Under the pieces are notes generated by a model, which did no database searches, had not been told where the DNA came from, and saw only the letters and a program-made list of their open reading frames with translations. A stretch of 37,291 bases of DNA from a virus. Made by a program: the position numbers and the translations under genes. The DNA is taken from IMG/VR virus record IMGVR_UViG_3300010396_000074, positions 1-37,291 of that record, one strand, 5' to 3'. Shown here one piece after another: positions 1-37,291 of this stretch. Position 1 is the first letter of the stretch; every line of letters begins with the position of its first letter.

Positions 1-225
1 GCCGCCCTGCTCCTCGAGCGCGACGTGATGCTCCGGCCAGCAGTAGTCAAACCGCCACCGCCTAGGCGGCCGGAACCGATATTCCGCCACGGGATCAGGC
101 AAACCGCGCGACCGACACCATTCCACGAATCCGGATACACGCACGTCCGCCTGCAGCTTGCGAAGTCGTTGCGCTGGCGTGAATTTCGACGTTCCACGGG
201 GAACATTATCCACATTCGCGGGCAT
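1..225 (-). CDS. PD-(D/E)XK-like nuclease, N-terminal part, cut by window edge
   Basis: An ATG directly follows the TAA of the upstream replication gene, and the frame stays open for 75 codons to the left edge, so the C-terminus is missing. The visible part ends with EYRFRPPRRWRFDYCWPEHH followed by VALEEQGG. This resembles phage nucleases with the pattern RFHPTRRWRFDFAWP then ALEVEGG, in which the D and E are probable metal ligands of a PD-(D/E)XK-type core. The expected downstream GGRH-type segment lies outside the window. Position behind the replication gene and the ERF annealing protein suggests DNA processing or recombination. The family call comes from pattern memory, so the exact activity (resolvase or general endonuclease) is open. 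Confidence 0.6.
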   Translation of the reverse strand, partial: MPANVDNVPRGTSKFTPAQRLRKLQADVRVSGFVEWCRSRGLPDPVAEYRFRPPRRWRFDYCWPEHHVALEEQGG

Positions 226-1362
226 TTATTCCTCCTCCAGCAGATCGGCCGGAATCTCGGTCTTGCGGCCCGAGTCAGGCTGCGCGGGTTGCCATTCCTG
301 CGTCGGCGGCGATGGTGGGCCAGCGATCGATGCCCCCGGCGCGCGCCGCGAAGCTGACACCGACCCGTCGCCGAGCGCCCGCTGGCGTTCAAAGGCGTCC
401 AGCACCGCAGCCTCGAGCATGATGTTCCGGGAGGGTGACGGCTTGCCGCGCTGCGCCGGCTCCAGCATCGCATCGACTTCTGACTCGATCAGATCCCAGA
501 GGCCACCGATCCCGTCGACGTACCGCTGCGCTTCGGCAAGCAGATCCTCCCGCGCGCTCGCCTCGGTGGCGCGGGTGACCCGCTCGTGCCGCGCCTTGAC
601 CTCGAGGAATGTGTCACGGAGCTTGAGCAGGACGAACCGCGCCGCAAGTTCTGGCTTGTCCGGCGGGTCGGCCAGGACGGCCTTGCACGCCCACCGCAGA
701 TGCTCCGTGTCGTGCGCACGGACAAAGACCCCTTTCTCGAGCTTCGCGCCAGCGCCGAGCGCCGCAAGCAACTGCTTCCCGGCGTCCGCGGCGCGGGCAG
801 GATTGCCGCCGTAAAAGTGCCGGATCAGCTGCGCACCCTCCTTCGGGAATGTGACCTGACCCTGCGGCGTTTGCACCTGCTGATCAGCGGGCGGCGCGGG
901 CGGTTCTGCCGTTCCGCTCTTCTTCTGCGTCTTCTTCTCTTCTGTTTCTGCTTCTTCTTTGGCTGACAGTGCTGACAACGATTGACTGTCATTGACGGAC
1001 GCTCTGACGCGCTTACGGTGTTCGCGCTGCTTCTCACGGTTGTAGGCGCGGCGATCTTCTTCGTTTCGCACGGCGTGGTACGCTTCGTAGTTTGGGACGC
1101 GGTAGGCGTATTCGCCTTCACGCACCAGCCGGCGCCCTTCTTCCACCTTGCTCCGGCTCTTCGGATCCGGCGCGCAGAGGGCAGCGAGCGCCGCCTCGAT
1201 CTCCTCGACCGATGCCCCGATGACGTGCGACAGCAACGCGGGATTGAGTTCGACCTGCGAGCCGACCGTATTGGCGATCACATAGCCCCACACCGCGAAG
1301 ACGGTCGGGCCGCTCCCGAGCATCGATCCCGTGAACGTGCTGGCGAAGAACTTACCGTACAC
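226..1362 (-). CDS. Phage replication protein with N-terminal winged-helix region
   Basis: 378 residues from a GTG start, preceded by GGAGGCGG; it overlaps the end of the zinc-ribbon gene by 11 bases. The N-terminus (MYGKFFASTFTGSM, then a helical part ending in LAALCAPDPKSRS and a VPNYEAYHAVRN segment) matches a phage protein class that starts MYGK-FASMYTGS and is annotated as replication or DNA-binding. About residues 100-120 are very basic (NREKQREHRKR). The middle (140-170) is low-complexity linker, followed by a helical C-terminal half of unknown fold. By position with ERF and a nuclease it probably acts in replication initiation or helicase loading. The N-terminal likeness is good; the exact role is inferred. 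Confidence 0.65.
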   Translation of the reverse strand: MYGKFFASTFTGSMLGSGPTVFAVWGYVIANTVGSQVELNPALLSHVIGASVEEIEAALAALCAPDPKSRSKVEEGRRLVREGEYAYRVPNYEAYHAVRNEEDRRAYNREKQREHRKRVRASVNDSQSLSALSAKEEAETEEKKTQKKSGTAEPPAPPADQQVQTPQGQVTFPKEGAQLIRHFYGGNPARAADAGKQLLAALGAGAKLEKGVFVRAHDTEHLRWACKAVLADPPDKPELAARFVLLKLRDTFLEVKARHERVTRATEASAREDLLAEAQRYVDGIGGLWDLIESEVDAMLEPAQRGKPSPSRNIMLEAAVLDAFERQRALGDGSVSASRRAPGASIAGPPSPPTQEWQPAQPDSGRKTEIPADLLEEE

Positions 1363-1591
1363 CGCCGCCTCCGAGTTCGAGCACCTTTCCGCATTTCCGG
1401 CACTGAATCAGCCGCGGCATGATTCCCCTCCGATCATTGTCGAATACCACTCCGGACTCCACCTGGGCGAGCGGACGGCCCACCACAGGCAGCACCGCCT
1501 CACGTCCGCAGTGCACGCACGCGAAGTCCACCGTCGCCGCATCCAGAGGAACGTCTCCCCTGTCAAGGATTTTCCACGTCTTGACTCGCAT
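1352..1591 (-). CDS. Small zinc-ribbon protein (79 aa)
   Basis: The start chosen is the ATG giving MRVKTWKILDRGDVP, 4 bases after the stop of the upstream gene. Two Cys pairs, CVHCG near residue 41 and CRKCG near residue 66, are spaced like a four-cysteine zinc ribbon. It is probably a small DNA- or protein-binding accessory of the replication operon. Its 3' end carries the GGAGGCGG that serves as ribosome binding site for the replication gene, so the two genes are translationally coupled. No specific family recognised. Confidence 0.65.
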   Translation of the reverse strand: MRVKTWKILDRGDVPLDAATVDFACVHCGREAVLPVVGRPLAQVESGVVFDNDRRGIMPRLIQCRKCGKVLELGGGGVR

Positions 1592-1595
1592 TGAC

Positions 1596-2039
1596 CTATG
1601 GTACGTCGGCGGCTGTCGCCGCGCAAGGGCCAGTTTCACGCTCGATGCGGACAGCCCGTTCGTCGACCGTCTGCGGCCGGCGCCAGCGCGTGTTCACGTT
1701 CAAGTGCGAGGCAGGCAGGAGCGCGCGAACCCATGCCGGCGGCCGCTCGTGACCGGCCGCGACCAATCCCATCCGCCGCCCCAGCAACCCGAGCGCGTCG
1801 AGCGTTTCCTGTCCCTGATTCTCGAGCAGTCCGATCTTCCCGAGCGCCACCCGAACCTCCCACACGGCCATCGTGCCCTGCGCATCGAGGATCGCGTTCG
1901 CCGCGCGCTCTGCGGTCGTGAGTAGCGATTCACTCAGTCGGCTCTCCGCGAGCGCCGCGAACGCGTCCAACTGCTCGGCGGGATGCTTCGGCACGACCCG
2001 CCGGACCCCGACCGGCTGCCGCACAGTCGGGTCGGTCAT
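1596..2039 (-). CDS. Hypothetical early protein (147 aa)
   Basis: The ATG overlaps the stop of the 57-residue membrane gene as ATGA, which decides the start (MTDPTVRQPVGVRRV). The middle (about residues 35-90) is predicted helical: LSESLLTTAERAANAILD followed by a segment ending LGKIGLLENQGQETLDALG. That could be a small helix-turn-helix-like fold, but no family was recognised. It sits in the tightly coupled early operon between ERF and the replication protein, so a role in replication or host takeover is possible. Confidence 0.6.
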   Translation of the reverse strand: MTDPTVRQPVGVRRVVPKHPAEQLDAFAALAESRLSESLLTTAERAANAILDAQGTMAVWEVRVALGKIGLLENQGQETLDALGLLGRRMGLVAAGHERPPAWVRALLPASHLNVNTRWRRPQTVDERAVRIERETGPCAATAADVP

Positions 2040-2209
2040 GCGACGTACCGCCTGGCGCGATAGACCGGCTCGCGCTTCGGCCACTCGGCCTGCAGTCCGA
2101 CGAACACGATGACCGCGACGCACACGGCGGTCGAGACGCGCATCGGGATCACACACAGCCACGTCGCGACGCCGACGCACTCCATGGCCCGGACAATGAG
2201 GCGCTTCAC
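2036..2209 (-). CDS. Small membrane protein (57 aa)
   Basis: The GTG start overlaps the upstream stop as GTGA. After a short basic start (MKRLIVRAM) the protein is hydrophobic from about residue 11 to 40 (VGVATWLCVIPMR then VSTAVCVAVIVFVGLQ), giving one long or two short membrane segments. It ends in a basic tail (KREPVYRARRYVA). It is too short for a family call. Gene coupling on both sides supports it being real. It probably sits in the inner membrane; its role is unknown. Confidence 0.55.
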   Translation of the reverse strand: MKRLIVRAMECVGVATWLCVIPMRVSTAVCVAVIVFVGLQAEWPKREPVYRARRYVA

Positions 2210-2466
2210 TTCGCCGCGCGCTGCGCCAGCCACGCCTCCGTGTCGCGCACGACAAACGGCCAGTAACTCTCGCCAGTGATCCGGTACGTTTCCGCGACAC
2301 TCATGCCCTGGATGTGCGTGCCCGCGTACAGGAACTTGATCAGCCCCGCCGGCCCATCGTGAATCGCCAACGACTTGTCGAGCAGCCGCTGCGCCAGGTA
2401 GCGCCGCACCTCGAGCGGGATGTTCTGCCACGCACCCGGGAACGTCTCGGGAAACGCGCCGGTCAC
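2206..2466 (-). CDS. Hypothetical early protein (86 aa)
   Basis: The GTG start overlaps the preceding stop as GTGA. The soluble sequence has a helical first half (IPLEVRRYLAQRLLDKSLAI) and two Trp-containing segments (GAWQNIP, YWPFVVRDTEAWL). No motif recognised. It lies between two other short genes downstream of the ERF gene and is coupled to the next gene by another GTGA overlap, so it belongs to the early operon. Function unknown. Confidence 0.6.
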   Translation of the reverse strand: MTGAFPETFPGAWQNIPLEVRRYLAQRLLDKSLAIHDGPAGLIKFLYAGTHIQGMSVAETYRITGESYWPFVVRDTEAWLAQRAAK

Positions 2467-2663
2467 GGCTCGCGCGCCCGCTCGATGATCACCACCACCA
2501 CCTCACGGCCCTCGTCCGCAAAGGGCTTCGCGCATTCCTCGGTCGCCAGCTGCTGGAGCGACAGGAGTCGTGCCTCGATGTCGTCCCGCCAGCCGCCGGG
2601 GAACGTGACCCGGGTCGTCGTCGGACCGCGGCCGTCTTGGGTAAACTGCGCCATGGTCGGCAT
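2463..2663 (-). CDS. Hypothetical early protein (66 aa)
   Basis: The ATG overlaps the ERF stop as TAATG; a second in-frame ATG three codons later (MAQFTQDGRGP) is an alternative start. The protein has a strand-like beginning (TTTRVTFPGGW), an amphipathic helix (RDDIEARLLSLQQLATE) and a hydrophobic strand near the end (EVVVVIIERA). This small alpha/beta layout matches no family I know. Coupling to ERF suggests it is co-expressed with the annealing protein. Confidence 0.6.
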   Translation of the reverse strand: MPTMAQFTQDGRGPTTTRVTFPGGWRDDIEARLLSLQQLATEECAKPFADEGREVVVVIIERAREP

Positions 2664-3376
2664 TAGAAGGGCAGATCGTCTTTGGGTTGCGCGAGTGCCG
2701 GGCTGGCCGTCGCGAAGTCGCTGTCGTTCCGGCGCCGGTCGAGCTCCAGCACGATCGCCTCCTTGAGCGGGGCGTATCTGGCCACGTCCTTGGGCTCCCA
2801 CTCGATGATGCGCAGGAGTTCTTCCTTCGGTGCCTCTTTCAGCAGCATCTTCGCGAACTTGTAGGGCGCGGGCCAGTCCGGAAGCCGGTCAATCGCACCG
2901 GTGACGCGCGCGCTCGGCTTCGCGGCGTCCGCGGTCTTCGCGGTTGCGGGCCTCCGCTCCGCGGCCTTGCCGCCCTGCGTGGCGTGATTGCCGTCATCAT
3001 CTTCGTCGGTCGCGAGCGAGAGGAGCGCGGAGAGGCCATAGCGACGGCCATAGGTGATCCCGGAGCCCGCGCCCTGCGGGTCTTTCTTCGCGAGCGGGAC
3101 TTCGACGAACGTCGAAAGCCATTCGCCGGAGGTGTGGACGAGCGTTGTCTCCACGCCGAAGATGCCGGGCTGGACGTCGAGGTCGCCGTAGCCGCCCTGC
3201 ACGACGGACAGACCGTGCGCGGCGAGCACCGGCCGCACCGCCTCGATGATCGCGTCCAACGTGACGTACTTCGACTTGAAGTGCGGGTTCACCTTGTCCT
3301 TCGTAATCGACTTCAGGTCGGCTTGCGCCGCAACGAGCGCGGGTGCCAGCGCCGCGAGACTCGCCGACGACTTCAT
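2663..3376 (-). CDS. erf: ERF-family single-strand annealing protein
   Basis: 237 residues; the ATG overlaps the upstream stop as ATGA. Residues 1-135 carry the ERF (essential recombination function, P22 Erf-like) pattern: an N-terminal helix, then NPHFKSKYVTLDAIIEAV, then RPVLAAHGLSVVQ, and a conserved GSGITYGRRYGLSALLSL segment. The C-terminal third is a variable linker rich in Ala, Lys and Asp, ending DDLPF. That acidic-aromatic tip resembles tails binding host single-strand binding protein; this last point is inference. The protein anneals complementary single strands in phage recombination and replication. Its early-operon neighbours (replication protein, nuclease) fit. Confidence 0.88.
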   Translation of the reverse strand: MKSSASLAALAPALVAAQADLKSITKDKVNPHFKSKYVTLDAIIEAVRPVLAAHGLSVVQGGYGDLDVQPGIFGVETTLVHTSGEWLSTFVEVPLAKKDPQGAGSGITYGRRYGLSALLSLATDEDDDGNHATQGGKAAERRPATAKTADAAKPSARVTGAIDRLPDWPAPYKFAKMLLKEAPKEELLRIIEWEPKDVARYAPLKEAIVLELDRRRNDSDFATASPALAQPKDDLPF

Positions 3377-3882
3377 ACGCCGGTCATCGGCACGCCTGCC
3401 GCCGCGCACAGGATCTCCTTCGCCATCGTCCGCCAGTACGCCTTGTTCGCGTCGGAGCGCGCATCGTAATCGCGCATCTCCTGACGGTGGCCGTACGATG
3501 AGAGCGAACCGATCGACTGCGAAAACAGATGACGTGCGGCGCGGTCGATCGCGGCACCGGACGGCGTGACCTCGAGCGTCGAGATGGCCCCCGCAGCGCG
3601 GTAGCGGTTGACCTGCTCCTGCAGCCGTTCCATCTCGCGGTGCACGGCCAGCAGGACGCACTTCTCGCATTCGGGGCTCGGCTTGCCGCCGTCTTCGTCG
3701 TCACAGTTCCCCTCGTGGACTCGGTTCCCGATCAGGTCCGAGACGTACTCATGGAGCGGGTACTGCGGGTTGGCGACAGGCCCGGTGGCAAGCACCAGTC
3801 CGCGCTCGGCGGCCCACGCGGTGCGGGACGCCAGATGCGGCGCGATCGGCACCGCAGGGGAAGCTTCGGGGGTACGGTCCAT
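3373..3882 (-). CDS. Hypothetical early protein with Cys cluster (169 aa)
   Basis: The ATG start (MDRTPEASPAVPIAPH) is preceded by a weak site (GAGACGA) that is part of a 10-base direct repeat. Residues about 58-76 contain C, then PECEKC, a possible partial metal site (three cysteines in NCDDEDGGKPSPECEKC). The remainder is helical: LLAVHREMERLQEQVNRYRA is an amphipathic, coiled-coil-like segment. It is the first gene after the excisionase-like regulator and is coupled by ATGA to ERF. No family recognised. Confidence 0.6.
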   Translation of the reverse strand: MDRTPEASPAVPIAPHLASRTAWAAERGLVLATGPVANPQYPLHEYVSDLIGNRVHEGNCDDEDGGKPSPECEKCVLLAVHREMERLQEQVNRYRAAGAISTLEVTPSGAAIDRAARHLFSQSIGSLSSYGHRQEMRDYDARSDANKAYWRTMAKEILCAAAGVPMTGV

Positions 3883-3883
3883 T

Positions 3884-3926
3884 GTTCGTCTCGTGGAAAA
3901 AGGTTAGACTGCCAGCGTTCGTCTCG
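3884..3926. repeat. Pair of 10-base direct repeats upstream of the early operon
   Basis: GTTCGTCTCG occurs at 3884-3893 and again at 3917-3926, 33 bases apart start to start, or about three helical turns. The left copy sits immediately before the ATG of the 169-residue gene and the right copy lies in the 86-base gap after the HTH gene. Same-face spacing suggests a two-site operator, perhaps for the neighbouring excisionase-like protein. Chance or a duplicated ribosome-binding segment are alternatives. Confidence 0.4.
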
Positions 3927-3968
3927 CCCCGTCGTCCGCTCTGAACCAGCGGCGGCGGGGTTTCTCCG

Positions 3969-4172
3969 TTACAGCAACTCCTGCAACTTCCGGCCCCGCT
4001 CGGCGCGCTCCTTCGCCCACTTCACGACGGCGCGCCACGGGACAAACCGCGTGCCGCCGACTTCTTTGTACTCAAGCGTACCGGCGGTGATCTTCTGCGC
4101 CACGGCGGAGCGCGAGACGTGGAGCTGTCGCGCGACTTCGGCCTGCGGCATAAGGTCTGAGGGATTGCGCAT
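3969..4172 (-). CDS. Excisionase-like helix-turn-helix protein (67 aa)
   Basis: Residues 8-30 (MPQAEVARQLHVSRSAVAQK) form a helix-turn-helix, followed by a wing-like part (GTLEYKEVGGTRFVPW) and a basic C-terminal helix (KWAKERAERGRK). This is the layout of MerR/excisionase-family small DNA-binding proteins. It is the first gene of the leftmost operon. Its ATG lies 7 bases beyond the -10 element of a good promoter and has no ribosome binding site, suggesting leaderless translation. It probably regulates the early operon; a true excisionase role is unlikely to be needed, as no integrase is seen. Confidence 0.75.
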   Translation of the reverse strand: MRNPSDLMPQAEVARQLHVSRSAVAQKITAGTLEYKEVGGTRFVPWRAVVKWAKERAERGRKLQELL

Positions 4173-4178
4173 GGACTA

Positions 4179-4207
4179 AGCGTAGCGCACCCGCTTACCG
4201 TTGTCAA
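4179..4207 (-). promoter_or_regulatory. Sigma-70-like promoter for the early operon
   Basis: On the minus strand a perfect -35 box TTGACA (4207-4202) is followed by a 17-base spacer and TACGCT (4184-4179), a weaker -10 box. The expected transcription start falls at about 4172, which is the first base of the HTH gene's ATG. This is the only clear minus-strand promoter I found in front of the left operon. Confidence 0.6.
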
Positions 4208-4227
4208 GTGGGCGCGCGGAACGCACA

Positions 4228-4253
4228 AACGGCCACCCTTTCAGGTGACCGTT
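4228..4253 (-). terminator. Hairpin terminator between late and early operons
   Basis: A 10-base stem (AACGGTCACC with GGTGGCCGTT on the minus strand, one G-U pair) closes a 6-base loop and is followed by TTTGTG. It lies between the end of the late operon and the promoter of the early operon, where a terminator is expected. The U-tract is short, so efficiency is uncertain. On the plus strand the same stem has a C-A mismatch and no T-run, so minus-strand use is favoured. Confidence 0.55.
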
Positions 4254-4388
4254 CATGGCGCGATGCGGGTTCACGAGGTTCGCGGCCCGACCTTCGACGT
4301 TTGGGGATTTCCCCCTCTGCCCTAGCGTGATACCGGGGAGCGCGTCACGCTGCGCGCTGGCTTGCGCCCGTGCAGGGAACGGTTGACG

Positions 4389-4417
4389 TTGACCGGCCCC
4401 ACTCGCCGCCTTAAAAT
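4389..4417 (+). promoter_or_regulatory. Promoter-like site on the plus strand
   Basis: TTGACC (4389-4394), a 17-base spacer and TAAAAT (4412-4417) each match the sigma-70 consensus at 5 of 6 positions. It points right, against all genes. The transcript would start near 4424 and run through three or four hairpins toward the end of the late operon. This fits a small RNA or an antisense transcript; no plus-strand gene follows. Confidence 0.45.
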
Positions 4418-4544
4418 CGCCAGCGGCGACCGCGAGGGGCGCACTCCGAAGGTAGAGATTCCGGGCTCGACCGTCAAGAGTGGCGTCCCCGCCACACGCG
4501 GGCGCTCGGCATGTTGAGCAGCGCCCGTCCTACAGTTCCAATCA

Positions 4545-4562
4545 CCGGAGTATGCCCTCCGG
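4545..4562 (-). terminator. Possible end hairpin of the late operon
   Basis: A perfect 6-base stem (CCGGAG/CTCCGG) with a 6-base loop begins 14 bases after the stop codon of the spanin-like gene. It is followed on the minus strand by TGATTGG, with no T-run, so it is a poor intrinsic terminator. It may act as an RNA end-protecting stem or be part of the structured region. Confidence 0.3.
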
Positions 4563-4576
4563 CTCTAGCCCCCTCG

Positions 4577-5308
4577 TCAGTGCACGATAACGCCGACGAC
4601 CGCCGCGCACAATACGCCAGCACCCAATGCAACCAACGGGCTCGCGAGAGAGCCGAGGCCCGCGCACGCGGCACCGGCGCCAGCCGCCGTGATCCCATGC
4701 ACCGCACGCGCCGCGACGCCAGGCTGCGCACTTTTGAGATCCGCCTCGACCTTCGCGCGCGCCGCGAGTTCTTCTGCGGAGACGGCAATCGTTTGCGCGT
4801 CCTTCGCGAGCAGCGTGGAGTCGGCCGCGTGTTCGTTCACCAGCGCCATGATCCGCGCGTTCGCCGCGTCGCGTTCGGCAACGACGGCGGCATACGCGAT
4901 CGAATCGCTTACGATCAGCGCCTGCGCTTTGGCTCGAACATCCGCGACCTGAGCCAACGAGTCCCGCAACGCCGCCTCGAGCGCCGTTCGTGCCGACAGT
5001 TCGTGCGCAGCCGCTGTGTCCGTGGCGGCCTTCGACGCATCGTGCGGTGCACGGGTAAGCCGAGTCAGCGAATCGACCGTCGCCGCAGTCTTGAGCAACG
5101 CCGGCAGTTGCTTCGTCAGCTTCGCGAGGCTGTCCCGGAGCGCCGACTCAGCCCGCACATCGACTTTGTCCGTCGCGCTTTTCTCGCCGGCGCACCGTCC
5201 GGCGGAGAACACGACAAGAAGCACGCCAATGACTCCGAGCACCCACATGGCGTCCCGCGTGCCATTCCCGGTCAGCTTCGGAATGGAGGGCAACTTCGGA
5301 ATCGTCAC
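4577..5308 (-). CDS. Spanin-like coiled-coil membrane protein (243 aa)
   Basis: The GTG start is preceded by CGGAG about 10 bases upstream. Residues 20-38 (AMWVLGVIGVLLVVFSAGR) form an N-terminal membrane anchor. Residues 40-190 are a long Ala/Asp/Glu-rich helical region typical of an inner-membrane spanin (Rz-like). Unlike most Rz proteins, residues from about 205 to the end are again hydrophobic (VALGAGVLCAAVVGVIVH). Last gene of the lysis cassette, where spanins usually lie, although the SLOG and RHH genes separate it from the endolysin. No o-spanin (Rz1) frame was verified inside it. A non-lytic membrane or virion role is possible. Confidence 0.5.
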   Translation of the reverse strand: MTIPKLPSIPKLTGNGTRDAMWVLGVIGVLLVVFSAGRCAGEKSATDKVDVRAESALRDSLAKLTKQLPALLKTAATVDSLTRLTRAPHDASKAATDTAAAHELSARTALEAALRDSLAQVADVRAKAQALIVSDSIAYAAVVAERDAANARIMALVNEHAADSTLLAKDAQTIAVSAEELAARAKVEADLKSAQPGVAARAVHGITAAGAGAACAGLGSLASPLVALGAGVLCAAVVGVIVH

Positions 5309-5314
5309 TGGGAG

Positions 5315-5698
5315 TTACTCCGAGGAGGAAGGAGGGGATGACCGATGCGACAACTGATCGTCGTGGTTGTGCACGATGATGCCAGCGACGCGAGCTTGAT
5401 TGATGAGGTCGTGCGTTCCACGACCGCCCTTGAAGGCAATCACACAATCCGGCTGCTGTGCGACCATCTGCCGATTGCGAATCGGGCCAGCCGCCTTGCC
5501 GAGTCCCTGCCAGTCAGCGGGGAACGCTCGCGTTGGAATCCCGCGCGCCGTGGCCCAGTTGGCCGCGCACATATCCGCCCCTTTCGCCGCACCATGCAAA
5601 ACTTCGGTAATGCCGAGTTGTTCGTGAAAGTAGTTCATCCTACGACACAAATAGAGATAGTCGTCAAAGTCCCGACCACCACAAACGAGCGCGATCAT
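5315..5698 (-). CDS. SLOG-superfamily (YspA/DUF2493-like) nucleotide-binding protein
   Basis: 127 residues; the ATG overlaps the stop of the RHH gene as ATGA. The Rossmann-like signature is complete: MIALVCGGRDF at the start, HGAAKGADMCAANWA at 35-49, FPADW near 59, GPIRNRQM at 71-78 and FKGGRGTHDLI at 89-99. This is the YspA/DUF2493 branch of the SLOG superfamily, predicted to bind nucleotides or nucleotide-derived signals. SLOG domains also occur in ADP-ribose-type defence signalling (Thoeris, for example), so in a phage it might sense or remove such molecules; that is inference. Ser-rich tail SHRSSPPSSSE. Confidence 0.85.
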   Translation of the reverse strand: MIALVCGGRDFDDYLYLCRRMNYFHEQLGITEVLHGAAKGADMCAANWATARGIPTRAFPADWQGLGKAAGPIRNRQMVAQQPDCVIAFKGGRGTHDLINQARVAGIIVHNHDDQLSHRSSPPSSSE

Positions 5699-5877
5699 GT
5701 CTTCCGCTCCGTCGCGTGGGTGAGCCGGGGAGGATTATGAATCTCCATCGGCGGAAAGAGGAGCGTCATGCGGGTATAGAGCGAAAGCGACCAGCCCACG
5801 CGCTCGGCCTTTTTCTTTGCCGCCCGATATTCCCGCTCGGTGAGTCGAACCGTGAGGATACGTGTGCGTTTTTCCAT
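5695..5877 (-). CDS. Ribbon-helix-helix DNA-binding protein (60 aa)
   Basis: The N-terminus MEKRTRILTVRLTEREYRAA gives a basic start, a strand (TRILTVRLT), then a helix (EREYRAAKKKAERVG), a turn and a second helix (LSLYTRMTLL). This is the Arc/MetJ/CopG ribbon-helix-helix layout. No ribosome binding site precedes the ATG. Instead the ATG lies inside the first unit of a perfect 2 x 10-base tandem repeat, suggesting autoregulation by blocking its own translation start or promoter. It is coupled by ATGA to the SLOG gene, so the two form a regulated pair. Confidence 0.7.
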   Translation of the reverse strand: MEKRTRILTVRLTEREYRAAKKKAERVGWSLSLYTRMTLLFPPMEIHNPPRLTHATERKT

Positions 5878-5895
5878 GTACGACAATGTACGACA
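5876..5895. promoter_or_regulatory. Tandem operator candidate over the RHH start codon
   Basis: ATGTACGACA is repeated twice without a gap (5876-5885 and 5886-5895, plus strand). The RHH gene's start codon (minus strand 5877-5875) overlaps the end of the first unit, and the repeats occupy the place of the missing ribosome binding site. RHH repressors commonly bind tandem short repeats at 8-12 base spacing, so this is a natural operator for the adjacent protein. Confidence 0.5.
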
Positions 5896-5908
5896 AATGC
5901 GCTCTACG

Positions 5909-6346
5909 TCAAGCGGGCCGCGTGTACGTCCCGAAATGCGTAGCCGTGATGGCGTGCTCGTACACGCCGTTCCCGTTGTCGCTCGTCCCGTCGGCGGACG
6001 TATTCCCGCTGATGCCCATGAGCGGCGAGACTTGCGAGACGAACCCGACGTGATGCGCGTGATCGTTGGCATCGACGTAAAAGTAGAGGTCACCGACCTG
6101 CGGCGTCTCCACGATCCAGCCGTTCTTCGTGCACACGTCCCGAATCGCTTGCGCCGCGCTCAGGCGGGGGATGGGACTCTCGCCCTGAAACAAAAGGTCC
6201 AGCACCATCGTCGCGAACTCGGCGCACCATGAATCCCCGAACTCGCCCGTGCTCCAGCGCTGGATCGCTTCCACCCGCAGGCCACGGTTCTGCACGTCGC
6301 TCTCCCGCACGAACCGAAAGAGGCGCGCAATGTCTACGACGTTCAT
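5909..6346 (-). CDS. CHAP-domain endolysin
   Basis: 145 residues; the ATG overlaps the holin stop as ATGA. The CHAP (cysteine, histidine-dependent amidohydrolase/peptidase) pattern is visible: GDSWCAEFATMVLDLL with the probable catalytic Cys41, PQVGDLYFY at 82-90, DHAHHVGFV with the probable catalytic His99, and GNTS with Asn115 as third catalytic residue. It cleaves peptidoglycan peptide cross-links or the amide bond. No signal peptide or separate cell-wall-binding domain is present, so release depends on the holin, as in a classical holin-endolysin system. It lies directly behind the holin. Confidence 0.85.
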   Translation of the reverse strand: MNVVDIARLFRFVRESDVQNRGLRVEAIQRWSTGEFGDSWCAEFATMVLDLLFQGESPIPRLSAAQAIRDVCTKNGWIVETPQVGDLYFYVDANDHAHHVGFVSQVSPLMGISGNTSADGTSDNGNGVYEHAITATHFGTYTRPA

Positions 6347-6657
6347 TTGCCACCCCCGAACTTCGCGGGCAAGAACGGTTGCAGGGCACCCCCCACGCTC
6401 TTGATCGTCGCCGTCATCAGGTCCGCGCTCAACATCGCCAGACACAGCACGGCGGGGACCGCAACCACCGCGAGCCGCACGTTCGACGGGGCCGCACTCT
6501 TGGTTTCAAGGAACGTCAGGTGCGAGAAGATGGCGAGCCCCACCAGCGCCACGAGCTTCGAGAGGATCGTGTTCAGCACGACCTCCGCGTGACTCACCGC
6601 AATCACGGCTTTGCTCGGTCTCGCGGTCTGTGGGTCCGGCACAATCGGGGCCGTCAT
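6343..6657 (-). CDS. Holin-like protein with two membrane segments
   Basis: 104 residues; the ATG overlaps the preceding stop as ATGA. Two hydrophobic stretches (about 27-48, VLNTILSKLVALVGLAIF; about 60-80, VRLAVVAVPAVLCLAML) are separated by a short polar loop, and the protein ends in a Gly-Lys tip (KFGGGK). The size and two-helix topology fit a class II holin. It directly precedes the CHAP endolysin in transcription order. Family not recognised; function rests on topology and place. Confidence 0.65.
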   Translation of the reverse strand: MTAPIVPDPQTARPSKAVIAVSHAEVVLNTILSKLVALVGLAIFSHLTFLETKSAAPSNVRLAVVAVPAVLCLAMLSADLMTATIKSVGGALQPFLPAKFGGGK

Positions 6658-7055
6658 CTCGGTTTCTTCCGGCGTTCGATAGGAGGAGGCAACTGGAGAG
6701 CGGCCGGTGCGACCGGCAAATCTGTCAGCGACGTGAGCACGTTCTCGTTCCAGCGGTGGATCGCGCCGTACATGTCCCGCTGCCACTGTTCTTCCGTCTG
6801 CACATGCAGGTCGAACTGGCCCGTGTGCTCTTTGAGGCGGTGGTCGATCCCTTCGAGTTTCCGCACCACCCCGTTCGGCACCGGACTGTTGGGATCGCCA
6901 AAGACGGCCGTGACCAACGACTGCACCATCGAGAGCATCTTCATGAAGCGGTTGGCGAACCAGAGCAGCACGACGCCAGCCCCCGCGACGAGTCCCCCGA
7001 CCACAATCGGCTCCGGGTTCCCGCTGGCTTCCTGCGCGAGTTGGAGGAGGGTCAT
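6654..7055 (-). CDS. Single-span membrane protein of the lysis cassette (133 aa)
   Basis: Starts at an ATG with GAGG upstream. One membrane segment near residues 17-36 (PIVVGGLVAGAGVVLLWFAN) is followed by an amphipathic helix, a polar helical region with several Gln and His residues, and a basic Pro-rich end (PPPIERRKKPR). The topology fits an antiholin, a class III holin or an inner-membrane lysis accessory. It heads the cassette before the two-span holin. No family recognised. Confidence 0.55.
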   Translation of the reverse strand: MTLLQLAQEASGNPEPIVVGGLVAGAGVVLLWFANRFMKMLSMVQSLVTAVFGDPNSPVPNGVVRKLEGIDHRLKEHTGQFDLHVQTEEQWQRDMYGAIHRWNENVLTSLTDLPVAPAALQLPPPIERRKKPR

Positions 7056-7089
7056 GGCGTCTCAACCTCGTTATCGGAACGGAAGACGG

Positions 7090-10000
7090 TCACGGGCGTT
7101 TCCCTCCATACGTTTTGAGATAGCTCTCCACCGGATCATCGGCCGCCGGCGCGTTCGCGCTTCCCTTGATCTCATTCAGGAACTTTTCCCGTGCCGCATC
7201 TGAGCGATCGACGCCTGCCTTGTTGACGGCCTTCGTGAAGATGCCTTCCAACTTCGGCCCGGTAAAGCCACGCTGCTGCGCTTCATGCATCGCCTGATCA
7301 GCCACAGCCTGCCGCTTGACTGGATCACGCTCGCCATAGATACGCTTCACAACGTCCTGCTGCCACGTCGATTCGTCGCGCTTGTCCGCCGCATCCCGCG
7401 GCGCCGTGCCCGGGGTGGCTTCCGTGAACGGGTTCAGGTTCCCGATCAGCGATGCGAGGCCGGATCGCGCCCCCGGCGTCTGCTCTGGAATCCCCATCGC
7501 AGCGCCCGCGTTCAAGTTCCGCGCGACGGCCATGATCCGCTCAGGAATCCCGTCATCTGCGTTTAGGTGCACGCCCTGAATCGAGCCGAGCGCGCCGTCG
7601 CGGTCCAAGTAGAGATCGTGCCCAGTTCCGAGCGCCCACGCCGCCGCTGGTGCCGGACCGACCATCCCAAGCGCCGCGTTCGCTGCCGCCTTGATCGTCC
7701 CGCTTACCTTGTCGCCCTTCTTGGCGTAGGCGATCGGCTCCAGGATGCGCAACGCAGCCGCGCTTGAGGGGTCCATGAAGCCTTTCCGGAGGTAGACTTC
7801 CTTCGCATGCGGCCCCAGCACCTTTGCGGCTTCGTCTGGGTTCCCGCGGAAGTATCGGTAGCTCGAGGGGTCCGTGGGATGAAAGACGCCGTTCGCGTCT
7901 GGCAGGTGATAGACACCCGATGCGATGTCGTCTTCGTGCCCTGGCGCGTTCTGCGTATTCGGATGGCCGGACAAGAGGTAGCCGATCCCTGCGGTCGCGG
8001 CCGCGAACCCAGCCGGTCCACGCGCCGCCGTCAGCAACCGCGGCACGACCTGCGCGCCGCCCTCCGGCAGCGGAGCGCCACTCGATCCGGCCAGTGACTT
8101 GAACGCCGTGCCGTACTTCGCTTTGTTGATCGCGATGAACGGCGTGATCCCCGCGTCCTGTAGGAACTGCGCCGCGCTCCCCGAGTTCCGACCAACGTAG
8201 TTTCCCGCGTGGCCGGTCACGTAGTCGCGCTCGAGCCCGGCAAACGCCGGATCCTTTGGTGTAAGCCCTGCCTTCTTCGCCCCTGCCTCGAAGTCCTCCG
8301 AGGCAACCAACCGAGCGCGCGGATCAATGCCGGATGGTCCGAAAAGAATGTGATGGCCCTTGTTCAGCCAGCCCCCGCCGTCATCCGGCGAGATGCGCAG
8401 GGCACCCTCAAGAGCAAGCCGGTGCAGGCGCGCCACCGTACCAGGGTCATCGAAGTCGACGGCCTTGAAGCGCGCCAGCGTCGACGCCACCTTCGCCAAC
8501 GGCACCCCTTTCGCAATCGCTTCCGCTGCACCGGCGTCGGCGGGAATCCCCGTGCCAACCGTCGAGGCGAGCGTCCGGCCGTGTCCATAGGCGACCAACG
8601 GGTTCAGCAACACGGAGCGCGTGGCCGCACCGGCGATCTTCTTCAGCACCTTCGGGGGGCCCGTCTGTCCGCGGACCTGCTGCTGGAACTGATCGACTGC
8701 GTTCGCGACTTCGGTGGGCACCGCGAAGCGCCGGAACCCAACCGGAATATCCTTTCCCTCTGGCGGCGGATCGACCAACTGATGCAGGTCGTTGAATATG
8801 ATGACGCGCTTCCCGGCCGGCGCGTTTTCCTCTGGGCCGAGTTCCGCGTTCGGGATCTTCGCGATGGCGTCGTAGACCGCGTTCTTCTGCATCTTCGCGA
8901 CCTTGTCCCGCGCGTCCGCCACCGCCGCCTGACGGAAATCCGAGACGTACTCGCGCGCCGATCCGGTCGCCATGAGCTTCGACGCAGACGCGGCCGTGCC
9001 GGGCGGCAGGTTCCGGATCGGTGGCTTCTCGCGTCCGGTGTATTCCGGTCCCTGCACGGGCGCATCGGCACCCTTCGGCGTGAGCCGCACGACATCGGGC
9101 TTCTGGCCGAGGATAAGCTTCGCAACGCCCGTGCGCGGCTCGGTCGCACCGGGGTTCCGTTCCGCAGTCGCCTGCGCGTTGCGGATGTTCTGTTCGTTGA
9201 CGCGGTCCTGCGAGAGTAACCGCATGTACAGCCCGAGCGACGGCCTTCGGAAGGTCGATGGATCGACCCCAGCCCCGACCGCCCCGGCTTCATTGAAGCC
9301 CTGGACGTTCATCTTCGCGCGATCAAGCGCCTGCTGAAACCACGGCTCCGATTCCACGTTCGCGGGCAACTGCGTCCGGAGCGCGTCGGCGCGCGCGGTA
9401 AAGTTCTGCGCTGCCTCGCTCAGCATCCGCGCTCGCGCGCCAGTCTCCGTCACGGGCGCGGTCGGCAAATGCTGGTCGATGTCGAGCGGTTCGCCATGCT
9501 CGCCGGCGCTCGCGCCGAAATCAAAGTCCTCACCGTTCGCGTGCGCTACCTCATTCCGGCGCGCGACTTCGCGCCAGATATCGTCCGGATGCAGTCCGTC
9601 CCGCTCCTGCAGGATACCTTCGATATTCCCGATCTGCGCTTCATTCCGCATCGTCACAGCGGACGTCGGACCAAACCGTCGCGCATCGGCGTGGTAGACT
9701 TTCGAGGCTTCGGCGCGGCGCGCGAGTTCGTCGATGAGCGGGTCGGTTTCCATTTCCGCCGGCGCACGCAACGCGCCGCCCGGCGTCGTGCGCGAGTACC
9801 AGAGATCGCGCGCCGACTTACTCGGCTGCTCCGCCTTCGCCTGCTCGGCCTGCGCCTGTGTGGCTGCGTCAGCCGCCGCCGTCGTTTTCCGTTCCGCTTC
9901 TGCTTCGAGGTTGTCCAGCAGAATCCGTTTCCCGAACACGTCCTGCTGTTCCGGCGTGAGGTCACGGAGCGAACGATCGACCAAGCCACCAACGAAGCGA

Positions 10001-10875
10001 CCAGCCGATACCGGCGGCATGGCGCCCGCCGAGTGCAGCGCCTCATGAAGTTCTGGTGCACGGTCCCGGATCGGCGCGTAGACATCGGTGAGCGCTTCCT
10101 TTGCGGCCGTCGACAGATCGTTCAGCGCACCTTTCGGGAGCGGAGGAATGCCGGCGTGCATGTCCTTCGGGCCTTCGGGCGCTAATGATGGTGTGCTTGG
10201 CGCCGTCACTGCCGAGCGCGCACCTTCGACAGCGTCGGCAGTTGATGCGTCAGCAAGCGCCCCCGCCCCGCGGATTACTGGCATCGTCAATGCGGCCACA
10301 TCCATACTCGACCCGATTAGGTTCTCGGCCGATTCTTGAAACGGCGGCGCCGGAGCACCGGTGTCATGCACCGACTTCGATACAGCTTCCCCAGTTTGAA
10401 ATGCCGCCTTAACTGCGCGCACCGGCGCTGTGACCGCACGATAAGCACTCGCAATCGGATGGGTGATGACATCCGCCGGAAATTGAGCAGCCCCCGCGAT
10501 GAGGTTCGGCACCTGCGCGTCAACCTCTCCGAGTGGGGACTGCCGAAAGAGGTCAGCGCGAAGCGCCTGCGCGTCCGGCGGGGCAATCGGCGCGCTCTGC
10601 GGACTCGCCACGGTCGCCGTCACATCCCGTGGCGATTGAATGAGCGGCGTGCGCTCTGGGATTGTTGCGGGCTCGCTCGGCCGCCGAGGTTGATAAATGC
10701 TCGTCGCATCCGCACTAGCCATCGGCACCCTCAGCGGCTTGAGCACCGGCGCGGTCGGCTTCGGCCCATACTTCTCGAGGTACGACGACACCGGATCTTG
10801 CCCGTACTTTTCAAGGTACGAAGCGACCGGATCGTCCGGAGGAACCGCCGCAATGGGCGGGGCGCTCGCGTCCAT
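7090..10875 (-). CDS. Giant internal virion (DNA-ejection) protein (1261 aa)
   Basis: Starts at an ATG with GACGAGGAG upstream, one base after the previous stop. It is by far the largest gene, in the place of P22 gp16/T7 gp16-type ejection proteins, behind two smaller internal proteins. The sequence is Ala/Pro-rich at the N-terminus, helical in the middle (Gln/Ala-rich at 330-350), with a hydrophobic part near 930-960. I see no lytic transglycosylase signature. The motif DPVxSYLxxYG occurs at residues 15-25, 27-37 and again at 1247-1257, at both ends of the chain. The C-terminal half also recalls large polyvalent phage proteins. It probably enters the cell with the DNA. Confidence 0.6.
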   Translation of the reverse strand: MDASAPPIAAVPPDDPVASYLEKYGQDPVSSYLEKYGPKPTAPVLKPLRVPMASADATSIYQPRRPSEPATIPERTPLIQSPRDVTATVASPQSAPIAPPDAQALRADLFRQSPLGEVDAQVPNLIAGAAQFPADVITHPIASAYRAVTAPVRAVKAAFQTGEAVSKSVHDTGAPAPPFQESAENLIGSSMDVAALTMPVIRGAGALADASTADAVEGARSAVTAPSTPSLAPEGPKDMHAGIPPLPKGALNDLSTAAKEALTDVYAPIRDRAPELHEALHSAGAMPPVSAGRFVGGLVDRSLRDLTPEQQDVFGKRILLDNLEAEAERKTTAAADAATQAQAEQAKAEQPSKSARDLWYSRTTPGGALRAPAEMETDPLIDELARRAEASKVYHADARRFGPTSAVTMRNEAQIGNIEGILQERDGLHPDDIWREVARRNEVAHANGEDFDFGASAGEHGEPLDIDQHLPTAPVTETGARARMLSEAAQNFTARADALRTQLPANVESEPWFQQALDRAKMNVQGFNEAGAVGAGVDPSTFRRPSLGLYMRLLSQDRVNEQNIRNAQATAERNPGATEPRTGVAKLILGQKPDVVRLTPKGADAPVQGPEYTGREKPPIRNLPPGTAASASKLMATGSAREYVSDFRQAAVADARDKVAKMQKNAVYDAIAKIPNAELGPEENAPAGKRVIIFNDLHQLVDPPPEGKDIPVGFRRFAVPTEVANAVDQFQQQVRGQTGPPKVLKKIAGAATRSVLLNPLVAYGHGRTLASTVGTGIPADAGAAEAIAKGVPLAKVASTLARFKAVDFDDPGTVARLHRLALEGALRISPDDGGGWLNKGHHILFGPSGIDPRARLVASEDFEAGAKKAGLTPKDPAFAGLERDYVTGHAGNYVGRNSGSAAQFLQDAGITPFIAINKAKYGTAFKSLAGSSGAPLPEGGAQVVPRLLTAARGPAGFAAATAGIGYLLSGHPNTQNAPGHEDDIASGVYHLPDANGVFHPTDPSSYRYFRGNPDEAAKVLGPHAKEVYLRKGFMDPSSAAALRILEPIAYAKKGDKVSGTIKAAANAALGMVGPAPAAAWALGTGHDLYLDRDGALGSIQGVHLNADDGIPERIMAVARNLNAGAAMGIPEQTPGARSGLASLIGNLNPFTEATPGTAPRDAADKRDESTWQQDVVKRIYGERDPVKRQAVADQAMHEAQQRGFTGPKLEGIFTKAVNKAGVDRSDAAREKFLNEIKGSANAPAADDPVESYLKTYGGKRP

Positions 10876-10876
10876 G

Positions 10877-12280
10877 CTACTCCTCGTCGTCCTCTTCGGG
10901 CTTCACGACCTGCGGCGTCGGCACGGATGGCACGACCGCATCCTTCGGGCGCGGCCCCAACTTCGTCGCGATGTCGGCTTCGGACATCTTCTGCGCGCGC
11001 AGCGCATTCGCCGCGGCGTCCCAGTGCGCGCTCTGAGTTGGATACGGGTTCGGCGGCGTGGGCGGCATCCCAGCGACCACCGGACCGGGTGTTGCGCCAG
11101 CAACCGGAGCCGCTCCGCTCGCAGATGCAGGAACCGCGACCGGCGCGGCAGGCGAACTCGCCGTCGAGATGGACTTCAAGTTCAGCATCGGGGGTTTCAC
11201 GGGTGGTGCCGGAGCAACCGCTGCGGGCGCCGGGACCGTCAGCGGCGTGATCGGGGCAGCCGCCTTCGCGCCCTGCGCGGTCGCGGGCCAGCCACCCGGA
11301 GGCACCGGCCCGCTCGGCATCGGCGGGTACGACGTTGTTCCGGGAGGCGCAGACGCACCCGGAGTGCCCGCGCTGGCCGCTGGCGTTGTGCCAGCGGGCG
11401 ATGTCCCAGACGCGGGCACTTTGAGCCGCGGCACCATGCCCGCGGCCTCCTCGGGCGTTTTCGCCATGCCGGACGAGAAGATCGTTCCCGCCTGCCGACT
11501 GGTCGAGGCATCGGCCTTCGCCTGGACAGCGCCGGCCGCGGCCGCGACTTCGTAGTCCTTCACCCCGAACTTGTTCGCCGCCGCCGCGACGTCAGGGTCG
11601 GCGGCGAGAATATCCCGCGCTTTCTGCGGGTCGCCGCCAGAGAGTGTTCCGAGTTGCGTGAGAAAATCCTTCTTCTGCTTGTCGACTTCGGCTGGGCTCA
11701 GCGGCTTGTTTGCGTTCGCCCCGGTCCGCTGCGCAATCCCAGCCGCCTGCACGGCCTGCCGCAACTGCGCGGCTTTGGTCATGTTGTCGACCTTGTACCT
11801 CTCCGCCGTGAGCGCCGCATCGGCCTTCGCCTTCGCGTCCCGCGCCGTCCTCAGGGCGCCGACATAGTCCGCCTGGTTGTCGGGATCGAACGATGGCTTT
11901 TCACCCGTCTCGGCATCCGGCGCAACGAGATGGTGCTCTGGGAATTCGCTCTGAAGATCCGTAAACGCCTGCTGGTTCGCTTTCGTCTTCCGCGCGTCCG
12001 GCGCCGCGATCCGGGCCTGCTGGTTTCCGAGCATGGCTTCGTGATAGGCCTTCGTCGCTTCGAGCGTCGCCTTGTGGAGCTCCATCTCGTTGTTCAGCCG
12101 CATGACGTTCAGCGAGTAGTTCCGGTCCGCGATCTTGCGCAGATAAGCGTTTTGGATCAGCGACGTCGCCCCCTGACTGAGCGCGCCGATGATCGACCCC
12201 CAATCCGGCGCGGCTGGCGCCTTCGGGTAGATCCCCGAGCCTTCCAGCCCGCCGAGCGAAGCCTGATAGGGACGCGGCAT
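10877..12280 (-). CDS. Putative internal virion protein (467 aa)
   Basis: The N-terminal half is helical (ADRNYSLNVMRLNNEMELHK onward; coiled-coil-like to about residue 90). A second helical block runs from about 180 to 270. The C-terminal 200 residues are Pro/Ala/Gly-rich low complexity ending in an acidic tip (PEEDDEE). This layout and the position between a small hydrophobic-start protein and the giant protein fit the middle member of a three-protein ejection set (as in P22 gp7/gp20/gp16 or T7 gp14/15/16). No motif recognised, so the assignment rests on context. Confidence 0.5.
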   Translation of the reverse strand: MPRPYQASLGGLEGSGIYPKAPAAPDWGSIIGALSQGATSLIQNAYLRKIADRNYSLNVMRLNNEMELHKATLEATKAYHEAMLGNQQARIAAPDARKTKANQQAFTDLQSEFPEHHLVAPDAETGEKPSFDPDNQADYVGALRTARDAKAKADAALTAERYKVDNMTKAAQLRQAVQAAGIAQRTGANANKPLSPAEVDKQKKDFLTQLGTLSGGDPQKARDILAADPDVAAAANKFGVKDYEVAAAAGAVQAKADASTSRQAGTIFSSGMAKTPEEAAGMVPRLKVPASGTSPAGTTPAASAGTPGASAPPGTTSYPPMPSGPVPPGGWPATAQGAKAAAPITPLTVPAPAAVAPAPPVKPPMLNLKSISTASSPAAPVAVPASASGAAPVAGATPGPVVAGMPPTPPNPYPTQSAHWDAAANALRAQKMSEADIATKLGPRPKDAVVPSVPTPQVVKPEEDDEE

Positions 12281-12283
12281 CGG

Positions 12284-12937
12284 TTACTGGTTCCTGTCCG
12301 CAGGACTCGCGAACACGTTGAAGTCAGACGTGCTTCCACCTTTCGCCCATGACCCGCGACCGAGCGGGTTCACGGGATCAATCCCGTTGTAGGTGTTCGA
12401 ATACGGCGAACTAGTCGGCCCGGGCGCACCGGTCGGTACGCCATACGCGGCGGCGATCGGCGAGGTCGCCGGCGGCGGAGTCGTCGTGCCCGCGGGAATC
12501 CTCGGCGTCGAAAGCGCACCAAGCGCGCCACTGATCCCGTTCGCCGCGCCGGCGACTTCGCCCGCGTTGCCCTGCGCGTTCACTTCGGCCAGCTGCGCCT
12601 CGTTCATGTTCGAGAGATTCTGCTTCTCGAGCGACTGCTGCACGCCCAAATCCTTGCCAACCTGACCGCCGAGCGTGCGCGCGCCACCAGCGGACGGTGT
12701 CGTGCTTGAGGCTGGGGCGCCGGCCGTGACGTCACCACCGCCCGCTAGCCCACGCTGCACCGTCTCCTCCGCCGTATCCTCGCGCGTGTTCTTCTGGCCG
12801 AGCGCCAACTGCGAGGAGGCCGTGTCGTAAGCCTTGCCGATGACGCCCTTCTGCTTCTGCCGGTTCTGGTTCGCGGTGACGGCTTCCGCACCGCCGCCGA
12901 CCAGCGCCGCCGCCGCGGCCACAAGAATCCACGTCAT
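12284..12937 (-). CDS. Putative small internal virion protein (217 aa)
   Basis: The ATG overlaps the cupin gene's stop as ATGA. It begins with a hydrophobic Ala/Val segment (MTWILVAAAAALVGGGAEAV), then a polar helix (NQNRQKQKGVIGKAYDTASS) and a Gly/Ala/Pro/Thr-rich rest. T7 gp14- and P22 gp7-like ejection proteins often start with such a hydrophobic helix and have a disordered remainder. First of the three probable internal proteins. The assignment is from layout and neighbours. Confidence 0.5.
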   Translation of the reverse strand: MTWILVAAAAALVGGGAEAVTANQNRQKQKGVIGKAYDTASSQLALGQKNTREDTAEETVQRGLAGGGDVTAGAPASSTTPSAGGARTLGGQVGKDLGVQQSLEKQNLSNMNEAQLAEVNAQGNAGEVAGAANGISGALGALSTPRIPAGTTTPPPATSPIAAAYGVPTGAPGPTSSPYSNTYNGIDPVNPLGRGSWAKGGSTSDFNVFASPADRNQ

Positions 12938-13404
12938 GGCGCCACCTCGCCGACCAGGAGCGGGTTGACGTGGGGTTCGATCAGGAGCGCTTCGAGCTTC
13001 GCCAAGTCTGTCTCGTCGGTCGGATGCACCGTCGTCCAGATCGTTTCCTCATGGACGTAGAAGAGCTTCTGCATCCCCGGTTCCGAAATGAACGTGTAGG
13101 GTGCCTCGACGTGCCGGACTCCTTCGCCATCGCCAACGCGGAACGACACTCGACCCTTCGAGATGATGTTGAGATGGCGCGTCTTGTGTCGCTTCCCTAA
13201 GATCGTGGCGCCCGCGGGCATCGTGAGCTCGCGCGCGTACACGCCCGGCGCGAAGTAGTGCCGGAGCGGGAAGCAGTCGTTCTCCTGATACCCTTCCAGC
13301 GACCGAATCAGCACTTCGGCCTCGTCCGTCGTCAACGGTGTCCGAAGAGGCAGAAGCGTCGTCACCGGCGGTTCCGTGATACCGAAAGGCAGTATGCTTT
13401 CCAT
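12934..13404 (-). CDS. Cupin-fold virion-region protein (156 aa)
   Basis: The core at residues 55-130 reads as a cupin barrel: VYARELTMPAGATILGKRHK, then TRHLNIISKGRVSFRVGDG, a VEAPYTFISEPG turn and a TIWTTVHPTDETDL end. Two histidines (H73, H77) and E100 could bind a metal. Very similar small proteins are known among phage tail or virion genes, where a structural rather than enzymatic role is likely. It lies between a tail-fibre-like small protein and the internal virion proteins. Confidence 0.65.
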   Translation of the reverse strand: MESILPFGITEPPVTTLLPLRTPLTTDEAEVLIRSLEGYQENDCFPLRHYFAPGVYARELTMPAGATILGKRHKTRHLNIISKGRVSFRVGDGEGVRHVEAPYTFISEPGMQKLFYVHEETIWTTVHPTDETDLAKLEALLIEPHVNPLLVGEVAP

Positions 13405-13407
13405 CGC

Positions 13408-13707
13408 TTACCCTCCGGCCGTGATGAACATGATCTTTGCGCCGTTGCTGGGCGCGCTCGTGAACTTGATCCGATTCTTGTCGCCGGCGTAGCCCGGCGT
13501 GATGCCCCGCACCGCATAGTCGTTCGGCGTACCCTGCAACGCGGGCGTCATCAGCGCACCCGCCACGTACACGACGACGTCATCCTGCCGCAAAATCGAG
13601 TGCGGCAACGCGAACTCCACCGTCGTCCCGTCTCCAGTCGCCGGCGACTGGTAATGCCGATGCGCCATCGCATCGAGCGTGCCGCGGTCCCGATTCTTGC
13701 CGGCCAT
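13408..13707 (-). CDS. Small beta-rich tail protein (99 aa)
   Basis: The ATG immediately follows the TAA of the upstream large gene. The pattern of a polar start, TGDGTTVEFALPHSILRQDD then VVVYVAGAL, and a final IKFTSAPSNGAKIMFITAGG is that of the small beta domain found in T7-like tail fibre N-termini (V-F-P ... V-V-NG ... I-F--AP--G--I). It may be an adaptor or a detached fibre domain. Family likeness is from pattern only. Confidence 0.5.
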   Translation of the reverse strand: MAGKNRDRGTLDAMAHRHYQSPATGDGTTVEFALPHSILRQDDVVVYVAGALMTPALQGTPNDYAVRGITPGYAGDKNRIKFTSAPSNGAKIMFITAGG

Positions 13708-15741
13708 TTATGCTGCTGCCTCCCCAGCGCCCGGCTTCTCACCGAGTGCCTCAAACTGAAACCGTCCCGCCGCCGTCAGCGTCTGCACCTGTACCGTGAT
13801 GCGCGTTCCGTTCCGCGGCATGAGTGGCAGTCGAATCGTCGCGCGCGTCCCGTTCGATCCCTGACGAGGAAGAACGATCCATGCGGTGCCGTTCCACTGC
13901 TTGAGCAACGCCGAGGGAAACGCTGGCGTGATCGATCCTGCAGTCGCATTTCCGATATTCCCGTCTGTGCCGGAGGTATCCAACCACAAGTCACCGACGA
14001 CCGCACTCAATGGGTTCACGAGGGCAATCGTCAGCAGAAAGCTATCCTCGGTCGCTTCGTCCCACGTCGTCACGACCTGAAAGACGAGTGGCAACGACGC
14101 CGCCGTGATCCACGACAGGGTTAGATACAGTCGGCGCAACGTGCCACGTCCATCGGAGCCGAACGGCGCGAACGGGCCAAACTCGACCGCTGGAAGAATC
14201 GTCGGCATCACCGCCTGCACGCTCGCGTTCGCTTGGAATCCGTAGTAGCTCACCGTCGCCTGTCCGGGCGTGGCTTGCCCGATCATCCGCACATCGCGCT
14301 GCTGGCCCTCGCGCCGAAGGTACGCGGCCGCCGTCAACTGCACGCCGGGAAACCACTGCCGCGTAAAGCCATCCGTGTCGACGTTGTACTTCACAAGCAA
14401 CGTGTCGAGGCCGTAGCCGTAGCCGTTCGCCATCGAGCAGAACGGAATCCCGACCACGACCTGCCGGCGAATCCAGTCGTTCACGAGCCACACGAGATCT
14501 TGGTTCGTCGTGCCCGGATACGTTGTCGGGTCGCGCGTGATGTCCGTCCAGATGCAGTCCCAGAGGCCATTCGACTGGCCCGTAAAGTCCTGCAACTTCC
14601 GGAAGATCGGCTCGAAGCTTGACGCATACGCCCAGTACGATCCTGCATCCATCGAACTCCGCCACAGTCCTTGATCGCAGACGCCGTACATCTTCCGGTC
14701 CGGCCCTTCGATCAGCGCGTGCGGCCCCACGACGTTGAACGCTTTCTGCACCGGCGTCGCACCGTCCGTCAGGAACGAATCGCGACCGTACCCGCCGATG
14801 TAATGCAACTGCTGGTTCGTACCAAACCACACTTTGCCAGCCCAGACAATCGCGCCGCGGATCAACTCGCCAGCATCGCCAAGCGTGATGGCGTCAGAGT
14901 CAGAGAACATCCGATTGCCGGGTTGCGTGGCGACGTTGTCGTTTCCCCACTTGAGCGGGAGTCCGAGATTGCAGAACATCACGCGCGCCGGCCCGTCGCC
15001 GTTCGTCGCGTCGGAGGAATCGAATCCCCACCCGAACAGGAAATCGTTGAAGGCGATGATGCCGCGAAAGTACAACTGCTGCGCTGCCGATCCCGTGTCG
15101 AGGTAAGTGTTGTTATTGTTGCCCGCGTACTGCGTCCCGTCACCGTCCGCACCCGTTCCGAGTGCGTTGAACTGCTTGATCGGGAATGCGACGAACCCCG
15201 GATCACCGACGATCTGCACGAGGACGTACAGTCCGAAGTTATTATTTGACTTCGGCGTGAATCCCTCGCGCGCCCCGAGGTTGCAGAACGCGACGTTTAC
15301 CTGCTCGGTGTTGTTGTTGCCAGCCGGCAAGGTCCACGCGCCCGGCCACGAGTAGCCAGTGACGACACACCCCTCCGTCGCCGCGTTGTTCGCGCCCATC
15401 GGAGACGGACTGTTCACGGGACTCGCGACGCCTTCGCGGTTGAACGCCTGTGTCAGGTAGTACGTCCCTGGGCTCGCCGTGCGACCCTCCCCCACCGCCA
15501 CGACCTGCGGCTCCTGTGACCCCGGCATACACGGAAGCAGCGCGTGCAGGCGGGACCACGGCAGGGCGTTGTTCCCACCGTCCTCCAGCGTCACATATGC
15601 CGTGAGATCACTCGCGGCGATCAGCGCGCCGCGCACACCGATGTCGACGGAGTCGGCCTGCAGCAACTCGCCGACCTTGCGCGTGTCTGCGGCGCCGTTG
15701 ATCACGAGGCCGTCGCCGAAGCTGTTCACGTTCAATGGCAT
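13708..15741 (-). CDS. Large tail hub or packaged-DNA stabilisation protein (677 aa)
   Basis: The ATG start (MPLNVNSFGDGLVING) has GTGAGGCG upstream. The protein is beta-rich throughout, with many Trp/Gly turns (WGFDSSDATNGDG, GKVWFGTNQQLHYIGGYG, DQGLWRSSMDAGSYW), consistent with a beta-propeller-like tail protein such as P22 gp10. Place supports this: the adaptor-like 224-residue protein is just upstream, and a small tail protein just downstream. No specific signature was recognised; a receptor-binding or structural tube role is the alternative. Confidence 0.45.
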   Translation of the reverse strand: MPLNVNSFGDGLVINGAADTRKVGELLQADSVDIGVRGALIAASDLTAYVTLEDGGNNALPWSRLHALLPCMPGSQEPQVVAVGEGRTASPGTYYLTQAFNREGVASPVNSPSPMGANNAATEGCVVTGYSWPGAWTLPAGNNNTEQVNVAFCNLGAREGFTPKSNNNFGLYVLVQIVGDPGFVAFPIKQFNALGTGADGDGTQYAGNNNNTYLDTGSAAQQLYFRGIIAFNDFLFGWGFDSSDATNGDGPARVMFCNLGLPLKWGNDNVATQPGNRMFSDSDAITLGDAGELIRGAIVWAGKVWFGTNQQLHYIGGYGRDSFLTDGATPVQKAFNVVGPHALIEGPDRKMYGVCDQGLWRSSMDAGSYWAYASSFEPIFRKLQDFTGQSNGLWDCIWTDITRDPTTYPGTTNQDLVWLVNDWIRRQVVVGIPFCSMANGYGYGLDTLLVKYNVDTDGFTRQWFPGVQLTAAAYLRREGQQRDVRMIGQATPGQATVSYYGFQANASVQAVMPTILPAVEFGPFAPFGSDGRGTLRRLYLTLSWITAASLPLVFQVVTTWDEATEDSFLLTIALVNPLSAVVGDLWLDTSGTDGNIGNATAGSITPAFPSALLKQWNGTAWIVLPRQGSNGTRATIRLPLMPRNGTRITVQVQTLTAAGRFQFEALGEKPGAGEAAA

Positions 15742-15748
15742 CGACGCC

Positions 15749-16423
15749 TCACCCAGCCGGCTGCGGTTCAGCTGATTGCGCCGGGACGCGCGTCGATGGC
15801 GCGTGCACAAACTCCAGCGCTGACGCGTCGAGATTGAACTCCTGCGCGAACGCGGCGAGTTTCATCGACTGATCGGCCGCGAGTTTCCGGAACCCTTCGG
15901 GATCGCGTCCGTCGTCCTTCGCATCAAGATAGAGCGCCAGATCGTTGATCAGGATCTCGACGTGCCGAGTTGGGAATGCTGGATCAAGCACCGACGACAG
16001 GGTGTTCAGCACAGCACCGGCCAAGAGCAACCACGCGGTCAGAATGTCGCCAGCAACAGGATCGCCGGTCTTGCCGCGTGAATATAGCGTTCCTCCCGTG
16101 CGGTACACGCACGGCGGGATATGCCACAGCCGGGTAATCTCGGCCGCCGGAATCAGGTGCACCGTCGCGCCGCCCGCGTTCTGCAACCGCCGCACCTCAA
16201 TCAGATCGGTAGGCAACACGAACGCGACTGTCGCGCCGAGGAACTGAATCGCCTGTATCGTAGCAAACTCATCGGGGCGCTGTCGCGCGGCCAGCGCCCA
16301 CAGCCCTTGATAACTACGCGTGAGCCGCCCGAGCAGTTCGTTGTCAGTCGCGAGTTTGCCGGGATCGTTCGCCGTCGACCGCGCATAGGCGGCCTCAAGA
16401 ATCATCTGCGCGGTGGTCGTCAT
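15749..16423 (-). CDS. Putative head-tail adaptor protein (224 aa)
   Basis: The start MTTTAQMILEAAYARSTAND, with GTGAGGC upstream, has the amphipathic first helix seen in P22 gp4-like and related adaptor proteins (MT-AQ-I-EA---). The middle is helical plus a beta insertion (VAFVLPTDLIEVRRL), and the last third is helical again (HVEILINDLALYLDAKDD). It lies directly upstream of the large hub-like gene, as in P22-type tails. The tailspike gene sits between it and the other structural genes, which is less usual. Confidence is from layout. Confidence 0.5.
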   Translation of the reverse strand: MTTTAQMILEAAYARSTANDPGKLATDNELLGRLTRSYQGLWALAARQRPDEFATIQAIQFLGATVAFVLPTDLIEVRRLQNAGGATVHLIPAAEITRLWHIPPCVYRTGGTLYSRGKTGDPVAGDILTAWLLLAGAVLNTLSSVLDPAFPTRHVEILINDLALYLDAKDDGRDPEGFRKLAADQSMKLAAFAQEFNLDASALEFVHAPSTRVPAQSAEPQPAG

Positions 16424-16433
16424 CCTGAATGCC

Positions 16434-17921
16434 TCACGATACGACGTACCGAACACACCCGACAATCTTTCCGCTCGTCGCCCCGATGTTTGCCTCAGGA
16501 ACGCCTTGCGTCGCGACATTCGAGCCAATCTCATTCAACGTAGCGTAGTTCTGCCCAGCAACCGGCTCAACCGAAAACTGCGTGTAGCCGGAATCAAGGG
16601 TGACGTGAGAAACCTCGGTCAGACTTCCATCCCCGAACGGTCCTGCGTTCGTCATCGTGAACGGCAACCCAGCGATTTGAAGATTCCCCGCCATCGCGAC
16701 AACGCTCGAGGCCAGCTGGATATCGAACCACGCGGTAATCTGCCGGCCGTCCTGCCGATAGCGCCCCGCCTGCGCGGCGTAGGTATTCGTCCCAGCGGTG
16801 ACAGATCCGCGCAGGACGGGCGTCCACTGATTCACCGGCATCGATATCGTTGGCATCGCACCGAGCGTGCCGTTCTCGTCAATGTTGGCGAATCCTTCCC
16901 GGATCATCTCGGAATCCGCCGAAACGTTATATCCGGTACCATTGGTGAAGATGTCGGCGAGTTTCGTCGACATGCCCGACGTGAACGATTTGAACCCGCG
17001 CATCATCAACGCGCTAGAACTCGTCTCGAGACTCACCACGCACGTATAGCTACCGACGTTCGTCGCGCCGCCGCCCTCGATCGTGCAGTAACCCTGATTG
17101 ACCAACCGTATCCCGATTCCAGTCCATGCCTCAACGTTCGGCTCGTGCAACGTGATATTGAACTGCGCGTTCAGGCCATCAGGGACCATCGTGGCGCCGA
17201 ACCATCCCCATAGTTCCCCGCTATTCAGCCCGTTGCACGCCGACAGAAGCGCCCCGCCATAGATGCGGTATCCAGCCATCCCGGCAGCGGAAATGACCCC
17301 CGCATAGCACCGATCCAGTTTCGTCGTGTTACCGCCGTTCAGAAAGAATCCGTGGCCGTTCGAGCTGCTCACAAACACATCCCGCAACGTCGTCGAAAAC
17401 TCGTTCATCATGTAAACGGCGTGACTCCCCATCGTGATGATCACGTCCTCGATGTTCGTCAAGTACGTCAGCAACGTCGGGAAGTAAATGCCGGAGCCGG
17501 TCGTGCTCCCGCCAGCGATCTGCAGATGCTGGATCGTGCACCGCGTCTCGCCGGTTGACCCCTCAACAAAGCCATGACAGCCGGCACCGGTCGGAACAAT
17601 GATCGTGCCGCCCTTGCTCGCGCCGCAGATGCGCTGATCCTTGAACCCCAAGGCAAGCCCAGCAGTGATCTTATACGTCCCGGTTGGAATGAAGACAGCC
17701 TGCGCCGCGAGCATCGCCGCCTGAATTGCCGCCGTATCGTCGTGCACGCCGTCGCCAACCGCGTTGTACGGCGCATTCTTGACGTTAACCATGTTATTGA
17801 TGCTGGCCGCGATCGCAGCCGCGGCTTCCGCGAGCGCGTTCGCCACATCAGTCGCGAGCATATCGAGATTGACGTTTGCTGGCGTGTTCGACGGGGAGTA
17901 CCCGAGCGGCTTTGGAGTCAT
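16434..17921 (-). CDS. Tailspike with pectate-lyase-like beta-helix (495 aa)
   Basis: The start ATG gives MTPKPLGYSPSNTPANVNLD; a helical linker (ALAEAAAAIAASIN) leads to VKNAPYNAVGDGVHDDTAAI at 47-66. That is the standard opening of the pectate-lyase-3 beta-helix. Repeated short strands with Asn/Gly/Ser turns follow (for example GSGIYFPTLLTYLTNIEDVI) to about residue 380. The last 110 residues look like a trimerising or receptor-binding end domain. It probably binds and perhaps cleaves surface polysaccharide on the host cell. The presence of a beta-helix spike supports a short-tailed phage. Confidence 0.8.
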   Translation of the reverse strand: MTPKPLGYSPSNTPANVNLDMLATDVANALAEAAAAIAASINNMVNVKNAPYNAVGDGVHDDTAAIQAAMLAAQAVFIPTGTYKITAGLALGFKDQRICGASKGGTIIVPTGAGCHGFVEGSTGETRCTIQHLQIAGGSTTGSGIYFPTLLTYLTNIEDVIITMGSHAVYMMNEFSTTLRDVFVSSSNGHGFFLNGGNTTKLDRCYAGVISAAGMAGYRIYGGALLSACNGLNSGELWGWFGATMVPDGLNAQFNITLHEPNVEAWTGIGIRLVNQGYCTIEGGGATNVGSYTCVVSLETSSSALMMRGFKSFTSGMSTKLADIFTNGTGYNVSADSEMIREGFANIDENGTLGAMPTISMPVNQWTPVLRGSVTAGTNTYAAQAGRYRQDGRQITAWFDIQLASSVVAMAGNLQIAGLPFTMTNAGPFGDGSLTEVSHVTLDSGYTQFSVEPVAGQNYATLNEIGSNVATQGVPEANIGATSGKIVGCVRYVVS

Positions 17922-17928
17922 GAAAGAA

Positions 17929-18774
17929 TCAGCCTCGATACTGGACTTGGCCCGTCTCGGGCTCGTTGAGCATCTCCAGCGCAGCCGAGGCAATCACAGT
18001 TGCCGCCGCCGACGCATCTTTTTCAAAGCCGGATCGGTCCTGTGCACTCATTGCCTTCGACTGCCGCGCCATCATCAGCGCCGCATCAGCGTCAAGTGCT
18101 TCCACCAAGACGCCGGGAATGTTTAAGTAGTCCGTAAGCACCTGCAGCGTGGGGAGCGCCACGTAACTCATGATGATCGAGCTCACGGTCATCCATCGGT
18201 CCGACGCGTTCGGATTCCCGTTCGTGCCCGAAAATGAGAGGAGAGGCACGAGACGATTCCCTGAGACGAACGCAATCGGGTTCGCACCGGGTTGCGCTTC
18301 AATGCGCCCATGCTCGCGCGTGACATCGCAGGGAATGATCAACCCCGGCGGCTGGGAGTACACGAGCGAGACGTCAATCAACCGCACCATTTCCGCCGGC
18401 AACGGAAAGCCCGGCGTGCCGCCATTCAGACCGTACGGGTCGGCCGCAATCATCGGCTCGGCATCGTCGTAGTACGGGACGTTGTTGCCGTCGAGATGGA
18501 GCGGCCAGCCGTCTTGGTACGTCGTCGTGTATTGCGGAATGCCGGTGACGGGATCTTCGGCAATCAGCAAACCGCCAGAGTTCACGACGTTGTACGTGAG
18601 CGTCGTGTTAACGAGCCCTTCGATCTTGGCTCCGTGCACGGCGAGATGCGTCCGCAGCCGCTGCGAGAGATAGGCCAGGACCGCGCCATCGCCTAGTACA
18701 AGGTCCCGGAAGGACCAGTGGCGAATGCGCGCCCGATCGATGATCTGCTGAACGGTCGTCGTCTGAAACGTCAT
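17929..18774 (-). CDS. Hypothetical structural protein (281 aa)
   Basis: The ATG overlaps the stop of the preceding 354-residue gene as ATGA. It begins with a helical part (TVQQIIDRARIRHWSFRDLV, then LSQRLRTHLAVHG), followed by a mixed region with several Tyr/Pro turns (YDDAEPMIAADPYG) and a C-terminal helical third (ALDADAALMMARQSKAM). It is placed between spike genes, so a virion neck, connector or chaperone role is likely. No family recognised. Confidence 0.5.
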   Translation of the reverse strand: MTFQTTTVQQIIDRARIRHWSFRDLVLGDGAVLAYLSQRLRTHLAVHGAKIEGLVNTTLTYNVVNSGGLLIAEDPVTGIPQYTTTYQDGWPLHLDGNNVPYYDDAEPMIAADPYGLNGGTPGFPLPAEMVRLIDVSLVYSQPPGLIIPCDVTREHGRIEAQPGANPIAFVSGNRLVPLLSFSGTNGNPNASDRWMTVSSIIMSYVALPTLQVLTDYLNIPGVLVEALDADAALMMARQSKAMSAQDRSGFEKDASAAATVIASAALEMLNEPETGQVQYRG

Positions 18775-19835
18775 GGGAACACGCCCCCAATCGCCACCTT
18801 ACACTGCGCCGCCGTTAGCGTCGTTGACGACTCGACGACCGCAATGTGTGAGTACGCTTTCCCGGTAGTCGGAGTGATCGCTGCCGAGGCCGTGTATGCC
18901 GCGACTGAATCAGCCCAAAGCCCCGTGGACTCATCGAAATAGTGCTCAAAGAGCGTTCCCGCGAACGGAACACCGACCAGCGTGAGCGCGTCCACGGCTT
19001 GCGTGACTCCCGCAGCCACAGTCACGATCGGCGTTGACATGAAAATTGTATTTGGAACAAGACCAGCGGCATGCACGATACAGGCTAGCGACGCCGAGCT
19101 CGTGCCGACCGGGTACAGCAAATTATTTCGATTATGGCCAGCAGCGCCGGTACCCGACGCGGTGCCCGTCGCGGCCGCCCAGAGCAAGACCAACTGCCCC
19201 CCGTTCGGGCCCGTCCCGAGATTGATGACGCCCCGACCAGCCCCGCTGCCTACGGCGTTCGACAACGCGAGCGTTGACCACGTCAACTGCAGCAAGTACA
19301 ACGATGCGCCGGCCGTGCTATCATATACCGCGATCTCGCTAATCAGCGCATTGCTGTTTTCGAGAATCGCCCAAACCAAGTCCGTCTGCCCATTCACAAA
19401 CGTTCCGACCGTCTGCCGACGGTTCGAGTTGGCGAACCCCGACGTGTGCAATCGCGCCGTTTGTCCGCTCAGACAACTCGTCTTGCTCGTGAGCGTGAAT
19501 GGCCCGCTGTTCGACCAGTAAGTCGTATCCGCAAACTCCGTCGTGCCGTGCGCGCTCTCCGCCCTGGTCGGCTCGAGTAAGATCGTCCGTGCAAAGGCAG
19601 CGAGCGTCGGAGAATACGCATAGTGCGCGTCGCGAAGCACGTTTGCGAGTGCTGTCGCGTACACGCCAGACGCCCCGAACTGCTCGGCGCATGTCGTCGC
19701 GTCAGCCCGTGTGAAACTGGACACGCCCCCGAGCGCGGCATAGGAGCCCGGCGTCGCCAGATAGACGTCGCGTGCGACCCCTCCGACACACGCGGAGACT
19801 AGCCCGAGCCCGAGTCCGACGTTTGACGGAGTCAC
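18771..19835 (-). CDS. Large beta-rich virion protein (354 aa)
   Basis: A GTG start 4 bases after the spike base stop is used because no nearby ATG fits. From about residue 75 the protein is rich in Ser/Thr/Ala strands, with a jelly-roll-like feel (LVWAILENSNALISEIAVYD, NGGQLVLLWAAATGTASGTG). The last 40 residues (TGKAYSHIAVVESSTTLTAA onward) look like a separate small domain. It probably is a fibre or head-spike protein exposed on the particle. Family not identified. Confidence 0.5.
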   Translation of the reverse strand: MTPSNVGLGLGLVSACVGGVARDVYLATPGSYAALGGVSSFTRADATTCAEQFGASGVYATALANVLRDAHYAYSPTLAAFARTILLEPTRAESAHGTTEFADTTYWSNSGPFTLTSKTSCLSGQTARLHTSGFANSNRRQTVGTFVNGQTDLVWAILENSNALISEIAVYDSTAGASLYLLQLTWSTLALSNAVGSGAGRGVINLGTGPNGGQLVLLWAAATGTASGTGAAGHNRNNLLYPVGTSSASLACIVHAAGLVPNTIFMSTPIVTVAAGVTQAVDALTLVGVPFAGTLFEHYFDESTGLWADSVAAYTASAAITPTTGKAYSHIAVVESSTTLTAAQCKVAIGGVFP

Positions 19836-19839
19836 GGTG

Positions 19840-20112
19840 TCAGTAGAGCGAGACGATACTTGTCGCGGTGGTATTCGTGTTGTTCACGCGCAGCACCGAG
19901 ATCGGCAGGATCGCGCCGGCCGGCACGTTCGTAAACGTGACCGCGACCCCTTCGCCAAGCGAAGCACCGGGACCGGCCATGACCACCGCGACATTGCCAG
20001 CCCCGCCGACGTAGAGCGCCCGCGAGGGCACGGCCAGGGCCACCGTATCGCTCGGCGTCACTGCCACCGCTTCGTTTGCTGGCGCCGCGAAATCTCCGCC
20101 TGTCGCTGTCAT
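19840..20112 (-). CDS. Spike base protein (RCAP_Rcc01079-like), 90 aa
   Basis: The middle motif VTPSDTVALAVPSRALYVGG followed by AGNVAVVMAG, then VTFTNVPAGAILPISVLRV and a final TTATSIVSLY is characteristic of the small spike base family named after a Rhodobacter capsulatus protein. This is a beta-sandwich base that anchors capsid or tail spikes. It is followed by the two beta-rich proteins it may anchor. The start ATG has TGAGGATC upstream. Recognition is from the motif pattern, which is strong. Confidence 0.75.
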   Translation of the reverse strand: MTATGGDFAAPANEAVAVTPSDTVALAVPSRALYVGGAGNVAVVMAGPGASLGEGVAVTFTNVPAGAILPISVLRVNNTNTTATSIVSLY

Positions 20113-20136
20113 GACCGGATCCTCAGTGAGTAGGGA

Positions 20137-20472
20137 CTACTTCTTCTTGGCCTTCGGCTCGTCCTCGTCGTCCGTCAGCGCGGCCACACGGGCCTCGAAC
20201 GCCGCTTCGCGCTCGGCCAGCTTCGCCGCCGCCTCTTCGATCTCCGCCGCCTTCCGCGCCTGCTCCTGCTCGACCGCGCGCAGTGCCGCGGCCTTGGATC
20301 GCAGCTCCTGCTTATCGGGCGGCTCCTCGATCAGTGTGCCAGCGCGCATGAGCGCGCGCGGGCGGTGATCCTTCCCGAGTCCCGGCTTCAGCTGCCCGTT
20401 CTCGAAGTGGTGGTCATTCGGGCCAAACTCGCCCGGAACGGGCGGCGCGGTCTTGACACGTGCGAGTCCCAT
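20137..20472 (-). CDS. Coiled-coil virion-region protein (111 aa)
   Basis: The ATG (MGLARVKTAPPVPGEFGPND) has AAGGAGA upstream. After a Pro/Gly-rich 50-residue start comes a long helix (about 57-100; ELRSKAAALRAVEQEQARKA) with coiled-coil heptads, ending in an acidic then basic tip (DDEDEPKAKKK). This may be a small internal or assembly protein. It lies between two unknown structural-region genes. No family recognised. Confidence 0.55.
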   Translation of the reverse strand: MGLARVKTAPPVPGEFGPNDHHFENGQLKPGLGKDHRPRALMRAGTLIEEPPDKQELRSKAAALRAVEQEQARKAAEIEEAAAKLAEREAAFEARVAALTDDEDEPKAKKK

Positions 20473-20491
20473 CGGTCTGTCTCCTTGAGTG

Positions 20492-21076
20492 TCAGCGAGT
20501 GCGCTCGGGGATGAGCGCGGGTTCGCCGTTCGGCGGCGCCATCGCGTTGCGCGCGCGCTGCCCCAACTCGGCGGGATCAAAGCCCCCGCCGTACCACACC
20601 GACCGTCCGCCCTCATGCTTCGAGGCGAACGCCAAGCCGTGCACGATCTCCTCCACCGCGCCCTCGTCGATCGCCAGCGCGGCCTCCTGTTCTCGTTCAT
20701 CCTCCAGCCGCATGCGCTCCAACTCATCCCGGAAGTGCGCCTGCTGGCTGTCCCACTGCTGCATGAAGTCGATCAGCCACAACCCGATCGGCTTGTAGCA
20801 CTCCTGTTCGCCCCGCACCTGATAGATGACCGCGCACGGCGCGTCGTGGCCCTGCCGCTGGCCCGCGAACATCGCGCCGCCCACGTGGGGCGTGTCGTAC
20901 CGCACGACCTCCCATCGACCATCGTAGATCGCTGGCAGCGGCCGCCCGTTCACATCGTACTGCCCGTGACGCATGATCAGCGCCTGCGGGTTCCATCGGA
21001 TATCGAGCAACGGGTCCAGCCGGCGGAGCGCATCCACCACCGGCTGAACCTGCTCCTGACTCTGCGGCTGGTCCAC
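20492..21076 (-). CDS. Hypothetical structural-region protein (194 aa)
   Basis: It opens with a helical Gln-rich part (MDQPQSQEQVQPVVDALRRL), then DPLLDIRWNPQALI and a beta/Trp-rich segment (YDGRWEVVRYDTPHVGG). A long charged helix follows (QQAHFRDELERMRLEDEREQ), then a Gly/Pro-rich tail (VWYGGGFDPAELGQRARNAM). Similar proteins occur between capsid and tail genes in podophages and myophages, with unknown role. Possibly an assembly chaperone or connector. Confidence 0.55.
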   Translation of the reverse strand: MDQPQSQEQVQPVVDALRRLDPLLDIRWNPQALIMRHGQYDVNGRPLPAIYDGRWEVVRYDTPHVGGAMFAGQRQGHDAPCAVIYQVRGEQECYKPIGLWLIDFMQQWDSQQAHFRDELERMRLEDEREQEAALAIDEGAVEEIVHGLAFASKHEGGRSVWYGGGFDPAELGQRARNAMAPPNGEPALIPERTR

Positions 21077-21082
21077 GATCCT

Positions 21083-21307
21083 CTACGTGGTCGCCGTGAC
21101 CACAGCCTGCGGACCGGGAACGACCAGTTGCGCACTCCCGACCGTGGCGAACCCGCGGGGCACCACGCACAGCGCCTCGTTGGGATACTGCGCTGCCATC
21201 GTCGCCGCCTGCGCCTGACAGTCCGCGAGGGCGGTCGGCGTTTCCGAGTGGAACATGAGCACGCCGCTGCGGCAGACTCGGACTTCGTACTGACTGTAAG
21301 TCGACAT
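21083..21307 (-). CDS. Small structural-region protein (74 aa)
   Basis: The ATG (MSTYSQYEVRVCRSGVLMFH) has CGGAGGAAGGA directly upstream, a strong ribosome binding site that decides the start. The protein is a short strand-helix-strand sequence (YEVRVCRSG; ALADCQAQAATMAAQYP; EALCVVPRGFA). It has three cysteines but no metal motif. It is coupled in a run of capsid-region genes. Function unknown. Confidence 0.6.
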   Translation of the reverse strand: MSTYSQYEVRVCRSGVLMFHSETPTALADCQAQAATMAAQYPNEALCVVPRGFATVGSAQLVVPGPQAVVTATT

Positions 21308-21327
21308 CGTCCTTCCTCCGAAGTGAG

Positions 21328-21888
21328 TTAGCCGACCGCGATGGCGGTCACGTTGATCCCACCCGTGGCGTTGCCCGTCGCGGCCGCGGCGCATGCCGCC
21401 ACCAGCGCGTTGTTTGCCCCGAGCGTCGTCGCGAACGTGAAGTTCTGATTCGTGTTCGCCCCGGTGAAGTCACCGGTCACGGCAATCGAGTTGTTGTTGC
21501 TGCCCTGCCCCAGCGTGAACGTCGGCTGGGCGCCGTTGCCGTTCGCAAAGTTCGCGGACGGTGTCACGACGATGATGCACGTGCGCGCGCGGCCTGCCGC
21601 GGCGAGTACCGTGGTGTTGCCCGTGGCGTTGCCTGGCAGGTTCACCAAGCCAGCGCCGACGAGCTTCCCGGACGCGATGGTCAGCGCTCCGGTATCCGCG
21701 AGCGTCGCATCACCGGACACCGCGACTGCCGCCGCTTTTCCCGTCGAGTTGCCGACGAGGATGTTGGTATCGGCGAGCGTGATGTCGTTCCCGGCAAGAA
21801 TGCCGTCGATCTCTGCGGCCGAGGCGTTGCCGCCGGGACCGAGCGCGTACACGAGCGCGTTGTACGTGTTGTTGCTGAGGGTCGTCAT
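21328..21888 (-). CDS. Capsid-associated beta-rich protein (186 aa)
   Basis: The ATG (MTTLSNNTYNALVYALGPGG) has GGAGAACACCC upstream. The sequence is full of Asn/Gly/Ala/Thr strand-turn units (LADTNILVGNSTGKAAAVAV; FANGNGAQPTFTLGQGSNNN), like a decoration or fibre protein. It follows the 183-residue capsid-associated gene, separated by a strong hairpin. The two proteins share Asn-rich turns but I cannot show homology by eye. Probably on the capsid surface. Confidence 0.5.
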   Translation of the reverse strand: MTTLSNNTYNALVYALGPGGNASAAEIDGILAGNDITLADTNILVGNSTGKAAAVAVSGDATLADTGALTIASGKLVGAGLVNLPGNATGNTTVLAAAGRARTCIIVVTPSANFANGNGAQPTFTLGQGSNNNSIAVTGDFTGANTNQNFTFATTLGANNALVAACAAAATGNATGGINVTAIAVG

Positions 21889-21909
21889 CGGGTGTTCTCC
21901 ATGAAAGGC

Positions 21910-21949
21910 GAGTCCCGGAGCCGAGCGGAAGTGCCCGACTCCGGAGCCC
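21910..21949 (-). terminator. Strong hairpin behind the capsid genes
   Basis: On the minus strand the RNA forms a 17-base stem (21949-21933 with 21926-21910) around the 6-base loop ACTTCC. It has four G-U pairs and one C-A mismatch, and starts 5 bases after the stop of the 183-residue gene. It is followed by GCCTTTC, so the T-run is poor. It resembles the partial terminator or RNA-stabilising stem found after major capsid genes in many phages, which sets a step in expression between capsid and downstream genes. Confidence 0.55.
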
Positions 21950-21954
21950 GATGA

Positions 21955-22506
21955 TTACGGCGTCAGCAGTCCAGCGATCAGCTCCGAACCGTCCGAGCCG
22001 TCGATGAAGGTGTTCGTGACACCCGTGCCTCCCAGCCCTGTCGTGCCGGGCGTGAAGTTGTTCCCGACCGACACCACCACGGTCAGCATTCCGAGGATAG
22101 TGTTGTTGTTCGCCGGCTGGGAGGGGAACACGCAGTTGTTCGCATTGCCGGTCGGATCCACCGACGAGCTCTGCACGTGCGCGTTCTGGCCCGAGTCGGC
22201 CATCAGGCGATACTTGATCGCCGCTGGACCGACCATGACCGTCGCACCCTGCGCAGCCGTGGTGAGATCCCAGTAGTTGCCCGACGCACCGAGTGCGGTG
22301 GGCTTGCCACCCGCGATGTACGTCGTCGCGTTCGCCGTCGCGGCCTTGATGCCGCTGCCAGCGCCGGTCGCGCATCCCGGCGCGACCGTACCGCTCCGGT
22401 TGAGCGCGAAGTAGTTCACGTCCTGCACGAGCAGGTTGTAGCTCGCACGGGTATCGTCCAGCGCCGGATAGCCCGACTTGTTCTGCGGCTTCGTCAATCC
22501 TGACAT
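21955..22506 (-). CDS. Putative capsid decoration protein (183 aa)
   Basis: The ATG (MSGLTKPQNKSGYPALDDTR) has GGAGGACGACCCC upstream, a good ribosome binding site. It starts 16 bases after the major capsid stop. After a polar start it is beta-rich with Asn/Ser turns (AATANATTYIAGGKPTALGA; DPTGNANNCVFPSQPANNNT). Size, position and composition fit a decoration (cement) protein or a structural assembly partner of the major capsid protein. No family recognised. Confidence 0.5.
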   Translation of the reverse strand: MSGLTKPQNKSGYPALDDTRASYNLLVQDVNYFALNRSGTVAPGCATGAGSGIKAATANATTYIAGGKPTALGASGNYWDLTTAAQGATVMVGPAAIKYRLMADSGQNAHVQSSSVDPTGNANNCVFPSQPANNNTILGMLTVVVSVGNNFTPGTTGLGGTGVTNTFIDGSDGSELIAGLLTP

Positions 22507-22522
22507 GGGGTCGTCCTCCGGG

Positions 22523-23773
22523 TTATGACGTCGTGACGTTGTACAGCAGTCCCTGACGGCGCGGTTCCTCGCAGTCAAGGTTCGAGTACCACTTGAGCAG
22601 CGCTTCCTTGGCGTCCTGCCCCGGCACGACGCGCATGATGCCCTGGCCGTCCTGCAGCCAGTGCGGATCCTTCGTCTGCGCCCACGCGATGCACTTCGTG
22701 TCGAAGAACGCCAGCATCTTGATCGGCGCCTTCGAGTCCTTCGAGAAGCGCAGGCCGTCGTGCTCAAGGATCGTGTGACCACCCTCGAGTTTCGTGGCGG
22801 GCACGAACCGCTGCGCGGGCGTGAGCAGCGCCTCGTAGTCGCGCGCCATCTCGGTCGAACCGATCATCAGGTTCGACTCTTCGTCGTCCGTCCGCTTGTA
22901 GATCGTGTCCCGCATCGTGCGGATCAGCGTCAGCGAGAGCGCGGCGCCCGCATTGACGACGTTCCCTTCCCACTCTGGGAAGAGCGCGCGATCGATGCCG
23001 TTGTAAATCGTCGTGCCGAGGCCCGAACCCTGGTTGAGCACCGACGTCATGAACGACGCCGTCGCCGCAAACAGCAACGCACCGCCGATCTCGTTGTTGG
23101 CCGAGGCGAGGATCGACACGGCCGCGTCATCCGCGACCGCATTCTGCAGGGCGGGCGTGAAGGTGAAGCTCGTCGTGCCGACCGACGTCACCGAGTAGCC
23201 CTGCCCCGCATTGTCCTCTGCGCCAAACTGCACGACCATCCGGCGACGGACAAGGAACGTGGTGTTGCCGGCGAGCGAGCCCCATGTGACGCCGTAGGGC
23301 GCGTCGACCGTGACGGTAGAGACGCCGGCGGCATACCCGCCACCGTTGTTGATGGCGCAGATGCAGCCAGTGCCATCACCCCAGCACTGACGGCCGGTGA
23401 AGAGCCGGAGCCCTTCCTTCGTGTCCTTGAGAATCTGGAGGGCGAACTCGACGAACGCCTTCCGCGTGCCGAACTCTTCGGACTGTCCGGTGATCTTGAA
23501 CGGCGCGTAGTTGTACTTCGCGCGCACCGTGACGTCCACGTACTCGCCCGCGCCGTAGGGCGGCATCTGGGCGTTCTCCTGCCGGGCGCCAACGCCTTCG
23601 GACGGGTTCACCTTGGCGGCGTACAGCCGCTCGCGACCCGTCGTCATCCCGACCCGCTTGAGCGTGTCGCGGAACGGCGTGGCGATGTTGATGGCGGAGA
23701 CGATCTGCCCCTGCACGTAATCCTCCTGCAGGAGCGCGTCCCACGCCGCCAAAGTCGCTACGTATCCAGCCAT
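22523..23773 (-). CDS. Major capsid protein (416 aa)
   Basis: The ATG has GGAGGACAACACG upstream, a strong ribosome binding site for a highly expressed gene. It lies directly after a scaffold-like gene and the portal. The sequence has an N-arm (MAGYVATLAAWDALLQEDYV), a region like the HK97 E-loop (EGVGARQENAQMPPYGAGEY), a spine-helix-like segment (GTRKAFVEFALQILKDTKEG) and a C-terminal A-domain ending in KCIAWAQTKDPHWLQDGQG. Order, size and fold pattern support the HK97-fold capsid. The branch of the fold is not determined. Confidence 0.8.
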   Translation of the reverse strand: MAGYVATLAAWDALLQEDYVQGQIVSAINIATPFRDTLKRVGMTTGRERLYAAKVNPSEGVGARQENAQMPPYGAGEYVDVTVRAKYNYAPFKITGQSEEFGTRKAFVEFALQILKDTKEGLRLFTGRQCWGDGTGCICAINNGGGYAAGVSTVTVDAPYGVTWGSLAGNTTFLVRRRMVVQFGAEDNAGQGYSVTSVGTTSFTFTPALQNAVADDAAVSILASANNEIGGALLFAATASFMTSVLNQGSGLGTTIYNGIDRALFPEWEGNVVNAGAALSLTLIRTMRDTIYKRTDDEESNLMIGSTEMARDYEALLTPAQRFVPATKLEGGHTILEHDGLRFSKDSKAPIKMLAFFDTKCIAWAQTKDPHWLQDGQGIMRVVPGQDAKEALLKWYSNLDCEEPRRQGLLYNVTTS

Positions 23774-23807
23774 CGTGTTGTCCTCCGTGAGTGAGTGAGA
23801 GAAACCG

Positions 23808-24902
23808 CTACATCCCGCGGGCCACGAGCGTCGCCTCGGCGTGCTGCAGGAACTCCGCGTCCGTCGACGGAGCCTTCCCTTTGCCGGGCGCCGGCGCGGA
23901 CCCCGAGCCGGGCTTCACCTTCAGCCCTGCGGTCCTCCGGTCTTTCAGTTTGTCAGTGACGTACTGCTTCGAGCCGTCGCGCTTGCCTTTCCGAGTCAAA
24001 CTCGTGGCGACTTTCGCAGTCGTCGTGATCAGCCGGTCGATGTCCTTGGGGGTGATATCGCCGTGCTGGGTGACGTGATCTGCGATCGCTTCCTCGATGT
24101 CCTCGAACTTGACGCCCGCGGCGTCAGCATTTTTCCGCGCGTATCTCTCGACCAGCGCAGGCCGCTGCTGCCACGCGGCCTCCTGCTCGACGGCGCCGGC
24201 GGCTTCCGTCGCCAGCTTCTCGCGCGTCTCCTTCACCACGATCTCATGCGCCTTCCGGTTGGTCGCGTTGCCGCCGATTTCCTCCAGCTTGGCGTTGATC
24301 GCCTCGCCTTTGGTGGGATCTTTGAGCAGTTCCTCGACCACGAAGTCGACGAGATTCTCCCGCATGAACTTGTTCTCCGCGACGAGCGCCGCCTTCTCCT
24401 GCCGGAACGTTTTCGCCTCCTGCATCGCCCGCGTGAAGGGCGCCTCCATCTGCCGGAGCCGTTGCCGAACAATCGGCCGTGCCTCCTCGGGCAGATCGTC
24501 AATCGTCAGTTTCGCACCGTGGCGCTCGAGCGCCGACGTGATGCCAGCGCCCGGTTCGTCGTCCGCATCATCATCCCCATCAGCGGCCGCACTGTCGTCG
24601 TCGCTGTCCGAGCCTGCACCGCTCTCCCCAGCGGCGTTCGCCTCGCCCTCGTCGTCCCCTTCGTCGTCGACCGCGTCATCGGCCGCGCCAGCATCCGCAT
24701 CCCCGCCACCAGCGGACTCGTCGCCCGCATCCGCACCGCTCGCCGTCTTTTCCTGCGCGTCCGCGTCCGGCTTCGCGCCGGCGCCTGCGTCATCGCCCTT
24801 GCCGGCATCTTCCACCATTTTCGCAATGAAGTCGGCCTCGGCCACGACGGCGCGGTCGTTGTCAGTCTGAGCGGGTGCGGAACCAGCGGCAGGAGCGGTC
24901 AT
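23808..24902 (-). CDS. Scaffolding protein (364 aa)
   Basis: The start is placed at the ATG giving MTAPAAGSAPAQTDND, with AGAGGA upstream. Residues about 30-120 are a highly acidic low-complexity tract (Asp, Glu, Ala, Gly). The rest is helical with coiled-coil character (EARPIVRQRLRQMEAPFTRA; AMQEAKTFRQEKAALVAENK) and a basic C-terminal part. It lies between portal and major capsid genes. These are hallmarks of phage scaffolding proteins that direct procapsid assembly through a basic C-terminus. No protease gene is seen nearby. Confidence 0.75.
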   Translation of the reverse strand: MTAPAAGSAPAQTDNDRAVVAEADFIAKMVEDAGKGDDAGAGAKPDADAQEKTASGADAGDESAGGGDADAGAADDAVDDEGDDEGEANAAGESGAGSDSDDDSAAADGDDDADDEPGAGITSALERHGAKLTIDDLPEEARPIVRQRLRQMEAPFTRAMQEAKTFRQEKAALVAENKFMRENLVDFVVEELLKDPTKGEAINAKLEEIGGNATNRKAHEIVVKETREKLATEAAGAVEQEAAWQQRPALVERYARKNADAAGVKFEDIEEAIADHVTQHGDITPKDIDRLITTTAKVATSLTRKGKRDGSKQYVTDKLKDRRTAGLKVKPGSGSAPAPGKGKAPSTDAEFLQHAEATLVARGM

Positions 24903-24930
24903 CGGAGAATCCTCTGAGGAGGGCGGTTCT

Positions 24931-27282
24931 CTACCGTGCGCCACCGGCTGCGGCGAAGTCCGCAGGCACGAGCGCAGGGGAAGTCATGGCGCGGGGCGTG
25001 CTACCGCCGGGCGCCGGAGGTGAGGCTGCGGCCGGACCAGCGCCGCCAGGGACGAGCGAAAGGTTCGGAGGGCCACCACCGGGCGCGCCAAGCGGCGATG
25101 GCTGGCCGGGCGGTTGCGCTTCGCCGGGGCCAGCGGCCGCGTTCGCCGCCTGCTCCGCGATTTCGTCCACGGCCTGCATCGTCTGCTTCATGTGCTCGAG
25201 GAAGGCGTTCTGCGCGAACGGCGTCCACCGATCGAACCGGGCGCGCTCCCGCTTCATGAACCGGAAATGCTCCTCGAGGTGCTTCGGCTGCGACTGCCAG
25301 AAGCCGAGTTGCGGGATCTGCACCTCGCCCTTCGCCGGATCGAGCACCTCGAACATGGCGTGCTCCATCTGCACTTCGACCAGATCCTCATCTTCGTCCG
25401 TCTCGAAGCCAGCGAGGCCGGTCGATCCGGTGTCGAGGAAGTGCGAGAACTTCTCATGGTCGACCGTGCCGTCCGGCTTCTGCACGAGGCCGGGGAACTT
25501 GCCGAGCACGTCGAGTTTCGTGTCCCACTGCGCCGACTTCGACCACGGGAACGAGGAGCCGACCTGCACGCGAACCGTGAGCCCGTCGACCAGCTTCGCG
25601 CGGTCAAAGGACCGGACTTCCCACTTCCCGCGCTCACCGCGAATCTGGATCTTCCGCTCTTCGCGGTAGTGCGAGCGCGCCAGAATAAGACAGCGGTTGC
25701 CGATCTCCTCGAGCGCGTCTTCCCACGCTTCGAGATCCGGCCCCATGACCGAGTCCGTCACTTCCTGCATCACGAGGAAGGCGCGCCCGGCCGAGACGCC
25801 TTCTGGCTTCTTGCCGAGCTCGACCTCCGACAGCGACATCACGAGCCGGACTTTGTCCATGATGACGTTGCGTTCGTTGTAGACTTCCGAAGGCAACGCC
25901 AGCAGCGTCGCCTGAATCGGCGGCTTCCCGAGCGCATAGCCCTTGGACGGCAGCACCTGCGCGGGGTCGGACGTGATGGTGAGCCCTTTGTCTTCAGGGT
26001 GCACGGTCCATTTCCCACCCATCGCCATCGTGACTTCGTGCTCCAGAATCTTCCCGTCGAGCGAGTTGTACGCTTCGTTGAGGGGAACGACCTGCGGGAG
26101 CGCGCCCATCGCCTGCGGCTGGCCGGGAATCGGGGTCGAAAGGATCGGCACCAGCGGCGGCCAGAACCCGTTCGGCAACGGCGCTTCGCCGTCCGGGTAG
26201 TCTTTGTCGTCCGCTGGCGGCCAGACCTTCTTCATCCCGATCGTGATCCAGTGCCGACCGTTCGGGAACTCTTCCGGATTCTCGCGCGAATAGAACTCGA
26301 TCACAAGCACGCGGTCGCCGAGTGCGGTGTCCTGCGAGGAACCGATCTGCGAGCCGAGCAACCCTTGATTGGTCAGCCAGCCGGGACCGGCCGCCGCCGA
26401 ACTCAGCAGGTCGTCGTACATCTGTCGGTCGCCGGAATCTGAACCGGATGGCGACAGGTCCGTCTCTTTCAGCTTGAAATGGCGCAGCGCCTTCTGCTTC
26501 GGCCAGAGCGTCGCGACGTACATCTCGTAGGCGTCGTCCTCGTCTTCTGCTTCCGGGTTGTAGCGGACGCAGAGCGGATCGACAAAGTCGAGCGCGATCT
26601 CGCCCTGTGGCACGAGCGCGGGGTTCGCGTCGTAGTTGATCTCGCCGTCCTCGCCAACGATCGGCTCGCCCTGGTCGTCCAGCGGGACGGGCACGTCGAT
26701 CGTCTCGCCAGCGGCCGCCATCTCAGCATCGGGATGCGGGATCTCGCGCAGTTCGGTCAGCGGGATCATTTCGCCCGCTTCGGGATCGAAGTGCACCCGC
26801 GCGTAGACTTGGCCGGTGCACAAGAACCACCCGATGCCGCGGCGGATTTTCTTCTGGAACTTGAGCTTTCGCCAGAGATAGTCGAGCAGCGAACCGGCGA
26901 GCTGCGAGGCTTCGCGCGCGTCCGAGTCGCCGGACGGCGGCACGACTTCGAGCGCTGGCTTCTGCTTTGAAAGCTTGTTCGCCAGCGTCCGGTAGACCGC
27001 GTAGACGATGTTCGTGACCGGCTGCTGGCGCCACGGTGGGACGGAGGTGTCGGTCGTGAACTGCCGTGACCCGGACATCCACTTCAGCCACTGCCGGCCG
27101 AGCAGAAACAGGATCGTCTTGACCCACGTCTGATAGAACCCGACGTAGTGGTCCGACTGTACGGTGTACCGCGCAAACGGATACTGGCCCTTCTTGTCGT
27201 CGTCGGCGTCGATCGGGGGCGGGTCCCCATACGCCATGTTGAGGATTTCGGCGCCGAGGTCCGTCTTCGCGTTCGTACTCAC
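24931..27282 (-). CDS. Portal protein, P22-type (783 aa)
   Basis: The GTG start overlaps the stop of the 62-residue gene as GTGA. The N-terminal third is typical of large podovirus portals: KTILFLLGRQWLKWMSGSRQ near 55, NIVYAVYRTLANKLSKQKPA near 90, then GDSDAREASQLAGSLLDYLW, and RRGIGWFLCTGQVYARVHFD near 147. A long middle region (wing and stem) follows, and a C-terminal Pro/Gly-rich tail that may form the barrel or be disordered. It forms the 12-fold DNA entry ring at one capsid vertex, and binds terminase and adaptor. Confidence 0.88.
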   Translation of the reverse strand: MSTNAKTDLGAEILNMAYGDPPPIDADDDKKGQYPFARYTVQSDHYVGFYQTWVKTILFLLGRQWLKWMSGSRQFTTDTSVPPWRQQPVTNIVYAVYRTLANKLSKQKPALEVVPPSGDSDAREASQLAGSLLDYLWRKLKFQKKIRRGIGWFLCTGQVYARVHFDPEAGEMIPLTELREIPHPDAEMAAAGETIDVPVPLDDQGEPIVGEDGEINYDANPALVPQGEIALDFVDPLCVRYNPEAEDEDDAYEMYVATLWPKQKALRHFKLKETDLSPSGSDSGDRQMYDDLLSSAAAGPGWLTNQGLLGSQIGSSQDTALGDRVLVIEFYSRENPEEFPNGRHWITIGMKKVWPPADDKDYPDGEAPLPNGFWPPLVPILSTPIPGQPQAMGALPQVVPLNEAYNSLDGKILEHEVTMAMGGKWTVHPEDKGLTITSDPAQVLPSKGYALGKPPIQATLLALPSEVYNERNVIMDKVRLVMSLSEVELGKKPEGVSAGRAFLVMQEVTDSVMGPDLEAWEDALEEIGNRCLILARSHYREERKIQIRGERGKWEVRSFDRAKLVDGLTVRVQVGSSFPWSKSAQWDTKLDVLGKFPGLVQKPDGTVDHEKFSHFLDTGSTGLAGFETDEDEDLVEVQMEHAMFEVLDPAKGEVQIPQLGFWQSQPKHLEEHFRFMKRERARFDRWTPFAQNAFLEHMKQTMQAVDEIAEQAANAAAGPGEAQPPGQPSPLGAPGGGPPNLSLVPGGAGPAAASPPAPGGSTPRAMTSPALVPADFAAAGGAR

Positions 27283-27467
27283 GCGGCGTGCGGAAGGTCA
27301 AGGGATTCCACGCGACCGCGGTACTCGTAGAAGACAGCGCCCGTGTCGTCCTTCGTCAGGACGTAGCGGTGCCAGCCCCGGACGATCTCCACGGGTGCGC
27401 CAAGCGGTGCCTCCTCACCGTCGCGAGGACCGCCGACAAACTCCAGAGTGACCGTGCGCTCGCGCAT
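27279..27467 (-). CDS. Small protein of the VGGPRDGE type (62 aa)
   Basis: It begins with MRERTVTLEFVGGPRDGEEA, then a hydrophobic/Tyr part (GWHRYVLTKDDTGAVFYEYR). Small proteins with the VGGPxDG start are common and widespread in phages and their hosts, with unknown role. It starts 4 bases after the tRNA 3' end and is coupled to the portal gene by GTGA, so it belongs to the structural operon. Confidence 0.65.
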   Translation of the reverse strand: MRERTVTLEFVGGPRDGEEAPLGAPVEIVRGWHRYVLTKDDTGAVFYEYRGRVESLDLPHAA

Positions 27468-27471
27468 AAAG

Positions 27472-27545
27472 TGGCGGGAGTCGGATTTGAACCGACGACC
27501 TCGCGGTTATGAGCCGCGCGCGCTGCCGGACTGCGCCATCCCGCT
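27472..27545 (-). tRNA. tRNA with CAT anticodon (Met-type)
   Basis: A full cloverleaf can be drawn over 74 bases: acceptor AGCGGGA with TCCCGC; D stem GCGC/GCGC with GG in the loop; anticodon stem CGCGG/CCGCG with loop CTCATAA; T arm GTCGG-TTCAAAT-CCGAC. Positions 1 and 72 are A and C, an unpaired end as in initiator tRNAs, but the three G-C pairs typical of initiator anticodon stems are not all present (C29:G41). CCA is not encoded in full. It may be elongator or initiator Met, or tRNA-Ile2 if its C34 is modified to lysidine. Confidence 0.88.
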
Positions 27546-27611
27546 GCGGCTATGATGCGCGCACGCGACGGGTGAGCCAATACGTACCCACAAAACGACT
27601 TGCGGTTTTGA

Positions 27612-27887
27612 CTACAATTGAGAGCGACGGGAGTGGAGAAGGCGGTATGTGAACCGATCCATCATCTTGCCGCCTCGCACCAAGTAGCCGCGTTCACAGA
27701 GCGTGCGCATCGCGTCGCCTACGGTGTGAGGATCCATGCGAAGCTTTCGCGCGACTTCCCCATGCGAGAGGATGCGAAACTCGCCCACATCAAGCACACT
27801 CACGAGATGCAGATACACGGTAAGGGTCGAACGGTGCCGCTTTAGGTCGACGTCGTTCGCGGCCTGCAGCAACGCGGGGATACTCAT
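27612..27887 (-). CDS. Winged-helix DNA-binding protein (91 aa)
   Basis: The ATG overlaps the 49-residue gene's stop as ATGA. Residues 22-85 form a winged helix: LTVYLHLVSVLDVGEFRILS, then HGEVARKLRMDPHTVGDAMR as helix-turn-helix and LCERGYLVRGGK plus FTYRLL as the wing. Such domains occur in phage replication and transcription factors. Placed between terminase and portal it may time late gene expression. The 66 bases to the tRNA contain a 6-base stem (CAAAAC/GTTTTG) and nothing else clear. Confidence 0.7.
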   Translation of the reverse strand: MSIPALLQAANDVDLKRHRSTLTVYLHLVSVLDVGEFRILSHGEVARKLRMDPHTVGDAMRTLCERGYLVRGGKMMDRFTYRLLHSRRSQL

Positions 27888-28033
27888 CGAGCGCCGAGCA
27901 TGCGTGCGAGATGCGACACCGCGAACAGTTCCCGCACGCCACGCAACGACTCTCGACGTCGCCAGAAACCGAGCGCGACGCGCGTCGACTTCGGCATGGC
28001 TCGCAACTCCCGCATCCGCCGCGTGGCTTTCAC
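27884..28033 (-). CDS. Small basic protein (49 aa)
   Basis: The GTG overlaps the upstream stop as GTGA and its own stop overlaps the winged-helix start as ATGA, which fixes both ends. The sequence is short and rich in Arg (MKATRRMRELRAMPKSTRVA, then FWRRRESLRGVRELF) with no recognised fold. It may bind nucleic acid or be a leader for the next gene. Confidence 0.5.
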   Translation of the reverse strand: MKATRRMRELRAMPKSTRVALGFWRRRESLRGVRELFAVSHLARMLGAR

Positions 28034-28368
28034 GGCAGTTCCCGAATGAACCGCTTCATCACTTCGTTGAACAAGTACCAAACGAGCCAGGTCTTGCGGC
28101 GATGACTCGCCGGCGCGAAAGCGGTCGCGCCGCGCGCTACGAACACACGACGCCACTGGGTAACGTTGATTCTCGACACGGCCCACGCTTGCCACGGCCA
28201 AACGCGCGAACCAACGCTCAGTTGCGTATTCCACGACCAGCTTCTACCGAGTGTGTGCAACCCGGTCGACCAGTCGCGCTGAACAAAAGCTCGACCGATC
28301 AATGCGCGGCCCTTAAACCCGGTGAAACAGAGCGGATCGATCGCCGAGCGCGAGTGGTAGCGTATCAC
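28030..28368 (-). CDS. Trp-rich hypothetical protein (112 aa)
   Basis: The GTG overlaps the upstream stop as GTGA. The protein contains nine Trp residues, in a repeated strand-like pattern (STGLHTLGRSWSWNTQLSVG; RVWPWQAWAVSRI; KTWLVWYLFNEVMKRF). The pattern DWxTGLxTLGxxWxxNT recalls other phage proteins of unknown role. Its unusual composition might suggest a wrong frame, but start and stop couplings on both sides support it. Confidence 0.55.
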   Translation of the reverse strand: MIRYHSRSAIDPLCFTGFKGRALIGRAFVQRDWSTGLHTLGRSWSWNTQLSVGSRVWPWQAWAVSRINVTQWRRVFVARGATAFAPASHRRKTWLVWYLFNEVMKRFIRELP

Positions 28369-28583
28369 GGTTTATCCTCACCCAGCACGTGCCGAATCCG
28401 CGCGGCGATCGACCGCAGTCGACGCGCCTTCGTCGTGAACAACTCCTGATTGATCCGAGCCTCCTCGGCGTGCTTCGGCCCTGCCATCTTCGGTCGGACC
28501 TTCACCTGCTCGAACGATCCCGCGATGGCTTCGAGGAACTCGGCGTCTTTTATGAGGAACGCCCCGCGCTCAAGATCGCTCAC
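28365..28583 (-). CDS. Small hypothetical protein (72 aa)
   Basis: The start is placed at the GTG that overlaps the upstream stop as GTGA, three codons inside the longest open frame. The protein is helical: ERGAFLIKDAEFLEAIAGSF, then a basic middle (VKVRPKMAGPKHAEEARIN) and KARRLRSIAARIRHVLGEDK at the end. No motif recognised. One of a run of very short coupled genes between terminase and portal. Confidence 0.6.
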   Translation of the reverse strand: MSDLERGAFLIKDAEFLEAIAGSFEQVKVRPKMAGPKHAEEARINQELFTTKARRLRSIAARIRHVLGEDKP

Positions 28584-28876
28584 GATGCACACTCATTCGG
28601 GCAGGTGAGCTCCATCGCTTTCCCGCAGCCGCAGCGCAACGGTTCGAGCATTCGCGTCTCGCCACACCCATCGCCGTGCGTCGGCCGCGACCCGCGACGG
28701 CGAGGCGCTGGCGTTGCGACCTTTCGGCCATCCTTCTGCGCGGCGCGCACCGCAGCTAGTCGCTCAAGTGTGCAGGTTCCTTCCAAGCAATAAATCTGCC
28801 GCGGCCCGACCGGCGCGAAACTCCGACCGCACTCCGCGCGCGCGCATACCCTCGGCTTGTACGCTTTCACGCTCAT
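28580..28876 (-). CDS. Cys-rich zinc-finger-like protein (98 aa)
   Basis: The ATG overlaps the upstream stop as ATGA. Cysteines fall in two clusters: N-terminal CARAECGRSFAP with YCLEGTC (residues 11-36), and C-terminal LRCGCGKAMELTCPNEC (residues about 80-96). This suggests two small metal-binding knuckles joined by a basic linker (PAPRRRGSRP). It probably binds zinc and nucleic acid or protein. No family match recalled. Confidence 0.6.
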   Translation of the reverse strand: MSVKAYKPRVCARAECGRSFAPVGPRQIYCLEGTCTLERLAAVRAAQKDGRKVATPAPRRRGSRPTHGDGCGETRMLEPLRCGCGKAMELTCPNECAS

Positions 28877-29553
28877 ACGACTAGCTCCGGCTTCGTGTCA
28901 ACCCGCTTGATGACCTCTCCACGCACCAGCTTCCGGCAGTCGTCCAAGACCTCGCCCTCGACGGCCTTCGACAGTTCCCCGTCCTCGATCGCCGCGGGAT
29001 CGGCGCCAAGCGCGGCCGCATACTCCCGCAACGTGTCCGTCGACGGGCAGCGCAACCGCCGCGCGAGCGGTCCCGGATTCAGCGCGTCCGGTCCGAGCGC
29101 CACGCCGCCGAGCTTCACCCACGCATCGGATTCCGGCCCCCACTCTTCGAACTCGCGAATCTTCGGTAGCGCGACCGCAACGTCATCCGGCGTCTTCGGC
29201 GGCTCGTCGCCCGTCCAGACACCGTTGTACTCGGCAGGCGTCGTGTTGAGCGCTCTCGCCCACCGGCGAAGCGCATCGAGCACGCGCACACCAGCGCGCG
29301 CAACTCGCGCGCGAACAGTACGCGCGGCGAACTCGCCACGGATGCGCGCCGCGACCTGTCGCTCCAGTTCGGCAAATGCCTTCCCGTGTTCCGCGCTCAC
29401 CTGGTCGTACACGGTTCGGCCGACTGACACGGCGGCGTCGATCGCTTCCTTCCGGGTGCACAGGTCGTTGACGGACCCGAGCACATCCGGCCCGCTCCGC
29501 TTCGAGGCTTTCTGTCGAGCGCGGTCTTCGAGGGACACGATGTCGTCAGTCAT
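28873..29553 (-). CDS. Hypothetical helical protein (226 aa)
   Basis: The start is the ATG giving MTDDIVSLEDRARQKASKRS, which overlaps the preceding gene by 8 bases. Longest of the small-gene cluster. Highly helical, with a basic stretch (ARTVRARVARAGVRVLDALR) and several acidic patches. The first residues (VSLEDRARQKASKRSGPDV) look like a flexible tail. No catalytic motif seen. Possibly an assembly or packaging accessory. Confidence 0.55.
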   Translation of the reverse strand: MTDDIVSLEDRARQKASKRSGPDVLGSVNDLCTRKEAIDAAVSVGRTVYDQVSAEHGKAFAELERQVAARIRGEFAARTVRARVARAGVRVLDALRRWARALNTTPAEYNGVWTGDEPPKTPDDVAVALPKIREFEEWGPESDAWVKLGGVALGPDALNPGPLARRLRCPSTDTLREYAAALGADPAAIEDGELSKAVEGEVLDDCRKLVRGEVIKRVDTKPELVV

Positions 29554-29761
29554 TCTGAACCTCCCGCTTGGCGCGATCCGCCGCCACGCAGGCGGCCGCA
29601 AACTCCCGCGCCGTCAGCACGACGGAGAGCCCATTCCCACCACGAAGGGCAAGCGCGCGCTCGTATATCTGACTGTCAGTTGCGTCCGCTGTAAGCGGCT
29701 CGTGGGGGTGATAATCACCGGGCAACCGCCCTACGGGGACAGCATCGTCGTCCCGTGGCAT
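29546..29761 (-). CDS. Small hypothetical protein (71 aa)
   Basis: The ATG overlaps the preceding stop as TAATG. It has a proline-rich start (MPRDDDAVPVGRLPGDYHPH) and a helical end (LTAREFAAACVAADRAKREV). No motif recognised. Its coupling to the zinc-knuckle gene and to the 226-residue gene supports expression. Confidence 0.55.
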   Translation of the reverse strand: MPRDDDAVPVGRLPGDYHPHEPLTADATDSQIYERALALRGGNGLSVVLTAREFAAACVAADRAKREVQND

Positions 29762-30012
29762 TAATCCTCCCTGCCGCGCGAATCGTCGCGCATCTTGTCG
29801 ACGTACTTCGCGTCCGCTTCTGACACGGACGGCATCGGCGCAAGGTCGCTCTTGTCCAGCGCCGGCAACGTCAGGTGACAGTCACAGGTGTAGTGGCACT
29901 TCGGCGCGAGAGCCGGCAAGCTCACGAGTCCCTGCGCTTCTCGCTCATCCTCCACATACGAGAAGATGGGAGCGCCACACCTTGGACAATTCCCAGCAAA
30001 CTGATACGTCAT
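29761..30012 (-). CDS. Zinc-knuckle protein with CPRCGAP start (83 aa)
   Basis: The ATG has GGAGGAG upstream, a strong ribosome binding site. Near the N-terminus AGNCPRCGAPIFSYVE is the first half of a zinc site; HYTCDCH at about 40-46 can supply the remaining ligands. The rest is acidic and probably flexible (DKSDLAPMPSVSEADAKYVD). This resembles short zinc ribbons in phage Com-like regulators but is not a clear match. The gene just upstream encodes a peptide that repeats this N-terminus. Confidence 0.65.
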   Translation of the reverse strand: MTYQFAGNCPRCGAPIFSYVEDEREAQGLVSLPALAPKCHYTCDCHLTLPALDKSDLAPMPSVSEADAKYVDKMRDDSRGRED

Positions 30013-30031
30013 CTGCTCCTCCGATGTTTGG

Positions 30032-30088
30032 TCATCGCGTCGGCGCCCCGCACCGCGGGCAGTTGCCCGCCTTGGTGTACTCGGTCAC
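30032..30088 (-). CDS. 18-residue zinc-knuckle micro-gene
   Basis: The GTG overlaps the upstream stop as GTGA and is preceded by AAGGGGGA, a near-ideal ribosome binding site. The peptide MTEYTKAGNCPRCGAPTR shares AGNCPRCGAP with the start of the next gene. All ten shared codons differ between the two copies by synonymous changes only, suggesting selection for the peptide and long divergence rather than a recent DNA duplication. It may bind zinc as a dimer, or act with its neighbour. Confidence 0.6.
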   Translation of the reverse strand: MTEYTKAGNCPRCGAPTR

Positions 30089-30387
30089 TTCTTCCCCCTT
30101 GCCGCGCGCGCGCGCCCGCGGGCTATTGGCCGTTTCTTTTTCTGGAGCAATCGGATCGTCCGGCGGTACGACAGCATGACGCGCCGGTCGCGCGCCCGAT
30201 CCTTTTGCGCCTGTGCCGTCGCGGCTTCGCGGAGACGATACTCCCGGTCCCGCTGCTCGCGCAACGAGGCGTTCATGGCCTCCAGCCTTTCGCAGGCATG
30301 GGCCGCGGCACGCAACATCGCGGACGGCATCCGCGCAAACTCCGTCAAGAACGCGGTCGATGCATCTACGGTTCGTTCATCACCCAT
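30085..30387 (-). CDS. Basic helical protein behind terminase (100 aa)
   Basis: The ATG (MGDERTVDASTAFLTEFARM) lies 2 bases after the large terminase stop. The protein is a nearly continuous helix, with coiled-coil-like heptads (RAAAHACERLEAMNASLREQ; DREYRLREAATAQAQKDRAR), and ends in a strongly basic tail (KKKRPIARGRARAARGKK). The tail is likely to bind nucleic acid. It may assist packaging. Confidence 0.6.
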   Translation of the reverse strand: MGDERTVDASTAFLTEFARMPSAMLRAAAHACERLEAMNASLREQRDREYRLREAATAQAQKDRARDRRVMLSYRRTIRLLQKKKRPIARGRARAARGKK

Positions 30388-30389
30388 AC

Positions 30390-32024
30390 TCACCCCTGTC
30401 GAAGGACTGATCCGTACTTCTCTTCCACCGATTTCTGATTCACGGGTTCGTCCAACTCCCGCCAGATCTCCTGCAGCCGCGTCTTGTTCGGCGGGGCTGC
30501 GACTTCCGTTTCCACCGATCCGTACAGCGTCATGGCGAGGTACCGCGTGCCGTCCATCATGTCCGCGCCATCCGCCGAGGCGTCGTCCGGGTCGTCTTTC
30601 TGCACCTTGCCGTCTGGCATTTCCGGGTACTGCCAGTTGTTCGCTTCCCAGACCCACCGTGACCCCTCCATCGGCGCGCCGTTCGACGCGGACGACATCC
30701 CGAGCCGCCAGACCTGACCGCGGCCCATCGAGCGTCGCACGCGCAACGCGCCGCGGTTGATCATCGACTCCACGCGGGTAATGCCCTGCTTCCGGTTCTT
30801 CAGCTTCGCTTCGACTGGATAGAACCGGAACGGGGAGTCGAGGCGCTCGAACGCTTCGTTGATCGCGCGCAGTTCCTCAGGGTCCGCACACTCGCCCCAG
30901 ATTGAGATCTCCCGGACGCCGTGCCCGGTGAGCTGGTCGTGGATCTTCTTCGCACGCTGGTCCGCCGACTCGTTCTGGCTGAACACTTCGTCGACTAGCG
31001 TCAGGCCATCGTCATCGACGCCACCCCACGCGAACGCGAATCGCCATTTCCCCAAGTCGAACAGGCCGTACAGCTTCGCGCGCCGGAGGAACGACTGCAA
31101 CCGCGTGCCCTCGAGATCAACGCCGTGCTTCGAGATGTCAAACTGGTAAACCGCACCCGCCGGCTTGACGAACTTCCCGTAGAGACGGGCGGCCAGCTGC
31201 GACGGCGTGTTCGCGAACTCGGCCTCGAGCTCGTGCACGCGGGCGTCCGAAATACCGGGATTGTCGGCGACGCCGGCATGGCTGAACCAGTGCCGGTCCA
31301 GCGGAATCCGCCCGCTGTGCACCGGTTCGTAGATGCGGGAAAAGACATAGGTCGATTCCCCTTTGAGCGGCGTCATTGTCGCCATCGTCCGCCCTCGGAA
31401 CCGAGCGAGCCGCGGCTGCATCTCGTTCCACACGGCTTCCGGGTGCTCTTCGTCCAACCACACCCAATGCACACGCGCCGCCTGGTACTTCTCCGAGCCT
31501 TGTTCGGCGGCTTTGCCTGTGATGCGTGAGATCTGCCCGTTGTCGGCTTTCACGAGGATGTCGCGTTTCATCGAGGCCCGGAACGGCGCCGGTGCGTCGA
31601 CGATCCGATCCGGCGCGATCCACGTCAGCAGTTCCGGCAGCAACACGTTCTGCCACAGTTCCCACGAGAGCGCCGAGGCCCACGCCTGAATCGGCGGCAT
31701 CGCGATCACACCGGCTTGCTGCAGGGGATGGCGACCGAGGGAGAGGAGTGCCGTTGCCACGGCCCCGAGTGTGGTCTTCCCGGACTGGTTCGCCCAGAAA
31801 AGCCACGAGTGCAGGGTGTCACGCTCAAGCGCCTCGACCTGCTTGGCGTGGAGCGAGCCCGGCAGTTCGGGACCGATCTTTGATGCTTCATACAGCCAGA
31901 TGCGGCCAGTAAACGTCGGATCCAGCAACCGCTGCAACGGATCGATCGACAGCTCAGTCTGCGCGCGCCGGCGGCGCCGAAGCTCCAAGATCGCCGCCGC
32001 GCGGACCGCCGCAGGCACCGTCAC
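30390..32024 (-). CDS. terL: Terminase large subunit (544 aa)
   Basis: The start overlaps the small subunit stop by 4 bases. ATPase: Walker A ANQSGKTT at about 78-85, Walker B WVWLDEE at 187-193, coupling motif ATMTPLKG at 215-222. RNase H-like nuclease half: YGLFDLGKWRFAFAWGG with D323, then GECADPEELR with D381 as second acidic position; a later MDGTRYLAM segment may give the third. This is the DNA-packaging motor and headful or site-specific cutter. All expected motor motifs are present and the length is normal. Works with the small subunit and the portal. Confidence 0.93.
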   Translation of the reverse strand: MTVPAAVRAAAILELRRRRRAQTELSIDPLQRLLDPTFTGRIWLYEASKIGPELPGSLHAKQVEALERDTLHSWLFWANQSGKTTLGAVATALLSLGRHPLQQAGVIAMPPIQAWASALSWELWQNVLLPELLTWIAPDRIVDAPAPFRASMKRDILVKADNGQISRITGKAAEQGSEKYQAARVHWVWLDEEHPEAVWNEMQPRLARFRGRTMATMTPLKGESTYVFSRIYEPVHSGRIPLDRHWFSHAGVADNPGISDARVHELEAEFANTPSQLAARLYGKFVKPAGAVYQFDISKHGVDLEGTRLQSFLRRAKLYGLFDLGKWRFAFAWGGVDDDGLTLVDEVFSQNESADQRAKKIHDQLTGHGVREISIWGECADPEELRAINEAFERLDSPFRFYPVEAKLKNRKQGITRVESMINRGALRVRRSMGRGQVWRLGMSSASNGAPMEGSRWVWEANNWQYPEMPDGKVQKDDPDDASADGADMMDGTRYLAMTLYGSVETEVAAPPNKTRLQEIWRELDEPVNQKSVEEKYGSVLRQG

Positions 32025-32476
32025 GCCGTCTTGACCAACCGAAGGTCAGGACGCGCACCGGCAGCAATCCGCTCGAGTTCCTCGTCCGTCTTTTGAGACA
32101 GATCGCCGAAGTCGACCTGCGTCCGATCACCAAACGTCCGCGGCCACAGCTTTGAGGCGAGCCATTTGTCGGTATCGACGGCGAGCCGGTCGGCGTTCAC
32201 ACTTTCCGGCGTAGCGCCCTGCGCACGACTCACAGCCCGCGCGGCGACGTTCTCGGCTTGGGCTTCGCGAGCGCGTGCGTAACGTTCCGCATATTCAGGC
32301 AGTGCTGCATATTCGCAAACGGTTCCGGCGGTGACACCAGCCTTCTTCGCCGCATCGCGCATCGTGTGCGCCTTCCCGCTGGCGAGTAGTTCGCACACCA
32401 CAGCCATGACCTGTTCACGGTCATGGACCCGAGGTCGCCCCCTGCCCCGTTTTGCGGGTGCCTTTGCGGATGCCAT
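32021..32476 (-). CDS. terS: Terminase small subunit (151 aa)
   Basis: The ATG has GAGGGAAATGA upstream. The first 20 residues are basic (KAPAKRGRGRPRVHDREQ) and resemble AT-hook-like tails (RGRPR). Residues 38-55 form a helix-turn-helix (TMRDAAKKAGVTAGTVCEY), followed by helical DNA- or oligomer-forming parts and a WPRTFGDRTQVDFGDLSQKT segment that is common in small terminases before the C-terminal end. It directly precedes terL. Recognises the packaging start site. The 88 bases upstream contain no gene; I see no clear promoter there. Confidence 0.85.
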   Translation of the reverse strand: MASAKAPAKRGRGRPRVHDREQVMAVVCELLASGKAHTMRDAAKKAGVTAGTVCEYAALPEYAERYARAREAQAENVAARAVSRAQGATPESVNADRLAVDTDKWLASKLWPRTFGDRTQVDFGDLSQKTDEELERIAAGARPDLRLVKTA

Positions 32477-32564
32477 TCATTTCCCTCGACGAATCCCGCC
32501 CAAGCCGAGCGGGGAGGCTCGTAACCTACACCACCACTACGCCTTGCGGGTACTACAGCGCTGA

Positions 32565-33023
32565 TTACTTGCCGTTCTTCCCGGCCTTCTTGTACGCCTT
32601 CGAGATGGGCGTCTCCTCTTCGTCCACCCCTTCGTTGTCCTGCGCGCCAGCGGACTCGCCCTCATCGTCTTCCTCGTCGAGTTCCTGTCCGCCGCCCGCA
32701 CCCATCGCACCGTGCGGCATGACGTGGACTGCGACCTTCTTCCCGAACGGGAAGCGCTTGGCGAGGTGCCCTGGCATGGTGACGGAGGTTTCGTGGCCGG
32801 CGTCGTACGGCTCGAACTCGTTCGCCTTCTTCTCCGGCGTATGCCGGATCGTCACGCGGACGTGCGAGCCGCCGCGGGGGTGCTTCGAAACTTCGGAGAC
32901 GGTGCCCGTCGCGCGGACACCGCCCTTGTGCGCCTTGAACGGCGCGACGGGCGGCTTCTCCTTCGGCATTGCGTCGATCGACGCGGACATGGGCGCGTGG
33001 GCGCCGGCGGTGGCTTTCGGCAT
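32565..33023 (-). CDS. Hypothetical protein with acidic tail (152 aa)
   Basis: The ATG overlaps the stop of the 80-residue gene as TGATG (MPKATAGAHAPMSASIDAMP). A beta-strand-rich middle (GGVRATGTVSEVSKHPRGGS; SHVRVTIRHTPEKKANEFEP; KKVAVHVMP) could be a small OB- or SH3-like fold. It is followed by an acidic stretch (DEEDDEGESAGAQDNEGVDE) and a Lys-rich end. Such acidic tails occur in capsid-assembly or DNA-mimic proteins. No family recognised; role unknown. Confidence 0.55.
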   Translation of the reverse strand: MPKATAGAHAPMSASIDAMPKEKPPVAPFKAHKGGVRATGTVSEVSKHPRGGSHVRVTIRHTPEKKANEFEPYDAGHETSVTMPGHLAKRFPFGKKVAVHVMPHGAMGAGGGQELDEEDDEGESAGAQDNEGVDEEETPISKAYKKAGKNGK

Positions 33024-33265
33024 CAGTCCTCCTCGTGGGAATGCGACATGACCTGCGAACGGTGCGCCGCGAACGCGCGACGGATCTTGACCGAGCCTTT
33101 CGCGGGGCGTTTCTTCTTGCTGTTCTTCGGCTTCCGGCGCTCGCCCTGTTCGCTGAACGCGATCGCCTCGGCCTGCCTCTGGGACGTCACGATCGGCCCG
33201 CGTTTCGAGCCGGAGTGCAACGTCCCTTCCTTCCACTCGTGCATCGTCGGCTTGAATCCCGGCAT
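33023..33265 (-). CDS. DUF6496-like small basic protein (80 aa)
   Basis: The N-terminal half (MHEWKEGTLHSGSKRGPIVT, then RQAEAIAFSEQGERR) matches the widespread small DUF6496 type (MHE-K-GTL-SGS---VT-R-QAIAIALSE). It is highly basic in the second half (KPKNSKKKRPAKGSVKIRRA). The family is frequent in phages and plasmids, with no known function; probably DNA-associated. Sits between glycosyltransferase and terminase genes. Confidence 0.75.
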   Translation of the reverse strand: MPGFKPTMHEWKEGTLHSGSKRGPIVTSQRQAEAIAFSEQGERRKPKNSKKKRPAKGSVKIRRAFAAHRSQVMSHSHEED

Positions 33266-33269
33266 AGGC

Positions 33270-34034
33270 TCAACCTCCTGCGGGCCGAAGGTTCCACTTC
33301 ACCAGCACGTCTTTCATGCCGGGCTGCTTGACCTGTACCTTGCGGCCGTCCGGCAACTCCTGGTCGACCGTCCAGCCATTGATCTTGTCGGTGTTCGCCT
33401 TGTTGTAGACATGCCAAGCGTAGCCGGGCTTCGAGCCGATCGCTGTGAACAGGTCCGTCGCGTTCTGGAACTTGAGGCCGAAGCGGGCAATGTTCCGCGA
33501 GAGCGTGTAGTCATCGATCAGGTGGCTCGCTTCGACCACGCTCCCCGGCGTCCCGTCGCCATTCCGCTCGGCCACGGTCGGGAAGATGCGCGTCACGGCC
33601 TGCTCGAGCGTGAGATCGTCGAGCGGTCGCCACAGGTCGCGGCACCACCGCGAGCCGATCGTGAACCAGTTGCAGGAGCCGATGAAGCGTCCGTCGCGCC
33701 GGAAGTAGTCGTCCGCTGCGAACCGAATGCCGCGCTGGTCGGAGCCGTAGTGGAACACCGTGTCCATCGGCAACCGCTCGGTCAGGTCGAAAAGATCCGG
33801 GTGGATCATCGCATCGGCGTCCAGGAAGATCGACCAATCATCGTCCCGCTCGGCGGCGATGTCGCGAATCTGGAGCTTCTCGTAGACGACGGGCCAGCCC
33901 TCGAACTTCCGCTGCGTGATCGGGACGAAGGTGGCGCCGATCTTGTCCGCCCACGCCTGCTGCAGCGGGAAGGTGATCGCCTTGATTTCCGGGGCGTAAT
34001 CGCCGATGTCCAACGTGTAGAGCGTCTTCTTCAC
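33270..34034 (-). CDS. GT-A-type glycosyltransferase (254 aa)
   Basis: Residues 66-80 (DWSIFLDADAMIHPD) hold the DxD-type metal/nucleotide-sugar site (D72, D74) of GT-A-fold glycosyltransferases. The N-terminus (KKTLYTLDIGDYAPEIKAI) gives the first Rossmann strand and helix, and a late AWHVYNKAN may provide the third ligand region. It uses GTG as start and lacks a ribosome binding site. First gene of the packaging operon. It may modify virion proteins, phage DNA bases or host surface sugars; sequence alone cannot say which. Confidence 0.72.
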   Translation of the reverse strand: MKKTLYTLDIGDYAPEIKAITFPLQQAWADKIGATFVPITQRKFEGWPVVYEKLQIRDIAAERDDDWSIFLDADAMIHPDLFDLTERLPMDTVFHYGSDQRGIRFAADDYFRRDGRFIGSCNWFTIGSRWCRDLWRPLDDLTLEQAVTRIFPTVAERNGDGTPGSVVEASHLIDDYTLSRNIARFGLKFQNATDLFTAIGSKPGYAWHVYNKANTDKINGWTVDQELPDGRKVQVKQPGMKDVLVKWNLRPAGG

Positions 34035-34104
34035 GGGCGCGTAGGAGAAAGATGGAGACTTGCGGGAGAGAATACGCGATTGAGCGGGTTTTCGCTAGTA
34101 CCGC

Positions 34105-34124
34105 AAGCCGGATGACGGCTTTTT
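34105..34124 (+). terminator. Hairpin with T-run on the plus strand
   Basis: AAGCCG, a 5-base loop and CGGCTT form a perfect 6-base stem, followed on the plus strand by a run of Ts (34120-34124). In plus-strand reading this is a small intrinsic terminator, though no plus-strand gene precedes it. In minus-strand reading the same stem starts 1 base after the stop of a 6-codon ORF with a strong ribosome binding site, so it could act as an attenuator-like stem ahead of the glycosyltransferase. Confidence 0.45.
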
Positions 34125-34143
34125 ACGAGGTCAGCACCGTCAT
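34123..34143 (-). CDS. 6-codon micro-ORF (MTVLTS) with strong ribosome binding site
   Basis: GGGAGGGAACC precedes an ATG followed by five codons and TAA. The ATG overlaps the stop of the 42-residue gene as ATGA, and the stop is one base before a 6-base stem. The arrangement looks like a leader peptide with a downstream stem. It may equally be what remains of a lost gene. There is no direct evidence that it is translated. Confidence 0.35.
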   Translation of the reverse strand: MTVLTS

Positions 34144-34268
34144 GGTTCCCTCCCCTGCCGGAGAGAGTCGATCACCTTAACAACACCAGCACGACCATCA
34201 GACGCCGACACATTAAGAGGATGGTTGCGATTGTGAAGGGTGTTCGTGAAAGTGAGTACCGGCGTCAT
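34140..34268 (-). CDS. Small gene behind the methyltransferase (42 aa)
   Basis: The ATG overlaps the methyltransferase stop as ATGA, and the stop overlaps the next ATG as ATGA, as for other genes here. The peptide begins MTPVLTFTNTLHNRNHPLNV and continues with a helical end (AGVVKVIDSLRQGREP). No motif recognised. Start and stop couplings support it being a real small gene of this operon. Confidence 0.55.
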   Translation of the reverse strand: MTPVLTFTNTLHNRNHPLNVSASDGRAGVVKVIDSLRQGREP

Positions 34269-34993
34269 AAGGCCAGTACCTCCTGACTGAGACGCTCGGC
34301 GGCGATCTCGCAGTAGCGTTCCTCGATCTCAATGCCGATAGCGCGACGATGCGCGTCTTTCGCAGCGACGAGCGTTGAGCCGGAGCCCATGAAGCAGTCG
34401 AGCACGACACCGTCAAGCGGGCACGAGTATTCGATTAGCGGGCGAAGTATGCCGAGCGGTTTCTGCGTCGGGTGTTGCGCTTCGCCGTGACACGAGCGCA
34501 CCTGCAGCACCGAGCGCATGAGGCGCGGGCCGCCATCCTCGCTCTGATACGCGCCGGCTTCGATGTGGCCGGTGTGCGGCGGTCGTTGCTTGCGGCGCAG
34601 TGTGCGCTTCGTCGCGTCCGGCGTGGTCGGCGTGACGTGATAGAGGTCGTCCCACGACCCGCGATACCAGTGCACAGCGAACTCGTGCACGCGCTTGAAT
34701 CGGTCGGCGTGAAACGAGGAACCGTTGTGCTTCTCCCAGACGATCTCCTGCGCGTACTTCCCCCATGCGCTGAACTGTCCGCCGCGCTCCATCCAGAAGC
34801 GCATCGAGCCGAAGCACCAGAGTTGCGAAGCGGGGATCAGATGCACCCAACCATCCACGCACGAATCCCATTCGAGCGACGTGTCACCGTAAGGCGGATC
34901 AGCAATCACGACTGACGCCGTTAGTTCTTGCATCACCTCGCGGCAGTCTCCGTGGTAGATCGTAATCCCGCCTGATTCGTAGTACGGTTTCAT
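34265..34993 (-). CDS. DNA adenine-N6/cytosine-N4 methyltransferase (242 aa)
   Basis: The ATG overlaps the Lar-like stop as ATGA. DPPYG (residues 32-36, catalytic motif IV) comes before DCFMGSGST (199-207, the S-adenosylmethionine-binding motif I). This order is that of beta-class methyltransferases (N6_N4 type); DPPY favours adenine-N6. In between, EWDSCVDGWVHLIPASQLWC and PTQKPLGILRPLIEYS are normal for the family. Length and motifs are complete, so it is probably active, protecting phage DNA from host restriction or marking it. No partner restriction gene is seen. Confidence 0.9.
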   Translation of the reverse strand: MKPYYESGGITIYHGDCREVMQELTASVVIADPPYGDTSLEWDSCVDGWVHLIPASQLWCFGSMRFWMERGGQFSAWGKYAQEIVWEKHNGSSFHADRFKRVHEFAVHWYRGSWDDLYHVTPTTPDATKRTLRRKQRPPHTGHIEAGAYQSEDGGPRLMRSVLQVRSCHGEAQHPTQKPLGILRPLIEYSCPLDGVVLDCFMGSGSTLVAAKDAHRRAIGIEIEERYCEIAAERLSQEVLAL

Positions 34994-35241
34994 CCCCGCA
35001 CCGCCTCAGCGACGGCCTGACACAGTTCGTTGAAGTCGGCAGGCTGAACCTGCGCGGGGGATGAGCCGTCCACGCGCACCATCGCGATCCACTCGTTGAA
35101 CACAGTGGTCAGTGACGCGGGGAGTGCCCGACGATTCCACTGAGCGATCGCGGCGGCCTCACTTTCATGGCGCGTGCCGATCACCTGACAGCCACCGCAA
35201 TGCATCCTGTTCCACCCGTCAACGCCGTCCCGCCGCGTCAC
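34990..35241 (-). pseudogene. Lar-type zinc protein lacking its first Cys pair
   Basis: The part GVDGWNRMHCGGCQVIGTRH followed by EAAAIAQWNRRA is the second half of a Lar-like (restriction alleviation) zinc domain, with CGGC and the AIAxWNRR signature. The usual first pair (CPFCG) is missing: at that point the sequence runs into the truncated cytosine methyltransferase in another frame. Translation may begin at a GTG (35241) or at the internal ATG (35205). The C-terminal half continues with normal helices. Either a remnant or a half-domain still used. Confidence 0.6.
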
Positions 35242-35566
35242 ACGCCTCTTTCTGAATCCGCGCCGCCTGAGCGAACAACTCCATGCCGAGATACGGGGGC
35301 GGCGCGGCCTTCGCCTTCTTCCACGGCATCGCGCGCCAACTGAACTCCTGACAGGGCGACGAGGCCACGATCATATCCGCCGACCTGAACTGTGCGCCGT
35401 GAATCGTCCTCACGTCCTGCAACACCAACTGCGCCGGATACCGATGCTCGCCATAGACATGCTGCTCAATGTCGAAACCGATCACGTCCCAGCCTTCGGC
35501 CAAGAACCCTTCGGTCCATCCGCCTAAACCACAGAACAAGTCTATGCAGAGCGGCTTACTCCCCAT
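35219..35566 (-). pseudogene. Cytosine-C5 DNA methyltransferase, truncated (115 aa)
   Basis: DLFCGLGGWTEG (residues 9-20) is the SAM-binding motif I and SSPCQEFS (69-76) holds the catalytic Pro-Cys of C5 methyltransferases. FDIEQHVYGEHRYPAQLVLQ in between fits the phage-type family. The frame stops at residue 115 after IQKEACDAAGRR, just where the ENV motif VI region should follow; target recognition and C-terminal lobes are missing. It is probably inactive, or would need a second subunit in trans. Overlaps the Lar-like remnant by 23 bases. Confidence 0.75.
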
Positions 35567-36314
35567 CGGTCTTCTCCTGAGCGGAGCGGGCGGACTGGAT
35601 AGCGTCGTAAATCACCGTAGCATCATCACCAGTCGGGGAACCGTACAGCCCGTTCGACGTGCGGCTGATGTCCCACCCCTTGATCGCGCCCCAAATAGCT
35701 TCCCACACCGGATCGCCGTTGTGCGCGACTATCTCCGCTTCAGTGTACTGCCTTCGCTCCGACCGTTCGCTGTCCGCTGGGCGCGTCTCGGGAGGGGCGG
35801 GATGGAGGTAGAGCGGCCATGCGTTTGCGCCGTAGCGTTCCGCCTCTGCCTTCGTGAACACGACGGTTGGCTCGCGGCCGTCACGCGGTCCCGTGCCGCG
35901 AATCCACCATGCCATAATGTCGTGCGTCTTTTCTCCCGCGTCTGCTGAGGGGGACGCCGGTTGGTACCAGTCAGCATTGCATTTGTCGGCTGCGTCGAGC
36001 GCGGCGTCGATGGTTTCGTACTGCGTAGCGATTCCATCTCCCTGCAAATCCTCGCCACACCGTGTGACGTGCCAATGCCCGCGACAGTGCCGCACGCCGT
36101 AGGCTTGGATTGGTTCGCTCCGCGTAATCGCGCCCAACTTCGGAAAGTCCGGTGAGGTCGCCTCTGCCGAGCGCAGGGAGGCCGCAGCGGCTTCGAGTCG
36201 ATGCACAAGATCGTACTTCGCGGCGCTTTCTTCAGCAACCGTACTCTGCGATGCTACTCGCTTCAGGTGCCGTTTCGCTTCCGTGAGGAGTTGTGCGAGT
36301 TCTTCGTGGGTCAC
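35556..36314 (-). CDS. Hypothetical accessory protein (252 aa)
   Basis: The start is the GTG that overlaps the DUF6527 stop as GTGA (MTHEELAQLLTEAKRHLKRV). There is a helical N-terminal third, then a small region with HWHVTRCGEDLQGDG and YETIDAALDAADKCNADWY resembling a short ssDNA/peptide-display type domain. The last part (RRQYTEAEIVAHNGDPVWEA onward) looks like an independent small domain. No family recognised. It overlaps the C5 methyltransferase start by 11 bases. Confidence 0.55.
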   Translation of the reverse strand: MTHEELAQLLTEAKRHLKRVASQSTVAEESAAKYDLVHRLEAAAASLRSAEATSPDFPKLGAITRSEPIQAYGVRHCRGHWHVTRCGEDLQGDGIATQYETIDAALDAADKCNADWYQPASPSADAGEKTHDIMAWWIRGTGPRDGREPTVVFTKAEAERYGANAWPLYLHPAPPETRPADSERSERRQYTEAEIVAHNGDPVWEAIWGAIKGWDISRTSNGLYGSPTGDDATVIYDAIQSARSAQEKTDGE

Positions 36315-36667
36315 TTGATGACTCCGTTCGTGATGAACCCATGCCAGCCACATCCGCCGGTCGGCTTTCCATCTTTCTCCGCGATGCAGTTGATCGACGG
36401 AGTGATGGTCGGGCGCTCCATGTTGCCGTCCCAACTCCAGATGTTGAGTTTATCGTCAGCGGGGCGGGGCACATGCGTCGGGCCAAGGAAGACGGCACAC
36501 CGCTTCGCGTTGGGGCACACGAACATGATGTGCGCAGTGGCGTCGGGATACCCTTCGATCTTCGAGAGCGTGATATCGAAAGACCCAACCGGCTCATCTT
36601 CCGGCCATTCATCTTTGGGATCACGCACCATGTTGCCGTGTTCAGTTGACGCTTTCAGTTCGGTCAT
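36311..36667 (-). CDS. DUF6527-like protein (118 aa)
   Basis: The end of the protein (NIWSWDGNMERPTITPSINC then GGCGWHGFITNGVIK) matches the DUF6527 pattern (WSWDGN-E-PT-TPSI ... CGWHG-I--G). The earlier ATAHIMFVCPNAKRCAVFLG supplies the conserved Cys and hydrophobic strand. The domain probably binds a metal through its Cys and His residues. Family function is unknown; it is frequent in phages. The start ATG overlaps the end of a frameshifted upstream gene. Confidence 0.75.
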   Translation of the reverse strand: MTELKASTEHGNMVRDPKDEWPEDEPVGSFDITLSKIEGYPDATAHIMFVCPNAKRCAVFLGPTHVPRPADDKLNIWSWDGNMERPTITPSINCIAEKDGKPTGGCGWHGFITNGVIK

Positions 36668-36809
36668 GACAGACTCCTCGGCTTGAAACCGGCCAGCACA
36701 TTCCGTGAGTGGAGCACCACATGCAAGTCGTGGCGAAAGAGGCCGTCGTTGAACGGGACAATCGTGTGACCCGTGCCGTAAATCTCTAGCGCGGGAAGTT
36801 GGTGGCCAT
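36664..36809 (-). pseudogene. Short gene broken by one frameshift (about 48 codons)
   Basis: The ATG overlaps the stop of the upstream gene as TAATG (MATNFPR then TAG). The other frame, entered one base earlier, is open from there and reads LEIYGTGHTIVPFNDGLFRH and on to its TGA, which overlaps the DUF6527 start as ATGA. Both ends therefore show the coupling typical of this phage, but they lie in different frames. A single-base loss near 36790, an assembly error or a programmed -1 frameshift could explain it. No motif recognised. Confidence 0.5.
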
Positions 36810-37291
36810 TAGCGGCTTGGGTTGCGTGCGTTGGCGAGCGCCCACTCGATCGGCCAGCGATCGCGCATGGTGGCACGGGCGATATCCACGAAATCGAGCA
36901 TCGCCTTGAGGTGGAATGGGGCGTTGAACGTGTATACGATCCGGATATCGTCCTTTCCGGGTCCGACGCGCTCGAACACCGCGCCGAGTGGATGCGCTGC
37001 GGTCTTGATCTCGAACGTGCGGTTCTTGCCACGCCAGACCTGCTTGCCGGTTGCCGTGGTGACCTGTTTCAGGCCGAGCTTCTTGAATTGCAGCTTGGGA
37101 TCAACGGCCCCCGCCACGGAGCCACCCAACCGCGCGGTCGCGGGATTTGGGATGGCGACATTCTGCCCCGCGACTATCCCTTGTCGCCAAGTAACTGACT
37201 GTGGACAATGACTCCATGATTCCTCTATGCACACCAACAAAGGGAAGTTTTTCACGCTATTGCAACGCGCGGCAAAGCCGCCTGTTCGGCC
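36809..37291 (-). CDS. Unknown protein, 5' end open to window edge
   Basis: The frame is open through the right edge. A GTG at 37255 gives 148 residues but has no ribosome binding site, so the true start may lie outside. The C-terminal half (AAHPLGAVFERVGPGKDDIR, then APFHLKAMLDFVDIARATMR) recalls HK97 gp10-like minor tail proteins; this is weak, and a tail gene would be unexpected among these accessory genes. The first 30 residues (GTG on) are Cys/Trp-containing and unlike the rest, so part of the N-terminus may be non-coding. Confidence 0.45.
   Translation of the reverse strand, partial: GRTGGFAARCNSVKNFPLLVCIEESWSHCPQSVTWRQGIVAGQNVAIPNPATARLGGSVAGAVDPKLQFKKLGLKQVTTATGKQVWRGKNRTFEIKTAAHPLGAVFERVGPGKDDIRIVYTFNAPFHLKAMLDFVDIARATMRDRWPIEWALANARNPSR

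Follow-up and report, generated by a model that had tools for sequence, protein, structure and literature searches.

An 18-codon open reading frame (micro-ORF) on the minus strand of an uncultured virus contig is, with a probability of roughly 0.57, the surviving start of an older zinc-ribbon family gene that was duplicated or replaced and lost its body, the copy directly downstream being the one that would now work. The window, meaning the whole stretch of DNA analysed, is an IMG/VR virus record of 37,291 bases that carries terminase, portal, and head genes. The locus lies between the gene for the large terminase subunit (terL) and the portal gene and runs from a 100-aa gene through the micro-ORF to an 83-aa gene (Table 1).

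Table 1. Positions of the micro-ORF, its neighbors, and the two genes used as queries for relatives
Feature	Positions	Strand	Remarks
Micro-ORF, 18 codons, peptide MTEYTKAGNCPRCGAPTR	30032..30088	-	GTG start, TGA stop; from sequence reading and homology; best read as what probably remains of the N-terminal end of a zinc-ribbon family gene
Zinc-ribbon-like protein, 83 aa, begins MTYQFAGNCPRCGAPIF	29761..30012	-	Carries CPRC and CDCH; a full-length member of the family
Charged 100-aa protein upstream	30085..30387	-	Stop codon TGA overlaps the micro-ORF start as GTGA; PHROG 6874 matched weakly (E=0.007)
Shine-Dalgarno-like AAGGGGG	30094..30100	-	5 nt before GTG 30088; read by eye
Shine-Dalgarno-like GGAGGAG	30016..30022	-	3 nt before ATG 30012; read by eye
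Large terminase subunit (terL)	30390..32024	-	Pfam Terminase_6N (E=5e-5); query for relatives
Portal protein	24931..27282	-	Pfam P22_portal (E=3e-7), PHROG 156; query for relatives

The frame of the micro-ORF is open over 114 codons and throughout the upstream 100-aa gene, relative to which it is shifted by -1; no ORF of at least 20 aa is listed as ending at 30032, so the earliest start it can use is GTG 30088. A reading made earlier from the sequence only had credited this start with a near-ideal ribosome binding site and GTGA coupling, and the sequence does show a good Shine-Dalgarno tract, AAGGGGG, and the overlap with the gene at 30387-30085. The micro-ORF stop is separated from the ATG of the 83-aa gene by 19 nt. 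An 8-codon frame (MTKHRRSR, 30009-30035, minus strand) spans this gap with an ATGA overlap at either end: its ATG (30035) with the micro-ORF stop, and its TGA with the start codon of the 83-aa gene. This frame may descend from the tail of the lost first copy, now out of frame (compare ...LAKHRPGER... in the related contig L002, described below), or be a product of chance.

The micro-ORF reads GTG ACC GAG TAC ACC AAG GCG GGC AAC TGC CCG CGG TGC GGG GCG CCG ACG CGA TGA, and the 83-aa gene begins, from 30012, ATG ACG TAT CAG TTT GCT GGG AAT TGT CCA AGG TGT GGC GCT CCC ... Direct reading confirmed the earlier statement that the two share AGNCPRCGAP with all ten codons different and all ten differences synonymous; a neighboring Tyr is common to both as well and is likewise encoded differently, so that 0 of 11 codons are identical. 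Across the shared 30 nt, 20 positions are identical and the longest common run is 4 nt. The further statement that the duplication is not recent also holds. When the first 18 residues of each of the 227 ORF starts in the window were compared with all three frames of the preceding 400 bases, the micro-ORF/83-aa pair scored 66 (ungapped BLOSUM62), whereas the 226 other ORF starts reached 37 at most and shuffles 43 at most (n=2000). A family profile run against the window found the micro-ORF as the sole second site (E=7e-5), and the window held no third copy of the family gene. By these scores, the two starts are homologous, and chance, which the sequence-only reading had thought a poor explanation, is excluded.

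Both the micro-ORF and the 83-aa protein match the N-terminal pattern M-x(3-7)-G-[NSA]-C-P-R-C-G-A-P, the family definition set here. The 83-aa protein also carries the second motif (C43, C45, and H46), and in a full family protein the CPRC and C-x-C(H) motifs presumably form one predicted zinc ribbon. The micro-ORF peptide ends after 18 codons and lacks the second C-x-C; it has just two cysteines, one half of a zinc-ribbon site, and so falls short of a full zinc-binding module on its own. AlphaFold modeled the 83-aa protein with low confidence (pLDDT 57), with predicted strands flanking CPRC. Neither Pfam nor PHROG gave a convincing match for the family, and a protein search of annotated phages with the 83-aa gene returned none. 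Matches of the L002 protein in phages, mostly Gordonia phages, were set aside as too weak (E about 8).

Within IMG/VR, the exact GN/GS-CPRCGAP pattern matched four contigs besides the window (L002, L065, L067, and L068), and the pattern CPRCGAP[IV][YF] added L073 and two contigs in which it fell on a knuckle inside a far longer protein. A small CPRCGAP zinc-ribbon-like family recurs in five phage-like contigs. With the two long-protein contigs excluded, its members are single copy, 56 to 90 aa long, and have the second C-x-C; the gene lies near the terminase in L065 and L067, where the terminases were identified by eye, and also in L002. The micro-ORF resembles these single-copy proteins in its start motif and in being a small ORF; it differs in that it has the first knuckle only, whereas theirs is followed by the second C-x-C, and in that it precedes a second, full copy. 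A pattern of two CPRCGA(P) motifs 38 to 68 nt apart matched the window and nothing else in IMG/VR. A near-identical pattern gave two matches in GTDB genomes, in Hymenobacter and a Chloroflexi MAG, which were discarded as single in-frame proteins with several knuckles. A literature search for the arrangement of a micro-ORF with a full gene found nothing matching.

No near-DNA match to the window was found among annotated phages, and the TerL alignment had no relative in GTDB genomes. TerL searches yielded a dozen relatives with 45 to 59% identity. The best-related contig that has the gene is L002 (IMGVR_UViG_3300044529_000032; 58% aa identity for terL and 62% for portal), in which a single 78-aa gene, MDYTHTGSCPRCGAPVYSW..., follows terL and meets the preceding gene as GTGATGG, compared with GTGACCG at the micro-ORF. 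Its product is 38% identical over 79 aa to the 83-aa protein of the window, and no micro-ORF stands ahead of it. In the sequence searched of the remaining TerL relatives, several of which are fragments, there was neither the zinc-ribbon gene nor a micro-ORF. The search for the micro-gene in related phages that had been proposed with the sequence-only reading found it absent from every relative recovered, these being at most about 59% identical in TerL and in part fragmentary. Absence from all close relatives was the outcome named with that reading as refuting it, and the result agrees with that outcome as far as relatives at this distance can show. In the relatives L007, L008, and L009, a different conserved small C-x-x-C protein (e.g., DQRRVDGHIFVGCDQCTPTTFAFGIITSRPSP) is encoded about 0.6 to 1.1 kb after terL; the window showed none in that position.

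The micro-ORF is closer to the L002 gene than to its own neighbor. Over 13 aligned residues, it shares 29 of 39 nt and 6 of 10 same-residue codons with L002, compared with 22 of 39 nt and no codon in common with the 83-aa gene. At the family start, L065 (GYTQCGNCPRCGAP) and L002 (DYTHTGSCPRCGAP) have YT; the micro-ORF retains it, while the 83-aa gene has YQ. Because of this closeness in nucleotides and codons and the YT start, the micro-ORF may be read as having begun a separate member of the family, located at the GTGA junction where such genes usually start, with the 83-aa gene as the second copy, although so few residues make this suggestive only.

The synonymous-only pattern speaks to constraint on both sequences. 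In a simulation without constraint, the ten residues were retained in 1.5% of cases at 0.2 substitutions/site and in 0.03% at 0.4, and the all-ten-synonymous outcome never occurred; constraint therefore acted during the divergence. Complete codon difference is also uncommon at full randomization, with a post hoc probability of 0.003 under phage codon usage and 0.007 under start-region usage that all ten synonymous pairs differ. Composition accounts for it in that the ten shared codons of the micro-ORF are all G/C-ending, while the 83-aa gene opens with codons richer in A/T, to a degree also met at other gene starts. Identical repeat DNA about 75 nt apart would, moreover, presumably be prone to deletion, so that surviving pairs would tend toward divergence. 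Judged by this codon pattern, both sequences were long constrained as protein, though not necessarily in the 18-codon form. Of the selection that the earlier reading saw behind the pattern, the part that stands is that amino acids were kept while codons diverged; selection on a stand-alone 18-residue peptide does not follow, because two full-length genes that diverge, with a late loss of the body of one, give an identical picture. The locus shows cleanly how even a perfect synonymous-only pattern can lead a reader astray by mimicking a selected micro-peptide.

We propose that an older family member would have stood at the family's usual place, GTGA-coupled to the gene before it, with a diverged second full-length copy, a xenolog or old paralog, directly downstream as the working gene. 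The synonymous-only differences would have arisen while both copies were full length and functional, after which the first would have lost its body, leaving 18 codons. The remnant would probably still be translated by coupling and would incidentally bring ribosomes within 19 nt of the next start. The homology, the GTGA junction, and the single full-length copy in L002 were observed, while we infer translation, the order of events, and the recency of the truncation. In favor of this history are the intact homologous copy in the window and, in one relative only (L002), a full-length gene in the corresponding position, which is single and has a GTGA junction like that of the micro-ORF. No homology is recognizable between the genes that precede the two GTGA junctions, so "corresponding position" here means the terL-portal interval and the form of the junction. 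Neutral drift could have left the motif intact, with a bound from this one sequence pair of about 0.12 substitutions/site (95%) since the end of constraint; conversely, a relict long dead would not have preserved all 11 of the tested family-consensus residues, as the micro-ORF does. Also against a relict are the 10 of 10 differing codons, which exceed expectation even at saturation (p about 0.003-0.007), the reliance of the comparisons on 13 residues, and the fact that no remains of a lost body are recognizable in the only 19 nt between the stop and the next ATG.

The sequence-only reading had instead favored a selected stand-alone peptide. On this view, its CPRC half-site would bind the full protein or a partner of that protein, complete a mixed-dimer zinc site, and so regulate or titrate it. 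The motif is wholly intact though every codon has changed, the Shine-Dalgarno tract and GTGA coupling are good, and two adjoining translated frames would produce the partners together. We nonetheless consider this unlikely: the peptide has only two cysteines, the divergence may predate the truncation and the synonymous pattern is not dated to the 18-codon state, the nearest relative with the gene is single copy, no relative found has a micro-gene, and the IMG/VR and GTDB patterns produced no second case. A functional micro-peptide or half-site partner is possible, with the intact motif as its sole support, and would, if true, rank among the smallest self-partnering zinc-motif peptides. Alternatively, ribosome transit and termination near the 83-aa start could be what matters, with the encoded residues as inherited baggage. 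Adjoining genes here usually overlap by 1 to 4 nt (e.g., at 29761, 32021-32024, and 28873-28876), the gap would be 72 nt without the micro-ORF, and the 8-codon frame links its stop to the next start; but a strong GGAGGAG site already precedes the 83-aa gene, the local RNA folds no more stably than shuffled sequence (z -0.24), and a pure coupler has no need of CPRCGAP. We consider this possibility unlikely as well. The same folding result led us to reject an RNA-structure or attenuator role. More doubtful again is that a micro-gene, coupled to the full gene, exists to make the half-ribbon, which would pair with the full protein and tune it, and that codon divergence is kept against recombinational loss of the repeat.

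Two further explanations appear very improbable. A -1 frameshift near the stop of the 100-aa gene (GCA AGG GGG AAG AAG TGA) would make the 18 codons a C-terminal extension adding a CPRC knuckle, and both the open -1 frame and the G5 run just before that stop would allow it; however, a canonical X XXY YYZ heptamer in frame is missing, and in L065 and L002 the zinc-ribbon gene has a separate start, located at the upstream stop or beyond it. The locus might also be an assembly artefact joining two phage variants, as it comes from a single metagenomic contig with no near-identical record found, yet copies this dissimilar leave an assembler nothing to join or collapse, and the flanking frames are intact.

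Gene relicts are left in phage genomes by tandem duplication or homologous gene replacement. The micro-ORF is like them as a truncated homologous fragment beside an intact copy, and unlike them in being in frame, with a good start site and a clean end after 18 codons. The regulatory role once imagined for the micro-peptide has a likeness in Sulfolobus TFS4, reported as an experimentally tested zinc-ribbon paralogue of an archaeal transcription factor turned inhibitor (PMC5715097), from which a diverged zinc-ribbon paralogue can evidently gain such a role; that case concerns complete zinc ribbons, and we claim no homology to the micro-ORF. Elsewhere on the minus strand of the window, a phage DNA methyltransferase is encoded at 34265-34993 (PHROG 67, E=2e-54, covering part of the profile only), and a tRNA-Met (CAT) gene lies at 27471-27545, just upstream of the portal gene.
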